DNA of 64,000 bases from Baekduia soli (GTDB taxonomy: Bacteria > Actinomycetota > Thermoleophilia > Solirubrobacterales > Solirubrobacteraceae), in contig NZ_CP042430.1 of the NCBI RefSeq assembly GCF_007970665.1, positions 4,774,001 through 4,838,000 of the forward strand, read 5' to 3'. The notes below the pieces were generated by a model. That model searched no databases, was not told the DNA's origin, and was given only the letters and a program-made list of their open reading frames with translations. Of the stretch, positions 1 through 64,000 are shown one piece after another; position 1 is the stretch's first letter, and each line of letters begins with the position of its first letter. The position numbers and the translations under genes were made by a program.

Positions 1-805
1 CCACGGTGGGCGTACCGGGCGGCGCGAAGAGCTGCAGGTGCGTGAAGCCCTCCAGGAAGCGCACGGTCACCAGGCGCCTGCCGCCGGCCAGCGCGAACGC
101 GGGCTCGGGTCCCAGGTCGGCGTAGGCGTCGTCGAGGGTCTCGCCGCCCAGCGGCGCGTCGCGCGCGGGCACGGGCTCGCGGCCGCCGTCGGGCAGCTTG
201 CGGTCGTCGAGCGTGAGATGGGTCATCGGCCCGTGGCGCAGCACGAGGTCCTCGCGCGCGACGCCGGGCAGCGCGAGGTAGGGGTGGAAGCCGAAGGAGA
301 TCGGCACGGGCCGTTCGCTCGTCGGCGTCAGCGTCGTGGTGACCGTCAGCCGCCCGGGCGCCAGCGCCACCTCCATCGCGAGGCGGTGCGGGAACGGGAA
401 GGCCTCCATGATCCCGGGGTCGGCGCCGAGGTCGGCCTCGGCGCGCAGCAGGCCGGGGTCGGCGTGCCGCACGACCCAGCCGGGGTAGGCCGCCAGCAGG
501 CCGTGGCTCGGCAGCCCGTGCTCCTCGGTGTGCAGCCGCGGCGTCGTGGCGTCCAACGCGACGTCGACGCCGGCCGCGCGGTAGGAGAAGCCCCCGAGCC
601 GGTTGGCCCACGGGTGCAGGAGCGGGATGCCGAACGTCGACCCGCGCGAGGCGTAGGCGTCCAGCCCGCCGCGCAGGCCCAGCAGCTCGCGCCCGCGGTG
701 GCGCAGCGACGCCCCGACCATCCCCGCGCCGGGCACCCAGCGGGCCTCGAGGTCGTCGGCGCGGAGGGTGACGTCGGCGGGGCTCACCGGCCCATCCTCG
801 CGCAT
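1..805 (-). CDS. Aldose 1-epimerase (galactose mutarotase) family, 3' end outside window
   Basis: About 268 codons are visible, read from an ATG at 805 towards position 1; no stop is reached, so the C-terminus is missing. Aldose 1-epimerases interconvert alpha and beta anomers of hexoses in the cytoplasm. The reading frame has the family features: a substrate-pocket segment with FGIPLLHPWANRL near residue 45, the EEHGLPSHG segment near residue 82 with the expected His, and FGFHPYLALPG near residue 152 with the second conserved His. It is divergent from the serine protease gene at 886, separated by about 80 bases. The family call is good; the sugar is not determined. Confidence 0.82.
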   Translation of the reverse strand, partial: MREDGPVSPADVTLRADDLEARWVPGAGMVGASLRHRGRELLGLRGGLDAYASRGSTFGIPLLHPWANRLGGFSYRAAGVDVALDATTPRLHTEEHGLPSHGLLAAYPGWVVRHADPGLLRAEADLGADPGIMEAFPFPHRLAMEVALAPGRLTVTTTLTPTSERPVPISFGFHPYLALPGVAREDLVLRHGPMTHLTLDDRKLPDGGREPVPARDAPLGGETLDDAYADLGPEPAFALAGGRRLVTVRFLEGFTHLQLFAPPGTPTV

Positions 806-885
806 CGCGGCTCGGCGCCAGGTCTGGACGTCTTACGTACGCTTAACCCCGCACTGGTGCTCCCTAAAGGAGAACCGGGCACAGT

Positions 886-2112
886 GTGCGCATGTCGCCC
901 AAGCATCTGTGGAGCGGGAACTGGCGTGCCGAGACCGAGGCCGAGGCCGAGGAGCGTCGCCGCCGGGAGGCCGAGCAGCCCACCCCTGAGCGCCCCACCC
1001 GCGTCGAGCACCACGCGACGGGCGATCCGCAGTCCCCGCGACGCGGCCTGTGGGCGGCCGGGACCGTCGCGCTCGTCGTCGCCGCCGCGGCCGGCTTCGG
1101 CGCCTACGCGCTCATCGACGGCGGCGGCAACGGGTCCGGCACCGGCACCGCGCGGCCCGCCGCGCTGCCCGCGACGGCCTCCAAGCCGCTGGCCCCCCAG
1201 CGCGGCCAGACCCGCGCCGGGCAGATCTACGCCGCGGCCAGCCCGGCCGTGGTCTCCATCCGCACCAGCTCGGGGACGGGCACCGGCTTCCTCATCGACG
1301 ACAAGGGCACGCTGGTCACCAACGACCACGTCGTCGAGACGTCGAAGACCGTCAGCGTCAAGTTCGGCACCGACGGGCGCACGATCTCCGGCGAGGTCCG
1401 CGGCGTCGACCCCTCGAGCGACCTGGCCGTCGTCCACATCGACCCGTCGGCCGCGCCGCCGGACGCCAAGCCGCTGCAGTTCGCCGACTCGCGCGGCGTC
1501 TCGGTCGGCGACACGGTCATCGCGATCGGCAACCCCTTCGGCCTGGACCGCACCGCGACCGAGGGCATCGTCTCCAGCCTGGGCCGTACCCTCCAGGCCC
1601 CCAACGGCTTCCAGATCGACGGCGTCATCCAGACCGACGCGGCGATCAACCCCGGCAACTCGGGCGGCCCGCTGCTCGACGACGGCGGCAAGGTCATCGG
1701 CGTCAACTCGCAGATCGCGACCAACGGCGTCAGCAACGGCAACGTCGGCATCGGCTTCGCGGTGCCGTCCAACACCGTGCGCCAGGTCGTCCCCGGCCTC
1801 GAGCAGGGCAAGACGGTCAGCCACGCCTGGCTCGGCGTGGAGACCGGCTCGAGCTCCAGCGACCCGACGTCGACCAGCGGCGGCGCCCAGATCACCGACG
1901 TCACGCCGGGCGGCCCGGCCGATGACGCGGGCCTGCAGGTCGGCGACGTCGTCACGAAGATCGACGGCACCGCCGTCAACGACGCGACCGACCTGTCGAC
2001 CGCGATCAACGGCAAGGCCGCGGGCGACCGCATCACCCTGACCGTGCGGCGCGCCGGTGACCAGCAGCAGCTCGACGTGCGGCTGCGGGAGCGCCCCGCG
2101 CACATCCCATGA
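886..2112 (+). CDS. Membrane-anchored S1C serine protease with PDZ domain (HtrA/DegP-like)
   Basis: This 408-residue protein has a charged cytoplasmic N-terminus, one membrane segment (about 55-76), a Gly/Thr/Pro linker, a trypsin-like domain and a C-terminal PDZ domain (about 305-400). The catalytic triad is visible: His148 in TNDHVVE, Asp179 in SSDLAVV and Ser259 in GNSGGPL. HtrA-type proteases degrade or sense misfolded proteins outside the membrane. The GTG at 886 is preferred because AAAGGAG at 866-872 lies 13 bases upstream; an ATG at 892 is the alternative. Its stop overlaps the next start (ATGA at 2109), so it heads the VWA/MoxR operon. High confidence in family; substrate unknown. 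Confidence 0.9.
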   Translation: MRMSPKHLWSGNWRAETEAEAEERRRREAEQPTPERPTRVEHHATGDPQSPRRGLWAAGTVALVVAAAAGFGAYALIDGGGNGSGTGTARPAALPATASKPLAPQRGQTRAGQIYAAASPAVVSIRTSSGTGTGFLIDDKGTLVTNDHVVETSKTVSVKFGTDGRTISGEVRGVDPSSDLAVVHIDPSAAPPDAKPLQFADSRGVSVGDTVIAIGNPFGLDRTATEGIVSSLGRTLQAPNGFQIDGVIQTDAAINPGNSGGPLLDDGGKVIGVNSQIATNGVSNGNVGIGFAVPSNTVRQVVPGLEQGKTVSHAWLGVETGSSSSDPTSTSGGAQITDVTPGGPADDAGLQVGDVVTKIDGTAVNDATDLSTAINGKAAGDRITLTVRRAGDQQQLDVRLRERPAHIP

Positions 2113-3071
2113 GCTTCGCGGCACCGCTCATCCTGATCGCGCTGGTCGTCGTGCCCGCCCTGGCGGTCTGGTACGCCGGGCTGCAGCGCCGGCGGCGCCG
2201 CGCGGCCGCCGCGTTCGCCGCCCCGCTGCTCGCCGCCTCGGTGGCCCCGGCGCGGCCGCGCTGGCGCAGGCACGTGCCCGTCCTGTTCTTCGCGGTGGCG
2301 ATCGCCGCGCTCGTCGTGGCCGCCGCGCGCCCGCAGCGGACCGTCGCCGTGCCCGTGGAGCAGGCCCAGATCATGCTGCTGACCGACGTCAGCGGCTCCA
2401 TGCTGGCCACCGACGTCAAGCCCAACCGGCTCACCGCCGTCCGCCGTGCGGCGCAGGCGTTCATCGACTCGGTGCCGGGTCAGGTCAAGGTCGGCGTCAT
2501 GGCCTTCAACCAGACCCCGCAGGTCCTCGCCTCGCCCACCACCGACCGCGACGCGCTCACGGCCGCGCTGGGGCGCCTGCAGTCCCACGGAGGCACGGCG
2601 ACCGGCGAGGCGATCCAGACCGCGGTGCGCGTGCTGCGCCAGGCCGTGCCGACCGACGGGCGCAAGCCGCCCTCGGCGATCGTCCTGCTCTCCGACGGCG
2701 TGTCGACCCGCGGCGTGGACCCCGTCGCCGCCGCCCAGGCGGCCGGCAGGCTGAAGATCCCGATCTACACGGTCGCGCTGGGCACCGCGAACGGGACGAT
2801 CACGGTCCCGCGGCCCGGCGGCCGGGGCACCGAGGTGCGCAGGGTCCCGCCGGATCCCCAGGCCCTGGCGCGCGTCGCCCAGGTCTCCGGCGGCCGGGCG
2901 ACGACGGCGGCCGACGCGGCGTCGCTCAAGCAGGTCTACGAACGGCTGGGCTCCCAGCTGAGCCACAAGAAGGTCCCCCGCGAGATCACCGCCGGCTTCG
3001 CCGGTGCCGGCCTGGCGCTGCTGGCGCTGGGCTCCGCCCTGTCGCTGCGCTGGTTCGGCCGCCTCATCTGA
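2109..3071 (+). CDS. VWA-domain membrane protein (BatA-like), first copy
   Basis: The 320-residue protein begins with a hydrophobic segment (about 5-25), a second one near residues 60-75, then a von Willebrand A domain carrying the metal-ion-dependent adhesion motif DVSGS at Asp93, and ends in a third membrane segment. This is the Bat/Aer architecture of proteins encoded with MoxR ATPases. The start overlaps the protease stop (ATGA), which implies translational coupling. It is paralogous to the gene at 5058-6016: both begin MSFA, share the ITAGFA segment and have nearly the same length. It probably acts at the membrane with MoxR and DUF58 partners; the client is unknown. Confidence 0.86.
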
Positions 3072-3088
3072 CCCCTGAAGGAGACCCC

Positions 3089-4153
3089 ATGAACGACGAC
3101 CCCACCATCCGCCACCGGCCCGACGACGACGAGCGTCTCGAGACCGCGCGCGGCGAGGCCCACGACGACCCGCGCCGCGCGCTCGGCGAGGCGCTGCACG
3201 AGCTCAAGCGCGTCATCGTCGGCCAGGACGCGATGCTCGAGCGCCTGCTCGTCAGCCTGCTCGCCGGCGGCCACGTCCTGCTGGAGGGCGTGCCCGGCCT
3301 GGCCAAGACGCTGACGGTGCGGACGCTGGCCGACGTCGTCGGCGGCTCGTTCCGCCGCATCCAGTTCACGCCCGACCTGGTCCCGGCCGACCTCGTCGGC
3401 ACGCGCATCTGGCGTCCCGACACGGGCAAGTTCGACACCGAGCTGGGGCCCGTGTTCGGCAACCTGCTGCTCGCCGACGAGATCAACCGCGCCCCGGCCA
3501 AGGTCCAGTCGGCGCTGCTGGAGGTCATGCAGGAGCACCAGGTCACCATCGGCGGCACGACGTTCCCGGTGCCGCGGCCGTTCCTCGTGCTGGCCACCCA
3601 GAACCCGATCGAGTCCGAGGGCACCTACCCGCTGCCCGAGGCCCAGGTCGACCGGTTCCTCATGAAGCTGCTCGTCGACTACCCCACGCCCGGCGAGGAG
3701 GCCGCCGTCGTCGGCCGCAGCCTCGGCGCGGCCGCCGAGGTGCGCCAGCGCCTGGGCCTCGACGACCTCGAGCGCTTCGCCCGCGTCGCGCAGGCCGTCC
3801 TCGTCGACCGCGAGATCATCGCCTACGCCGTCGCGCTGGCCGACGCCACGCGCCACCCGGCCGAGAACGGCCTGTCCGACATGGCGGGCATGGTCGAGTA
3901 CGGCGCCAGCCCGCGCGGGCCGATCGGCCTCATCCACGCCGCCCGCGCCCTGGCGATGCTGCGCGGCCGCGGCTACGTCAGCGCGGCCGACGTGCGCGAC
4001 CTGGCGCCCGACGTGCTGCGCCACCGCCTCGTGCTGTCCTACGACGCCCTGAGCGAGGGCGTCACGGCCGACGCGATCCTCGCCCGCGTGCTCGAGACCG
4101 TGCCCGAGCCCGACGACCGCTACGCGCGCCGCGCACGGACGGCGGCGGCATGA
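3089..4153 (+). CDS. MoxR-family AAA+ ATPase
   Basis: A 354-residue AAA+ ATPase of the MoxR group, cytoplasmic chaperone-like proteins thought to help assemble or activate complexes together with VWA proteins. Walker A is EGVPGLAKT (66-74), Walker B is [11 protein letters not shown] with Asp130-Glu131, and sensor-1 TQNP and the arginine-finger region EAQVDRF follow. The ATG at 3089 is chosen because GAAGGAG (3077-3083) lies five bases upstream. The gene sits between a VWA gene and a DUF58 gene and overlaps the latter by ATGA. An acidic, disordered-looking leader occupies residues 1-30. Family call is secure. Confidence 0.93.
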
Positions 4154-5061
4154 GCCCCGCGGGCGCCCTCGCGCCCCCTGCCGCACGGCAGGGACCCGGG
4201 CCGATGCCGCCCGCGCTGCTCGACGCCCTCGGGCTCGCGGTCTCGCACCGCGTCGCGGGGGCCCTGCCGGGCGACCGGCGGGCCGCGGGCGTCGGCGCCG
4301 GCACCGAACTGGCCCAGCTGCGGCCCTACGTCCTCGGCGACGACGTGCGGCGCCTGGACGCGGCCGCCTCGGCCCGGACCGGCGAGCCGCACGTGCGCCT
4401 GCAGGTGCCCGAGCGCACGCTGACGACCTGGCTGGCGATCGACGTCTCGTCCTCGATGGCCTTCGGCACCACCAACCGCCTCAAGGCCGACGTCGCCGAG
4501 GGCGTGGCTCTCGCGCTCGGGCGCCTGGCCCTGCGCCACGCCGGGCGCCTGGGCATCCTCACCTTCGGCACGGGCGCCTCGCGCGTGCTGCCGCCACGAG
4601 GCTCCAAGGCCGGGCTCGTGGCGCTGCGCCGCGTCCTGGCCGAGGGCGTCGGCGTCGACGGCCACGGCGACCCGCGCGCGCTCGGCGACGCGCTGGGCCG
4701 GCTCGGCCGAGTCGCGCGCCAGCCGGGGTTCGTCGCGGTCATCTCCGACTTCCGCGAGCAGCACGACTGGACCCGGCCCCTGGGCAGCCTGCGCGCCCAC
4801 CACGCGGTCCTGGCCGTCGAGATCGGGGATCCGCGCGAGTCCGCGGTGCCCGCCGTGGGACGCATCGCGGTCGTCGACCCCGAGACCGGGCGGCGGCTGG
4901 AGGTCGACACCTCCAACCGGCGCGTGCGTGATCGCTTCGCCGCGCTGGAGGCCGAGCGCCGCGCGACCCTGACCTCCGAGCTTCGCCGGCTGCGCGTCGA
5001 CCACGTGACGCTGAGCACCGACGGCGACTGGCTCCTGGACCTCGGCCGGCGCCTGGCATGA
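4150..5061 (+). CDS. DUF58 domain protein with VWA fold
   Basis: This 303-residue soluble protein carries the DUF58 signature around residues 55-85 ([17 protein letters not shown]) followed by a VWA-like domain with the metal-site motif DVSSS at Asp98. DUF58 proteins are almost always encoded next to MoxR ATPases and are believed to be their partners. Both ends overlap neighbours with ATGA junctions, so this is the middle of a tightly coupled operon. There is no signal peptide or membrane segment, so it is likely cytoplasmic. Function beyond the MoxR association is not established. Confidence 0.85.
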
Positions 5062-6016
5062 GCTTCGCCTCCCCCTGTGGCTCCTGGCCCTGTTGGCGGT
5101 CCCGGTCGCGCTGGCCGCCTACGTGGCCTCGCGGCGGCGCACGACGCACTACGCGATGCGCTTCCCGGCGACCGCGACGCTCGCGCTGGCCGCGGGCGCG
5201 GTCTCGCCGTGGCGCCGCCACGTGCCCGCGGGGCTGGCGCTGGCCGCGCTGGCCGCGCTGGCGCTCGCGCTGGCCAAGCCGCAGGCGACCGTCGCGGTGC
5301 CGATCCAGGGGGCCTCGATCATGCTCGTCACCGACCACTCCGCGTCCATGTCGGCCACCGACGTCGACCCCGACCGCCTGTCGGCGGCCAAGAGCGCGGC
5401 CGAGACGTTCCTGGGCAAGCTGCCGAAGGCCACGCGCGTCGGCGTGGTCACCTACTCCGACGGCCCGGACGGCAACCAGGGCCTGACGACCGACCGCGAG
5501 CCCGTGCGCGCCGCCATCGAGGCGCAGATGGCCTCGGGCGCGACGGCGACCGGCGACGCGCTGAGCGTCGCGCTCGGCGACCTCGGCCCCGCGACCGCGC
5601 GGTCGGGCGCCAAGCGGCCCCCGTCGGCGATCGTGCTGCTCTCCGACGGCAAGACGACGACGGGCAGCGATCCGCTGGAGGCCGCCCGCGCCGCCAAGCG
5701 GGCCGGGGTGCCGATCTACACGGTCGCGCTGGGAACCGACGACGCCACGATCCCGGGCCCGCAGGGCAGCTTCGGCCCGCAGATCGCGGTCCCGCCGGAC
5801 CCCGAGACCCTGAAGGCGATCTCCGAGATCTCCGGCGGCCGCGCGTTCTCCACGGGGGACTCCGGCCGGCTGCAGGACATCTACAAGGAGCTGGGCTCGC
5901 GCCTGGCCACCAAGCACGAGCACCGCGAGATCACCGCCGGCTTCGCCGCCGCGGGCCTCGTGCTCCTGCTGGCCGCCGGCCTGACCTCACTGCCGCGCCT
6001 GGGCCGCCTGCCCTAG
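5058..6016 (+). CDS. VWA-domain membrane protein (BatA-like), second copy, apparent one-base frameshift near 5071-5075
   Basis: From the ATG at 5058 (ATGA overlap with the DUF58 stop) the first codons read MSFASP, then the frame breaks at a run of five C (5071-5075). Adding one C gives MSFASPLWLLALLAV, which continues smoothly into the downstream frame and yields a 319-residue product, matching the 320-residue paralogue at 2109 that also begins MSFA. The body carries a VWA domain with DHSAS as metal site, and N-terminal and C-terminal membrane segments. As the sequence stands, only an internal TTG at 5093 could start the long frame. A base-calling error is the simplest explanation; real inactivation is possible. 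Confidence 0.8.
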
Positions 6017-6020
6017 ACGA

Positions 6021-6308
6021 TCAGGAGCCCTGCAGGCGCGTCGAGGTGATGCGGAAGTGCCCGCCGCCGACGAACTCGATGTCGATGTCGGTCGGCGCGC
6101 CGGAGAGGACGGTCGTGCAGCGCACGCGGGCGCCCTTGTCGGCCTTGACCCCGTCGGGGCAGTGGACGTCGATCGTCGTGCCGGTCTGGCGCTGGACGAA
6201 GTCGGCGATCTTGGTCTCGAGGTCCTGGCGGTCGACGGTGTTGCCGCACGCGGTCAGCGCGACGGCCGACAGCGCCAGGAGCGCTGCCGGCGCCGCGCCG
6301 CGGCTCAC
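6021..6308 (-). CDS. Small DUF4333-type lipoprotein
   Basis: A 95-residue protein beginning with a short positively charged stretch, a hydrophobic core and the lipobox LTAC (Cys21), followed by a compact domain with two further cysteines (Cys50, Cys64), as in actinobacterial DUF4333 proteins. It is expected to be lipidated and held on the outer face of the membrane. The GTG start at 6308 overlaps the stop of the glycosyltransferase gene (GTGA), so it is the last gene of that operon. It ends five bases from the convergent VWA gene. Function unknown. Confidence 0.8.
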   Translation of the reverse strand: MSRGAAPAALLALSAVALTACGNTVDRQDLETKIADFVQRQTGTTIDVHCPDGVKADKGARVRCTTVLSGAPTDIDIEFVGGGHFRITSTRLQGS

Positions 6309-8653
6309 GCCTCGACGTCGGCGGCCTCTCCGCGCCGGTGGGGCAGCGGCGGCAGCTCGACCGGGCTGGCGTGCATCGCGCGCAGGCGCACGTCCTTCCA
6401 GCTGACGCCCTCGCCCAGCAGGGCGGGGACGCCCATCACGAACGCCGTGGCGATCTCGACGGCCTGGAGGATGATCCCGTAGCCCAGCGCGTCCTCGGCG
6501 CTGACGCCGTAGCCCTTGTGCAGGACGAAGACGCACGCGGCCTGGAAGACGCCCAGGTTCGACGGCGTCGCGGGCAGCACGGCGCTGACGTTGACCGCGA
6601 AGAGCACGGCGGCGGCCGCCCCGATGCCCGCGCGGTCGTCGAGGCCGAACGCGACGAGCAGCACGTAGCAGGACAACCACTGGATGGCCCAGGCCGCGAG
6701 CTGGGTGGCGATCGCGACCGAGCCCAGCCGCACCTGGCGGAAGACCTCGAGGCCGTCGCGCACCTGGCGGGTCGTCTCGCGCGCGCCCCGGGCCCAGCGG
6801 CGGATGCGCGTCGAGCGCGCGCGCAGGCCCTCGCGCAGCAGCGCGGGCGCGCCGAGCACCGTGGCCAGGATGACCAGCGGCAGCGCGGCGAAGGCCACCA
6901 GGCCGCCCTGGCGGTGATGGAAGACGGGGACCGACTCGAACATGATCGCCCCGAGCAGGGCGAGCGCGAAGATGTTCAGCAGGGCCTGCGAGACGATGGT
7001 GCCCAGGACGACGGGCAGCCCCTCCCGGGGACGCCCCAGGCGCCGCGCGACGATCATCGCACGGGCCGGCTCGCCCAGGCGCGCCGGCAGCGTCGCCGAC
7101 ATGAGCACGCCGATCATCGTGCCCTGCAGCGCGTCGCGCAGCCGGGGTCTGGGCGAGGCGGGCATCGCGGCGCGCAGGATCGCGGTCCACGCCACGGCGC
7201 GCACCGCCATGGAGGCGCACATGAGCGCGAGCGCGACGAGCACCCAGATCGGCGTGGCCTGCAGCAGCGAGCGGCCGATGCGGTCGATGCCCATCCGCTG
7301 GAGCGCCAGGAAGGAGCCGGCGGCGACCGCGGCGCCGAGGACGAGCAGGATCGCGCGGCGCAGCAGCGCCACCGCGGGCCGGCGCTCGGTCCGGGGGCGC
7401 GGCGGCTCGATCGTCGCCAGGCGCCGCGCCGGGACGCGCGGCAGCAGGTCGGCCGGCATCGCGCCCAGGCGCACGCCGGCGCGGTGGACGGCGCCCGCGG
7501 GCTCGCCCACGGCGATCGCGTCCTCGTAGGCGCCGAGGACCTCGGCGGCGACGCGCGGCCAGGCGTAGCGGTGGGCGCTCTCGAAGGCATTGGCGGCCAG
7601 CGCGGCGCGGCGCGGCGGGTCCAGGGCCAGCTCGCGCAGGGTGGCGCCGAGCGCCGCGGCGTCGCCGCGCGGGACCAGGATGCCGTCGACGCCGTCGCGC
7701 ACGACGCCCCGGTAGCCCGCGATGTCGGACGCGACGACCGGCGTGCCGGCGGCGAAGGCCTCCGTGAGGACCATGCCGAAGCTCTCGCCGCCCAGCGACG
7801 GCGCGGCCAGCACGTCGGCGCGGCGCAGCGCGGCGACCTTCGTCGCGTCGTCGACCTTGCCCAGGACGGTGATGCCCTCGCGACCGTCGAGCAGCAGCGG
7901 CTCGACCTCGTCGGGCGTCGCCCCGATGAGCGTCAGCTCGGCCGGGACGTGCTCGCGCAGGGCCTCGAAGGCCCGCAGGAGCACGGGCAGGCCCTTGCGC
8001 TCGACGGCCTGGCCGACGAACGCGACGCGCAGCGGCGGGGTGGGTGGGCCCTGGTCCGGCGCGACGTGCTCGAGCGTGTCGGGCACGGCCACGCCGTTGG
8101 GGATGATCCGGTAGCGCCCGCCGTAGAAGCGCTCGCCGGTCCAGGCGGCGGCCTCGGACACCGCGATGCGCACGTGCAGCCGGTTCAGCCGCCGGCGGGC
8201 GCCCATCGCGACCGCGATGCCGTTGCTCAGCGCGTTGGCCGAGTAGCAGTGGAAGGTGCCGACCAGCGGTGTGCCCTGGATCGACGTGAGCGCGTCCCAG
8301 GACAGCGTCGGCGCGACGGGCTCGTGCAGGTGGATGACGTCGTAGCCGCCGTGGCGCAGCTCGCGGCGCAGGTCGCGCACGCCCGCGGCCCCGGCGGACA
8401 GGTTGGACACCGCGCCGTTGGCCCCGAAGCCGACCGTGCGGCCCAGCGGGACGAGCCAGTCGGGCAGGTCGCGGTCCTGCGGCACGGCACCGTGATGCAT
8501 CCTCGCCGACCGGCGGTCGGGCGGATCCACGGGCGCCAGCACCCGCACATCGTGGCCGAGCGCCTCGAACTGGCCCTGGAGCGCCTCGATGTGCCGCGTG
8601 ACGCCCCCGGGGTAGGTCCACGAATAGGGGGAGACGAGCGCGATGCGCATCAC
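6305..8653 (-). CDS. Fusion of GT4 glycosyltransferase and flippase-like membrane domain (LPG-synthase TM type)
   Basis: This 782-residue protein joins two modules. Residues 1-385 are a GT-B fold glycosyltransferase: N-terminal LVSPYSWTYPGGV, a central IPNGV, and the nucleotide-sugar motif GGESFGMVLTEAFAAGTPVV near residue 285. After a linker, residues about 430-750 hold repeated hydrophobic helices resembling the UPF0104/lysylphosphatidylglycerol-synthase transmembrane family. A plausible role is glycosylation of a lipid carrier or phosphoinositide followed by, or coupled to, translocation; that is inference. GTG at 8653 and ATG at 8650 are both possible starts. It is divergent from the HemQ-like gene and overlaps a small lipoprotein downstream. 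Confidence 0.85.
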   Translation of the reverse strand: MMRIALVSPYSWTYPGGVTRHIEALQGQFEALGHDVRVLAPVDPPDRRSARMHHGAVPQDRDLPDWLVPLGRTVGFGANGAVSNLSAGAAGVRDLRRELRHGGYDVIHLHEPVAPTLSWDALTSIQGTPLVGTFHCYSANALSNGIAVAMGARRRLNRLHVRIAVSEAAAWTGERFYGGRYRIIPNGVAVPDTLEHVAPDQGPPTPPLRVAFVGQAVERKGLPVLLRAFEALREHVPAELTLIGATPDEVEPLLLDGREGITVLGKVDDATKVAALRRADVLAAPSLGGESFGMVLTEAFAAGTPVVASDIAGYRGVVRDGVDGILVPRGDAAALGATLRELALDPPRRAALAANAFESAHRYAWPRVAAEVLGAYEDAIAVGEPAGAVHRAGVRLGAMPADLLPRVPARRLATIEPPRPRTERRPAVALLRRAILLVLGAAVAAGSFLALQRMGIDRIGRSLLQATPIWVLVALALMCASMAVRAVAWTAILRAAMPASPRPRLRDALQGTMIGVLMSATLPARLGEPARAMIVARRLGRPREGLPVVLGTIVSQALLNIFALALLGAIMFESVPVFHHRQGGLVAFAALPLVILATVLGAPALLREGLRARSTRIRRWARGARETTRQVRDGLEVFRQVRLGSVAIATQLAAWAIQWLSCYVLLVAFGLDDRAGIGAAAAVLFAVNVSAVLPATPSNLGVFQAACVFVLHKGYGVSAEDALGYGIILQAVEIATAFVMGVPALLGEGVSWKDVRLRAMHASPVELPPLPHRRGEAADVEA

Positions 8654-8707
8654 GTGTGATGGTATCGCCGTAGCCTCGGGAATGGGTGTGGAGAACTACA
8701 CTCGTAC

Positions 8708-9409
8708 GTGCTCATGGCCGACCGTCACTTCGTCAAGTACACGTTCCTCCTGCTCGATCCTGCCTGGCGTCGCCTCCCGGAGTCCGAGCGCGCAGAGCAC
8801 AAGCAGGAGTTCCTCGCCGCCTGCGAGGACTTCGGCACCGACCACCTGCTGCAGGCCTTCTCGCTCGTGGGGACGCGGGGCGACGCCGACCTCATGCTCA
8901 TCTCCGAGACCGAGAACCTCGACCGGATCCACGAGTTCCACGTCGTACTGGCCCAGAGCGGCCTCATGAAGTGGGCCACGCAGCCCTACTCGTTCCTCGG
9001 GCTGCGCAAGACGAGCGAGTACTCCGACGAGGAGCGCCAGGTCCCCCGCCGGTTCAAGGGCAAGTACCTCTTCGTCTATCCGTTCGTCAAGACGCGCGGC
9101 TGGTACGCGCTGCCGCCCGACGAGCGCTGGCGGATCATGCAGGAGCACATCAAGGTCGGCCGCGAGTACCCGACGGTCGACAACCACACGACGTACTCCT
9201 TCGGGCTCGACGACCAGGAGTTCGTCGTCGCCTTCGACACGAACGACGCCGGCGCGTTCCTCGACCTCGTGCAGCGGCTGCGGACCACGGAGGCCTCGTC
9301 CTTCACGCTGCGCGACACGCCGTCGTTCACCTGCATCAACACCTCGCCGGAGCGTGCGGTCAACGCCCTGGACGGGGCGGCGCTGTCGGTCGGCGCCCCG
9401 CTGGGCTAG
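8708..9409 (+). CDS. Chlorite-dismutase family protein, HemQ-like (coproheme decarboxylase candidate)
   Basis: A 233-residue soluble protein of the chlorite dismutase superfamily. Visible family features are KYLFVYPFVKTRGWYALP (about 119-136), EHIKVGREYP and the segment following His160 (HTTYSFGLDDQEFVVAF), where the proximal heme histidine is expected. In Gram-positive bacteria such proteins usually are HemQ, which turns coproheme into heme b in the coproporphyrin-dependent pathway. No other heme gene is nearby, so HemQ is a family-based inference rather than context-based. Start may be GTG 8708 or ATG 8714. The 54 bases upstream are shared with the divergent glycosyltransferase gene. Confidence 0.83.
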   Translation: MLMADRHFVKYTFLLLDPAWRRLPESERAEHKQEFLAACEDFGTDHLLQAFSLVGTRGDADLMLISETENLDRIHEFHVVLAQSGLMKWATQPYSFLGLRKTSEYSDEERQVPRRFKGKYLFVYPFVKTRGWYALPPDERWRIMQEHIKVGREYPTVDNHTTYSFGLDDQEFVVAFDTNDAGAFLDLVQRLRTTEASSFTLRDTPSFTCINTSPERAVNALDGAALSVGAPLG

Positions 9410-9802
9410 GTGGAGGCGCGCCCCGCCGCGGGGCCGTTCGCGTTCCGCCGCGAGGCCGCCGCCGACCCGCACGAGCGCATCTGGCTGCTGGACGTCCAGG
9501 GCCGCGCCGTCGGGCGCTGCCGCACCGCGCCCGCGTCCGCGTCCGGCGACGACGGCGACCTCGGGACGCGCGCGGCGGTCATCCTCGAGCTGGCGATCGA
9601 CCCCGGCCACCGGCGCCGGGGCCTGGGCCGGCGGCTCATCGGCCACGCGGTCAACGACCTGCTCGTGCGCTCCCACGCCCCCGTGCTGGCCTGGGTCGAC
9701 GGCGGCGACCCGGGGGCGCTGGCCTTCCTGGGCCGCCACGGCTTCCGCCCCGACGGCACGGCGCGCCCGGACGGCGCCGTGCGCGTCGTGCGACGCCGCT
9801 GA
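9410..9802 (+). CDS. GNAT-family N-acetyltransferase
   Basis: A 130-residue protein with the acetyl-CoA-binding signature of GNAT enzymes: LAIDPGHRRRGLGRRLIGHAV (about 62-82), followed by the C-terminal beta strand region FLGRHGFRPDG. The GTG start abuts the stop codon of the HemQ-like gene, so the two are probably co-transcribed. The acceptor substrate cannot be inferred. The first 30 residues are short compared with usual GNAT N-termini, but the core fold appears complete. Confidence 0.75.
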   Translation: MEARPAAGPFAFRREAAADPHERIWLLDVQGRAVGRCRTAPASASGDDGDLGTRAAVILELAIDPGHRRRGLGRRLIGHAVNDLLVRSHAPVLAWVDGGDPGALAFLGRHGFRPDGTARPDGAVRVVRRR

Positions 9803-10018
9803 GCGGGGTCGCGGGAGCACGGACGTCGAGCGCCTGCTCCAGCGCGCGGACCGGGTCGGGCTTCGTCCGGTCCGGCTGCTGACGCGCGTAGTCGCTCGGC
9901 CCCACGTGACGGTCGGGCGCGCCGGCGGCCGGGGTGATGCGGGCAGGCGGCGACCACCCGCCGCAGCCGAGGGCTGCGGCGAGCACGATCACGGCCGCCG
10001 CGACGGCGGCCGGCGCCC
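9803..10018 (-). other. Short intergenic stretch with a possible lipoprotein signal sequence
   Basis: Between the convergent GNAT and HesB genes the minus strand has an open frame whose beginning (GTG at 9992) reads MIVLAAALGCGG, a lipobox-like ALGC, and continues with a hydrophilic Pro-rich stretch. No ATG/GTG/TTG start gives a charged N-region, and the frame has no stop until it is deep inside the GNAT gene (9651). It could be a small lipoprotein with a sequence error, or chance. Listed only as a candidate. Confidence 0.25.
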
Positions 10019-10405
10019 TCAGACGGCCGAGACCTGCTCTTCGTCGGCGACGCGGAACGAGGAGCCGCAGCCGCAGGCCGCCGTGACGTTCGGGTTGTTG
10101 ACCTGGAACCCGGCGCCCTGGAGCGAGTCGACATAGTCGATCTCCGAGCCGTCCACGTAGGGCAGGCTGGGGGCGTCGACCAGGATCCGCAGACCGCGGT
10201 CCTCGAAGACGGCGTCGCCGTCGTGCTGGTCGTCGAAGGCCAGCTGGTACTGGAAGCCCGAGCAGCCTCCCCCGCGCACGCCGACGCGCAGCCCGGCTGA
10301 GGTGATGTCCGCGCCCTGGGACTCCAGGAACTCGCGGACCTTGGCGGCGCCCCGCTCGGTGAACTGGACGCCCTTGGCCTGGTAGGTGACGGTGGTTCCG
10401 GTCAT
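10019..10405 (-). CDS. HesB/IscA-family iron-sulfur carrier (ErpA-like)
   Basis: A 128-residue A-type carrier that holds Fe-S clusters and passes them to target proteins. The three conserved cysteines are present: Cys48 in GGGCSGF and Cys111 and Cys113 in ACGCGSSF. Length and spacing are typical of IscA/ErpA/SufA. It diverges from bolA and grx4 across only 38 bases, an association that supports an Fe-S trafficking role. It is not inside a suf operon here, so an ErpA-like carrier is the most likely assignment, but IscA versus ErpA cannot be separated by eye. Confidence 0.92.
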   Translation of the reverse strand: MTGTTVTYQAKGVQFTERGAAKVREFLESQGADITSAGLRVGVRGGGCSGFQYQLAFDDQHDGDAVFEDRGLRILVDAPSLPYVDGSEIDYVDSLQGAGFQVNNPNVTAACGCGSSFRVADEEQVSAV

Positions 10406-10426
10406 CGCTTTACAAAGGATAGCGAT
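10404..10426. promoter_or_regulatory. Inverted repeat in the hesB/bolA divergent promoter region
   Basis: ATCGCT (10404-10409) and AGCGAT (10421-10426) form 6-base arms around an AT-rich 11-base centre (TTACAAAGGAT). This is one of the few AT-rich patches in the window and lies between the two divergent starts, overlapping the hesB start codon. It could be a shared operator or simply part of the two promoters. No regulator is assigned. Confidence 0.4.
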
Positions 10427-10443
10427 ACCCTCAAGGACGCAAG

Positions 10444-10683
10444 ATGCCGACGACCGACGAGATCAAGACCCGTATCGAGCAGGCGCTGCCCGACAGCACC
10501 GTCGAGGTGGAGGACTGGACGGGCGGCGGGGACCACTTCCGCGCCGTGGTGACCTCCCCCGCCTTCGCCGGGCTGTCGCGGATCCAGCAGCACCGGCTCG
10601 TCTACGACGTGTTCGGCGCCGAGATCGGCGGACCCATCCACGCGCTGGCCCTCACCACACGAGCCCCGGAGACCAAGCCATGA
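10444..10683 (+). CDS. bolA: BolA-family protein
   Basis: A 79-residue protein with the compact BolA fold: the DHFRAVVTSPAFAGLSRIQQHRLVY region contains the conserved His and the RxxQHRLVY helix, followed by the IHALALTT strand. BolA proteins bind monothiol glutaredoxins through a shared [2Fe-2S] cluster and act in iron homeostasis and Fe-S delivery. The stop overlaps the next start (ATGA), coupling it to the monothiol glutaredoxin. This pairing is a well-known functional association and makes the assignment firm. Confidence 0.93.
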   Translation: MPTTDEIKTRIEQALPDSTVEVEDWTGGGDHFRAVVTSPAFAGLSRIQQHRLVYDVFGAEIGGPIHALALTTRAPETKP

Positions 10684-11075
10684 GCGAGACCAACCCCATT
10701 CGCGACGCGATCGCCGAGGCCATCGGCGAGAACCACGTCATCCTCTTCATGAAGGGCACGCCCGACGCGCCGGCGTGCGGCTTCAGCGCCCGCACGGTGG
10801 CGGCGCTCCAGGCCCTCGACGCGCCGTTCGCCGCCGTCGACATCCTGCCCGACCCGCGCATCCGCCAGGAGCTCTCGGCCCTGTCGAACTGGCCGACGGT
10901 CCCGCAGCTGTTCGTGGGCGGCGAGCTCGTCGGCGGCTGCGACATCGTCACGGAGATGTTCGAGACCGGCGAGCTGGCCCAGGCGCTCGGCGTCGAGCAG
11001 CCCGACGAGGCCGCGACCCCCGAGGCCGCCGCGACGGCCCCCGCCCCGCTGGGCGTCGAGAACCGCCTCACGTGA
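10680..11075 (+). CDS. grxD: Monothiol glutaredoxin, Grx4/GrxD family
   Basis: A 131-residue glutaredoxin with the monothiol active site CGFS at Cys33-Ser36 and the glutathione-binding motifs WPTVPQLFVGGELVGGCDI. Such proteins carry a glutathione-ligated [2Fe-2S] cluster and partner with BolA, whose gene overlaps this one. A Pro/Ala-rich tail of about 25 residues follows the domain. The gene is separated by only four bases from the convergent S55 peptidase-like gene. Confidence 0.93.
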   Translation: MSETNPIRDAIAEAIGENHVILFMKGTPDAPACGFSARTVAALQALDAPFAAVDILPDPRIRQELSALSNWPTVPQLFVGGELVGGCDIVTEMFETGELAQALGVEQPDEAATPEAAATAPAPLGVENRLT

Positions 11076-11079
11076 CGCG

Positions 11080-12813
11080 CTAGCCGCGCACGAGGATGCG
11101 CAGGCGCGCCGACCCGCTGTAGCGCAGCTGCGGGTCGCGCAGCACCTCGACCTCCTCGGTCGCGGTGTCGCCCGAGCTGTCGCCCGGATCGCGGAAGCTC
11201 GCGGTCACGCCGTCCTCGCGGCCGGTCGCCGCGACGGCCCGGGCCAGCTCGGCGACCGTGCGCGGGCCGGCGTCGCCGCTGCCGCTGCCGCTGCCCGTGT
11301 CGCCGAGCGTGACCTCGAACGTGCTCGTGAGGTCCTGGGAGCCCGACGGCCCACCGCCGTCGGCCGGCGTGCCCGTCAGCGTCAGGACGTGCTCGCCGGT
11401 GCTCAGGCCCGCCGGCACGTGGACCCGGATCGTCCTGGCGAAGCGCGCGCCACGGACGTGCTGGGCGACGACGCGCACCCGGACGTCGCGGCCCCGGCGG
11501 ACGTGCGACGGCGCCGTGGCCGAGAGCAGGTAGGCCTGGTGCAGGGCGCGGCGCAGCTTGAGGTCGACGCTGACCCCCGTGATGTGCAGCACGCCGAAGT
11601 TGTAGGCGTCGATCTGGCCGGTGGCCGTGGCCAGGTCGGCCACCATCGGTGCGCCGGCGGCGCTCGGCGACCCGCCGACGTAGGTGTTGCAGAAGCGCAG
11701 CGGGCGCCGGGACTCCCGCAGCGTGATCCGCACGCACATCGATCCGCTCTGCCGCGCGGGCGAGCCGCGCAGCGCGTCGTAGGCGGCCTGGGCGAGCGCG
11801 ACGGGCCCCACCTGGGTCAGCGACGAGGAGCCCGTGGGCTGCCCGACGCCGGTCTCGTCGGCGATCTGGAGGTTCTCGTGGAGCACGCGGCCGCCGTCGA
11901 GGTCGGTCGCGGTGATGTGCATCGGGAACCGGTCGGGCAGCGCGCCGAGGCGCCCGACGACCGCGTCGGGCGCATCGTCGGTCAGCGTGCCGAGGTCGTG
12001 CCCCGGCGCGGCGAGCTTGTAGCTCGTCGACTGGTCGGTGTCGAGCGGGTTGTCGATCACCGTGTAGACGTAGGCGTCCTGGAGCAGGAGCGAGCGGCGC
12101 CCCGCGCCGTCCAGCGGATGCCCGAAGGCCCACACCGCGTCGCCGTCGACGTAGGTGACGGTGCCGATCGCACCGGCGCTGACGTCGCCGCTGGCCAGCC
12201 CGACGGCGACCGAGGCGCCCGGCACGAGCTCCTGGACCCCGAAGGCGACGCGCGGCGCCGCGGGCGCCGCGTACAGCGCGCGGCCGGTCTTGGCCGCCGC
12301 GGCACGCAGAGCGGCCGCGACCGGCCCGGTGACGCCGCCGAAGCTCATCGGCGTCGCCAGCGGGCGCACGGAGCGCGCGAGCCGGGCCGGCATGGGCCGC
12401 GCCGAGGCCGGCGGGTCGACGGGCTCGCCGAGCATCGCCTCGATCGGGGTGACGAGGACCACCTTGTTGCCGTAGTCGCCGGTCCCCTGCGCGATGGCGC
12501 CGATCGTCCGCGCCACGCCGTCGGCGCCGGTGCACCGCACCGGCGACCCCGAGAAGCCCTCGGCGATGCCGGTCGTGTCGACGGCGGGGCCGCTGACGCG
12601 GACCAGGATCTGCGGGTCGGGCCCGTCGAGCACGCCGAGGACGTCGACGTCGAAGTCCGTGATCGTCGTGCCCTGGATGACGCTGGAGCCCGTGCAGTGC
12701 ATGCCCGCCTGCACCTCGGAGAGCGGCATGATCGGGTCGCCCGCGCGGGCGGCGGCGGGGACGGCGAGGGGCAGGAGGACGGCGAGGACGGCCGCGGCGC
12801 GAGTTCGGAGCAC
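11080..12813 (-). CDS. Secreted SpoIVB-type S55 peptidase-domain protein
   Basis: A 577-residue protein with a signal peptide (about 1-25, ending ARAGD) starting at GTG 12813. Residues 25-260 resemble the S55 domain of SpoIVB: the SVIQGTTITDFDVDVLGVL stretch, the Ser-containing GFSGSPV motif near residue 90, and AFGHPLD further on, consistent with the Ser/His pair of that family. The remaining 300 residues show beta-rich stretches with Ser/Gly linkers. SpoIVB is a sporulation signalling protease, but no sporulation genes are seen here, so the biological role is open. Divergent from mtnA across about 54 bases. Confidence 0.72.
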   Translation of the reverse strand: MLRTRAAAVLAVLLPLAVPAAARAGDPIMPLSEVQAGMHCTGSSVIQGTTITDFDVDVLGVLDGPDPQILVRVSGPAVDTTGIAEGFSGSPVRCTGADGVARTIGAIAQGTGDYGNKVVLVTPIEAMLGEPVDPPASARPMPARLARSVRPLATPMSFGGVTGPVAAALRAAAAKTGRALYAAPAAPRVAFGVQELVPGASVAVGLASGDVSAGAIGTVTYVDGDAVWAFGHPLDGAGRRSLLLQDAYVYTVIDNPLDTDQSTSYKLAAPGHDLGTLTDDAPDAVVGRLGALPDRFPMHITATDLDGGRVLHENLQIADETGVGQPTGSSSLTQVGPVALAQAAYDALRGSPARQSGSMCVRITLRESRRPLRFCNTYVGGSPSAAGAPMVADLATATGQIDAYNFGVLHITGVSVDLKLRRALHQAYLLSATAPSHVRRGRDVRVRVVAQHVRGARFARTIRVHVPAGLSTGEHVLTLTGTPADGGGPSGSQDLTSTFEVTLGDTGSGSGSGDAGPRTVAELARAVAATGREDGVTASFRDPGDSSGDTATEEVEVLRDPQLRYSGSARLRILVRG

Positions 12814-12867
12814 GAGCGGCGAACAGTACGCAACCGCCCGTACGGCGACCCCGATAGCGTCCGACGC

Positions 12868-13899
12868 ATGGCCGTCGACGCCGCACCCATCCAGGCGGTC
12901 CGCTGGGACGGCCGGCGCCTCGCCGTCCTCGACCAGACGCGGCTGCCGCACGAGGAGGTCTGGCTGTCGCTGACGGGAGCCCAGGACACCGCGCAGGCCA
13001 TCCGCCGCCTGGCCGTGCGGGGCGCCCCGAACATCGGGATCGCCGCCGCCTACGGCCTGGCGATGGAGCTCTCGGCACGGCCGTCGCTCGGCGCGCTGGA
13101 GGCGGCCTCCGAGCTGCTGTCCGGCGCGCGGCCGACCGCGGTCAACCTCGCCGCCGCGGTGGCCCGCGTGCGCACCGCCGCCCTCGGCGCCGGCCCGTCG
13201 ACGCTCGCCTCGGCCGCGCGCGCCGAGGCCCAGCGCCTGCACGCCGACGAGGACGCCGCCAGTGCCGCGCTGGCCGCCCACGGCGCCGACGTCCTGGCCT
13301 CCGCGCGCACGATCCTCACCCACTGCAACACCGGCGCCCTGGCCACGGGGGGACGCGGCTCCGGCCTGGCGGTGATCCTCGAGCTCGCGGCGCGCCACGA
13401 GGGCGTGCGCGTCCTGGCCTGCGAGACGCGGCCGCTGCTGCAGGGCGCCCGCCTCACCGCCTGGGAGCTCACGCGCCTGGGGATCCCCTTCGCGCTCATC
13501 GTCGACGGCGCGGCGGCCGGCCTGCTGCGCCGCGGTGAGGCCGACGCCGTCGTCGTGGGATGCGACCGGGTGGCGGCCAACGGCGACGTCGCCAACAAGG
13601 TCGGGACCTACGCGCACGCGCTCGCCGCGCGAGCCGCGGGGCTGCCGTTCGTCGTCGCCGGGCCGACGTCGACGATCGACCTCGCCACGCCCGACGGCGA
13701 CGCGATCGAGATCGAGGAGCGCGACGGCGCGGAGGTCTCCGAGCTCGGCGGCGTCGCCATCGCGCCCGCCGGCACGCCCGTGCGCAACCCCGCCTTCGAC
13801 GTGACGCCCGCCGGCCTGGTCACCGCGCTGGTGACCGAGCGCGGCGTGGCGCGCGACCCCGACACGGCGTCGGTGGCGGCGCTGGCCGCGCGCCCATGA
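12868..13899 (+). CDS. mtnA: S-methyl-5-thioribose-1-phosphate isomerase (or 5-deoxyribose-1-P isomerase)
   Basis: A 343-residue member of the MtnA/eIF2B family that isomerises methylthioribose-1-phosphate to the ribulose form in methionine salvage. Substrate-site motif RGAPNIG is near residue 51, the catalytic Cys153 is in THCNTGALAT and the catalytic Asp233 is in VGCDRVAANGDVANKVGTY. It is the first gene of a three-gene unit with two zinc-dependent dehydrogenases, joined by ATGA and TGATG overlaps. No other methionine-salvage gene (mtnB, C, D, K, P) is nearby, so the isomerase may feed a shortened route. Family call is secure. Confidence 0.92.
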   Translation: MAVDAAPIQAVRWDGRRLAVLDQTRLPHEEVWLSLTGAQDTAQAIRRLAVRGAPNIGIAAAYGLAMELSARPSLGALEAASELLSGARPTAVNLAAAVARVRTAALGAGPSTLASAARAEAQRLHADEDAASAALAAHGADVLASARTILTHCNTGALATGGRGSGLAVILELAARHEGVRVLACETRPLLQGARLTAWELTRLGIPFALIVDGAAAGLLRRGEADAVVVGCDRVAANGDVANKVGTYAHALAARAAGLPFVVAGPTSTIDLATPDGDAIEIEERDGAEVSELGGVAIAPAGTPVRNPAFDVTPAGLVTALVTERGVARDPDTASVAALAARP

Positions 13900-14861
13900 G
13901 GGTCGCCCGCTCCGTCGGCGTGCGCGAGGTCCGGGTGGAGACCGATCCGGATCCGCGGCCCGGCCCCGGGGACGTCGTCTGCCGCGTGCTGGCCTGCGGC
14001 GTCTGCGGCTCCGACGTGGCCGACGCGTGGGTCGCGCCCAAGCTGCCGGTCGTCCTGGGCCATGAGCTCACCGCCGAGGTGGAGGCGGTCGGCGCCGAGG
14101 TCGCGGGCCTGCGGGCCGGCGACCGGGTCGTCGTCCACCATCACGCGCCGTGCGGCGCCTGCCGGCGCTGCCGCCGCGGCCACGAGACGCTCTGCGAGCG
14201 CTTCCGGGAGACCGCCCTGGACCCCGGCGGCTTCGCCGAGCGCGTGCGCGTGCCCGCCGACCTCGTCGGCGAGCTGCTGGCCCTGGACGGGCTGGACGCC
14301 GAGCGCGGCACGTTCGTCGAGCCGCTGGCCTGCGTGCTGCGGGCGTTCGCGCGCTGCCGGCTGCGGGCCGGCGACAGCCTCCTGGTCGTCGGCGCCGGGA
14401 CGAGCGGGCTGCTGGCGATCGCCGCCGCCCACGCCCGCGGCGTGGAGGCCGTCTGGGTCCGCGAGCCGCGCCCGGAGCGCCTGGAGCGTGCGCTGGGCCT
14501 GCAGGCCGAGCGCCACGGCAATGAGCTCGTCGACGTCGTGCTGTGCTGCAGGTCGGCCCCGGCGGCGCTGGCCGACGGGTTTGCCGCCGTGGCCCCCGGA
14601 GGCGTGCTGTGCGTCTACGCGCCGCCGGCCCCGGGCCGCGACCTCGCGCTCGACGGCCTGTCGCTCTACCGCCGCGAGGTCGACGTCGTCGCCTCCTACT
14701 CGGCGGGGCCGGGCGACATGCGCGCGGCGCACGCGCTGCTGGCCTCGGGCGCCGTGGATCCCGCGCCGTGGATCACGCACAGATTGGGGCTCGAGGAGAC
14801 GGGCCGCGCGCTGGAGCTGGCCCGCAGCGGCGAGGCCGTCAAGGCGCTGGTGGTGCCCTGA
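13896..14861 (+). CDS. Zinc-dependent medium-chain alcohol/polyol dehydrogenase, first copy
   Basis: A 321-residue MDR-family NAD(P)-dependent dehydrogenase. The catalytic-zinc motif has Cys37 in CGVCGSD with GHE following, the structural zinc loop is CGACRRCRRGHETLC, and the Rossmann motif VGAGTSG lies near residue 170. The start overlaps the mtnA stop (ATGA) and the stop overlaps the next dehydrogenase (TGATG), so it should be translated with them. It is slightly shorter than the usual 340-350 residues. A role in processing the product of MtnA or its aldehyde breakdown product is inferred from context only. Confidence 0.85.
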   Translation: MRVARSVGVREVRVETDPDPRPGPGDVVCRVLACGVCGSDVADAWVAPKLPVVLGHELTAEVEAVGAEVAGLRAGDRVVVHHHAPCGACRRCRRGHETLCERFRETALDPGGFAERVRVPADLVGELLALDGLDAERGTFVEPLACVLRAFARCRLRAGDSLLVVGAGTSGLLAIAAAHARGVEAVWVREPRPERLERALGLQAERHGNELVDVVLCCRSAPAALADGFAAVAPGGVLCVYAPPAPGRDLALDGLSLYRREVDVVASYSAGPGDMRAAHALLASGAVDPAPWITHRLGLEETGRALELARSGEAVKALVVP

Positions 14862-15790
14862 TGCGCGCCGCGATCCTCCACGGTCCCGGCGACCTGCGGG
14901 TCGAGGAGGTCGCCGAGCCCCGGGGCGAGGTCGTCGTCGAGGTGCGCGCGGCGACGACGTGCGGCACCGACGCCAAGATGCTGGCCCACGGCCACCCGGC
15001 GCTCGGGCCCTACCCGGCGGCGTTCGGCCACGAGACGGCGGGCGTGCGCACGGACACCGGCGAGCGTGTGCTCGTGGGCGACTCCGCGCCCTGCGGCACG
15101 TGCGCAGCGTGCCGCGCCGGGCGCACGAACCTCTGCCGGGCGATGACGTGGATCTTCGGGGGCTTCGCGGAGCGGATCGCGGCGCCGGCGGCCGCGCTGC
15201 ACCCGATCCCCGGCGGCCTGCCGTTCGCGGCGGCGGCGATGGCCGAGCCGCTGGCCGCCTGCCTGCACGCCGTGGGGCGCGGGCCCCGCGAGCGCGAGGT
15301 GGCGGTCCTCGGCGGCGGGACGATCGGGCTCATGCTCGCGCGGCTGCTCGCGCTCGACGGGCGCGAGGTCGCCGTCGTCGACCGGCACACGGCGCGGCGC
15401 GCCCAGGCCGACGACCTCGGCGCGCGGGGCGTGGAGGCGATCGGCGACGTCCCGCTCGTCTTCGAGGCCGTCGGGCGACCGGAGGCGTGGCACACCGCGG
15501 TCTCCATGGTGGCCACCGGCGGGACGGTGGTCCTCGTCGGCGGCTGCCCGGCGGGTGACGTCGCGCTGCCGGGCGCGCGCCTGCACTACGAGGAGGTCGA
15601 CGTCCACGGCGCCTTCCACCACACCCCGGCCGAGGTCGACGAGGCGCTGGCGCTGCTGTCCAACGGAGCGGTCGACCACGCGGCGTTCGCCGGCGCGACC
15701 GTCGGCCTCGACGGCCTCGCGACCGCGCTGACCTCGGCGTCCGAGCCAGGCGCCGCGGCCCGCAAGCTCGTCGTGCAGCCCGATCGCTGA
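14861..15790 (+). CDS. Zinc-dependent medium-chain dehydrogenase, second copy
   Basis: A 309-residue MDR protein, third gene of the mtnA unit. Cys34 in TTCGTD and the GHETAG motif supply the catalytic zinc ligands; CGTCAACRAGRTNLC is the structural zinc loop, and LGGGTIGLM is the nucleotide-binding motif. It is clearly diverged from the preceding dehydrogenase, so the pair may carry out two successive steps or form a heteromer. The start overlaps the previous stop by one base (TGATG). The substrate is unknown; sorbitol/threonine dehydrogenase-type enzymes are the nearest general group. Confidence 0.84.
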   Translation: MRAAILHGPGDLRVEEVAEPRGEVVVEVRAATTCGTDAKMLAHGHPALGPYPAAFGHETAGVRTDTGERVLVGDSAPCGTCAACRAGRTNLCRAMTWIFGGFAERIAAPAAALHPIPGGLPFAAAAMAEPLAACLHAVGRGPREREVAVLGGGTIGLMLARLLALDGREVAVVDRHTARRAQADDLGARGVEAIGDVPLVFEAVGRPEAWHTAVSMVATGGTVVLVGGCPAGDVALPGARLHYEEVDVHGAFHHTPAEVDEALALLSNGAVDHAAFAGATVGLDGLATALTSASEPGAAARKLVVQPDR

Positions 15791-15869
15791 GGGTGGGTGG
15801 CGCGCGGGCCGGTGGTGCGCTGGCCGCCCACGGTGCGCTCCGCGGCGCGGTCCCACGCGACGAAGGCCC

Positions 15870-16943
15870 TCACCCCAGCAGCCGCAGCACCCCCGTCGCG
15901 CGCCGCGCGCCGAAGCCGGCGGCCCGCAGGGCCAGGGGCTGGCGGGTGCCCGGCCGGCCGACCTGGGCGGGCTCGCGGATGCGCAGCCACTCGATGGTCT
16001 CGATGAGCGGCTGCTCGTGGTGCCCGGTGCTCCAGCCCAGCTCGCGCCGGGCCTTCGCCGACCGGTAGGACCACCACAGCCCGAGCGCGCGGATCTCCTG
16101 GACCGTCATGACCGCGGTGCCGGGCAGCGCCTCGGCCGCGCGCGCCAGCGCCAGCGCCGCCGTGAGCGGCAGCTTGATCGCCGGCGGCTCGACGCCCGAC
16201 AGCCGGCCGAGGTCGGCGAAGAGCCGGTCGTTGGTGAAGTTGCGCCCGCCGAGGATGTAGCGCTCGCCGACGCGACCGTGCTCGTCGGCCAGCAGGTGGC
16301 CGCGCGCGACGTCGGCGGCGCCCACCACGCACAGGCCGCCGTCGACGTAGAACGGGATCTCACGGCGCAGGAAGCGCCGGACCAGCTCGGTCGAGGAGCG
16401 GAACAGGTCGCCGGGGCCCAGCACGTGGGCGGGGTTGACGATCACGACGGGCAGCCCCTGCGCGCTGATCCGCAGCGCCTCGCGCTCGGCCTCCGCCTTG
16501 GCGTGGGCGTAGCTCAGGCCCACCCGCGCGCCGTTGAACGCCTGGTCCTCGTCGGCGGTCGCGCCGGGGCCGCGCGCCGGCCCGATGGCCGCGGCGGCCG
16601 ACGTGTGCACCACGCGCCCGAGCCCGGCGCGCAGCGCCTCCTCCAGCGCGATGCGCGTCCCCGTGACGTTGGCCTCGTAGAGCGCCCGCGGCCCGGCGCG
16701 CAGCGTCGTGGCGCCCGCGACGTGGAAGAGCCGGTCGACGCCGCGCAGCGCGCGGCGCATCTCCCCGCGCTGGAGCACGTCGGCCTCGACGATCTCGACG
16801 TCGAGGCCGCCGAGGGCGTCGAGCGCCGCGTGGCGGCGGGCGGTGACCCGGACGTCGTCTCCGCGCTCCACGAGCGCACGGGCGACGTGCGAGCCCACCA
16901 GGCCCGACGCGCCGGTCACCAGGGTCTTGGCCACTGGGGCCAT
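15870..16943 (-). CDS. NAD-dependent epimerase/dehydratase (extended SDR)
   Basis: A 357-residue extended short-chain dehydrogenase/reductase. The N-terminal NAD motif is GASGLVGSH (about 11-19), and the active-site YAHAK lies near residue 145 in LSYAHAKAEAE. The segment VNPAHVLGPGD and the C-terminal LGWSTGHHEQPLIETIEWLR are typical of the dihydroflavonol-reductase/HpnA-like branch. It may act on a nucleotide sugar or a steroid/hopanoid-type substrate; there is no neighbour that decides. It is transcribed away from the DegV gene across about 55 bases. Confidence 0.83.
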   Translation of the reverse strand: MAPVAKTLVTGASGLVGSHVARALVERGDDVRVTARRHAALDALGGLDVEIVEADVLQRGEMRRALRGVDRLFHVAGATTLRAGPRALYEANVTGTRIALEEALRAGLGRVVHTSAAAAIGPARGPGATADEDQAFNGARVGLSYAHAKAEAEREALRISAQGLPVVIVNPAHVLGPGDLFRSSTELVRRFLRREIPFYVDGGLCVVGAADVARGHLLADEHGRVGERYILGGRNFTNDRLFADLGRLSGVEPPAIKLPLTAALALARAAEALPGTAVMTVQEIRALGLWWSYRSAKARRELGWSTGHHEQPLIETIEWLRIREPAQVGRPGTRQPLALRAAGFGARRATGVLRLLG

Positions 16944-16998
16944 CCTCCCAGGCGGCGGCCCCGCGCGTGCAGGACCGGGATGCGACTACGCTGGCGCC

Positions 16999-17868
16999 AT
17001 GCCCGTCGCCGTGGTCACCGACACCACGCACTATGCCCCGCGCGCGCTGCTGCGCGCCCACGACATCCACGAGGTGTCGCTCTACGTCAACGTCGGCGAC
17101 CGCCAGCAGCGCGAGTCCGAGCTCGACGACTTCGGCGCCTTCTACGAGCAGCTGCGGACGCTGGACCCGCTGCCGACGACCTCGCAGCCCTCCATCGGCG
17201 ACTTCCTGGCCTGCTACGAGCCGCTGGCCGCCCAGGGACTCGACATCGTCTCCGTGCACATCGCCGGCGGCATCTCGGGGACGCCGGAGAGCGCGCGCCA
17301 GGCCGGCGTCGAGCTCGAGGCCCGCCACCCCGGACGGCGGGTCGTCGTCGTCGACAGCCGCACCGCCTGCGGCGGGATCGCCCTCTGCGCCCTGGCCGGC
17401 AGCGCCGCCGCCCGCGAGGGCGGCGACGTCGACGCCGTGGCCGCCCGCGTCGGCGAGGCCGCCGACGCCATGCGCATCTGGTTCGCCGTCGACACGCTGG
17501 AGTACCTGCGCCGCGGCGGGCGCATCGGCACCGCGCAGGCGTGGCTCGGCGGCGCCCTGAAGATCAAGCCGATCCTGACCATCGATCACGAGATCACGCC
17601 CGTCGAGCGCGTGCGCACCGCGGGCCGGGCGTTCGAGCGGATGGTCGACTACCTCAAGGCCCGCCACGACGACGGCGCCGACGGCTGGGTCGTCCAGCAC
17701 ATCCAGGCCGCCGAGCAGGCCGAGCGCCTCGTGGAGCGCGGGCGCGAGATCTTCGGCTCCGAGCCCGTCTTCGTCTCGGAGATCGGGCCCGTCATCGGCA
17801 CCCACGTCGGCCCGGGACTGCTCGGCGCCGGCGGCATCCCGCGCGGCCTGCTGCCCCCGGGGCTCTGA
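16999..17868 (+). CDS. DegV-family fatty-acid-binding protein
   Basis: A 289-residue DegV protein. Family features are the N-terminal VVTDTTHYAP, TSQPSIGDF near residue 55, the IAGGISGTPESA segment near 91, the VVDSRTACGGIAL segment near 116, and LEYLRRGGRIG near 166. DegV/FakB proteins bind fatty acids and in many Gram-positives present them to the FakA kinase; no fakA is visible nearby. Its stop faces that of the AI-2E transporter gene, with both stop codons in one short inverted repeat. Confidence 0.9.
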   Translation: MPVAVVTDTTHYAPRALLRAHDIHEVSLYVNVGDRQQRESELDDFGAFYEQLRTLDPLPTTSQPSIGDFLACYEPLAAQGLDIVSVHIAGGISGTPESARQAGVELEARHPGRRVVVVDSRTACGGIALCALAGSAAAREGGDVDAVAARVGEAADAMRIWFAVDTLEYLRRGGRIGTAQAWLGGALKIKPILTIDHEITPVERVRTAGRAFERMVDYLKARHDDGADGWVVQHIQAAEQAERLVERGREIFGSEPVFVSEIGPVIGTHVGPGLLGAGGIPRGLLPPGL

Positions 17869-17880
17869 GCCGCCGGCTCA
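17866..17880. terminator. Possible bidirectional terminator between degV and AI-2E genes
   Basis: TGAGCC and GGCTCA flank a three-base loop, so the stop codons of the two convergent genes lie in the two arms of one hairpin. There is no U-tract, and six base pairs is short, so the terminator role is tentative. Confidence 0.35.
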
Positions 17881-19029
17881 GGTCGCGGGCAGGATGATGC
17901 CGGTGCCGCCCTCGTCGTCGGGCGGCGCGGAGCCGGGCGGTCCCGGCGGCTGGGGCCCCTCGGGGTCGCGGATCTGCGCGAGGCGGACCTCCTGGCGCCA
18001 GTCCCACCACTCGCGGACGACGATCTGCAGCGAGGCGGCGAGCGGGATCGCCACGATCGCGCCGAGGATGCCGATGAGCGTGCTGCCGAACAGCACGGCG
18101 ACGAGCACGATGAACGGCTGGACCTGGACCGTGCGCCGCTGCACCTGGGGCTGGATGACGTTGTTCTCGATCTGCTGGTAGACGATCGCCCAGACCGCCC
18201 AGATGATGGTGTCGGTCGGGAAGTCGTTGAACAACGTGACGAGGCCGATGATCACCGCGGCCACCGTGGCCCCGACGAGCGGGATGAGCGACAGCAGGCC
18301 GGCCAGCACGGCCAGCGGCGCGGCGAACGGGACGCCGAGGATCTCCATGACGATGAAGGCCTGCACGCCCGCGATGAGCGCGATGGTCAGCGCCCCGCGG
18401 ACGTAGCCGCCGACGGCGGCGGCCGTGTCGTCGAGCACCCGGCGCAGCCGCCGCCGCTCGAGCTCGGGTCTCAGCCCGAGCGCCGCGTCGGTCCACCGGC
18501 GCCCGCCGGCCACGATGAAGATGCTCAGGATGAGGATGTTGACCAGCGCGAAGACCGAGTTGACCAGCCCGAGCCCGATGTCGCCCAGCACCTTGGCGGC
18601 GTCTCCGATGCGGGCCGGCAGCTTGTCGGCCTGCTTGTTGATGGACCCGGTGATGTCGTACTTGTCGTCGAGCTTGCGCAGCCGCTCGTTCTTGTTGACG
18701 AAGTCCCGGATGTCGTTGGCGTACTGCGGGAGGTTCTGGGCCAGGTCGGTGCCCTGGGTGACCAGCGGCGGCACGACGATCGCCGTCAGCCCGGCGGGCA
18801 CGAGGATCAGCCCGAGGTAGACGACCGTGATCGCGAAGCCGCGGCGCATGTGGCGCCCAAGGCGGTTGACGGGCCCCGACAGCGCGATGGCGATGAACGT
18901 CGCCGTGAGCACCCAGCCGATCGGCTTGCGCAGCAGGTAGATCAGGTACAGGATCAACACCGCCACGACGACGATCATCACGACGCGTGCGATGGACCTG
19001 ATCGGCATCTCGGCCGGGCGCGAGGGCAT
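17878..19029 (-). CDS. AI-2E family transporter (PerM/YdiK-type membrane protein)
   Basis: A 383-residue polytopic membrane protein with about seven or eight hydrophobic segments and the family hallmark region near residues 300-325 (VLVAVLFGSTLIGILGAIVAIPLAAS). Members include proteins proposed to export autoinducer-2, and others linked to Na+/H+ exchange; the substrate here is not known. It ends with a Pro-rich cytoplasmic tail. ATG 19029 or an in-frame ATG a few codons later (MPIRS) could be the start. Confidence 0.85.
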   Translation of the reverse strand: MPSRPAEMPIRSIARVVMIVVVAVLILYLIYLLRKPIGWVLTATFIAIALSGPVNRLGRHMRRGFAITVVYLGLILVPAGLTAIVVPPLVTQGTDLAQNLPQYANDIRDFVNKNERLRKLDDKYDITGSINKQADKLPARIGDAAKVLGDIGLGLVNSVFALVNILILSIFIVAGGRRWTDAALGLRPELERRRLRRVLDDTAAAVGGYVRGALTIALIAGVQAFIVMEILGVPFAAPLAVLAGLLSLIPLVGATVAAVIIGLVTLFNDFPTDTIIWAVWAIVYQQIENNVIQPQVQRRTVQVQPFIVLVAVLFGSTLIGILGAIVAIPLAASLQIVVREWWDWRQEVRLAQIRDPEGPQPPGPPGSAPPDDEGGTGIILPAT

Positions 19030-19080
19030 CCGCCCCCACCGTATGAACCGGCCCGGACGCCTCCCGGCGGGCCGGGACGG

Positions 19081-19314
19081 CTACCAGCGGCGCTTCTTGC
19101 GGCGCAGCAGGCCGCCCACCGCGGCGATGCCGCCGCCGAGGACGAAGCCGGCGACGGCGGCCCCGATGAGCACCTGCTGCTGGTGCTCGCGGATCTGCTT
19201 GCGCCAGTCGGTGACCTCGGCGACCTCGCCGCGCAGCTGCTGCAGCGAGACCGCGAGCTCCGCGCGGTTGGCCTCGATCGACTTCCGGATCTCTTCGGGC
19301 GAGCGTTGAGGCAT
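19081..19314 (-). CDS. Small DUF3618-type membrane protein
   Basis: A 77-residue protein with the DUF3618 pattern: RSPEEIRKSIEANRAEL at the N-terminus, an amphipathic middle, one C-terminal membrane segment (about 48-69) and a positively charged end RRKKRRW. Its ATG overlaps the stop of the holin-like gene (TGATG). These proteins are regularly encoded with holin-like DUF1469 proteins in actinobacteria and are thought to sit at the membrane, but their role is unknown. It is the last gene of a four-gene overlapping set. Confidence 0.8.
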   Translation of the reverse strand: MPQRSPEEIRKSIEANRAELAVSLQQLRGEVAEVTDWRKQIREHQQQVLIGAAVAGFVLGGGIAAVGGLLRRKKRRW

Positions 19315-19745
19315 CAGACGGTGGTCTCCGGGTGCTCGGCGGACACCGTCTCGCGGATGAGCTTGGCCTCGGCGATCGCCATCTTCGGCGCGGGCGGCGA
19401 GCCCGCCTTGAACGCGCGGAAGGCCACCAGGCCGGCCAGGCCGGCCAGCAGGAGCAGGATCGCGGCGACGGTGAAGAAGCCCCAGAACACCTGGTTGTTG
19501 GCGGTGTCGCCGGGGAACGGGATCGCCCAGTAGGCCAGGTAGGACAGCCCGAAGAGGATGAGCACGAGCGCACCGAGGACGAAGACGCCGGCGGCCGCGG
19601 CGACGACGGCGCCCTTGCCGAGCTTGGAGACCTTCTGGCTGACCTCGGCCTTGGCGAGCTCGATCTCCTCGCGGACGAGCAGGCTCGCGCGCTCGCTGAC
19701 GTCGGAGATCGCCTTGGCGAGCCCCGGGGTCTGCTGGTCGCTCAC
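19314..19745 (-). CDS. Phage-holin-superfamily-III-like (DUF1469) membrane protein
   Basis: A 143-residue protein with an amphipathic N-terminal helix (LVREEIELAKAEVSQKVSK), two membrane segments (about 46-72 and 88-110) and a charged C-terminus. This is the actinobacterial holin-like/DUF1469 architecture; there are no phage genes around, so a cellular membrane function is more likely than lysis. The GTG start at 19745 overlaps the upstream stop (GTGA), and its own stop overlaps the DUF3618 start. Confidence 0.8.
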   Translation of the reverse strand: MSDQQTPGLAKAISDVSERASLLVREEIELAKAEVSQKVSKLGKGAVVAAAAGVFVLGALVLILFGLSYLAYWAIPFPGDTANNQVFWGFFTVAAILLLLAGLAGLVAFRAFKAGSPPAPKMAIAEAKLIRETVSAEHPETTV

Positions 19746-20116
19746 GCGTGCCTCCGCTTCGCCATGCCCTTGAGGAGCAGCGCGAGCACGAGGCCGCCGC
19801 CGAAGGCGGCGCCGACGAGCTTCTCGGGGTGCGGATCGACGGGCGCCGCGGCCGGAGGGCCGTCCAGCAGCGCGCTGCCGGCGGGCCGGCCCCACGTCGC
19901 GTCGGCGGCGCCGACGACGGGCGTCGGCTCCGGCGCAGGTCCGGCGGCGGACGTCGCCTGGGCGACATCGGGCTCGGGCTCGGCGGCCGGATGGGCCTGT
20001 GCCGCCGTGGGCGCGGGCACGTCGGCGACCGGCGGGGTCACCTCCGTGACCGTGACCGGGGCCGGCTCGGGCTCGGGGCCCGCCGTGGTCGGGGCGTGGG
20101 GATCGTGCTCGGTCAC
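19742..20116 (-). CDS. Hypothetical Pro/Ala/Glu-rich protein with C-terminal membrane segment
   Basis: A 124-residue protein starting at GTG 20116. Residues 1-98 are low-complexity, rich in Pro, Ala, Glu and Thr; a single hydrophobic segment (about 103-118) precedes the basic end KRRHA. This tail-anchored look suggests a protein anchored by its C-terminus. Both ends overlap neighbours (GTGA). No family is recognised; function is unknown, but co-translation with holin-like and DUF3618 proteins suggests a shared membrane role. Confidence 0.65.
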   Translation of the reverse strand: MTEHDPHAPTTAGPEPEPAPVTVTEVTPPVADVPAPTAAQAHPAAEPEPDVAQATSAAGPAPEPTPVVGAADATWGRPAGSALLDGPPAAAPVDPHPEKLVGAAFGGGLVLALLLKGMAKRRHA

Positions 20117-20250
20117 TCGGGCGGATCCTCGTCGAAGACGCGTCGGTAGGCGATGGCAGCGAGCCGCGAGGCCACGATGCTGGCCACCGCGCCGAAGGCG
20201 GCGAGCAGCCCGGAGTACGCGAGGCGCCTGACGATGTCGTTCTGCTGCAT
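20113..20250 (-). CDS. 45-residue predicted membrane protein heading the holin/DUF3618 operon
   Basis: ATG at 20250 opens a 45-codon frame: a short polar start (MQQNDIVRR), one hydrophobic segment (about 10-35) and an acidic end DEDPPE. Its stop overlaps the GTG of the next gene (GTGA), the same arrangement as the other three genes in this set, which is the main reason to believe it. It is too short to recognise by family. Translation coupling implies it is made with the downstream proteins. Confidence 0.6.
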   Translation of the reverse strand: MQQNDIVRRLAYSGLLAAFGAVASIVASRLAAIAYRRVFDEDPPE

Positions 20251-20282
20251 CGGACCGGGACTCTACCCGGACGGGCGCGGAG

Positions 20283-20894
20283 CTATCGGTCGAGGCCGGA
20301 GCAGATCGTCTCGACGATGAGGCGCTTGGCCTCGTCGTAGTCGCCGGCGGCCTGCGGCAGCGTCGCGAAGATCCAGCCCGTCAGCACCTGCTCGATCGCG
20401 CCGTAGAACGCCATGGCCGCGAACTGCGGCGAGATGTCGGAGCGGAACTCGCCGGCGTCCTGGGCCTTGGCGACCACCGCGGCGATCAGGTTGTAGGCCT
20501 CGTTGATCTTCTCGATGTGGGTCTGGCCGAAGGAGTTCGCCGCCCGCGTGACCTCGACGATGATGACCTTCATCAGGTCGGGGTCGTGCCGGTAGGAGTC
20601 CACGATGAACGCCGCGATGGCCTCGAGCTTGCGGCGCGCGGCGAGGTCGCGCGCGTCGACCTCGCGGATGGCCTCGAGCATCACATCCCAGCGCTCGAGG
20701 AACAGCGTGTCCAGGACCTGGTCCTTGGATCGGAAGTAGTGGTACACCAACCCGTAGGCGACGCCGGCCTCGTCGGCGATGTCGCTGACGCGGCAGGCGT
20801 GGAAGCCCTGGGAGGCGAAGACGCGGACGGCCGCGTCGAGGATCAGGCGGCGCTTCTCGGCCGCGTTGGCGGCGCTGCGCGCGGTCCCGGCCAT
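20283..20894 (-). CDS. TetR-family transcriptional regulator
   Basis: A 203-residue repressor with an N-terminal helix-turn-helix: ILDAAVRVFASQGF, then VSDIADEAGVAYGLVYHYFRSKDQV (about 17-63). The C-terminal ligand domain has FFYGAIEQVLTGW-like family features (FYGAIEQVLTGW near 170). It resembles the fatty-acid-responsive FadR/acyl-CoA type of TetR, which is a loose inference. The start overlaps the nitrilase stop by one base (TGATG), so it is co-transcribed with it. The likely operator is the perfect palindrome at 21721-21738 upstream of the operon. Confidence 0.87.
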   Translation of the reverse strand: MAGTARSAANAAEKRRLILDAAVRVFASQGFHACRVSDIADEAGVAYGLVYHYFRSKDQVLDTLFLERWDVMLEAIREVDARDLAARRKLEAIAAFIVDSYRHDPDLMKVIIVEVTRAANSFGQTHIEKINEAYNLIAAVVAKAQDAGEFRSDISPQFAAMAFYGAIEQVLTGWIFATLPQAAGDYDEAKRLIVETICSGLDR

Positions 20895-21697
20895 CAGCCG
20901 TAGACCTCCGGGCGGCGGTTGGCCAGCGACGGCAGGTCGGTGCGGATCCGCTGCAGCCGGTCGAGGTCGAGGTCGGCGACGATGTGGGTCTCGGCGTCGG
21001 GGGCCTGGGCGAGCACGATGCCCCACGGGTCGACGATCATCGAGCGCCCGCCCGTGCGCAGGCCGGGCGCGTGGCGGCCGACCTGGTTGGCGGCGACGAC
21101 GAAGCACTGGTTCTCGATCGCCCGCGCTCGCACGAGCACCTCCCAGTGGTCGCGTGTCGTGGCCTCGGTGAACGCCGCGGGCAGGGCGATGATCCGCGCG
21201 CCGTCGACCGCCAGGCGGCGGAACAGGTCGGGGAAGCGCAGGTCGTAGCAGATGGTCATCCCCAGGCCGACGCCCGACGCGGTGGCGCTGAGGACGATCT
21301 CGTCGCCCGGCGCCTCGCCGTCGGACTCGCGGTAGTCGCGCCCGCCGACCTGCACGTCGAACATGTGCAGCTTGCGGTAGGTCGCGCGGTCGCGGCCGTC
21401 GGGGCCGATGTGGACCGACGTGTTCGAGCCGCGCGCGTCCCCGCGCTCGGGGATCGAGCCCGCGACCAGGTCGATCCCCAGCTCGGCGGCGATCCCCCGC
21501 GCCCAGGTCAGCGCGGGCCCGTCGAGGTCCTCTGCGCCGTCGCGCAGCTCGGCCGGCGGGCCGTAGGAGGACCACTTCTCCGGCAGGACGACGAGCGAAG
21601 CGCCATCATGGGCGGCGGCGCGCACGAGGCGGTCGGCGGTGGCGAGGTTCGCGGCCCTGTCGGTGGTCGCGGTGAGTTGGACGGCGGCGGCGCGCAC
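20894..21697 (-). CDS. Carbon-nitrogen hydrolase (nitrilase superfamily, omega-amidase/Nit-like)
   Basis: A 267-residue nitrilase-superfamily amidase. The catalytic triad is Glu40 in VVLPEKW, Lys109 in TYRKLHMFD and Cys150 in TICYDLRFP. The spacing and the ICYDLRFPDLFR motif match the Nit1/Nit2-like amidase branch, which includes deaminated-glutathione amidases and omega-amidases. The start is GTG 21697, with a GGGAG upstream. It is the first gene of a TetR-controlled operon and is preceded by an 18-base perfect palindrome. Confidence 0.88.
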   Translation of the reverse strand: MRAAAVQLTATTDRAANLATADRLVRAAAHDGASLVVLPEKWSSYGPPAELRDGAEDLDGPALTWARGIAAELGIDLVAGSIPERGDARGSNTSVHIGPDGRDRATYRKLHMFDVQVGGRDYRESDGEAPGDEIVLSATASGVGLGMTICYDLRFPDLFRRLAVDGARIIALPAAFTEATTRDHWEVLVRARAIENQCFVVAANQVGRHAPGLRTGGRSMIVDPWGIVLAQAPDAETHIVADLDLDRLQRIRTDLPSLANRRPEVYG

Positions 21698-21720
21698 GGC
21701 GGAGCTCCCGGGGGGACAGG

Positions 21721-21738
21721 CGATTGACCGGTCAATCG
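21721..21738. promoter_or_regulatory. Perfect 18-base palindrome, probable TetR operator
   Basis: CGATTGACC is directly followed by its exact reverse complement GGTCAATCG. It lies 23 bases upstream of the nitrilase-tetR start and 23 bases upstream of the divergent DUF2804 gene, the expected place for an autoregulatory TetR operator controlling both. The TTGACCGGTCAA core is of the kind bound by several TetR repressors. No second copy was noticed in the window. Confidence 0.72.
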
Positions 21739-21761
21739 GCCTTCGCTGAGAGCATACCCCC

Positions 21762-22565
21762 GTGTCCGATCTCGCCCGCCTGCCCGTTCGCGGCCAACCA
21801 CCCGGTCTGGTGGTGCCGCCGGCCCGCATGGCGGCGTGGCGCGACGGCCGGCCGCTCAAGCGCTGGCGCTACGTCGGCCTCTACGGGGAGGACGTCATGC
21901 TCTGCGCCGCGCGGGTGCGCATCGGGCCGCTCGCGCAGGCGTTCTGGGCCACGTGGGACCGCAGCCGCCTCGCCGGCGCCACGACCTTCCGGCCCGGGCG
22001 CGTCGACCTCGCCGACGGCGTCCTGCGCGCGGGGACGGTCGACCTGCGCTGGAGCGCCGACGGGGAGGCCGTCGAGGTGACGTCGCGCCACGGCCGCTCC
22101 TACATCTGGACGCGCAAGCAGCCGCTGCACGCCGAGGGCACGGTCGACGGGCGGCCCGTCGCACTGCGCGGGCTGCTCGACGACTCCGCGGGCTACCACG
22201 CGCGGGCCACCTCGTGGCGCTGGTGCGCGGGCGTCGGCGAGACCCCGGGCGGCGCGGCGCTGGCGTGGAACCTCGTGGACGGCGTGCACGACGCGCCGAC
22301 GGCCAGCGAGCGCACCGTCTGGGTCGACGGCGCCGCACGGGAGCTGCCCCCCACGGCGTTCGCCGCCGACCTCTCGGAGGTGCGCGGCGCCGGCGGCGCC
22401 CTGCTGCGCTTCGGCGAGGAGGCCCGCCGCGAGCGGTCCGAGCACCTCGGGCTGGTCACCTCGGACTACGCCCAGCCGTTCGGGACGTTCTCGGGATCGC
22501 TGGCGGCCGACGTCGTCGTGGCCCGCGGCTGGGGCGTCATGGAGCGCCACGACGTCCGGTGGTGA
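21762..22565 (+). CDS. DUF2804 family protein
   Basis: A 267-residue soluble protein with features of DUF2804: KRWRYVGLYGEDVMLCAARVRIG near the N-terminus and a SWRWCAGVG with WNLVDGVHDAP in the second half. These proteins have a beta-rich, lipocalin-like appearance and no known reaction. It is divergent from the nitrilase-tetR operon and shares its palindromic control region. Possible involvement in lipid binding is speculation. Confidence 0.75.
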   Translation: MSDLARLPVRGQPPGLVVPPARMAAWRDGRPLKRWRYVGLYGEDVMLCAARVRIGPLAQAFWATWDRSRLAGATTFRPGRVDLADGVLRAGTVDLRWSADGEAVEVTSRHGRSYIWTRKQPLHAEGTVDGRPVALRGLLDDSAGYHARATSWRWCAGVGETPGGAALAWNLVDGVHDAPTASERTVWVDGAARELPPTAFAADLSEVRGAGGALLRFGEEARRERSEHLGLVTSDYAQPFGTFSGSLAADVVVARGWGVMERHDVRW

Positions 22566-22610
22566 GCGCCGCGCCGCGGGCGCTGCCGGTGAGGTCGTAC
22601 GCTCGGGCGC

Positions 22611-23915
22611 ATGCCGTCCGCCTACACCTCGCCGCTGGCCGAGGCGCTCGCGCCGGGGCTGCTCGAGCGCTTCACCCGCTACGTCCGCATCGACTCCACC
22701 GCCGCCCGGGAGCGCACGCAGAGCCCGAGCACGCCCGGCCAGCTCGAGGTCGGCCGCCTGCTCGTCGACGAGCTGCTGGCGGCAGGCCTGGACGACGCCG
22801 CGCTCGACGACCACGGCTACGTCACCGCGACGCTGCCCGCCACGATCGACGGCCCCGCGCCGGTCATCGGCCTCGTCGCCCACGTCGACACCAGCCCCGA
22901 CGCGCCCGGCGCCGGCGTCGAGCCGCTCGTCCACCGCGACTACGACGGCGCGCCGATCGCGCTGCCGCGCGGCGGGACCGTCCTGGACCCGGCCGACATG
23001 CCCGCGCTGGCGCGCAAGGCCGGCCACGACCTCGTGACCTCCAGCGGCGACACGCTGCTGGGCGCCGACGACAAGGCCGGCGTGGCCGAGATCATGACGG
23101 CCGTCGCCCATCTGGCCGCCCACCCCGAGCTGCCCCGCCCGACGCTGCGGATCTGCTTCACGCCCGACGAGGAGATCGGCGAGGGCGCGACGCTCTTCGA
23201 CGTCGCGCGCTTCGGCGCGTTCTGCGCCTACACGCTGGACGGCAGCGAGGTCGGCGAGCTCCAGGAGGAGACGTTCACCGCCGCGCAGGTGCGGCTGACG
23301 ATCGACGGCGTCGACATCCATCCCGGCTTCGCCAAGGGCAAGCTCGTCAACGCCGCGCGGCTGGCCGCCCGCGTCGTCGCCGCGCTGCCGGCCGACCGCC
23401 TCACGCCGGAGACCACGGACGGCCGCGACGGGTTCATCCACGTCTACTCCATCAGCGGCGACGCGCAGCGCACGACGGTCGCCGCGATCGTGCGTGACTT
23501 CGACGACGACCTGCTCGCCGAGCACGTCGCGCTGCTGCGGCGCACCGCCGAGGAGGTCGTCGCCAGCGAGCCGCGCGCCCGCCTCGAGGTCGACGTGCAG
23601 GCGCAGTACCCCAACATGCGCAGCCATCTGGCGCCGTTCCCCGAGGTCACCGAGGCCGTGCGCCGGGCGATCCGCGCCGAGGGCCTGGAGCCGCGGACGA
23701 CCGTGATCCGCGGCGGCACCGACGGCTCGCGCCTGAGCGCGATGGGCCTGCCCACGCCCAACGTGTTCACCGGCGGCCACGAGTTCCACTCCGTGCGCGA
23801 GTGGGCCTCGCTGCACGACATGGCCGCCGCGGCCGCGACGATCGTGCGGCTGGCCCAGGCCTGGACCGAGCCCGACCTGGCGGCCGCGGCGACCTCGGCC
23901 GCGCGCGCCGCCTGA
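22611..23915 (+). CDS. pepT: Peptidase T (tripeptide aminopeptidase, M20B)
   Basis: A 434-residue zinc peptidase that removes N-terminal residues from tripeptides in the cytoplasm. M20 metal and catalytic motifs are present: AHVDTSPDAPG (His, Asp; near 88), LLGADDKAGVAEI (Asp; near 148), FTPDEEIGEG (Glu pair; near 184), DGSEVGELQEETF and the late FTGGHEFHSVREWAS (His; near 388). Length is close to the family norm of about 410. It stands alone and converges on the MerR gene. Confidence 0.93.
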   Translation: MPSAYTSPLAEALAPGLLERFTRYVRIDSTAARERTQSPSTPGQLEVGRLLVDELLAAGLDDAALDDHGYVTATLPATIDGPAPVIGLVAHVDTSPDAPGAGVEPLVHRDYDGAPIALPRGGTVLDPADMPALARKAGHDLVTSSGDTLLGADDKAGVAEIMTAVAHLAAHPELPRPTLRICFTPDEEIGEGATLFDVARFGAFCAYTLDGSEVGELQEETFTAAQVRLTIDGVDIHPGFAKGKLVNAARLAARVVAALPADRLTPETTDGRDGFIHVYSISGDAQRTTVAAIVRDFDDDLLAEHVALLRRTAEEVVASEPRARLEVDVQAQYPNMRSHLAPFPEVTEAVRRAIRAEGLEPRTTVIRGGTDGSRLSAMGLPTPNVFTGGHEFHSVREWASLHDMAAAAATIVRLAQAWTEPDLAAAATSAARAA

Positions 23916-23927
23916 GCGACGGCTCAG
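23912..23927. terminator. Possible terminator hairpin between pepT and merR-type gene
   Basis: CTGAGC and GCTCAG form a six-pair stem with a GACG loop; the convergent stop codons of the two genes lie within the arms. There is no U-tract. Same arrangement as at 17866-17880. Confidence 0.35.
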
Positions 23928-24628
23928 CGCCCGCCGGCCTGGCGGCGCAGCTCGGCGAGCAGCAGCTTGGAGTGCATGGCGCCGAGCAGCTCGCGCAGCG
24001 GCTCGGTGCCCGAGGCGATGATGTCGGCGGCGCGCTCGGGCTCGACCTCGCCCGCGAAGCGCGCCAGCAGCGTGCGGATCTCCTCCTCGACCAGCGGCTG
24101 CAGCGCCTCGCGGTAGCGCAGCGTGTCGTAGACCGTGAACCCCAGCGCCTCGTCGTAGCCGCCGGCGCGGAACCGGACCATGGCCTCGATGATCGCCACG
24201 TCGTCGGCGTCGTAGCCCTGCTCGTCGGGCGTCAGCACCCCGATCTCGGCCAGGCGCTCGAGCACGTTGTCGGGCAGGTCGTAGCGACGGCGGATCTCCT
24301 CCGCGCCGACGCGGACGGTCTCGCGCCGCGCCAGCGCCCGCTCGATGATGCGGTCCTCCAGATCGACGAGCGCCAGCGCGCGGTCGGGGTCGGCCTCCAG
24401 CACCCCCTTGATGACCTTGAGGGGCATGAAGCGGTCCTCCTGCAGCCGCTTGATGAGCGTGATCCGCTCCACGTAGTGCGGCGGGTAGTAGGCCATGTTG
24501 CGCGAGGTGCGCACCACGTCGGCGTCGTCGCCGAGCAGCCCCTCGCGCAGGTAGTGCTTGATCGTGCCCGCCGACACGCCGCTGCGCTGGGCCAGCTCGC
24601 TCATCTTCAGCAGCCCGTCGGCGCTCAT
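23924..24628 (-). CDS. MerR-family transcriptional regulator
   Basis: A 234-residue regulator with the MerR winged-helix N-terminus: MSELAQRSGVSAGTIKHYLREGLL (about 9-32) followed by YYPPHYVERITLIKRLQEDRF and VIKGVLEAD. The effector region (about 80-234) has no recognised metal-binding cysteines, which argues against metal sensing and suits an organic or acyl-CoA ligand. It is encoded 16 bases after the racemase gene in the BKACE-racemase operon, so it is produced together with catabolic enzymes. It is the best candidate to bind the three related palindromes at 26780, 29178 and 30960; LiuR, a MerR regulator of branched-chain amino acid catabolism, is the closest analogy. Confidence 0.87.
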   Translation of the reverse strand: MSADGLLKMSELAQRSGVSAGTIKHYLREGLLGDDADVVRTSRNMAYYPPHYVERITLIKRLQEDRFMPLKVIKGVLEADPDRALALVDLEDRIIERALARRETVRVGAEEIRRRYDLPDNVLERLAEIGVLTPDEQGYDADDVAIIEAMVRFRAGGYDEALGFTVYDTLRYREALQPLVEEEIRTLLARFAGEVEPERAADIIASGTEPLRELLGAMHSKLLLAELRRQAGGR

Positions 24629-24644
24629 CGCCACATCCCCGCGC

Positions 24645-25886
24645 TCACCGCGACAGGAAGCTCCCGGGCGCGTCGGCGTCGGCCTCGGGCGGCCCGGCCA
24701 CCGCGCCCGACGCCAGGAGCTCGGCGACCCGCCCGTCGTCGTAGCCGGCCTCGCGCAGGACCTGCTCGGTGTGCTCGCCCAGGCCGGGCCCGCCGCTGCG
24801 CACCCGCCCCGGCGTGCGCGACAGCTTGACCGGCATGCCCAGCCCCTGGACCGTGCCGGCGCCGGGCTGCTCGAACTCGATGACCATCTCGCGGGCGCGC
24901 ACGAGCTCGGAGGCCAGCGCCTCCTCGACCTCGAGCATGGGCTCCAGGCAGCAGTCGTGCTCTGAGGCGAACGCCGCCCACTCGTCGCGGGTGCGCTGCG
25001 CGAAGATCGCCTGGATCTCGGCGTGGGTCTCGCCGCCCGGCCGGTCGAACTGTCGGGGCACCAGGTCCTCGCGGCCGACGCCCGCGCACCACGCCGCCCA
25101 GAACTTCGGCTCCAGCGCGCCGAGCGTGACCCAGCCGTCGGCGCAGCGGTAGGGCCGGTAGCAGACGAGCGACCCACCGAGCATCTCGTCGCCGCGGCGC
25201 GGGCGCTCGCCGGCGGCGAACACGCGGGCGGCGACCATGGCCAGCCACGACAGGGCGCCGTCGAACATCGAGACGTCGACGAGCTGGCCCTGCCCGCTGC
25301 GGTCGCGCTCGCGCAGCGCGGCCAGGATGCCGAACGCGGCCATGAGCGCCCCGCCGCCGATGTCGGCGATCTGGCCGCCGGCCTGCGTCGGCGGCCCGTC
25401 CTCGTCGCCGCTGATGGCCAGCAGGCCGTTGAGGCCCAGGTAGTTGAGGTCGTGGCCCGAGCGCTGCACGTTGGGGCCGGTGAGGCCGTAGCCCGTGACG
25501 GCGCAGTAGACGAGGCGCGGGTTGACCGCGCGCAGCGCCTCCCAGCCCACGCCGAGGCGATCCAGCACGCCGGGGCGGAAGGACTCCAGCAGGACGTCGG
25601 CGTCACGGGCGAGGTCGAGCAGCGCCTGCCGGCCGGCGTCGGACTTCAGGTCGATGCGCACGGAGCGCTTGCCGCGGTTGAGGGCCAGGAACAGCGCGCC
25701 CCCCGCGCTGGGCTCGGCACCCGCGAACGCCGGCGGCGACCAGCGGACGTAGTCGCCCATCCCGGTGTCCTCGACCTTGATGACGTCGGCGCCGAAGTCG
25801 GCCAGCAGCAGCGAGCAGAAGCCGCCGGGCAGCAGCCGGCTGAGGTCCAGGACCCGCAGGCCCTCGAACGGAAGCGGCGCGCTCAC
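24645..25886 (-). CDS. mcr: Alpha-methylacyl-CoA racemase (CaiB/BaiF superfamily)
   Basis: A 413-residue class III CoA-transferase-fold protein. Most family members are CoA transferases, but this one matches the racemase branch: His145 in GHDLNYL and Asp175 in ADIGGG are exactly 30 residues apart, as are His126 and Asp156 of the mycobacterial racemase, and Glu259 in GALEPKFW lies where its Glu241 falls. The enzyme interconverts R and S 2-methylacyl-CoA esters, needed before beta-oxidation of methyl-branched acids. The GTG start overlaps the BKACE stop (GTGA), and the MerR gene follows. Confidence 0.85.
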   Translation of the reverse strand: MSAPLPFEGLRVLDLSRLLPGGFCSLLLADFGADVIKVEDTGMGDYVRWSPPAFAGAEPSAGGALFLALNRGKRSVRIDLKSDAGRQALLDLARDADVLLESFRPGVLDRLGVGWEALRAVNPRLVYCAVTGYGLTGPNVQRSGHDLNYLGLNGLLAISGDEDGPPTQAGGQIADIGGGALMAAFGILAALRERDRSGQGQLVDVSMFDGALSWLAMVAARVFAAGERPRRGDEMLGGSLVCYRPYRCADGWVTLGALEPKFWAAWCAGVGREDLVPRQFDRPGGETHAEIQAIFAQRTRDEWAAFASEHDCCLEPMLEVEEALASELVRAREMVIEFEQPGAGTVQGLGMPVKLSRTPGRVRSGGPGLGEHTEQVLREAGYDDGRVAELLASGAVAGPPEADADAPGSFLSR

Positions 25887-26770
25887 GCCGCGGCCCCCGC
25901 GCGCTCGCGGAGCCCGAGCAGCGCCCGGGCCTCCTGCACGGTCGCGGGCCGGCGCCCCGCGTCGAGCGTCATCTGCCGGGCCCGGCCGACGAGCTCGCCG
26001 TTGGAGCGGGCCATCGTGCCGTCGGGCAGGTAGAGGTTGTCCTCCAGGCCGACACGGACCGAGCCGCCGAGCGACAGGGCGGCCGCCAGCAGCGTCCACT
26101 GCACCCGCGAGATGCCGATCACGCCCCAGTGGGCGTCGACGCCCTCCGGCAGGTTGTCGGCCATCGCGGCGAGGTTGCGCGCCGTGGCCGGGACGCCGCC
26201 CGTGACGCCCAGGACGAAGTCGGCGTGCAGCGGCGCCTCGAGCAGCCCCATGTCCAGCAGCGGGACCAGGGAGCCGACGTGGCCGAGGTCGAAGCACTCG
26301 TGCTCGGGCTTGATCCCCAGCTCGCGCATGGCCTTCAGCAGCGCGATGATCTCGCCGAACGGGTTGGGGAACACGGTCTCGAAGACGAAGTCCTTGCGCC
26401 GCGCCGAGTACTTGGCGTAGTTCATGGACCCCATGTTGAGCGCGGCGACCTCGGGCGGGCACGCCTGCAGGTAGGCGACCCGGCGCTCCACCGACACGCC
26501 GACCGTGCCCGTCGAGAAGTTCAGGATCGCCGCGTCGCCGACCTCGGCCCGGATCGCGTCGTGGATCGCCGTGAAGTCCGCGGCCTCGTAGCTCGGCACA
26601 CCCGCGGACGTGCGGGCGTGGATGTGGATGTGCACCCCGCCCTCGTCCACGATCCGCCGGGCCTCGGCGGCGTACTCCTCCGGCGTGTACGGGATCGCCG
26701 GACACTGCTCGCGGTTGGCCAGCGCGCCGGAGATGGCGCACGTGATGACGACGGGATCCTCGAGGCTCAC
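25883..26770 (-). CDS. Beta-keto acid cleavage enzyme (BKACE, DUF849 family)
   Basis: A 295-residue zinc enzyme of the BKACE/Kce family, which condenses a beta-keto acid with acetyl-CoA and splits it to a CoA ester and acetoacetate. The metal-binding VHIHIHAR is near residue 45, STGTVG near 88, and the family-typical [14 protein letters not shown] near 243. GTG 26770 is preferred to the in-frame GTG at 26800 because GGAG (26776-26779) lies five bases upstream and because the longer version would place the operator inside the gene. It heads the operon BKACE-racemase-MerR. Its keto-acid substrate is unknown. Confidence 0.88.
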
Positions 26771-26779
26771 GCTTGCTCC

Positions 26780-26807
26780 GTGGGAAGTGGGACGTGCCAC
26801 TTCCCAC
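26780..26807. promoter_or_regulatory. Palindromic operator-like site A (upstream of BKACE operon)
   Basis: GTGGGAAGTGG (26780-26790) and its exact reverse complement CCACTTCCCAC (26797-26807) flank GACGTG, giving an almost perfect 28-base palindrome just upstream of the ribosome-binding site. Its core AGTGGGACGTGCCACT recurs with few changes at 29178-29208 and 30960-30983, upstream of other acyl-CoA catabolic genes. Confidence 0.78.
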
Positions 26808-26876
26808 TCTGTCGCATCCCAGGCGCCGAGGCAACCTGGCGGCCACCCCTGGCCCCCTGGCCCGGCCTTCGCCCGC

Positions 26877-27551
26877 CTACCGGCGCGACTGCAGGAAGAA
26901 GTACAACAGCTGGGCGACGGACGCCACGAACGCGGCGACGTAGGTCCAGGCCGCGGCGCCCAGGACCTTCTTGGCCCCCGTGAGCTCGTCGGCCTCCAGC
27001 AGGCGGCCGTCGGTGAGCGCGACGAGCGCGCGGCGCGACGCGTCGAACTCGACGGGCAGCGTCACGAGCTGGAAGACGACGATGGTCGTGAAGAGGGCCA
27101 GGCCGATCGTCGTCAGGCCGGTCACGCCGAGGATCAGGCCGAGGAAGATGACCGGCACGGCGGCCGAGGAGCCGATGGAGGCGACGGGGACGATGGTCTG
27201 GCGCACGCGCATCTGCAGGTAGCTGCGCGCGTCCTGGATCGCGTGGCCGGCCTCGTGCGCGGCGACGCCGAGCGCGGCCACCGTCGACGCGCGACCGACG
27301 TCGGCGCTGAGGTTCAGCGTGCGGCTGCGCGGGTCGTAGTGGTCGGTCAGCGTGCCCTCGACGAAGCGGATCTCGACGTCGGGCAGGCCCGAGGCGCGCA
27401 CGACGGCGGCGGCGGCCTGCGCACCGGTCATCCCGGAGCGCACGGACACCTCGCTGTAGCGGGCGAACGTGGTCTTGACGCGTCGCTGCGCCCAGAGCCC
27501 CAGCCCGAGCGGGACGATGAGGCAGGCCAGCCAGATCAGGGTCATCGACAT
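26877..27551 (-). CDS. Neutral zinc metallopeptidase of the YugP family
   Basis: A 224-residue membrane protein with an N-terminal membrane segment, the zinc-protease motif HEAGH (near residue 99 in GVAAHEAGHAIQD), and three further hydrophobic segments. YugP/Zn_peptidase_2 proteins have this topology; their substrates are not known. It lies between two parts of the acyl-CoA gene region but has no evident functional tie to it. The length matches the family. Confidence 0.86.
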   Translation of the reverse strand: MSMTLIWLACLIVPLGLGLWAQRRVKTTFARYSEVSVRSGMTGAQAAAAVVRASGLPDVEIRFVEGTLTDHYDPRSRTLNLSADVGRASTVAALGVAAHEAGHAIQDARSYLQMRVRQTIVPVASIGSSAAVPVIFLGLILGVTGLTTIGLALFTTIVVFQLVTLPVEFDASRRALVALTDGRLLEADELTGAKKVLGAAAWTYVAAFVASVAQLLYFFLQSRR

Positions 27552-27605
27552 GTCCGCGAGGGTAGGGCGATCGGCTTAGGGCCGCCTAAGGGCCTGGACG
27601 CCGCC

Positions 27606-29177
<1,572 letters not shown>

Positions 29178-29208
29178 GGGAAGTGGGAAGTCCTACTTCC
29201 CACTTCCC
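29178..29208. promoter_or_regulatory. Palindromic operator-like site B (upstream of carboxylase beta gene)
   Basis: Fourteen-base arms, GGGAAGTGGGAAGT (29178-29191) and ACTTCCCACTTCCC (29195-29208), are exact reverse complements with a three-base spacer. Read on the minus strand, 21 of 24 core positions match site A. The site abuts the carboxylase start codon and covers its predicted -10 element. Confidence 0.78.
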
Positions 29209-29218
29209 CGGGCGTCAA
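29190..29218 (-). promoter_or_regulatory. Predicted sigma-70-type promoter of the carboxylase gene
   Basis: On the minus strand TTGACG (29213-29218) and TAGGAC (29190-29195) are separated by 17 bases. Only 12 bases lie between the -10 and the ATG, so the mRNA would have a leader of a few bases. The -10 is inside palindrome B, fitting direct control by the binding protein. The -10 match is weak. Confidence 0.5.
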
Positions 29219-29335
29219 GCGCGGGCCCGGCCCGGCCGGTGGAGATCAGCAGGCGGCCGGCGCCCGCGCGTGGAAGCGCAGGTCGACGCCGTCGTGCGCG
29301 GCCACGGCGACGTGGGTCCGGCGCGCGCGCACGGG

Positions 29336-30127
29336 TCAGGGGATGAGCGGGTCGACCGCGCTGGCCACGAGCTCGGCGAGCTCGGGGGCGCCGAGCCCGG
29401 TGATCTCGCAGCCGATGAGGTCGCACGTCTCGGCGACCTCGGCCAGCAGCGTGCGCATCCCGGCGTCGCTCAGGCCGCCGGAGGCCGGGAACGCGGCGGG
29501 CAGCACGGACGGGTCGAGCACGTCGAGGTCCAGGTGGACGAAGACGTCGCGGCCCGCCAGCGCGTCGGCCAGCAGGCCCGGCCGCGTCATGCGCATCACG
29601 CCGTGGGTCTCCAGGAGCACCAGCTCGCCGCCGTCGAAGTCGCGCACGCCGCACATGACCACCGCGGACGGCTCGACGGTGGGCAGGTCGAACCCCGCGT
29701 CCCACAGCCCGCAGGCCCCGGCCAGGCACATCCCGCCCAGATAGCGCGAGAGCGTCGTGTCGGGCGTGTTGAAGTCGGCGTGGGCGTCGAGCCACAGGAT
29801 CGTGGCCTGCGGCCGGTGGCGCACGACGGCCGGCAGCGTCGTCAGGCTCACGCAGCAGTCGGCGGCCACGAGCACGGGGTAGGCGCCGGCGGCCAGCGCA
29901 TCGTCGACCTGGCCCCCGGCCTCCAGCAGGCAGCCGCGCGACTGGCGCAGGTCGTCCTGGAAGGCCTGCTCGCGCATCGGCGACGGGCTGCCGATGAGCC
30001 GCGGCTCCACGGCACGACGCCCGGCCAGCTCGCGGGCCAGCGCCTCGGTGGACCGCGCCGCGTCGGGGTGGCGCTCGCCGGTGCGGCACAGCATGGCCAC
30101 CACCTGCAGGCGCGCGGTCAGCGTCAT
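29336..30127 (-). CDS. Arginase/ureohydrolase-fold protein with altered metal site
   Basis: A 263-residue arginase-family protein. Two manganese-binding motifs are intact: DAHAD (114-118) and LDLDVLDP near residue 195. The first motif, normally GGDHS, reads AADCCVS (88-94), so the usual His ligand is replaced by Cys. A subgroup of arginase-like proteins has such a change, and their activity is uncertain. Its ATG overlaps the enoyl-CoA hydratase stop (ATGA), so it is co-expressed with acyl-CoA catabolism, possibly on a guanidino or amide substrate; that link is inference. Confidence 0.8.
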   Translation of the reverse strand: MTLTARLQVVAMLCRTGERHPDAARSTEALARELAGRRAVEPRLIGSPSPMREQAFQDDLRQSRGCLLEAGGQVDDALAAGAYPVLVAADCCVSLTTLPAVVRHRPQATILWLDAHADFNTPDTTLSRYLGGMCLAGACGLWDAGFDLPTVEPSAVVMCGVRDFDGGELVLLETHGVMRMTRPGLLADALAGRDVFVHLDLDVLDPSVLPAAFPASGGLSDAGMRTLLAEVAETCDLIGCEITGLGAPELAELVASAVDPLIP

Positions 30128-30909
30128 CGGCCCTTCCAGACCGGCTCGCGCTTCTCGAAGAACGCGGCGACGCCCTCCTGGATGTCCTCCGTGGAGAACG
30201 CGAGCGTCAGGTTGTGCTGCAGGAGCTCGAGCGCCGCGGTGAAGCCGAGGTCCTGCTGGCGGAACATGGCGTCCTTGCCCAGGCGCATCAACACGGGGGA
30301 CTTGCTCGCCAGGCGCCCGGCCCAGTCGGCCACCGCGGCGTCGAACTCGTCGGCCGGCACGACCTTGTTGACGATCCCCAGCCGCTCGGCCTCGGCCGCG
30401 TCGATGCGCTCGCCGAGCAGCAGCAGCTCGTTGGTCTTCTTGCGCCCGACGTTGCGGTAGATGAGCGCCATGATCATGAAGGGGAAGACCCCCACGTTGA
30501 TCTCGGGCGTCCCGAACGTCGCGCCCTCCCGCGCGATGACGAGGTCGCAGGCCAGCACGAGCCCGAGCGCCCCGGCGAGCACATGCCCGTTGGCCGCCGC
30601 CACGACGGGCTTGCCCAGCTCGCCGATGAGCCGGAAGAGCCTGGGGAACCGTGCGGTGGCGACGTGCTTGTGCACGAGCGGCACGTCAGCCGCGAAGCCC
30701 GCGAGGTTGCCGCCGCTGCTGAAGACCGTCGCGTGCGTCGAGGTGAGCACCACGCAGCGGACCGCGTCGTCGTCGCGGGCCGCGGTGAACGCGTCGAGCA
30801 GGTCCTGCATGACCTGGTCGCTCAGCGCGTTGCGCGTCTCGGGGTGGTCGAGGGCGATCGTCGCGACGCCCCCGTCGGCGACGTCGTAGCGCACGGTCTC
30901 GTAGGACAT
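30124..30909 (-). CDS. Enoyl-CoA hydratase/isomerase family protein, first copy
   Basis: A 261-residue crotonase-fold protein. The oxyanion-hole segments FSSGGNLAGF (near 66) and GALGLVLACDL (near 112) and the TPEINVGVFP motif with a catalytic-type Glu (near 138) are visible. The first of the two usual catalytic Glu positions appears as Leu (GALGL), which is seen in some crotonase members with other reactions. The ATG at 30909 is used rather than a longer in-frame start within the control region. It is divergent from an acyl-CoA dehydrogenase and shares palindrome C. Confidence 0.85.
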   Translation of the reverse strand: MSYETVRYDVADGGVATIALDHPETRNALSDQVMQDLLDAFTAARDDDAVRCVVLTSTHATVFSSGGNLAGFAADVPLVHKHVATARFPRLFRLIGELGKPVVAAANGHVLAGALGLVLACDLVIAREGATFGTPEINVGVFPFMIMALIYRNVGRKKTNELLLLGERIDAAEAERLGIVNKVVPADEFDAAVADWAGRLASKSPVLMRLGKDAMFRQQDLGFTAALELLQHNLTLAFSTEDIQEGVAAFFEKREPVWKGR

Positions 30910-30959
30910 CGCGCAAGCAAAGCACGTCGCGCCGGGGCCCGGCGGCCGGGCGGCTCGGC

Positions 30960-30983
30960 GGAAAGTAGGACGTGCCACTGTTT
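30960..30983. promoter_or_regulatory. Palindromic operator-like site C (enoyl-CoA hydratase / acyl-CoA dehydrogenase)
   Basis: This segment contains AGTAGGACGTGCCACT and matches site A at 18 of 24 positions. It lies between divergent starts at 30909 and 31017. A possible promoter for the plus-strand gene, TTTACT (30981-30986), 17 bases, TACCGT, begins at its edge. Confidence 0.68.
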
Positions 30984-31016
30984 ACTTCGACGGCGACGGC
31001 CGTTACCGTCCCGCCC

Positions 31017-32207
31017 ATGGCCTCCACCGCAGACCAGGTGCTCAAGCCCGACTTCGGCGCATCCCGCAAGCACTTCATCTTCACCGACGAGCACGAGCAG
31101 CTGCGCGAGTCCATCCGCAGCTTCGCGATCAAGGAGCTCGCCCCCCACGCCGACGAATGGGAGGAGACGACGTTCCCCGACTCGGTCTTCCCGCGGATGG
31201 GCGGCCTGGGCTTCCTCGGCCTCGACAAGCCCGAGGCCTACGGCGGCCAGGGCGGCGACTACTTCACGGCCCTCGTGCTGGCCGAGGAGATCGTGCACGC
31301 CCGCTCCGGCGGCCTGGCCATGGGCCTGGCCGTCCACACCGACATGGCGATGCCGCCCATCCTGGCCTTCGGCACCGAGGAGCAGAAGCAGGAGTGGGTC
31401 GTGCCCGCCATCAGGGGCGAGAAGATCCTGTGCCTGGGCATCACCGAGCCCGACGCGGGCTCCGACGTGGCCGGCATCAAGACCCGAGCGGCCCGCGACG
31501 GCGACGACTACGTCATCAACGGCTCCAAGACCTACATCACCAACGGCCACCGCGCCGACGTGATCGTCCTGGTCACCAAGACCGACCCCGACGCCGGCTA
31601 CGACGGCTTCACGCTGTTCCTCGTGCCGATGGACGCGCCCGGCGTCATCCGCGAGAAGCGCCTGGAGAAGCTCGGCATGCACGCGTCGGACACCGCGCTG
31701 CTGGCCTTCCAGGACGTGCGCGTCCCGGCCACCGCGGTCCTCGGCCAGGTCGGCAAGGGCTTCTACCACATCATGTGGGAGCTCCAGGGTGAGCGCCTCA
31801 TCGGCGCCGCGGGCTGCGTGGCCGGCGCCCAGCACTGCTTCGACCAGACGCTGCAGTACGCCAAGGAGCGCACGGCGTTCGGCCGCCAGATCGGCAAGTT
31901 CCAGGTCATGCGCCACAAGTTCGCCGAGATGGCCACCAAGATCGAGACGGCCCGCCAGCTCGTGTACACCACGGCGTGGCGCCACCACAACGGCGACTAC
32001 CCCGTGCGCGAGATCTCCATGGCCAAGCTGCACGCCGCCCGCGTCGCGGTCGAGGTCGCCGACGAGTGCATCCAGATCCATGGCGGCGCCGGCTACATGA
32101 AGGAGTACGGCGTCGAGCGCGTGTGGCGCGACATGCGGCTCAACCGCATCGGCGCCGGCACCGACGAGATCATGCTGGACGTCATCGGACGCTCGTATGG
32201 CCTCTAG
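31017..32207 (+). CDS. Acyl-CoA dehydrogenase, isovaleryl/long-chain type, first copy
   Basis: A 396-residue FAD-dependent acyl-CoA dehydrogenase that makes the 2,3-double bond in acyl-CoA. Motifs are CLGITEPDAGSDV (near 140), the FAD segment RTAFGRQIGKFQV (near 287) and the C-terminal IQIHGGAGYMKEYGVERVWRD. The usual short-chain catalytic Glu position reads GAGT (no Glu), while Glu259 in LQGERL fits the catalytic position of isovaleryl-CoA dehydrogenase. That suggests branched or long acyl substrates. ATG 31017 is chosen; longer starts would fall in site C. A HerA-like ATPase gene follows after 14 bases. Confidence 0.88.
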   Translation: MASTADQVLKPDFGASRKHFIFTDEHEQLRESIRSFAIKELAPHADEWEETTFPDSVFPRMGGLGFLGLDKPEAYGGQGGDYFTALVLAEEIVHARSGGLAMGLAVHTDMAMPPILAFGTEEQKQEWVVPAIRGEKILCLGITEPDAGSDVAGIKTRAARDGDDYVINGSKTYITNGHRADVIVLVTKTDPDAGYDGFTLFLVPMDAPGVIREKRLEKLGMHASDTALLAFQDVRVPATAVLGQVGKGFYHIMWELQGERLIGAAGCVAGAQHCFDQTLQYAKERTAFGRQIGKFQVMRHKFAEMATKIETARQLVYTTAWRHHNGDYPVREISMAKLHAARVAVEVADECIQIHGGAGYMKEYGVERVWRDMRLNRIGAGTDEIMLDVIGRSYGL

Positions 32208-32221
32208 GGCATGATGCGCGC

Positions 32222-33772
32222 GTGAGCGAGTTCACCGAGACGATCGCCAAGGCCTACGCCGTGGACGGGCCGGCCGTCGCGCTCGGCTGCGGGGTGCACG
32301 ACGGCGCCGTCGACCAGGGCGCGATCGTGCAGGCGCCCCTGTCGATGATCAACCGCCACGGCCTCATCGCGGGGGCCACGGGCACGGGCAAGACGAAGAC
32401 CGCCCAGGGCCTGGCCGAGCAGCTCTCGGCCGCCGGCGTGCCGGTCGTCATCGCCGACGTCAAGGGCGACGTCAGCGGCCTCGCGGCCGCGGGCGACCCC
32501 GCGGGCGGCGCCTCCAAGCGCGCCGCCGAGCTGGGGATGCCCTTCGCGCCGACGGCCTTTCCGGTGGAGTACCTGTCGGTCGGCGGGATCGGGCCAGGCG
32601 TGCCCATCCGCGCGACGATCTCGGATTTCGGGCCCCAGCTGCTGGCCAAGGTGCTCGGGGCCAACGAGACGCAGGAGCAGAGCCTGCAGCTCGTCTTCCA
32701 CTACGCCGACGGCAAGGGCCTGCCGCTGCTGGACCTCTCGGACCTGCGCGCCATGCTCACCTACCTGAGCTCCGACGAGGGCAAGCCCGAGCTCGAGGGC
32801 ATCGGGGGCCTGAGCACCGCCACCGTCGGGGTGCTGCTGCGCGCGCTCATCGGCCTGGAGGACGGCGGCGGCACCGAGTTCTTCGGCGAGCCCCAGCTCG
32901 ACGTCACCGACCTGCTGCGCACCGCGCCCGACGGCCGCGGCGTCATCTCGGTCGTCGAGCTGCCGGCCGTCCAGGAGCGCCCGGCGCTCTGGTCGACGGC
33001 GCTCATGTGGCTCGTCGCCGAGCTCTTCGAGACCCTGCCCGAGGCCGGCGACCTGCCCAAGCCCAAGCTCGTCGTCTTCCTCGATGAGGCCCACCTGCTG
33101 TTCCACGACGCCAGCGACGCGTTCGTCTCCTCCATCGAGCAGACCGTGCGCCTCATCCGCTCCAAGGGCGTCGGCGTGTTCTTCATCACCCAGACGCCGA
33201 AGGACCTGCCGTCGTCGGTGCTCGCCCAGCTCGGCAACCGCGTGCAGCACGCGCTGCGCGCGTTCACGCCCGAGGACGCCAAGGCGCTGAAGGCCACCGT
33301 CTCGACGTTCCCCAAGAGCGACCTGTACGACCTGGAGGAGCTGCTGCCGACGCTGGGCATCGGCGAGGCCGTCGTGACGATCCTCGACGACAACGGCGTG
33401 CCGACGCCCGTCGTGCACGCCAAGCTGCCGGCCCCGCAGTCGCGCATGGGCCCTGCCGACGACGTCGACGCCACCGCGAAGGCCTCCCCGCTGTTCGCGA
33501 AGTACGGCACCCGCGTCGACAGCCAGTCCGCGCGCGAGATCCTCGCCGCGCGCATGCAGGCCAACGCCGACGCGGCCGCCGAGGCCAAGACCGCCGGGCC
33601 TGCGCCGGCCGCGCCCGCGCCCAGGGCGCCGAAGGCCCCCAAGGCCCCCCCGGCGCCCAGGCACGAGTCGCCGACCGAGGCGATCGGCGACTTCCTGAAC
33701 TCGCGGCAGGGCAAGGCCCTGCAGCGGCAGGTCGTGCGCGGGGTGTTCGGGCTCCTGCGCAAGAAGCTGTAG
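32222..33772 (+). CDS. HerA-like/DUF853 (YjgR-type) P-loop ATPase
   Basis: A 516-residue ATPase with Walker A GATGTGKT (51-58), Walker B LVVFLDEAHLLF (near 283) and a TQTPKDLP segment after it. This is the DUF853/YjgR family, related to HerA/FtsK-type ring ATPases; the cellular task is unknown. The C-terminus carries an Ala/Pro/Lys-rich linker (about 455-485) before a conserved end. It lies between two acyl-CoA dehydrogenase genes, 14 bases after one and directly abutting the next, so it is probably in their operon although no metabolic link is known. Confidence 0.88.
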   Translation: MSEFTETIAKAYAVDGPAVALGCGVHDGAVDQGAIVQAPLSMINRHGLIAGATGTGKTKTAQGLAEQLSAAGVPVVIADVKGDVSGLAAAGDPAGGASKRAAELGMPFAPTAFPVEYLSVGGIGPGVPIRATISDFGPQLLAKVLGANETQEQSLQLVFHYADGKGLPLLDLSDLRAMLTYLSSDEGKPELEGIGGLSTATVGVLLRALIGLEDGGGTEFFGEPQLDVTDLLRTAPDGRGVISVVELPAVQERPALWSTALMWLVAELFETLPEAGDLPKPKLVVFLDEAHLLFHDASDAFVSSIEQTVRLIRSKGVGVFFITQTPKDLPSSVLAQLGNRVQHALRAFTPEDAKALKATVSTFPKSDLYDLEELLPTLGIGEAVVTILDDNGVPTPVVHAKLPAPQSRMGPADDVDATAKASPLFAKYGTRVDSQSAREILAARMQANADAAAEAKTAGPAPAAPAPRAPKAPKAPPAPRHESPTEAIGDFLNSRQGKALQRQVVRGVFGLLRKKL

Positions 33773-34915
33773 ATGACGGCGTGGCCCCCGTTCACCGACG
33801 AGCACGAGCAGCTGCGCGCGTCCATCCGGGGGTTCGTGCGCTCCGAGCTGCGCCCGCACGCGGCGGCGTGGGAGCGCGACCGCGGCTTCCCGGACGAGGT
33901 CTTCGCGACCTGCGCGCGCCAGGGGCTGCTCGGCCTGAAGTACCCGGAGGCCTACGGCGGCCGGGGCGGCGACCATCTCCACGAGGCGGTCCTGTGCGAG
34001 GAGCTCGCCGCCTGCGGCTCGGGCGGCGTGGCCGCCGGGATCGGGGCCCACGCCAACATCGCCACGCCGCCGATCCACCGCTTCGGCACCGAGGACCAGA
34101 AGCAGCGCTTCCTCGTGCCGGCCATCGCCGGCGAGCGGATCGGCGCGCTGGCCATCACCGAGCCCGACGCCGGCTCCGACGTCGCGGCGGTCCGGACCCA
34201 CGCCCGCCGCGTCGAGGGCGGGTGGCTGGTCAACGGCTCCAAGATGTTCATCACCAACGGCGTGCGCGCGCACTTCTGGGTGACCGCGGTGCGCACGGGC
34301 GAGCAGGGCGGCCACCACGGGCTGAGCTTCCTGATCGTCGAGCGCCAGGACGGCATCACGGCGTCGAAGATCGAGAAGCTCGGCTGGCACGCCTCCGACA
34401 CGGCGCTCATGGCCTTCGAGGACGTCTTCGTGCCCGAGGAGAACCTGCTCGGCGGCGAGAACGAGGGCTTCGGGCTCATCATGGCCAACTTCCAGTGGGA
34501 GCGCCTGGCGATGGCCCTGGGCGCCGTCGGGGCCATGCAGGTCGCCTACGACAGGACGGTGGCCTTCGCGCAGGAGCGCCGGGCGTTCGGGCGCCCGCTC
34601 ACCGGCCACCAGGTCCTGCGCCACAAGCTCGCCGACGTCGCGGCGACACTGCACACCGCGCGGGCGGTGACCTACGACGCGCTGCGGCGCTTCGCCGCCG
34701 GCGAGGACGCGGTCAAGGAGGTCACGATCGCCAAGCTGGCCACCCAGCGCGCCGCCTTCGACGTGACCGACACCTGCCTCCAGCTGCACGGCGGCGCCGG
34801 CTACATGGAGGAGTACGAGATCGAGCGCATGGCCCGCGACGCCCGGCTCGGGCCGATCGGCGGCGGGACCGACGAGATCATGCGCGAGATCCTCGGCAAG
34901 GTCCTCGGCCTGTAG
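33773..34915 (+). CDS. Acyl-CoA dehydrogenase, isovaleryl/long-chain type, second copy
   Basis: A 380-residue acyl-CoA dehydrogenase similar to the one at 31017: both begin with an FTDEHEQLR block. Motifs are ALAITEPDAGSDV, RRAFGRPLTGHQVLRHKLAD and LQLHGGAGYMEEYEIERMARD. Glu243 in FQWERL occupies the isovaleryl-CoA dehydrogenase catalytic position, and the short-chain position lacks Glu (GGGT). The ATG abuts the previous stop codon. Two related copies around one ATPase gene suggest duplication with substrate divergence. Confidence 0.88.
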   Translation: MTAWPPFTDEHEQLRASIRGFVRSELRPHAAAWERDRGFPDEVFATCARQGLLGLKYPEAYGGRGGDHLHEAVLCEELAACGSGGVAAGIGAHANIATPPIHRFGTEDQKQRFLVPAIAGERIGALAITEPDAGSDVAAVRTHARRVEGGWLVNGSKMFITNGVRAHFWVTAVRTGEQGGHHGLSFLIVERQDGITASKIEKLGWHASDTALMAFEDVFVPEENLLGGENEGFGLIMANFQWERLAMALGAVGAMQVAYDRTVAFAQERRAFGRPLTGHQVLRHKLADVAATLHTARAVTYDALRRFAAGEDAVKEVTIAKLATQRAAFDVTDTCLQLHGGAGYMEEYEIERMARDARLGPIGGGTDEIMREILGKVLGL

Positions 34916-34979
34916 GACGAGCGACGGCCCACAGGGCCGGTGCGCCGTAACGCCGGCGCCGCGGGTGCGTTGTGAGGGC

Positions 34980-36305
34980 ATGCCGCTCCCCCGCCCCCTC
35001 CTCCGCGCCGGCCTGCTGGCGGCGCTCGCGCTGGCCACGGGCGCGACGGCCGCGCAGGCCGACGAGCACGTCGCGTTCCTCGACGGCGGCGGCCCGGTGG
35101 CCGCGGCCGGCGGCACGGTCGCCTGGTCGGCCCGCGGCGGCGACGGCCGCTACCGGCTCGTGCTGGCCACCGGCGGCGCCCCGGCCGCCGCCGCCCCCGG
35201 GGTCGCGCCCGCCGCGACCCCGTTCGACGTCGCTCTCGGGCACTCGGGCGGCCGGCTCGTGGCGACCTACTCGCGCGGCCGCAGGGCCTACGTCGTCCCC
35301 GTCGCGGGCGGCGCCGAGCGGCGCATCCGCGCCATCCCCGGACCCGCGACGCACCCCGCCGTCGACGGCGACCGCCTCGCGTGGGTCGTGCCCGGCGCGT
35401 CCTCGTTGAAGGGCTGCGACCGCCTCGAGGTCCGGACGGGCGGCGGGCGAGCGCGCGTGATCAGCGGCGCCTGCCGCAAGCTGGCCGGCGTGCAGGTCCG
35501 CGGCAAGGACGTCGTGTGGTCGGCGATCGACTACCGCGGCACCGACAGCCACGGCGCCGGCGGCAAGTCCTCCACGATCTGGGCCTTCCGCTTCGGCGGC
35601 GCGGTGCGCACCCTGGACCGGACGAGCTTCGGCGAGGAGTCCAACCTGCTGCGCTCGCCGTCGATCGACGGGCGCGACGTCGTCTACACCCAGAGCGGCG
35701 TGCACCCGCGCAAGAGCTTCGCCCGCGCCCGGCTCGACGGCCGCGGGACGCCCGTGCGCGCCGCCGCGGGCGTGGCGCTCGAGGGCCCGATGGCCGTCGA
35801 CGGCGCGCGGGCCTGGTACGTCATCCCCGGCCGCGGCGAGGAGAGCTGCGACGCCGGCGACCAGCTCGCGCCGGTCCCGTGCGAGCTCGTCTCGGCCGCC
35901 ACCGCCGCGCTGGCGCCCGGCGCGAGCCGCACGTTGCCGCCGGAGCTCAGCGTCGCCTACACGCCCGCGGTGCAGCCTGCGGCGGGCACGCCGCTGACGG
36001 TCGCCGGCGCGCTCACGCGCCGCACCGTGCGCGACGGCGCGACGGTCGGCAGCACGCCGCTGCCGGGCGAGGTCGTCGACGTCCTGGCCCGCAGCGAGGG
36101 CAGCCCCGAGACGTTCACGGCCACCGGCGCGTCGGCGACGACCGGAGCCGACGGCGCCTACGGCGTGCAGGTGCCCTACGCCGCGCTGCCGTTCTTCACG
36201 GCCCAGGTGCGCTCGAGCGGGCTGCTCGCGGGCCGCGGCACCGTCGGCTTCTGCCCCACGGGCACGACACCGCTGCCGGGAGGAGGCTGCACGGCGCCGC
36301 GATGA
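34980..36305 (+). CDS. Secreted beta-propeller-like protein of unknown function
   Basis: A 441-residue protein with a signal peptide (about 1-27, ending AAQADE) and repeated beta-strand blades with Gly-rich turns such as VAWSARGGDGRYRLVLA and VDGDRLAWVVPG, resembling a WD/TolB-type propeller. The last 100 residues look like a separate carboxypeptidase-regulatory-like domain (VGSTPLPGEVVDVLARSEG, ATTGADGAYGVQVP). There are four cysteines after the signal. ATG 34980 or GTG 34965 could start it. No family name is assigned with confidence. Confidence 0.68.
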   Translation: MPLPRPLLRAGLLAALALATGATAAQADEHVAFLDGGGPVAAAGGTVAWSARGGDGRYRLVLATGGAPAAAAPGVAPAATPFDVALGHSGGRLVATYSRGRRAYVVPVAGGAERRIRAIPGPATHPAVDGDRLAWVVPGASSLKGCDRLEVRTGGGRARVISGACRKLAGVQVRGKDVVWSAIDYRGTDSHGAGGKSSTIWAFRFGGAVRTLDRTSFGEESNLLRSPSIDGRDVVYTQSGVHPRKSFARARLDGRGTPVRAAAGVALEGPMAVDGARAWYVIPGRGEESCDAGDQLAPVPCELVSAATAALAPGASRTLPPELSVAYTPAVQPAAGTPLTVAGALTRRTVRDGATVGSTPLPGEVVDVLARSEGSPETFTATGASATTGADGAYGVQVPYAALPFFTAQVRSSGLLAGRGTVGFCPTGTTPLPGGGCTAPR

Positions 36306-36546
36306 GCGCCGGCGCACCCGGTGTGGCGGTGTGCGGCCTGCGGAAGACGTTCATCATCCTGTACCTGACCCGCGGCCTGGGCCTGACGACCTCGACCGCC
36401 GGCCTGGCCGTCGCCGGCACGGCGGTGTCCATCGCCGTGGCCTCGCCGGCCGCCGTGAGCCCACTGCTGGCGGGGCCATGTGGCTGGTCTGCGCGGCGGC
36501 GATCCTGGCCGGTGTGCCGGTCCTGCGGCGCCTGCGCGACGCGTAG
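36302..36546 (+). pseudogene. Remnant of an MFS transporter (internal deletion, frameshift)
   Basis: From ATG 36302 the frame reads an MFS-like first membrane helix (TFIILYLTRGLGLTTS, TAGLAVAGTAVSIAVAS) for about 55 codons. Near 36470 the frame changes by one base and continues as a typical last helix and tail (AMWLVCAAAILAGVPVLRRLRDA). The middle of a transporter, about 300 residues, is absent. The start overlaps the upstream stop (ATGA). The likely history is an internal deletion of an old transporter gene. Confidence 0.65.
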
Positions 36547-36614
36547 GGCCGGGGCCCGAGGCGCGTGACTAGGATCCGCCCCCGCAACGACCGAACCTGG
36601 AGAAGGAGACGCGC

Positions 36615-37442
36615 ATGGGAGTCCTCGACGACAAGGTGGCCATCGTCACCGGATCGGCCCGCGGCATCGGCCGCGCGACGGCGGAGCTGCTGTCCGAGCA
36701 CGGCGCCAAGGTGCTCATCAACGACCTCGACGCCGACCTGGCCGCCCAGACGGCCTCCGAGATCCAGGGCGAGACGACGGTGTTCGCGGGCGACCTGACC
36801 AAGGGCGACGCTCCGGACCGGCTCGTCCAGGCCGCGATCGACGCCTGGGGCAAGATCGACATCATCGTCAACAACGCGGGCTACACGCTCGACGCGCCGC
36901 TGCACAAGATCAGCGACGACTGGTGGGAGCGGATGCTCGACATCCACGTGACCGTGCCCTTCAAGGTCATCCGGGCCGCCGCGCCGCACCTGCGCGAGCC
37001 CGCCAAGCAGGAGCGTGAGCAGGGGGTCGAGGTCTTTCGCAAGATCGTGAACGTCTCGTCGACGTCGGGGACGATGGGCAACGCAGGGCAGTCGAACTAC
37101 TCGGCGGGCAAGAACGCCGTGGTGGGTCTGACCAAGACGCTGGCCAAGGAGTGGGGCCAGTTCAAGATCAACGTCAACGCGGTGGCCTTCGGGTGGATCG
37201 AGACGCGGCTGACGGCGCCCAAGGTCGACACCAACACGATGGAGATCGACGGCGAGAAGGTCCAGCTCGGCATCCCCGAGCAGATCATGGGCATGGCCAA
37301 CATGTTCATCCCGATGGGCCGGCCCGGCACGCCGCAGGAGGCCGCCGGCGGCGTGTTCTTCCTGTGCTCGCCGTGGAGCAACTACGTGCACGGCCAGACG
37401 CTGAACATCACCGGCGGCCAGCTCAGCGGCATGATGTCCTAG
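36615..37442 (+). CDS. SDR-family oxidoreductase (FabG-like)
   Basis: A 275-residue classical short-chain dehydrogenase. NAD(P) motif GSARGIG (13-19), NNAG near 91, catalytic Ser in NVSSTSG and YSAGK near 156 are all present. AAGGAG (36603-36608) is well placed before ATG 36615. The C-terminal GGQLSGMMS is typical. In acyl-CoA metabolism such proteins serve as 3-hydroxyacyl-CoA or 3-ketoacyl reductases, which would suit the surrounding genes. The next gene starts within its stop codon (TAGTG). Confidence 0.88.
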   Translation: MGVLDDKVAIVTGSARGIGRATAELLSEHGAKVLINDLDADLAAQTASEIQGETTVFAGDLTKGDAPDRLVQAAIDAWGKIDIIVNNAGYTLDAPLHKISDDWWERMLDIHVTVPFKVIRAAAPHLREPAKQEREQGVEVFRKIVNVSSTSGTMGNAGQSNYSAGKNAVVGLTKTLAKEWGQFKINVNAVAFGWIETRLTAPKVDTNTMEIDGEKVQLGIPEQIMGMANMFIPMGRPGTPQEAAGGVFFLCSPWSNYVHGQTLNITGGQLSGMMS

Positions 37443-37900
37443 TGGTGATCGCCGCGACACGGGAGGAGGACCTCGACGACCTCCTCCCGCTCCTGCGGGC
37501 CTACTGCGACTTCTACGACGTCGCCCCGCCCGACGCGGCGCTGCGCGCGCTCTCGGAGGCACTGCTCGACGGGGCCGACGGCGTGCAGCTGCTCGCGCGC
37601 GACGACGGCGGCCGCGCCGTCGGCTTCGCCACCGTGTACTGGACCTGGCAGACGCTGACCGCCTCCCGGGTCGGGGTGATGAACGATCTCTTCGTCGCGC
37701 CCGCCGCGCGGGGGTCGGGCGCCGCCGAGGCGCTCATCGCGGAGTGCGCGGACCGCGCGCGCGACCACGGCGCCACGCACCTGACGTGGCAGACCGCGCT
37801 GGACAACGCCCGGGCGCAGGCGCTCTACGACCGCGTCGGGGCGCAGCGCTCGCGCTGGCTGGACTACGAGCTGGCGCTGGGCGGCGCGCCGCGCGGGTAG
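37442..37900 (+). CDS. GNAT-family N-acetyltransferase
   Basis: A 152-residue GNAT protein with the acetyl-CoA loop VMNDLFVAPAARGSGAAEALI (about 80-100) and the C-terminal TWQTALDNARAQALYDRVGAQ strand-helix. Start is GTG 37442, sharing a base with the previous stop, or GTG 37445. The acceptor is unknown. It is part of a run of four closely spaced plus-strand genes. Confidence 0.8.
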   Translation: MVIAATREEDLDDLLPLLRAYCDFYDVAPPDAALRALSEALLDGADGVQLLARDDGGRAVGFATVYWTWQTLTASRVGVMNDLFVAPAARGSGAAEALIAECADRARDHGATHLTWQTALDNARAQALYDRVGAQRSRWLDYELALGGAPRG

Positions 37901-37910
37901 GCTCGGCCGC

Positions 37911-38288
37911 GTGAAGGTCATCAGGCCGGGCGCCGTCCACGAGGAGCCGCGCGGCGTGGTCGGCGGCCACGAGGTGTCGCGGGCCACGACCGGCACCGAC
38001 TCCAACATCTTCATGGGGATCTTCCGGCTGCCGGCCGGGGCACGGTCGCGCCCGCACTTCCACGCCGGCTGCGAGAGCGCGTGCTACATGCTGCGCGGCA
38101 CGATGCGCATCCGCTGGGGCGAGCGCCTGGAGCACGTCGTCGAGCTCGAGCAGGGCGACATGCTGTGGGTGCCGCCGCGCGAGACCCACGTGCTGGAGAA
38201 CCCCTCGCCCGACGAGGACGCCGAGTACGTCGTCGCGCGCGACTCCCCCACCGAGGACGCCGTCGAGGTGCCCTGGGCCCCGCAGTGA
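37911..38288 (+). CDS. Cupin-domain protein
   Basis: A 125-residue single-domain cupin. The first cupin motif is RPHFHAGCESACYMLRG (His48 and His50 with Glu54), the second is GDMLWVPPRETHVLENP with a metal-type His near 97. It may be a small metal-dependent dioxygenase, isomerase or binding protein. The start is GTG 37911. The stop overlaps the start of the ACT-domain gene (GTGA). Confidence 0.8.
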   Translation: MKVIRPGAVHEEPRGVVGGHEVSRATTGTDSNIFMGIFRLPAGARSRPHFHAGCESACYMLRGTMRIRWGERLEHVVELEQGDMLWVPPRETHVLENPSPDEDAEYVVARDSPTEDAVEVPWAPQ

Positions 38289-38671
38289 GGCTCCGGGTCC
38301 TGCCGGGCGAGCACGCCGTCTGCCGCCTGGCCGAGGGCGCCCGGACCCCGGACCCGCCGGCGACCGCCGGCGGCTTCTGGTCGCTGACGCTCGCCGGAGC
38401 CGAGCGGTCGCTCGTGTGCGCCGAGGCGCTGGCGCCCACCGACGGCGTGGTGGTCGGCGGCTGGCGGATCCTGGAGCTCGCGGGCCCGCTCGACCTCGGC
38501 CTCGTCGGCGTCCTGGCGGCGGTCGCCGCACCGCTGGCACACGCCGCGGTGCCCGTCTTCCCCATCGCGACGCACGACACGGACTGGATCCTCGTCCCCG
38601 GCGAGCGCCTGGCGGCGGCCGTCGGCGCGCTGCGGGCCGCCGGGCACGAGGTGGACGGCGCCGAGGGCTAG
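38285..38671 (+). CDS. ACT-domain protein (ACT_7/CASTOR-like)
   Basis: A 128-residue protein whose second half, LDLGLVGVLAAVAAPLAHAAVPVFPIATHDTDWILV, matches tandem ACT-like ligand-binding domains seen in small amino-acid-sensing proteins. The GTG start overlaps the cupin stop (GTGA). It may bind an amino acid. Its 3' end overlaps the convergent glyoxalase gene by four bases. Confidence 0.72.
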   Translation: MRLRVLPGEHAVCRLAEGARTPDPPATAGGFWSLTLAGAERSLVCAEALAPTDGVVVGGWRILELAGPLDLGLVGVLAAVAAPLAHAAVPVFPIATHDTDWILVPGERLAAAVGALRAAGHEVDGAEG

Positions 38672-39600
38672 GACGCCGCGGCGGCGCGCTCCGCCCGCGG
38701 GTCGGGCAGCGGCGTCAGGCGCGCCTCGATCTCGGCGCGGCGCGGCTCGAGCTGCGGCGGCAGGATGATCCGGCGGCCGAGCTCGGGCAGCGGGTCGTCG
38801 ATCGTGAAGCCGGGCGCGTCGTCGGCGATCTCGAACAGCACGCCGCTGGGCTCGCGGAAGTAGATCGACTTGAAGTACGTGCGGTCGATGATGCCGCTCG
38901 TGCGCAGGCCCGCGTCCTCGAACCGCTCCTGCCACCGCAGGTGCTCGGCCGCCGTCGTGCCCCACGCCACGTGGTGCACGCTGCCGCCGCTCTGGCGCCC
39001 GCGCTCGGCGGGGGCCGGGTCGTAGGCGATCCAGCCGCCGCGGTCGGCACCGCGCAGCTCCCAGGTCGCGTCGCCGGCCGGCGTGGCGCCGAGCACCCGC
39101 TCCAGGAGCGCGCCGGAGGCCTGCGGGTCGTGGGCGTAGGCGCGCACGCCCTCGAAGCCCTGCAGCGCGTGCCGGGCGGGGATGTCGGGGTGCTCGGCGG
39201 CCAGTGGGGCGTCGCCGGAGGCGGGCACGACCAGTTCGTGGTCCAGGCCCTCCGGGTCGCTGAAGCGCACGGCCCCCGGGGTGCGGGTGACCGGGGTCTC
39301 GAGGGCCTCGAGCCGCTGCGCCCAGAAGTCCAGGGCCGCCGGCGAGCCGACGCGCCACACGATGCGATGGACCATGCCCGCGCCCGGGCGGCCCGGGATC
39401 GCGTGGGGGTACTCGAAGAACGTCATCTCCGACCCGGGGCGGCCCTCTTCGTCGGCGTAGAACAGGTGGTAGACGGTCGGGTCGTCCTGGTTGACGCTCT
39501 TGGCCACCAGCCGCAGGCCGAGGACCCGCGTGTAGAAGTCGAGGTTGCGCCGGGCGTCGCCGGTGATGGCCGAGATGTGGTGGATGCCGTGCAGCTGCAT
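38668..39600 (-). CDS. VOC-superfamily ring-cleaving dioxygenase (MhqO/MhqA-like glyoxalase)
   Basis: A 310-residue protein with two tandem vicinal-oxygen-chelate modules. Metal-type residues are in HGIHHISAITGD (N-terminus), SVHHVAWGT (near 212) and the Glu of SGVLFEIADD (near 268). Close relatives are hydroquinone-linked dioxygenases controlled by MarR-type repressors in Bacillus. The 12-base arms of TAGTTG/CAACTA found 21 bases upstream of the ATG agree with that type of control. The exact substrate is unknown. Confidence 0.83.
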   Translation of the reverse strand: MQLHGIHHISAITGDARRNLDFYTRVLGLRLVAKSVNQDDPTVYHLFYADEEGRPGSEMTFFEYPHAIPGRPGAGMVHRIVWRVGSPAALDFWAQRLEALETPVTRTPGAVRFSDPEGLDHELVVPASGDAPLAAEHPDIPARHALQGFEGVRAYAHDPQASGALLERVLGATPAGDATWELRGADRGGWIAYDPAPAERGRQSGGSVHHVAWGTTAAEHLRWQERFEDAGLRTSGIIDRTYFKSIYFREPSGVLFEIADDAPGFTIDDPLPELGRRIILPPQLEPRRAEIEARLTPLPDPRAERAAAAS

Positions 39601-39620
39601 GGTCGCCTCGTCGGAAGAAG

Positions 39621-39638
39621 TAGTTGCACTCACAACTA
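39621..39638. promoter_or_regulatory. MarR-type operator candidate upstream of the VOC dioxygenase
   Basis: TAGTTG (39621-39626) and CAACTA (39633-39638) are exact inverted arms around CACTCA. The site overlaps the stop codon of the upstream SDR-like gene. Such TAGTTG...CAACTA elements are typical for MarR-family repressors. The surrounding sequence is AT-rich compared with its neighbourhood. Confidence 0.6.
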
Positions 39639-40202
39639 TATCACCCGGCGGTCGGCCGGCCGGAACGCGCAGCCGGAGTAGTAGTCGCCGGCGGCGGAGG
39701 CCAGGAACGCCGTGGTCTCGGCGCGCAGGCCGGCGTCGCCGCCGAGGACCGCGGTGACGCGCACGCCGAAGCGCGCCCACTCGACCGAGAGGGTGCGCGC
39801 CTCGTTCTCCAGCGCCGCCCCGACCGCGGCGGCGTGCTCGCCGTCGGCCGCCCCCGGCGCCAGCAGCACGATCTTGCCGCCCGCGCGGGCCTCGTCGGCC
39901 CACCCGCCCGCGACCGCGGCGCGGACGACGTTCCAGCCGCCGTCGACGGCGGCGCGCAGGCCCGCCAGCCCGCCGCCGGCGGTCGCGAACGGCGCCGTCG
40001 CGTCGACCACGAGGACGTCGAACGGGCCCACGGCGGCGACCTCGGCCGCGACGGCCTCCTCGTCGGCGGCGTCGGCGGCCAGGGCGACGACCCGCGCGCC
40101 GAGCTCGGCCGCACGCCGCCCGACGTCGCCCGGCCCCCCGCCGGCGCCGGCGATCGCGATGGTCAGGCCGTCGAGGACCCCGGGCCGCAGGACGTCGGGC
40201 AC
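39636..40202 (-). CDS. SDR-like Rossmann protein without the catalytic Tyr-Lys motif
   Basis: A 188-residue protein with a Rossmann-type start (IAIAGAGGGPGDVGRRAAELGARVVALAAD) and the SDR layout through LSVEWARFGVRVTAV, but where SDRs have YxxxK this one has AAAVGAALE, and the Ser position reads LLAPGAADG. It is also shorter than usual. It probably binds a nucleotide without normal oxidoreductase chemistry, or is a degenerating paralogue. It lies just upstream of the VOC dioxygenase in the same direction. Confidence 0.65.
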   Translation of the reverse strand: MPDVLRPGVLDGLTIAIAGAGGGPGDVGRRAAELGARVVALAADAADEEAVAAEVAAVGPFDVLVVDATAPFATAGGGLAGLRAAVDGGWNVVRAAVAGGWADEARAGGKIVLLAPGAADGEHAAAVGAALENEARTLSVEWARFGVRVTAVLGGDAGLRAETTAFLASAAGDYYSGCAFRPADRRVI

Positions 40203-40245
40203 GGGCGGACCCTACCCCGGCCGCCGCGCCGGGACCGCAGCGCGC

Positions 40246-40659
40246 TCAGCGCACGACGACGACGGCGTCCTCGCGGCGGACGGTGCCGTCGGCGAGGCGC
40301 GCCGAGACCGGCGCGCGGGCGAGCAGCAGGTCGCCCGTCGCGTCGTCGAAGCCGGACCGCCACGGGTTGCGCAGGCCATGGGCCCACACCTCGCGCTGCG
40401 CGAAGCCCGCGTTGCCCGCCGGGATCGTGCACGCCCCGCCGCAGCCGTCGCCGGGGGCCGGGTCGATCCGCAGCAGCTTGCCCGGCAGCGCGTCGGCGCC
40501 CGCGGCGGGGTCGTCGGTCGCCGGGTCCAGCCGCTGGGCGTTGTGATGGGCGTCGAACTCGCCGCCCCCGTGCCCGTGCCGATCCCAGCATCCCGTCGGG
40601 GCCGAAGCGCGAGCCGGCCGGCAGCAGCAGCGCGAGGGCCGCGGCGAGCGCGGTCTCAC
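40246..40659 (-). pseudogene. Remnant of a PQQ-dependent sugar dehydrogenase
   Basis: The frame ending at 40246 reads LPGKLLRIDPAPGDGCGG, GNAGFAQREVWAHGLRNPWRSGF and GDLLLARA, clear pieces of a glucose/sorbosone-dehydrogenase beta-propeller. Upstream, another frame reads RFGPDGML, the strand that normally precedes this part, and the two are joined only by a one-base shift near 40590. The N-terminal 200 or so residues and the final blade are missing. It directly follows the acyltransferase gene. Truncation makes function unlikely. Confidence 0.65.
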
Positions 40660-41459
40660 GCCGGCGCGGCGCGCTTGGCCTTGGCCGCGCGGCGGGCGGC
40701 GCGGCGCTCCGCGCGCACCCGCGCCACGATCCCGCTGCGGCCGTGGGCCTCCAGGCCCGCGTAGAGCACCTTGATCTCGTCGAAGATCGCGTTGGCGGTG
40801 GCGGAGGACTGCTCGCGCGTGGGCTCGGCGACCTGCTCGAAGCGGAACGGCTCGCCGAACTGGATCGTCACCTTGGGGAACTGGAGCTTCTTCCAGTTGC
40901 GCACGCGCGACGAGCCGTGGATGGCGACGGGGACGATCGTCGCACCCGACTGCAGCGCCAGCCGGCCGATGCCGGGCTTGGCCTCGGCGGCCAGCGCGCC
41001 GGTGCGCGAGCGGCCGCCCTCGCAGTACATCGCCACGCAGCCGCCGTGGCCCAGGATCGTGTTCGCGGTGATGAACGCCTCCTCGTCGCGCGCGCCGCGC
41101 CGGACGGGGAACACGCCGCCGGGCGAGTAGACCCACTGCATCGGGATGCTGAAGAGCTGCGACTTGGCCATGAACCGCACCTTGCGCCGGATGAACGCGG
41201 CGACGAAGAAGTGGTCCATGAACGAGAAGTGGTTCGGCGCGAGGATGACCGGACCGCTCGGCGGGACCTTCTCGGCGGAGATGGCGCGCGCGCGGAAGAA
41301 GACGAGGCTGTACAGGGCCGTGCAGATCCGCACCGCCTCGTAGGCCCAGTTGGGAGGCTTCGTGCGCGCACGCTCGTGGAACCGGTCGAAGAACTCCTTC
41401 GGCCGAGGGTCCCGGTAGACCTGCGCCTTCATCGACGCCAGCTGCTCCTGCTCGCTCAT
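40656..41459 (-). CDS. Lysophospholipid acyltransferase (PlsC family)
   Basis: A 267-residue 1-acyl-glycerol-3-phosphate acyltransferase-like protein acting at the membrane in phospholipid synthesis. The catalytic motif is NHFSFMD (His96 and Asp101), the substrate motif is YCEGGRSRTG (near 164), and VPVAIHGSSRV follows. One hydrophobic patch near 45-60 may contact the membrane. The C-terminus is Ala/Arg/Lys-rich. Start is ATG 41459, without an alternative nearby. The acyl acceptor is not determined. Confidence 0.87.
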   Translation of the reverse strand: MSEQEQLASMKAQVYRDPRPKEFFDRFHERARTKPPNWAYEAVRICTALYSLVFFRARAISAEKVPPSGPVILAPNHFSFMDHFFVAAFIRRKVRFMAKSQLFSIPMQWVYSPGGVFPVRRGARDEEAFITANTILGHGGCVAMYCEGGRSRTGALAAEAKPGIGRLALQSGATIVPVAIHGSSRVRNWKKLQFPKVTIQFGEPFRFEQVAEPTREQSSATANAIFDEIKVLYAGLEAHGRSGIVARVRAERRAARRAAKAKRAAPA

Positions 41460-41866
41460 GCCCTCCGCCCGTGCCGTCTTCTGCCGGGCATCGTACCCGG
41501 AGGCCGTGGACTTCGGACCGCGGGGTCCGGCCGCCGGGGGCGATGCCGGGGGGCGCCGCGCCGCGGCTGTCCCTCCGCGGCACGGCGCCGGCTCCCCAGG
41601 ATGGCTCCCGGACGGTGGGTCAGGCCGGACCCGGGAGCGGTGATCGGCCGGCGTCGCGGCGAGTCGTCGCAGGAGGAGACGGAGAGCGCCGCTTCGATGT
41701 CCCCCGGCCGATCACTTGGACAGCATCGTGCCGGGACGGGGGCGCATCCGGCACGGCCCGGCGGTCGGAACATCGCGCGGGCCGATTCGCCCGACGGTCG
41801 AGCGGGCGTGACCGTCCGGTGACACGCCTATGGTCCGCGCGAGCCCGCAGCCATCAGGAGGACGCC
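41460..41866. other. 407-base intergenic region, no gene recognised
   Basis: This is the longest gene-free stretch in the window, between the divergent acyltransferase and biotin-carrier genes. It is GC-rich with many short inverted repeats, for example around 41512-41535 (GGACTTCGGACC followed by GGGGTCCGG). Open frames here lack plausible protein character. No tRNA, known riboswitch or CRISPR pattern was recognised. It ends with the strong ribosome-binding site AGGAGG (41856-41861) of the biotin carrier. Confidence 0.5.
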
Positions 41867-42079
41867 GTGCCGGACATCCAGGCCCACATCACGGGCACCG
41901 TGTGGAAGATCGAATGCCAGATCGGCGACCGCGTCGCCGAGGGCGACACCGTCGTGATCCTCGAGTCGATGAAGATGGAGATGCCCGTCGAGGCCGAGGA
42001 CGAGGGCGTGGTCAAGGAGATCCTCTGCGAGGAGGGCCAAGCGGTCAACGAGGGCGACAGCCTCGTCGTCCTGGAGTAG
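41867..42079 (+). CDS. Stand-alone biotin/lipoyl attachment protein (BCCP-like)
   Basis: A 70-residue single biotinyl domain. The attachment lysine is Lys36 in ESMKMEM, with Gly and hydrophobic positions typical of carboxylase biotin carriers. Such a free-standing domain is the mobile carrier between biotin carboxylase and carboxyltransferase. GTG 41867 is preceded by AGGAGG five bases upstream. A partner could be the carboxyltransferase at 27606; no biotin carboxylase is in the window. An enoyl-CoA hydratase gene follows by 18 bases. Confidence 0.9.
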   Translation: MPDIQAHITGTVWKIECQIGDRVAEGDTVVILESMKMEMPVEAEDEGVVKEILCEEGQAVNEGDSLVVLE

Positions 42080-42097
42080 CGACTAGCCTCCCGCCGC

Positions 42098-42892
42098 GTG
42101 GCGGGCGAACTGCTCATCGACGAGCCCCTCGACGGGGTCCGTCGGCTCACGATCTCCAACCCGGCCAAGCGCAACGCGCTGGACCACGGGATCCTCGACG
42201 CGATCGCGACGGCGGTCCCGGCGGCCGAGGCCGACCCGTGCGTCCGGGCCCTGCTGCTGACGGGCGCCGACGGCATGTTCTCCTCCGGATACGACATCGG
42301 CGACATCCCCGACGACGTGTTCGCCGTCGAGGCCGAGCGCCTCGTCGCCCACCCCTACACGGAGGCGATCGACGCGCTGGCCGCCACCGACCTGCCCACG
42401 GTGGCGGCGCTGCCCGGGCACACGATCGGCGGCGGCCTGGAGCTCGCGCTGGCCTGCGACCTGCGGCTGGGCCGCGACGGCATCACCCTCGGGATGCCGC
42501 CGGCCAAGCTCGGCCTCGTCTACTCCCACACGGGGCTGCGCCGGTTCCTGGACGCCATCGGAGAGCCGCGCACGCGCGAGCTGTTCCTGCTCGGCCGCAC
42601 GATCGGCGCGCGGACCGCGCGTGAATGGGGGCTGCTGCACGCCGTCGCCGGCGCCGAGGACCTCGAGGCCGAGGCGCTGGACTGGGCGGCCGAGCTGGCC
42701 GCCAACGCCCCGCTGTCCATCGCGGGCAACAAGCAGGTGCTCCGCGCGCTGCTCGCCGCGGAGGGGGCGCTGGATCCCGAGGCCGAGGCCGCGCTCGTCG
42801 CGCTGCGCCGCGACTGCTTCGCCTCGGCCGACCTGCGCGAGGGCGTGCGGGCCTTCGCGGAGAAGCGCCCGGCGCGCTGGCAGGGCCGATGA
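42098..42892 (+). CDS. Enoyl-CoA hydratase/isomerase family protein, second copy
   Basis: A 264-residue crotonase-fold protein beginning at GTG 42098. The CoA-pocket FSSGYDIGD (near 64) and GGGLELALACDLRLG (near 109) carry one catalytic-type Glu, whereas the second Glu position is changed (GMPPAKLGLV). This differs from the first copy (30124), which keeps only the second. The reaction may be hydration, isomerisation or decarboxylation. The stop overlaps the SEC-C gene (ATGA). It follows the biotin carrier gene closely. Confidence 0.85.
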   Translation: MAGELLIDEPLDGVRRLTISNPAKRNALDHGILDAIATAVPAAEADPCVRALLLTGADGMFSSGYDIGDIPDDVFAVEAERLVAHPYTEAIDALAATDLPTVAALPGHTIGGGLELALACDLRLGRDGITLGMPPAKLGLVYSHTGLRRFLDAIGEPRTRELFLLGRTIGARTAREWGLLHAVAGAEDLEAEALDWAAELAANAPLSIAGNKQVLRALLAAEGALDPEAEAALVALRRDCFASADLREGVRAFAEKRPARWQGR

Positions 42893-43722
42893 CGTCGGCC
42901 GGCCGCGGCCCGGCCCACGAGGGCCGCGTGCGGGCGCTCGAGGCGCGCATCGACGCGCTCGAGGAGGCCGCCGACTACGACGGGGCCATCGCCGTGCTGG
43001 GCGAGCTGGCCGAGCTCACCGGCGAGGACCAGCGCTGGCACGTCGCGTGGATGCACGTCCAGGCCGGGCGGCGCGCCGAGGCCCGCGCGCTCTGGGACGC
43101 GCTGGCGGGCGAGCACCCCGCCGACCCGACGGTCCCCTTCCTGGCCGGCAGCGCCGAGGCCGAGGCCGGGCGGCCCGCCGACGCCGCGCCCTGGTTCGCC
43201 CGGGCGCTGGAGCTCGCCCTCGGCGGCGGGGCCGACGGCGAGACGCTGCGCCAGATCGTCGGGGCCCGCACGGAGGCGCTCGCCGACGCCGGCCTGCCCG
43301 CCCAGGAGATCGACGACCTCGCGCGCCGGGCGCTGGCCCGGGCCGCCGCGCAGGGCGCCGACACGCCCGTGGCGACGCCGTTCTTCCCGGCGGCCGAGTT
43401 CGCCCTCGCGCTGGAGGCCTGGCCCGCGTTCGCCGCCGACTGGCGCGACGACGGCCACGCCGCCTACGCCCACGAGCTCGACCTGCGCATGCGCGCGGTG
43501 GCGCCCAACGCGCCGCGCCACCCCGTCGTCGTCCCCCTGACGGTCGCGGCGGTGACCGCCAGCGCCGAGGGCCACGGCATCGACCCCGACTGGGCCGAGG
43601 CGCGGGCGCGCGCGGCCTACGAGGCCGCGCAGGACGGGCACGCCGTCGCGTGGCCGCCCGGGCGCAACGAGCCGTGCTGGTGCGGGTCGGGCGCGAAGTA
43701 CAAGCGCTGCTGCGGCCGTTGA
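42889..43722 (+). CDS. TPR-like protein with C-terminal SEC-C zinc motif
   Basis: A 277-residue protein. Helical repeats resembling TPRs span about 15-150 (for example AGRRAEARALWDALAGEHPADPTVPFLAGSAEAEAG). The end is a SEC-C zinc-binding motif, PCWCGSGAKYKRCCG, as in the SecA C-terminus. SEC-C domains bind zinc and proteins such as SecB or ribosomes in other contexts. Function here is unknown. The start overlaps the hydratase stop (ATGA). Confidence 0.8.
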   Translation: MTSAGRGPAHEGRVRALEARIDALEEAADYDGAIAVLGELAELTGEDQRWHVAWMHVQAGRRAEARALWDALAGEHPADPTVPFLAGSAEAEAGRPADAAPWFARALELALGGGADGETLRQIVGARTEALADAGLPAQEIDDLARRALARAAAQGADTPVATPFFPAAEFALALEAWPAFAADWRDDGHAAYAHELDLRMRAVAPNAPRHPVVVPLTVAAVTASAEGHGIDPDWAEARARAAYEAAQDGHAVAWPPGRNEPCWCGSGAKYKRCCGR

Positions 43723-43744
43723 GGGCGGCCGGGACCCGCGCCGC

Positions 43745-44146
43745 CTACCCGCGGTCGTCGGCGGCCTCGTGGATCGCCGCGCGGATCTCCTCGAGCTCGG
43801 TGCCCTTCTCGAGGTAGGAGTGCGCGCCGATCTCGAGCGACGGGCCGCGCATGCGGGAGGCGCTGAGGCTCGACAGGCCGATGATCGACGTCCGCGGCGC
43901 GCGGCGGCGCATCCGCGGAATGGCCTGCAGGCCGCTCAGGCGGGGCATCGACATGTCCAGCAGCACGACGTCGGGCTGCAGGTCGGCCGTGGCCTGCACG
44001 CCCTCCTCGCCGTCGGAGGCCTCGCCGACGATCTCGATCGACGGGTCGTCGGCCAGCGACGAGCGCATGAGCGCGCGGAAGCCCTCGGCGTCGTCGCAGA
44101 GCAGGACTCGGATGGGGCCGCCGGATCGCACCTGTGCGCTCATCAT
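43745..44146 (-). CDS. Stand-alone response-regulator receiver domain protein
   Basis: A 133-residue CheY-like receiver without an output domain. The acidic pocket is in LLCDDAEGF (Asp18, Asp19), the phosphate acceptor is Asp64 in VVLLDMSMP, and Ser and Lys of the switch are in IIGLSSLSAS and YLEKGTELE. ATG 44146 or 44143 can start it. No histidine kinase gene is in the window, so its partner is unknown. Confidence 0.88.
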   Translation of the reverse strand: MMSAQVRSGGPIRVLLCDDAEGFRALMRSSLADDPSIEIVGEASDGEEGVQATADLQPDVVLLDMSMPRLSGLQAIPRMRRRAPRTSIIGLSSLSASRMRGPSLEIGAHSYLEKGTELEEIRAAIHEAADDRG

Positions 44147-44222
44147 CGACGCGCGGGCACGCGCTCGCCATCCCCACAACTGATGATCATGCGATGGCCA
44201 TCCGGTGGAGGCCGGGGCGCGC

Positions 44223-45058
44223 TCAGCCGGCGAGCCAACCGCCGTCCACGATGAGCGAGGACCCGGTCACGAAGCTCGCGGCGTCGCTGGCCAGGAAGAG
44301 CGCGGGCCCGATGACCTCCCAGGTCTCACCCGCCGCTCCGCGCAGGATGCGGCTGCGGACCCATGGCCCGGTGACGTCGTCGTCGATGACCGGCGCGGCC
44401 AGCGGGGTGCGGATGTGCGCGGGGCTCAGCGCGTTGACCTGCACGCCGTGGGCCGCCCACTCGTGGGCGAGCACGCGCGTGAGCTGCACGACGCCGCCCT
44501 TGCTGGCCGCGTAGGCGGCCTGGTTGCGCGCGGCGACGTGGCCGAAGATCGAGGCGACGTTGACGATCCGCCCGCTGCCGCGCGCGACCATGTGGCGCCC
44601 GACGGCCCGGCAGCAGGCGTAGAGGCCGACGAGGTTGACGTCGAGCACGCGCTCGAAGGCCTCGACCTCGAGGTCGAGCACGGGCCGGCGGTCGTTGATC
44701 CCGGCGAGGTGGAAGGCGATGTCGATGGCCCCGCCCCACTCGGCGACGGTGTCGGCGGCCGTCTCGACGGAGGCGGCGTCGCGCACGTCGACCGTGACGC
44801 CCGTGGCGCGCCGGCCGGTGGAGGCCGTCAGCGCGGCGGCGGTCTCCTGCGCGCGTGCGGCGTCGAGGTCGGCGACAGCGACGTCGGCGCCGTGGGCGGC
44901 CAGGCCGGCGGCGATCGCCAGGCCGAGGCCCGAGGCGCCGCCGACGACGATGGCGGTTCGGCCGGAGAGGTCGAACAGCGGGCGGGCGTGGGCGACGAAG
45001 CCGGCGACGTCGCCGGCGAGGTCGGTCCCGGGCTCGGGTGCGGGGTGGGCTGGGCCAT
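44223..45058 (-). CDS. SDR-family oxidoreductase, apparent one-base frameshift near 45033-45036
   Basis: The main frame is a complete classical SDR: FDLSGRTAIVVGGASGLG, NVASIFG with the catalytic Ser, and AAYAASKGG with the catalytic Tyr and Lys, ending SLIVDGGWLAG. It has no ATG/GTG/TTG start before the core, but an ATG at 45058 in another frame begins MAQPTPHP. Adding one base around 45035 joins the two into a 278-residue protein. This fits the pattern of one-base losses elsewhere in the window; an unusual CTG start is the alternative. Confidence 0.78.
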
Positions 45059-45131
45059 CGGCTGGCGATCATATGCGCGGCCTGCCGGCCGCGTCGCGCT
45101 CGCGTCCGGATGCTTGCCTACTGTGCCGGGC

Positions 45132-46336
45132 ATGCCGCCGCTCATCACCCCCGCCGAGGCCGTCGCGCTCGGCGAGCTCGAGGATCACGACGCGATCCTG
45201 GCCCTGGTCGAACGAGCCTGGGAGGCTCGACAGGAGCGTTTCGGCGACAGCACGGACCTGTGCTCGTTGGTCAACGCGAAGTCCGGGGGTGTGCGGAGGA
45301 CTGCGGGTTCTGCGCGCAGTCGCGCTTCGCGGAGGCCGAGACGCCGATGCACGCGATGATGGAGCCTGAGCAGATCCTCGAGCACGCCAAGGCGGCCGAG
45401 GCCGCGGGCGCGCACCGGTTCTGCATGGTCACCCAGGGCCAGGGGCTGTCCAAGCGCGACTTCGAGAAGGTGCTGGAGGGCGCGCGGCTGGTGGCCCAGC
45501 AGACCAACCTCAAGCGCTGTGCGTCGGTGGGCCACATGAGCGTGGCGCGGGCCAAGGCGCTCAAGGAGGCGGGCATCCAGCGCGTGCACCACAACGTCGA
45601 GACCGCGGAGTCCTACTACCCCGAGGTGTCCTCGACGGTGCGCTACGAGGGCCGGCTGCGCACGATCCAGGCCGTCGAGGAGGCGGGGCTGGAGACCTGC
45701 GTGGGCGGGATCCTGAACCTGGGCGAGTCGCGCGAGCAGCGCGTGGAGATGGCCTTCGAGCTGGCGAGGATCGACCCGACGTCGGTGCCGATCAACCTCC
45801 TCAACCCGCGTCCGGGCACCAAGTTCGGCGACCGCGACTACATGGACCCGTGGGAGGTCGTCAAGTGGATCGCGATCTTCCGCCTGATCCTGCCCGCGGC
45901 CCTGTTCCGGCTGTGCGGCGGCCGGGTGGAGAACCTCGGCGAGCTGCAGCCCCTGGCGGTGCGGGCCGGGCTCAACGGGGTGATGATGGGCAACTTCCTG
46001 ACCACGCTGGGCAGCACGCCCGACGAGGACCGCGCGATGTTCACCGACCTGGGCCTCAACGTCGGCCGCCACGCCGACAACGGCGCCAACCCGCGCCCCG
46101 ACAACCGGTCGGGCTGGCTGGAGGGCGAGACCCCCGACCTCGTCGAGGACTACCTCGACACGCTGGAGCAGGCCACCGACGCCGGGATCACCGTGACGCT
46201 GTGGGACCCCGGCACCCAGCTGCGCTACGCCAAGAAGGACAAGGTCCCGCCCCGACCCGACGGCGCGCCCAACCGCTGGCCCGACGGGCGCCCGGAGACG
46301 GCCGAGCCGCTGTCCGGCATGCCGCACGGGCTCTAG
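45132..46336 (+). CDS. bioB: Biotin synthase, apparent one-base frameshift at 45285-45289
   Basis: BioB is the radical-SAM enzyme that inserts sulfur into dethiobiotin. ATG 45132 reads 52 residues ending LCSLVNAKSGG, then the frame breaks in a run of five G; a sixth G would restore CAEDCGFCAQS, the CxxxCxxC cluster motif, and a 401-residue product. The rest is intact: HHNVET, GGILNLGE and the family C-terminal region. It is followed four bases later by bioF and then bioD, as in a biotin operon. A sequencing error is more likely than loss because the remainder is well preserved. Confidence 0.88.
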
Positions 46337-48738
<2,402 letters not shown>

Positions 48739-48742
48739 GCGC

Positions 48743-48958
48743 GTGCCGCTGGTCCTGCGCGAGGGCACCGTCGCCGAGCGCGCGGCGCGCGAGGCGCTCA
48801 TGTTCCGGTCCTCGACGCACTCGCCGGGCTACGCAGACCTCTGCGCGCGGACGGGCCTCGTCGCGGTGGGCGAGGCCGACACGCGCTTCGGGCCCGCGCC
48901 GCGCGTGCGGCGCGTGCATGAGGGGCCGGCGCCCCGCGTCGACCGTGGGTCGCGTTGA
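48743..48958 (+). CDS. Hypothetical small protein, possibly truncated
   Basis: A 71-residue frame from GTG 48743, five bases after the VOC stop. The first 55 residues (REGTVAERAAREALMFRSS, then YADLCARTGLVAVGEADTRFG) look like protein, while the last 15 do not. It may be the remaining part of a larger gene or one hit by another base error. No family is recognised. The next 75 bases hold nothing recognisable. Confidence 0.35.
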   Translation: MPLVLREGTVAERAAREALMFRSSTHSPGYADLCARTGLVAVGEADTRFGPAPRVRRVHEGPAPRVDRGSR

Positions 48959-49033
48959 GGGTCCATATGACACGCAGCGCGACCCAGAGCCCCGGCGCCG
49001 GCGGACGACCCCCGGCGCCCCTGGGAACTACAC

Positions 49034-49513
49034 CTAGATCTCGTCGAGCATCGCCGCCATGCGGCGCATGACGTCGGCGGCGGCTCGCAGGTCGGCGTCC
49101 GAGACTCCGGCGAGGGCATCGTGGGCGCGGGCGCGCCAGCGCTCGCGCTTCTCGGCGACCAGCGCGCGGCCCGAGGCCGTGAGCGTCACGACGACGACGC
49201 GGCGGTCGTGCTCGGCGCGCCGGCGCTCCACGATCCCGTCGCGCTCGAGGTGGTCGAGCATGACCGACACGCTGGCCGGGCTGAGCTCGGCGGCCTTGGC
49301 CAGGTCGCCGGCGGTCGCCTCGCCCTCGATGTCGATCGTGAACAGCGCGCGGATCTGGCCCTGGGTCAGGTCGCCCGGGCGGCACTTCTGGTCGCGCGAG
49401 CGCAGGCGCCGCTCGGCGCCCATCAGCTCGATGAACGCGAGGCGGACCGCGTCGACCGCGACGGGCTCCGAGGAGCCCGCCGCCGCGCCGGTGGTGCGGT
49501 CGGCGGTCGTCAT
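49034..49513 (-). CDS. MarR-family transcriptional regulator
   Basis: A 159-residue winged-helix regulator. The DNA-binding part includes LTQGQIRALFTID, ATAGDLAKAAELSPASVSVMLDHLERDGIVERRR and the wing DRRVVVVTLTASGR. Its start overlaps the stop of the MFS gene (ATGA), so it is made after the transporter in the same operon. It probably represses that operon through the inverted repeat at 51009-51035. The inducer is presumably an exported drug-like compound. Confidence 0.9.
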   Translation of the reverse strand: MTTADRTTGAAAGSSEPVAVDAVRLAFIELMGAERRLRSRDQKCRPGDLTQGQIRALFTIDIEGEATAGDLAKAAELSPASVSVMLDHLERDGIVERRRAEHDRRVVVVTLTASGRALVAEKRERWRARAHDALAGVSDADLRAAADVMRRMAAMLDEI

Positions 49514-51009
49514 GCCGCGGCCTCCAGCGCCGCCTCGGCGGCGGGTGCCGGGGGCGACAGGACGACGGCCTCGCGACGCAGCCGCGCCCGGCGCTCGATG
49601 ACGGTGAGCAGCAGCGTCGGCACCAGCGCGAACGCGGTGACCCCGAGCACCCACACGTAGGTGTCGCCGAAGGCGCCCGCGACGGCCGCGGCGGTCGGGC
49701 GGGCCCCGGCGCCGTCGATGCCGCCCTGGAGCACGACGCTGAGGATCGCGGTGCCCATCGAGCCGCCGACGCGCTGGAGCACCGTGAGCTGCGGCGTGGC
49801 GTGGGTCACCTGGTCGGAGCGCAGGACGGCGAAGGCCGCGGTCATGGAGGGCATCATGGACATCCCGATGCCGAAGCCGCGGAAGACCATCGCCGCACCG
49901 ATGAGCCAGTAGGACGTCCCGGCGCCGATGAGCACGAACGGCACCGTCGCCACGACGGTGACCAGGCCGCCGCCCAGCGCCGTCATGCCGCCGCCCCAGC
50001 GCTCCGTGGCGCGGGCCGACAGGCGCATGGCGATCGCCGCGCCGATGCCCTGGGGCATGAGCAGCAGGCCGGTCGTGACGGCGTCCTCGCCGCGCACGGT
50101 CTGGAAGTACAGCGGCATCAGGATCATCGCGCCGAAGAGCGCCGCGCCGAGCGCGAACGTCGTCAGCGACGCGGCGGCGAACGCGCGGTTGGCGTAGAGG
50201 CGGACGTCGAGCAGCGGCGCCTCGATGTGCAGCGCCCGCCAGACGAAGGCCGCGATGAGCGCGACACCGGCCAGGGCGGGGACGAGGACCGAGGCGGCCA
50301 GCAGCGACCCCGCGGTCCCGCTCTGGGCCAGGCCGTAGGTCAGGCCGACGAGACCGGTGGCCACCAGCGCGAGGCCGAGGACGTCGAGGCGGCCGGCCTC
50401 CTCGGGCGTGTCGCGGGGCAGGAGCCGGAGTGCGACGGCGACGGTGAGGATGCCGATCGGGACGTTGACGAGGAAGATCCACTGCCAGCCGGCGTGCTCG
50501 AGCAGGAGGCCGCCGAGCGTCGGGCCGAAGACGGGCGCCAGGATGATCGGCACGCCGATCATGCTCATGACGCGCGGCAGGTTGCGGGGGCCGGCGGCCC
50601 GGACGAGGACCATCTGGCCGATGGGAACGAGCATGCCGCCGCCGACGCCCTGCAGGACGCGGAACGCGACGAGCGAGCCCGTCGACCAGGCCAGGCCGCA
50701 CAGCGCGGAGCCCATCGTGAAGGCGACGAGGGCGACGAGGTAGAGGCGGCGCGAGCCGAAGCGGCGGGCCGCCCAGCCCGTGACGGGGATGACGGCGGCG
50801 AGCGCGAGCAGGTAGCCCGTCACGACCCACTGGATGTCGTCCAGCGAGCTGTGCAGGTCCTTGGAGAGGTCGTCGAGCGCGACGTTGACGATCGTGGTGT
50901 CGAGCACCGACATGATCGCGCCGAGGATCACGACGATCGCGATCCGGCGGACGTGCGGTTCGATGCGGGGCTCGGAGACGGAGAGGGAGGAAGAAGGTGG
51001 AGAAGTCAT
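49510..51009 (-). CDS. MFS multidrug transporter, DHA2 (EmrB/QacA) family
   Basis: A 499-residue transporter with 14 predicted membrane helices. Family motifs are VLDTTIVNVALDDL (helix 1), WVVTGYLLALAAVIPVTGWAARRFGSRRLYL (near 65-95) and LGGLLLEHAGWQWIFLVNVPIG (near 155). It should export hydrophobic compounds using the proton gradient. ATG 51009 sits right at the edge of its operator, with only a weak ribosome-binding site, implying a near-leaderless mRNA. MarR is translated from the overlapping downstream gene. Confidence 0.92.
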   Translation of the reverse strand: MTSPPSSSLSVSEPRIEPHVRRIAIVVILGAIMSVLDTTIVNVALDDLSKDLHSSLDDIQWVVTGYLLALAAVIPVTGWAARRFGSRRLYLVALVAFTMGSALCGLAWSTGSLVAFRVLQGVGGGMLVPIGQMVLVRAAGPRNLPRVMSMIGVPIILAPVFGPTLGGLLLEHAGWQWIFLVNVPIGILTVAVALRLLPRDTPEEAGRLDVLGLALVATGLVGLTYGLAQSGTAGSLLAASVLVPALAGVALIAAFVWRALHIEAPLLDVRLYANRAFAAASLTTFALGAALFGAMILMPLYFQTVRGEDAVTTGLLLMPQGIGAAIAMRLSARATERWGGGMTALGGGLVTVVATVPFVLIGAGTSYWLIGAAMVFRGFGIGMSMMPSMTAAFAVLRSDQVTHATPQLTVLQRVGGSMGTAILSVVLQGGIDGAGARPTAAAVAGAFGDTYVWVLGVTAFALVPTLLLTVIERRARLRREAVVLSPPAPAAEAALEAAA

Positions 51010-51035
51010 TCGTTGCCTAAAGATTAGCCAACGAA
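51009..51035. promoter_or_regulatory. MarR operator of the efflux operon
   Basis: TTCGTTGCCTAA (51009-51020) and TTAGCCAACGAA (51024-51035) are inverted arms (11 of 12 pairs) with a three-base centre. The repeat covers the -10 element of the promoter and reaches the first base of the start codon, the classic location for repression. MarR encoded in the same operon is the natural ligand. Confidence 0.8.
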
Positions 51036-51049
51036 ATTTTCGGTGTCAA
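51021..51049 (-). promoter_or_regulatory. Sigma-70-type promoter of the MFS-marR operon
   Basis: On the minus strand TTGACA (51044-51049) and TAATCT (51021-51026) are separated by exactly 17 bases, the best consensus promoter noticed in the window. The -10 ends 11 bases before the ATG, so transcription would begin about five bases before the start codon. Confidence 0.8.
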
Positions 51050-51080
51050 GCCATATGGCCGGGGTGCACGCTCTCCCGGC

Positions 51081-52579
51081 TCAGCGGCTCCCGTCCGCGG
51101 CCACCTGCACGATCGAGGCGTCGATGAGCCACTCGACCGGCGCGACGTCGTCGGTGTAGACCCGGCCGCCGGTGAGCGCCGGCTGCAGCCGCCGGGCCGC
51201 GGCGCGCGCCAGGGGCCGCAGCGCCGGGGCCAGCCCGGGCGCCGCGGCCCGCAGCGACGCGGCGCGCAGCGGGACGTCGGCCGCGACGATCTGCGTGTTG
51301 ACGGCCTGCGCCGGATCACGCACGACGTGGCCGAACACCGACCGCATCGTCGCCGACAGGACGCGCTCGAGGTCGGCCGAGCCCTCGGGGTGCCCGGCGT
51401 TGACGATGACCTGGCCGCCCGGGTTCAGGCGGTCGCGGGCCAGCGCGAAGAACTCGCGCGTGGCCAGGTAGAACGGGATGTAGGGCTGGCGGTAGGCGTC
51501 GACGTAGATGACGTCGAAGCGGCGGTCGGTCGCCCGCAGCCACGGACGCGCGTCGGCCGCGTGGGTGCGCAGGCGCGGCGCGTGCAGGTCGAAGAGGCGC
51601 CGCCCGACCTCCGTCAGCCGCGGATCGATCTCCACCGCGTCGATCGTGGTCGACGGCAGGAAGTGCCCGTAGGCGCGCGCGACCGTCCCGGCCGCGCTGC
51701 CCAGCACGGCGATCGAGCGCGGCGCGACGGCCCGCGCGGCGAAGGGCAGGACGAGCGGCTCGTCCCAGTAGTTGCCGGTCAGGTAGGTCTGCGGCCGGTA
51801 GATCGAGTGCACGGCCTGGCCCTCGTTGAGCTCCAGGCGGCGCTCGCCCCCGGGCAACTGCACGACGCGGGCGTACTGGTACTCGGTCTCGCGCTCCCAG
51901 ACGACGGCCGACGCGCCCGCCTCCTTGACCGTCCCGCCCGGCAGGGCCATGAGCGCCCCGACGAGCACCGGGCCCAGCGCGGCGGCGCGGCGGCGCAGGC
52001 CCAGCATCGCCACGAGCGCCAGCGCGAGCGCGAAGGCCAGGAACGTGCGCCGCGTCCCGGTCAGCGGGATGAGCACGAGCGCGCTGAGGAACACGCCGGC
52101 CAGCGAGCCCATCGTCGAGATGGCGTACAGCCGCCCGGCGATGCGGCCGGCCTCGTCGACGGCGACGACGCTCAGGCGCACGGCGTAGGGTGCCACGCAG
52201 CCGAGCACGAGCACGGGCGCTGCGATGAGCACGAGCACCGCCAGCAGCGAGCCGACGAACGCGCCGGCCTCCACGCTGTCCAGCGCGTCGACCGACACCC
52301 GCAGGAAGGGCCCGGCGACGAACGGCACGGCGGCCATGAGCGCGGCCGCGACCAGCACGAGCCGGCACAGCCCTGCGAACGTCGGATCGCGGTCGGCCAG
52401 GCGGCCCCGAGCCAGTAGCCCGCGCTCAGAGCGACGAGCACCGTGGCGATCGTGTTGGCCCACACGATCGTCGACGCCCCGAACCAGGGGGCCAGAAGCC
52501 GCGCCGCGGCGATCTCGGCGCCCAGCGATGCGGCCCCCACGACGGCCGCCACGAGCGGCACTCCACGACGGTGGTCCAC
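51081..52579 (-). CDS. Membrane-embedded spermidine-synthase-like protein, apparent one-base frameshift at 52405-52408
   Basis: From GTG 52579 the frame gives membrane helices (LVAAVVGAASLGAEIAAARLLAPWFG and on to SAGYWLG), then breaks at a run of four C on the plus strand. One more base continues into LADRDPTFAGL and three more helices, giving 499 residues. The C-terminal half is an aminopropyltransferase/methyltransferase-like fold: AVLGSAAGTVARAYG, DAVEIDPRLTEVG and DVIYVDAYRQPYIPF. Such fused-membrane spermidine-synthase-like proteins are common in actinobacteria and their reaction is not settled. Divergent from bioA. Confidence 0.8.
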
Positions 52580-52585
52580 GTCTAG

Positions 52586-55912
<3,327 letters not shown>

Positions 55913-55964
55913 GCGCGTTCTCAGCGCGGTCGACGCGCACGGGGCCGAGGCGTAGGGTCGCGCG

Positions 55965-56984
55965 ATGAGCCGCCTCACCGTCGCGGTGACCGGGCCCACC
56001 GGCGAGATCGGCAAGCCGTTCGTGCGTGCCCTGAACCGCTCGCGCGAGGTCGGCCGGATCATCGGGATGGCCCGGCGACCGTTCGACCCGGTCGCCCACG
56101 GGTGGACGAAGGCCGAGTATCGCCAGGGTGACGTGCTGGACCGCGCGTCGGTGCAGCGCCTGTGCGAGGGCGCCGACGTCGTCGTCCACCTCGCGTTCAT
56201 CATCGTGGCGGGCTCGGGCGAGAGCGAGCACATCAACCTGGAAGGGTCGCGCAACGTCTTCGAGGCCGCGGTCGCCTCGGGTGCGCGGCGGCTCGTCTAC
56301 GCCTCGTCGGTGGCGGCCTACGGCTTCCCCGACCTCGACCGGCGCATCCTCGAGGAGGACGCCGCGTCCGGCCACCCCAACATGCCCTACTCGCGCCACA
56401 AGGCCCAGGTCGAGTCCCTCCTCGACGACGTCCTGGACGACGCCGAGACCGACGCCTACGTCTTCCGTCCGTGCATCGTCGCCGGACCCGAGGCACCGAT
56501 CCTCGTCAACCAGGTCCCGTTCGTGCGCTGGGGCGACCGCCTCCCCGGGCCGGTGCGCTCCCTGCTGGGCGCGGTGCCGGGCGCGCGGCCGATCCTGCCC
56601 GACCCCGGCGTGCCGTTCCAGCTCGTCCACCACGACGACGTCGCCACGGCGCTGCGCGCCGGCGTGGTGGGTCGCGGCCGTCCCGGCGCCTACAACCTGG
56701 CGGCCGACGGCGAGATCACCGTCGGCGACCTGGCGCGGGCGCTCGGCTACCGGGCCGTGCCCGTGCCCGACCTCGCGGTGGGCGCCACCGCCGAGCTCGT
56801 GGCGCGGCTGCCGTTCATGCCCGACGAGGCGAGCTGGATCGAGGCGCTGCGGCGCCCGACGCTGATGGACACCTCGAAGGCGCGACGGCTGCTGCGCTGG
56901 CGGCCGCGTCACGACGCGGCGTCGACGCTGGCGGCAACCGTCGCCGCCGTGCGCGCCGCCGGCGTCAGCGGGGGATCTCGGTGA
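55965..56984 (+). CDS. NAD-dependent epimerase/dehydratase (extended SDR)
   Basis: A 339-residue extended SDR. The cofactor motif is TGPTGEIGKPF (9-19), the Ser is in YASSVAAYG near 111 and the expected YxxxK is YSRHK near 141. The C-terminal FQLVHHDDVATAL and TSKARRLLRWRP segments are usual. A sugar or aldehyde substrate is possible. It overlaps the convergent gene at 56965 by 20 bases. Confidence 0.85.
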   Translation: MSRLTVAVTGPTGEIGKPFVRALNRSREVGRIIGMARRPFDPVAHGWTKAEYRQGDVLDRASVQRLCEGADVVVHLAFIIVAGSGESEHINLEGSRNVFEAAVASGARRLVYASSVAAYGFPDLDRRILEEDAASGHPNMPYSRHKAQVESLLDDVLDDAETDAYVFRPCIVAGPEAPILVNQVPFVRWGDRLPGPVRSLLGAVPGARPILPDPGVPFQLVHHDDVATALRAGVVGRGRPGAYNLAADGEITVGDLARALGYRAVPVPDLAVGATAELVARLPFMPDEASWIEALRRPTLMDTSKARRLLRWRPRHDAASTLAATVAAVRAAGVSGGSR

Positions 56985-57366
56985 CCGGCACGCCGAAGCG
57001 CCGCTGCGCCTCGCCGAAGACGTCGTCCTCGCGGTAGCGCGCGGACTCGTCGTCGCGCGCGAAGATCAGCACGCGGTCGGCGGGGTAGGTCGCCAGCGCG
57101 TCCTGGAGGGCGACGAGTGGCTCGCTGTCGCCGGCCTTGGCCTCGGTGCGCGCGCCCGCGGCCGACAGCGCCTCGGCGGTCTCGCGGGCGGTCGACTCGG
57201 CGTCGATGATCGCCTCGTCGCTGTCCGACATCCAGAAGGCGAGCGGGGACTCGTTGACCGCCGGGGAGATGACGAGGACCTCGGCGCCCTCGACGGCGTC
57301 GTCGCCCAGCGCCTCCCGCACGGCTCCGGCGTCGATGGGATCAGTGGCCAGGACGAGGAGCTTCAT
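56965..57366 (-). CDS. Hypothetical protein, UspA-like/flavodoxin-like alpha/beta fold
   Basis: A 133-residue acidic protein starting MKLLVLATDPIDAGAVREAL. Alternating strands and helices (VLVISPAVNESPLAFWMSD, DRVLIFARDDESARYRE) resemble universal-stress-type proteins often annotated as hypothetical in actinobacteria. No catalytic motif is evident. It is about 50 bases from the SCP2-like gene in the same direction. Function unknown. Confidence 0.7.
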   Translation of the reverse strand: MKLLVLATDPIDAGAVREALGDDAVEGAEVLVISPAVNESPLAFWMSDSDEAIIDAESTARETAEALSAAGARTEAKAGDSEPLVALQDALATYPADRVLIFARDDESARYREDDVFGEAQRRFGVPVTEIPR

Positions 57367-57416
57367 GCCTCGGCGGTGCCCGGGCACCGCGGGCCGCAAA
57401 CGCGGCGTGCGCGGCG

Positions 57417-58082
57417 TTAGGCCTGCTCGGGAGCGGGAGCGGGGGCTTGGGCCGGGGCCTCGGCCTCGGCGGCCGGATCGACCGGGGCGGCGGCCTCGGC
57501 GTCGGTCGGCACGCGCTCCTCGCCGGCCGGCTCGGGCTCGGGCTCGGCGGCGGGCTCGAGCTCCTCCGCAGGGGACTCGGCCCCGGCGGCCGGCTCGGTC
57601 GCAGCCTCGGCCTCCGCGGGAGCCTCGGCCTCGGCGGCCGGAGCGACCTCCGCGGGAGCCTCGGCCTCGGCGGCGGGCGGCGGCGTGGGCTCGGGCTCGG
57701 GCTCGAGATCGGCCTCGACCTCGTGCGCCCCCACCGTGGCGGGCACGACCCGCAGGACCTTGGCGACGGGCCCCTTGGTGCGGACCTCGCCGCGGGCCAG
57801 CGCGATCGTGGCGTTCAGCTCGCCGAGCAGCAGCGCGCGCCCCGTGTCGGCCTCCATCGAGAGCACCACGTCGGGGCGCAGGTTCGTGGAGCCGAGGTCG
57901 ATCCGCGGCCGCTTGTTGACGCGCACGTCGAGCGTGACGGTCGCGTCGGGCGAGCGGAACGCGAACTGCACGACGGCGTCGGCCTGGCGCAGCTGCTCGC
58001 GGCGAGCAGCGTTGTACATCAGGTTGTTCAGGATGCTGCCGAGCTGGTCGTAGACCTCGGCGTCGGACTCGTAGTGCGCCAT
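57417..58082 (-). CDS. SCP2-like lipid-binding domain with acidic low-complexity tail
   Basis: A 221-residue protein. Residues 1-120 resemble a sterol-carrier-protein-2 domain: PDVVLSMEADTGRALLLGELNATIALARGEV followed by TKGPVAKVLRVVP. The remaining 100 residues are Pro/Ala/Glu repeats (such as AEAEAPAE and PEPEPEP-like stretches), probably disordered. SCP2 domains bind lipids or acyl-CoA, which would match the neighbourhood thiolase. The tail may serve as linker or recruit partners. The domain call is moderate. Confidence 0.62.
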   Translation of the reverse strand: MAHYESDAEVYDQLGSILNNLMYNAARREQLRQADAVVQFAFRSPDATVTLDVRVNKRPRIDLGSTNLRPDVVLSMEADTGRALLLGELNATIALARGEVRTKGPVAKVLRVVPATVGAHEVEADLEPEPEPTPPPAAEAEAPAEVAPAAEAEAPAEAEAATEPAAGAESPAEELEPAAEPEPEPAGEERVPTDAEAAAPVDPAAEAEAPAQAPAPAPEQA

Positions 58083-58169
58083 GGGTCCGGTGAGGGTACC
58101 TGGGACGGACCGCAGGCCGGTGCCCCACCCCGGCCGGCCGCGCGGCCGGGGTGGAACCCGCCGTGCCGC

Positions 58170-59348
58170 TCAGGCGCGGCCGAGCAGCAGCGCGATCCCC
58201 TGGCCGCCGCCGATGCACAGCGTGACGAGCCCGTACTCGTGGTCGCCGCGCTCCATCTCCGACAGGCACTTCGTCGTGATCGCCGCGCCGGTCGCCGCGA
58301 TCGGGTGGCCCAGCGCGATCGCGCCCCCGTTGGGGTTGACCTTCGCCGGATCCAGGCCCAGGTCCCGGATGACCGCCAGCGACTGGGCGGCGAACGCCTC
58401 GTTGAGCTCGATGACGCCGATGTCCTCGAGCTTGACGCCGGTGCGGTCCAGGACCTTGCGCACGGCCGGCACCGGGCCGATGCCCATGACCTCGGGCTCC
58501 ACGCCGCACGACGCATAGGCCAGGATCCGCGCCCGGACCGGCGCGCCGAGCTCCTGCGCCTTGTCGGCGCTCATGAGCACGAGCGCCGCGCCGGCGTCGT
58601 TCATGCCCGAGGCGTTGCCGGCCGTGACCGTCCCCTCGCGCTTGAAGATCGCCGGCAGCTTGGCCATCCCGGCCTGGTCGACCTCGTGGCGGATGTGCTC
58701 GTCGGCGGCGAAGTCGACCGTCTCGCGCTTGACGCGGACCGCCACCGGGACGATCTCGGAGTCGAAGCGCCCGGCCGCCTGCGCGGCGCTGGCCCGCCGG
58801 TGGGACTCGACGGCGAACGCGTCCTGGTCCTCGCGAGAGATGCTCATCCGCTCGGCGAGGTTCTCGGCCGTGACGCCCATCTTGATGTCGCTGAAGGGAT
58901 CGGAGAGCGTGCCCTGGACGGGGTCGACGACCGGCGCGGGGCCCATCTTCGAGCCCCAGCGGCCCTGGGTCAGCCACATCGGCGCGCGGCTCATGGACTC
59001 CGCACCGCCGGCCAGCGTCACCGATGCCTCGCCGGTCTGGATCGCCTGGGCGGCGGATACGAGCGCCTGCACGCCGGTCCCGCAGAGGCGGTTGACCGTG
59101 AAGGCCGGCGTCTCCTTCGGGATGCCCGCCTTCATGCCGACGACCCGCGCCATGTAGGGGTCGGTCGTGTCCGTGTGGATGACGTTGCCGAACACGACGT
59201 GCTCGATCTGCTCCGGCTCCAGCCCGGCCCGCTCGATGGCCGCCGTGGCCGCCGTGGCGCCCAGCTCGGTCGGCGCGATGCCGGCGAGCGACTTGCCGTA
59301 GGAGCCGATCGCGGTGCGCGCGGCGGAGGAGATGACGACGTTGGTCAA
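58170..59348 (-). CDS. Acetyl-CoA C-acyltransferase (thiolase)
   Basis: A 392-residue thiolase that cleaves 3-ketoacyl-CoA with CoA, or condenses two acetyl-CoA. Catalytic residues are Cys89 in NRLCGTGVQAL, the His in GGAIALGHPIAATGA (near 350) and the second Cys in LCIGGGQG (near 378). The start is TTG 59348, preceded by AAAGGGA; no ATG or GTG is available nearby except far upstream. Degradative and biosynthetic forms cannot be separated here, but it completes the beta-oxidation set in this window. Confidence 0.92.
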   Translation of the reverse strand: MTNVVISSAARTAIGSYGKSLAGIAPTELGATAATAAIERAGLEPEQIEHVVFGNVIHTDTTDPYMARVVGMKAGIPKETPAFTVNRLCGTGVQALVSAAQAIQTGEASVTLAGGAESMSRAPMWLTQGRWGSKMGPAPVVDPVQGTLSDPFSDIKMGVTAENLAERMSISREDQDAFAVESHRRASAAQAAGRFDSEIVPVAVRVKRETVDFAADEHIRHEVDQAGMAKLPAIFKREGTVTAGNASGMNDAGAALVLMSADKAQELGAPVRARILAYASCGVEPEVMGIGPVPAVRKVLDRTGVKLEDIGVIELNEAFAAQSLAVIRDLGLDPAKVNPNGGAIALGHPIAATGAAITTKCLSEMERGDHEYGLVTLCIGGGQGIALLLGRA

Positions 59349-59458
59349 GATGCGTTCCCTTTCGATCCCGGAATGTCCGGCCGGGGAGAGTAGGCGGTGG
59401 AGATCGCAGACCAGGCCGTCACCTTCGGTCACGGGCATCGTTACAGTGGCCGGAGGGG

Positions 59459-61054
59459 ATGCCCTGTGGAAGCTTCGGCGCTGTCACATCCGGTGGGGCT
59501 CGGCCGACGGTCGGTCATCGGCCCCTGCTGCGCCTGCGCAGCGACGAGCAGCTGGTGGCCCTGTTCCGCGCCGGCCACGACGAGGCCTTCGGGGTCATCG
59601 AGGGCCGCTACCGCCAGCGCCTCATCGCCTACGCCGCCCAGATGCTCGGCGGCGCGCGCTCCGACGCCGAGGACGTCTGGCAGGACGTGCTGGTGCGCGC
59701 CTACCACGCGCTACGCGTCGACGCGCGCCCGGTGAGCCTGCGGGCGTGGCTGTACCGCGTCGCGCACAACCGGTGCATCGACCAGCTCCGGCGCCCGTCG
59801 CCGGCGGCCGAGGACATCTACGACCTCAACCGGGTCCCGCAGGAGGACCCGATGGCCGCGGCCGAGCGCCGCGAGGACCTGCGCCGGCTCGTGCGCGACG
59901 TCGGCCGCCTGCCGGAGCAGCAGCGCTCCGCGCTGCTCATGCGCGAGATGGAGGGGCTGTCCTACGTCGAGCTCGCCGGCGCGCTCGGCGTCACCATCCC
60001 GGCCGTCAAGTCCCTGCTGGTCCGCGCGCGCATCGGCCTCGTCGAGGCCATCGAGGCGCGCGACACCGCCTGCGGCGACATCCGCACCGACGTCGCCGCG
60101 GCGCACGACCGCGGCGTGCGCGTCAGCGGCCGCTCGCGCCGCCACCTGCGCGAGTGCGCCGGATGCCGCGAGTACCGCACGGCCCTGCGCGGCGTCAGCC
60201 GCCAGCTCAACGGCCTGGCCCCCGGCTCCGGGCCGCTGGCCACCCTCGCCAAGATCCTCGGCCTCGGCGGCGCGGGCTCGGGCGCAGCCGCCGGCGGCAG
60301 CGCCGCGGTCGGGGGCGCCGGCGGAGCGGCCGTGGTCGCCGGCGGCGGTGCCGCGAGCGCCGGCGGCGGGGTCGCCGCCGCAGGGGTCACCGCAGCCGCC
60401 GGCGGCGGCGCGGCCCTCGGCACCGGCGCGGCCGCCGTCACCGCGGGCAAGGTCGTCGCGGTCGTCGCGGCCGCCGCGGTCGTCGGCGGGGGGGCGGCCA
60501 CCGTGGAGCAGCAGGTCCAGCACCAGCGCCCCGCCACGCCGATGACGGCCCCGGCCTCGCACGTCCGCGCCGTGGCGACCGGCACCGCCGTCGCCTCCAC
60601 CGGCCGCGGCGCCGACCTGCCCCTGGGGACGCCGGCGACGCCGGTCCCCGCCCACGACACGACGGGCGGCGCGCCGTCGACCCCGGCCATCGGCGACGCC
60701 GCCGGCGCCGCGGTCAACGGCGTCACCGGCGCCGCCACGCAGGTCGCGCCCGTCGAGCCGATGACCGGCGGCGTGCAGGCGCCCGACGACGCCGCCGAGC
60801 CGGCGGCGACGTTCACGCCGGCCGACCCGGCGACCGCCACGGCGACCACCGCCGGGCCGCCCGTGGGCGGCCCGGCGAGCACGCCCGGGCCCGTGGCCGC
60901 CGCGACCTCCGGCACCGCCCCGCCACCGGCGACGAGCACCTCCGGCGACAGCGCCGTGGCCGCCGCGGGCACCGGCGCGACCGCCGCGCCGGCGAGCGCC
61001 GCGACCCCCGCAGCCACCCCGCCCGCGCGCGCGGCGTCGACCCCCGCGCCCTGA
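59459..61054 (+). CDS. ECF sigma factor fused to zinc-finger-like, transmembrane and Ala/Thr/Pro-rich tail
   Basis: A 531-residue protein. Residues 25-195 are an ECF sigma factor: region 2 with SDAEDVWQDVLVRAYHAL and region 4 with SYVELAGALGVTIPAVKSLLVRAR. Next comes HLRECAGCREY (near 230), a Cys-rich stretch like that of anti-sigma factors, a hydrophobic segment near 330-345 (AVVAAAAVVGGGAATV) and about 180 residues of Ala, Thr, Pro and Gly. This would tether the sigma factor to the membrane with an extracytoplasmic tail. No separate anti-sigma gene is adjacent. The ATG at 59459 follows GGAGG closely. Confidence 0.85.
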   Translation: MPCGSFGAVTSGGARPTVGHRPLLRLRSDEQLVALFRAGHDEAFGVIEGRYRQRLIAYAAQMLGGARSDAEDVWQDVLVRAYHALRVDARPVSLRAWLYRVAHNRCIDQLRRPSPAAEDIYDLNRVPQEDPMAAAERREDLRRLVRDVGRLPEQQRSALLMREMEGLSYVELAGALGVTIPAVKSLLVRARIGLVEAIEARDTACGDIRTDVAAAHDRGVRVSGRSRRHLRECAGCREYRTALRGVSRQLNGLAPGSGPLATLAKILGLGGAGSGAAAGGSAAVGGAGGAAVVAGGGAASAGGGVAAAGVTAAAGGGAALGTGAAAVTAGKVVAVVAAAAVVGGGAATVEQQVQHQRPATPMTAPASHVRAVATGTAVASTGRGADLPLGTPATPVPAHDTTGGAPSTPAIGDAAGAAVNGVTGAATQVAPVEPMTGGVQAPDDAAEPAATFTPADPATATATTAGPPVGGPASTPGPVAAATSGTAPPPATSTSGDSAVAAAGTGATAAPASAATPAATPPARAASTPAP

Positions 61055-61092
61055 CCGTCGCCGGCGGCGGCGCCGCGAATCCGGACGCTAAG

Positions 61093-62148
61093 GTGGCGCC
61101 CATCGAGCGCTACCTCGCCACCCTCGACCACGAAGAGCTGTATGTGCGCCGCGGCCCCCGCTCGGGCCTGTTCACCATCGTCGCCGTGCACTCGACCGTC
61201 CGCGGGCCCTCGCTCGGCGGATGCCGGCTGTGGAGCTACGCCGACAACCGCGCGGCCGTGCGCGACGCCCTGCGCCTGTCGGAGGGCATGACCTACAAGT
61301 CCGCGGTCGCCGGCCTGGCCCTCGGCGGCGGCAAGGGCGTCATCGTGCGCCCGCCCGGCCTCGTGCTCGACCCCAGGCTCCGCCGCGCGGCGCTGCTGGA
61401 CTTCGGCGACACCGTGGAGCGGCTCGGCGGCAGCTACGTGACGGCCGAGGACGTGGGCACCGCCACACGCGACATGACGGTGATCGCCCAGCGAACCCGC
61501 CACGTCAGCGGGCTGTCGCGACGCGCCGGCGGCTCCGGGGACCCCAGCCCGTTCACGGCGCTCGGCGTCGTGCACGCGATCGAGGCGACCTGCGAGCGCG
61601 TCTTCGGCTCGGCATCGGTGCGCGGGCGGTCGATGTCGGTCGTCGGCCTGGGCCACGTCGGGCTGCGGGTCGCTCGGTTGCTGGCGCGCGCCGGAGCCAC
61701 GCTCGTCGTCGCCGACATCGACCGGGCCAAGCGCGACGAGGCGCGGGCGCTCGGCGCGCGCTGGGCCACGCCGGCCCGGGCGATGACCGCGCCCGTCGAC
61801 GTGCTGGTGCCCTGCGCGCTGGGCGGCGTGCTCGACCACGACTCCGTGACGCAGCTGCAGGCCCCGGCGGTCGCGGGCGCGGCCAACAACCAGCTGGCCT
61901 CCTCCGACGTCGCGCAGCTGCTCCTGGACCGCGGCGTGGTGTGGGCGCCGGACTTCGTCGCCAACGCCGGCGGCATCATCAACATCGCGGTCGAGTTCGA
62001 GCCCGGCGGCTACGACCCCGCCCGGGCCCGCATGCGCACCCGGGAGATCGGTGACACGCTGCGGCGCGTGTTCGACACCGCCGCGGTGGGGGCCACCACG
62101 CCCCTGGCCGCGGCGATGAGCGTCGCCCGAGAGAACCTCGCTGCCTGA
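61093..62148 (+). CDS. Leucine dehydrogenase family (Glu/Leu/Phe/Val dehydrogenase)
   Basis: A 351-residue NAD-dependent amino acid dehydrogenase that deaminates leucine, valine or isoleucine (or phenylalanine) to the 2-oxo acid. Lys69 in MTYKSAVAG and Lys81 in LGGGKGV are the substrate and catalytic lysines; VVGLGHVGLRVARL is the NAD motif, and GAANNQL the nicotinamide-side motif. GTG 61093 is chosen; the ribosome-binding site is weak. It could feed branched-chain acids to the acyl-CoA genes at 24-35 kb. Confidence 0.9.
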   Translation: MAPIERYLATLDHEELYVRRGPRSGLFTIVAVHSTVRGPSLGGCRLWSYADNRAAVRDALRLSEGMTYKSAVAGLALGGGKGVIVRPPGLVLDPRLRRAALLDFGDTVERLGGSYVTAEDVGTATRDMTVIAQRTRHVSGLSRRAGGSGDPSPFTALGVVHAIEATCERVFGSASVRGRSMSVVGLGHVGLRVARLLARAGATLVVADIDRAKRDEARALGARWATPARAMTAPVDVLVPCALGGVLDHDSVTQLQAPAVAGAANNQLASSDVAQLLLDRGVVWAPDFVANAGGIINIAVEFEPGGYDPARARMRTREIGDTLRRVFDTAAVGATTPLAAAMSVARENLAA

Positions 62149-62161
62149 CGGCGGCGGGGGC

Positions 62162-62407
62162 TCAGACCACGCCGTCGGAGCCCGCGCGCGAGACGGGCGC
62201 GGACGCGGGCGCCGCGGCCAGGCGCCGGCGCTCGGCCTCGGCGTCCTCGAGCGTCTCGTCGGGCCAGTGCCCGTTGGCGTCGAAGAACGCGCGGGCGCGG
62301 TCCTCCTGACGGCGGTCCTCGTCCCCATGGCGCATCATCCAGATGATCCATCCGACGCCGACGACGCCGGCGACGCAGATGAAGATCCCGTAGATCAGGG
62401 AGATCAT
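62162..62407 (-). CDS. Small membrane protein, single N-terminal helix
   Basis: An 81-residue protein beginning with a membrane segment (MISLIYGIFICVAGVVGVGW, about 2-24) and a charged, acidic-basic tail including DANGHWPDETLEDAEAER. Its ATG overlaps the MBL hydrolase stop (ATGA). No family name is recognised. It is likely anchored in the membrane with its tail inside the cell. Confidence 0.68.
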   Translation of the reverse strand: MISLIYGIFICVAGVVGVGWIIWMMRHGDEDRRQEDRARAFFDANGHWPDETLEDAEAERRRLAAAPASAPVSRAGSDGVV

Positions 62408-63197
62408 GCGTCGCCCAGGGTAGACGAGCCCCACTCCGGGCGCTGCACGCCCGGGGGCAGCCGGCCCTCCTCCGCCAGCTTGTCCAGGTGGGCGGCCAGC
62501 GTCACGCCCGCCGCGCGCCGCAGGCCGTCGGGGACGTCGTCCCACGCGGCGTCCAGCAGCGCGTCCACGTCGCGCGCGCCGGCGTCCAGCGCCGCGACCA
62601 GGCGGCGCTCGCGGTCCAGGCGGTGCGCCACGTAGGCGTCCAGGCGCTCCGCGGCGTCGCCGATCGGCGGGCCGTGGCCGGGGAGCAGCGCCTCGAAGTC
62701 GTGCTCGCGCAGCCGCCGCAGGCCGTCGAGGTAGCCCCGCAGCGCGCCGGGGTCGGGCGCGATGAACACGCTGCCCTCGCCGAGGACCGCGTCGCCGGTC
62801 AGGCACACGCGCCCGAACGCGAAGCACAGCAGGTCGGGCGCGTGGCCGGGACGGCGATGGCCTGCAGCGGGCCGATCGTGTCGCCGTCGCGCAGCGTGCG
62901 GGTGGCCCCGGCGAAGCGGGCCGCGGCGACCGGCACGCCGCCCGCGTGGTGGGCGACCTGCTCGGCGGCGTCGGCGTGGTCGTGGTGGTCGTGCGTGAGC
63001 ACGACGCCGGCGATGCCGCCCCGCGCGGTGCCCTGGGCCAGCACCGCGGCTACGTGCTCCTCCAGCGCGGGCCCCGGATCCACGACCCAGCAGGGATCGC
63101 GGCCGACCAGCCACGTGTTGGTCCCCGAGAGCGTGAACAGCCCCGGGTTGTCCGCGCGGACGAGGGCGACGTCATGGTCGGTCAGCGGGTCGGCCAT
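62404..63197 (-). CDS. MBL-fold metallo-hydrolase (LACTB2-like), apparent one-base frameshift near 62845
   Basis: From ATG 63197 the first part reads NTWLVG, then the zinc motif LTHDHHDHADAA near residue 69, up to LQAIAVP. One extra base near 62845 restores the PGHAPDLLCF segment and the remainder (VCLTGDAVLG, LLPGHGPPIGD), giving 264 residues, the usual size of such hydrolases with a C-terminal winged helix. Members hydrolyse thioesters, RNA or lactones; substrate unknown. The frameshift fits the other one-base losses in the window. Confidence 0.82.
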
Positions 63198-63206
63198 GGC
63201 CCTACG

Positions 63207-64000
63207 CTACGCGACGGCGCCGTCGGCCACGATGGGCCGCCGGGCCCACACCGCGGCGATAACGACGGCGCCCACCCCTGCGACCGCGTAGGCCACGCGC
63301 GGCGACGACGCCGCGGTCAGCAGGCCGCCGACGACGAAGCCGATGCCTGGCGCCACGGCGCCCACGGACTCCAGCAGCCCGGCGGCGCGGGCCTGGTAGG
63401 CGTCGCCCACCGAGTCCTGCAGCGCGGTCATCACCGAGATCCACTGGATCCCGTTGCCGACGCCCCCGACGACGCTGGCCAGGCAGGCGAGCAGGAGCGT
63501 CGGCGAGGCCGCGATCCCCGCATAGCCGACCCCGACGGCCAGCGTGGAGGCGAGCACGAGCACGTGCAGCGACATGTCGCCGGCGCGCGCGAAGACCACC
63601 GACCCCAGGATGACCCCGACGCCCCAGGCGCCGAGCATGACGCCGTAGCCGAGGCTGCTGGAGTGCAGCGTCTCGCGCACGAAGACGACCGAGATCGGCA
63701 CGACGAGCGTGAAGAAGACGATCGCCACGCCCTCCCCGGCGACGAGGCGGCCCGCCGTCGGGTGGCTGCGGACGTGGCTCAGGCCGTCGCGCACCCGGGC
63801 CCGCCACCCCTGGTGGTCGCCGACCACGGCCATCGGCAGGCTCCGGCGCGCGGCGGCCAGCAGCAGGCCCGCGCAGAGGAACGAGCCGGCGTCGATCCAC
63901 AGCGCGGCGTCCACGCCGCCGAAGTGGATGACGACGCCCGCCAGGACGGGCCCGGCCGCGCTCGTGATCGCGTAGGCGACGTTGAGCAGCGCGTTGCCCT
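63207..64000 (-). CDS. MFS transporter, 5' end outside window
   Basis: About 264 C-terminal residues of an MFS transporter are visible, read from beyond position 64000. Several membrane helices are clear, for example ALWIDAGSFLCAGLLLAAARRSL, LGYGVMLGAWGVGVILGSVVFA and GIGFVVGGLLTAASS. The order resembles macrolide-efflux/enterobactin-exporter-type MFS (MFS_3). It ends ten bases before the start of the MBL gene in the same direction. Confidence 0.85.
   Translation of the reverse strand, partial: GNALLNVAYAITSAAGPVLAGVVIHFGGVDAALWIDAGSFLCAGLLLAAARRSLPMAVVGDHQGWRARVRDGLSHVRSHPTAGRLVAGEGVAIVFFTLVVPISVVFVRETLHSSSLGYGVMLGAWGVGVILGSVVFARAGDMSLHVLVLASTLAVGVGYAGIAASPTLLLACLASVVGGVGNGIQWISVMTALQDSVGDAYQARAAGLLESVGAVAPGIGFVVGGLLTAASSPRVAYAVAGVGAVVIAAVWARRPIVADGAVA

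Follow-up and report, generated by a model that had tools for sequence, protein, structure and literature searches.

A gene cluster conserved in Solirubrobacterales joins a BKACE-family gene, a racemase-type gene and a MerR-family regulator with putative operators, and may serve methyl-branched acyl-CoAs

Overview

The Baekduia soli cluster described here contains a racemase-type gene (RAC), a gene of the BKACE (DUF849) family, an acyl-CoA carboxylase carboxyltransferase gene (CT), a crotonase gene (ECH) and a divergent acyl-CoA dehydrogenase gene (ACAD1). Together with a MerR-family gene and putative palindromic operators these genes make up a one-locus regulon, which is well supported and is conserved across Solirubrobacterales. 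We tentatively read it, with somewhat less than even confidence, as a MerR regulon with a main branch in which 3-methyl-branched acyl-CoAs would pass a carboxylase, a lyase and the BKACE-family enzyme, and a side branch in which the racemase would act on 2-methyl-branched acyl-CoAs.

Gene layout and conservation of the cluster

The window, by which we mean the whole stretch of DNA that was analysed (64,000 bp), covers positions 4774001-4838000 of a 5.21-Mb genome assembled as one contig. Gene coordinates were obtained with a simple in-house gene caller and are given in Table 1. Conexibacter, Solirubrobacter, Patulibacter and Paraconexibacter, all Solirubrobacterales, are the nearest named relatives among the best 80 of 283 relatives. 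A preliminary description of this DNA had reported a racemase-type gene coupled to a BKACE gene, and the overlap is present: the two genes share 4 bp (GTGA), and both have GTG starts. The carboxyltransferase, crotonase and acyl-CoA dehydrogenases that it mentioned nearby are likewise real genes whose positions were located. The MerR gene, third in the operon, and the operators were not named there.

Table 1. Genes and putative operators of the cluster, in positions of the window
Feature	Position	Strand	Remarks
MerR-family regulator, 234 aa	23924..24628	-	Final operon gene; presence tracks palindromic operator
RAC, alpha-methylacyl-CoA racemase type, CoA-transferase family III, 413 aa	24645..25886	-	PF02515; GTG start
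BKACE/DUF849 family protein, 295 aa	25883..26770	-	PF05853; GTG start
Operator 1 (putative), perfect 11-bp inverted repeat, GTGGGAAGTGG-N6-CCACTTCCCAC, 28 bp	26780..26807	.	Upstream of BKACE-RAC-MerR
Zinc-peptidase-like gene	26877-27551	-	Between CT and BKACE
CT, acyl-CoA carboxylase carboxyltransferase subunit	27606..29177	-	Separate clade beside PCC/ACC and MCC-type clades
Operator 2 (putative), palindrome	29176..29203	.	1 mismatch to degenerate form; abuts CT start codon
Arginase-superfamily-like gene	29336..30127	-	Between crotonase and CT; adjoins cluster in some relatives only
ECH, crotonase	30124..30909	-	Gly116/Glu136 instead of usual two Glu
Operator 3 (putative), palindrome	30958..30985	.	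1 mismatch to degenerate form; between divergent ECH and ACAD1
ACAD1, acyl-CoA dehydrogenase	31017..32207	+	Divergent from ECH, operator common to both
Further acyl-CoA dehydrogenase	33773-34915	+	

Conservation of the neighbours, which the preliminary description had proposed as a check, was assessed in 60 gene neighbourhoods within the order, belonging to families f1, f2, f76 and f77. The best 80 of the 283 relatives are nearly all titled Solirubrobacterales or Actinobacteria; a few titled Chlamydiae bacterium, Bifidobacterium breve MAGs and the like were taken as mislabelled. The block recurs across Solirubrobacterales, usually with ACAD1 divergent from crotonase-CT-BKACE-racemase-MerR. RAC directly follows BKACE in 42 of the 60 neighbourhoods and does so with one called ORF between them in 5 more, leaving 13 in which it is absent downstream. 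Two of these 13 are at a contig edge according to the gene calls, and for one of the two (L113) a genome search does find the racemase.

The 4-bp overlap and the frequent adjacency of the two genes would suit a linear route, in which the BKACE-family enzyme cleaves a 4-methyl-3-oxo acid to give a 2-methylacyl-CoA, the coupled RAC epimerises this product for a dehydrogenase, and CT acts as a propionyl-CoA carboxylase on the propionyl-CoA released. The two genes also occur apart: RAC and MerR genes are found together without BKACE in 5 of the 10 BKACE-poor loci fetched (L212, L213, L214, L218 and L220), and BKACE and MerR genes without RAC in other loci.

Putative operators and the MerR-family regulator

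Scanning the 5.2-Mb genome with the degenerate form of the palindrome at up to 2 mismatches gave three sites, all in the cluster, and none for a reversed-pattern control. The strict form at up to 3 mismatches occurs at two sites in the window against 0.00 expected. This genome-wide scan placed no site at any HMG-CoA lyase gene of the same genome. Across 81 genomes, 46 have a match, with 77 sites in total compared with 13 that the reversed control gave in 11 genomes, and some single palindrome sites elsewhere are therefore due to chance. We then compared 67 distinct loci in full view (9 duplicates dropped), taking the best site near ECH, ACAD1, CT or BKACE. A site with at most 4 mismatches was present in 52 of the 55 loci with a MerR gene and in 1 of the 12 without (p = 5e-7), the reversed control in the same 67 loci always having at least 5 mismatches; sites in the loci without a MerR gene were slightly better than the reversed control (p = 0.04). 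Since the palindrome goes with the MerR gene across loci, the MerR protein is very probably its cognate regulator. MerR-family regulators of isoprenoid catabolism are known, as cited in PMC5045206.

Three genomes of genus g9 (G165, G420 and G432) have the cluster without CT and carry a 0-mismatch operator before another carboxylase. At the g9 loci L298 and L300 the beta subunit of this operator-linked carboxylase has the MCC-type loop GAGNYGMCGR and groups with MCC-type carboxyltransferases in a tree that covers these two loci, the beta subunit of L299 having been called in two pieces. In L298, the one g9 locus scanned for domains, the alpha subunit has a BT_MCC_alpha domain. The gene across the operator site in that locus carries an esterase domain (PF00756).

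The racemase-type protein

RAC belongs to the CoA_transf_3 family (PF02515, 386 bits). The racemase residues to which the preliminary description had pointed, H145, D175 and E259, are in place, with a His-Asp spacing of 30. They align with those of FAR and of 8rmw, an MCR-type racemase, and we take them to correspond to His, Asp and Glu at 126, 156 and 241 of MCR; both the His and the Glu are missing from the formyl-CoA transferase in this alignment. Among 89 distinct rows, i.e. the window protein and 88 orthologues after 8 core-identical rows had been dropped, the Asp and the Glu are each found in 89 of 89 and the His in 88 of 89, the remaining row having Asn.

A tree of 50 rows gave a 34-row clade with support of 100/100. 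This clade holds RAC itself with ten of its orthologues, 21 remoter relatives from the phylum, and FAR and MCR, which lie on a long branch inside it. FRC, SUGCT, YfdE, CaiB, two more PDB members and all ten paralogues from the same genome fall outside; there are 13 such paralogues, of which 12 were extracted and two omitted as wrongly called. The preliminary description had made its assignment depend on phylogeny, and RAC indeed groups with FAR and MCR and not with the CoA-transferases. Triad and tree together support RAC as a predicted protein of the methylacyl-CoA racemase type. The mean pLDDT of its structure model is 63.8, too low for a fold comparison.

It is very improbable that RAC is instead a CoA-transferase that activates a free acid. 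Membership in CoA_transf_3 is compatible with such a role, and the PDB scores are nearly equal (212.8 bits for the formyl-CoA transferase 10uh, 212.1 for FAR). However, RAC is far under the curated transferase equivalog cut-offs that it matched (for example 243.9 of 700, 225.3 of 750 and 200.3 of 504 bits; the best among formyl-CoA or succinyl-CoA transferases is 243.9 of 700), and both the full racemase triad and the clade shared with MCR and FAR argue against it. A role as the sole methylmalonyl-CoA epimerase was also considered and rejected, a VOC epimerase being over its cut-off in 78 of the 81 genomes. Mycobacterial MCR and FAR are like RAC in catalytic triad and clade but are about 360 aa long, compared with 413 aa, and RAC differs from them in sitting in an operon with a carboxylase, BKACE and MerR.

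The BKACE-family protein

The BKACE-family protein matches PF05853 with 292 bits (cut-off 24.8), and the zinc ligands H49, H51 and E243 are kept in 119 of 119 distinct rows, 12 core-identical rows having been dropped before counting. Its structure model has a mean pLDDT of 74, with 3LOT and KCE as the top fold matches. To our knowledge, many DUF849/BKACE members have no known physiological substrate. PMC12871164 gives the BKACE reaction as beta-keto acid + acetyl-CoA -> CoA ester + acetoacetate, and says that a Tyr common to all BKACEs is implicated in catalysis. According to the same paper BsfD, a DUF849 protein with Phe at this position, transfers an acetyl group without cleavage (PMC12871164). 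KCE and PdKce have Tyr here, whereas the window protein has Phe160, as do all 119 distinct rows. The preliminary description had presented the protein as an enzyme that makes acetoacetate and a CoA ester; family and zinc ligands hold, but that reaction is not proven, given the Phe in place of the catalytic Tyr.

The Phe raises a second reading, in which the DUF849 protein is a C-acyltransferase like BsfD, or some other zinc enzyme, and a dicarbonyl compound is made or modified by the cluster. Phe is widespread in the family, however: 8 of the 18 paralogues read from the order have it at this position (21 were sought, of which 20 were fetched and one came from an earlier locus; 18 gave usable rows), and so do the solved structures 3CHV, 3FA5 and 3C6C. 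Phe160 therefore does not decide the reaction, and the Tyr-to-Phe change as proof of non-BKACE chemistry was dropped after this survey. At 12 further positions, which we take to be active-site positions, ten residues are the same as in KCE and two (14 and 84) differ. The other genes of the cluster do not suggest biosynthesis, and BsfD, which belongs to the flavophos cluster, has another pathway context and is a distant relative (9zsc, 128 bits). We regard a BsfD-like function as quite improbable. KCE, PdKce and other DUF849 proteins share PF05853, the zinc ligands and the 3LOT/KCE-like fold matches with the window protein; the links of the window protein are to a carboxylase/crotonase set and to HMG-CoA lyase, not to lysine fermentation.

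Carboxyltransferase, crotonase and acyl-CoA dehydrogenase

CT falls in a clade of its own, outside both the PCC/ACC clade and the MCC-type clade, the rows of the latter being proteins from the same genome and from g9 that were told by loop and neighbours, with no solved MCC or GCC among them. In view of this separate clade, CT as methylcrotonyl-CoA or propionyl-CoA carboxylase proper was rejected. Its overall score is nearer to PCC (523 bits, compared with about 315 for MCC), which would favour the linear route with its propionyl-CoA carboxylase. On the other side, the CT loop, GAGYYVM, differs from GGAYDVM in the PCC-type carboxyltransferase of the same genome. It lies between the PCC-type loop and the MCC-type GAGNYGM and similar loops, and is more like the MCC type.

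ECH is 65% identical to a crotonase of the same genome whose gene lies between those for an MCC-type carboxyltransferase and HMG-CoA lyase, against 30-35% to the other four proteins in a comparison that covered some of the genome's crotonases. By the classical hydratase numbering, the first of the two Glu is absent and the second kept in both ECH and its 65% paralogue, and this single-Glu site is found in 77 of 77 distinct rows of the cluster family (8 core-identical rows dropped). The hydratase of the preliminary description is a crotonase in which one catalytic Glu of the usual pair is missing. Its label of isovaleryl-type dehydrogenase proved not to be specific for ACAD1, which in the PDB scores higher against other acyl-CoA dehydrogenases (2pg0, 333 bits) than against the isovaleryl-CoA dehydrogenases 4kto (261 bits) and 1ivh (255 bits).

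Co-inheritance of the cluster genes

Presence and absence of the genes were compared in 81 genomes, of which 63 are at least 90% complete and 18 under 90%, by Fisher tests on hand-read lists and with relatedness of the genomes left uncorrected. All 17 genomes without a BKACE orthologue are also without CT (p = 7e-11). Ten genomes have BKACE and lack a full CT match; several of these are explained by contig ends, G055 is not. Among the 63 more complete genomes, BKACE is absent in 7 of the 7 that lack HMG-CoA lyase, which span six genera, and in 7 of the 56 that have it (p = 6e-6). G413 was counted as lyase-less, its truncated match of 236.5 bits being under the cut-off of 246. In the full set of 81, three lyase-less genomes keep BKACE (82, 74 and 89% complete).

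BKACE and RAC are more loosely associated. Both are present in 53 of the 81 genomes and neither in 7, with RAC only in 10 and BKACE only in 11 (p = 0.049), and in the 63 genomes p is 0.27. G439, whose BKACE fragment is cut by a contig end, was counted as having the gene, and p becomes 0.10 if it is counted as absent; G421 and G457 have short BKACE remnants and were counted as lacking it. When these three and G451 (contig edge) are left out, CT is absent in 12 of 12 genomes without BKACE, BKACE is absent in 6 of 6 lyase-less genomes against 6 of 53 with the lyase, and p for BKACE and RAC is 0.11. RAC was also compared with CT (p = 0.0013 in 81 genomes, 0.016 in 63) and with HMG-CoA lyase (p = 0.15 and 0.18).

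Since the ties of BKACE to CT and to the lyase exceed that to RAC, the tight unit is CT and BKACE together with a lyase from elsewhere, and we infer that RAC forms a co-regulated side branch beside it. The co-losses of BKACE, CT and lyase may also reflect a general loss of catabolism. The weak association of RAC with BKACE in the 81 genomes, along with the gene order, is what the linear route would predict, but it fades in the better genomes, and the link to HMG-CoA lyase is left unexplained; we consider the linear route rather unlikely. The preliminary description had suggested a route for a methyl-branched acid that joins racemase and BKACE, and of this the single regulon stands, with a methyl-branched substrate as its most sensible theme, while racemase and BKACE as consecutive steps find weak support at best in the association. 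Replacement of HMG-CoA lyase by the BKACE-family protein was rejected, as 68 of the 81 genomes have a lyase match above the cut-off and the lyase is lost together with BKACE.

The lyase association would also fit breakdown of leucine/isovalerate, or of branched-chain amino acids in general, controlled by a MerR protein that resembles LiuR, with the BKACE-family enzyme handling the acetoacetate formed, for example by exchange with another acyl-CoA. The enzyme set of the cluster is liu-like, and the MerR-family LiuR controls branched-chain amino acid catabolism genes in proteobacteria. We judge this unlikely. The genome already has a locus (L321) with HMG-CoA lyase, a biotin-carboxylase-like gene and an MCC-type carboxyltransferase, as well as a second MCC-type locus with a lyase (L322). 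For a BKACE, acetoacetate and acetyl-CoA amount to a null reaction, and a racemase has no role in leucine breakdown.

Proposed route and comparison with known pathways

In the route that we propose, the MerR protein would control a single-locus regulon for methyl-branched acyl-CoAs. A 3-methyl block would be met by ACAD1, giving the 2-enoyl-CoA, after which CT with a biotin carboxylase encoded elsewhere would carboxylate the 3-methyl group in the manner of MCC and geranyl-CoA carboxylase. Hydration of the carboxylated product by the crotonase would give a 3-hydroxy-3-R-glutaryl-CoA, which an HMG-CoA-lyase-type enzyme encoded elsewhere would split, releasing acetyl-CoA together with R-CO-CH2-COOH, a beta-keto acid in free form. 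From this acid and acetyl-CoA the BKACE-family enzyme would then make R-CO-CoA and acetoacetate. In the 2-methyl side branch, the racemase would turn a (2R)-methylacyl-CoA into the (2S) form accepted by dehydrogenases.

The cleavage by HMG-CoA lyase yields a free beta-keto acid alongside acetyl-CoA. Because the lyase frees such an acid and BKACEs use such acids, 3-methylacyl-CoAs larger than isovaleryl-CoA would suit the BKACE-family enzyme. With R = CH3 (leucine) the exchange would achieve nothing on balance; the substrate is therefore expected to be longer than isovaleryl-CoA, an isoprenoid acid being one example. We see the carboxylase-lyase-BKACE route as a genuine possibility that falls a little short of an even chance. 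Against it stand the position of CT outside the MCC-type clade, the lyase outside the cluster, Phe160, the single-Glu crotonase and the weak association of RAC with CT. A further suggestion, to be taken with more reserve, is that the cluster provides a new exit for 3-methyl-branched acyl-CoAs, in which the beta-keto acid is freed by the lyase and BKACE, spending acetyl-CoA, makes from it the shortened acyl-CoA and acetoacetate, replacing the AtuA step of Pseudomonas. Used once for each isoprene unit, in combination with a round of beta-oxidation and with the racemase dealing with the 2-methyl frame, this exit would enable Solirubrobacterales to strip regular isoprenoid chains.

The combination of BKACE, carboxylase, lyase and racemase was not found described in the open-access literature, the original BKACE study and other subscription papers being outside the scope of this search. 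A one-locus regulon that is conserved across an order of soil actinobacteria, themselves little studied, narrows the partners of BKACE to a few and leads to the prediction that its substrates are the beta-keto acids that remain once an HMG-CoA-lyase-type enzyme has cleaved 3-methyl-branched acyl-CoAs. If this is true, the cluster would be a second solution to the step served by AtuA in Pseudomonas, and the dedicated MerR-operator pair a sensor for such compounds.

The Atu and Liu pathways of Pseudomonas, which serve the use of acyclic terpenes and of leucine/isovalerate, follow a similar logic of dehydrogenase, biotin-dependent carboxylase, crotonase and lyase for 3-methyl-branched acyl-CoAs, and the liu operon too has a MerR-family regulator, that of the cluster having its own predicted palindromic operator. 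The cluster differs in having BKACE and a racemase and a carboxyltransferase of a different clade. The Atu lyase is described as giving acetate and a beta-ketoacyl-CoA, whereas the route proposed for the cluster would give a free beta-keto acid. Unlike the liu/atu operon, the cluster holds no HMG-CoA-type lyase or AtuA, and the lyase and AtuA genes listed for the same genome lie elsewhere. A match to the AtuA family is absent in 73 of the 81 genomes of the order and present in 8, with two copies in the genome studied here.

Phenylalanine occupies the supposed catalytic tyrosine position in 8 of the 18 DUF849 paralogues read from the order Solirubrobacterales (L230, L231, L234 and L236-L240), and paralogues of this kind are common in the order. 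This conflicts with PMC12871164, according to which the catalytic tyrosine is universal among beta-keto acid cleavage enzymes (BKACEs).

The operator palindrome immediately adjoins the start codon of the carboxyltransferase gene (CT), TTCCC-ATG (29170-29203). Since this leaves no space for a ribosome-binding site, a leaderless transcript or a start codon further in is suggested.

Neighbourhood comparison showed that CT and BKACE are directly adjacent in many relatives; in B. soli a zinc-peptidase-like gene lies between them. The arginase-superfamily gene, a weak match, is also found in some relatives. In many relatives, too, the carbon-nitrogen-hydrolase/TetR pair comes directly after the cluster genes; a palindrome search of the B. 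soli genome found no operator before it.

Elsewhere in this genome, the AtuA-family gene and its neighbours likely form an acyclic-terpene locus, judging by gene content, and a second locus, which includes an HMG-CoA lyase gene, looks complete. After this lyase gene are two genes that, from sequence alone, resemble a broken acyl-CoA synthetase.

Features within and beyond the cluster (L322 and L324, B. soli loci outside it)
Feature	Position	Context
Zinc-peptidase-like (PF04298)	26877-27551	between CT and BKACE
Arginase-superfamily	29336-30127	between crotonase and CT
Carbon-nitrogen-hydrolase + TetR	20283-21697	after cluster
Biotin/lipoyl carrier protein, 70 aa	41867-42079	stand-alone
Further crotonase	42098-42892	next after carrier protein
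AtuA-family, then biotin carboxylase-, carboxyltransferase-, crotonase-like	L324:5185-12000	
Crotonase, biotin carboxylase, MCC-type CT, crotonase, HMG-CoA lyase, in order	L322:4594-12281
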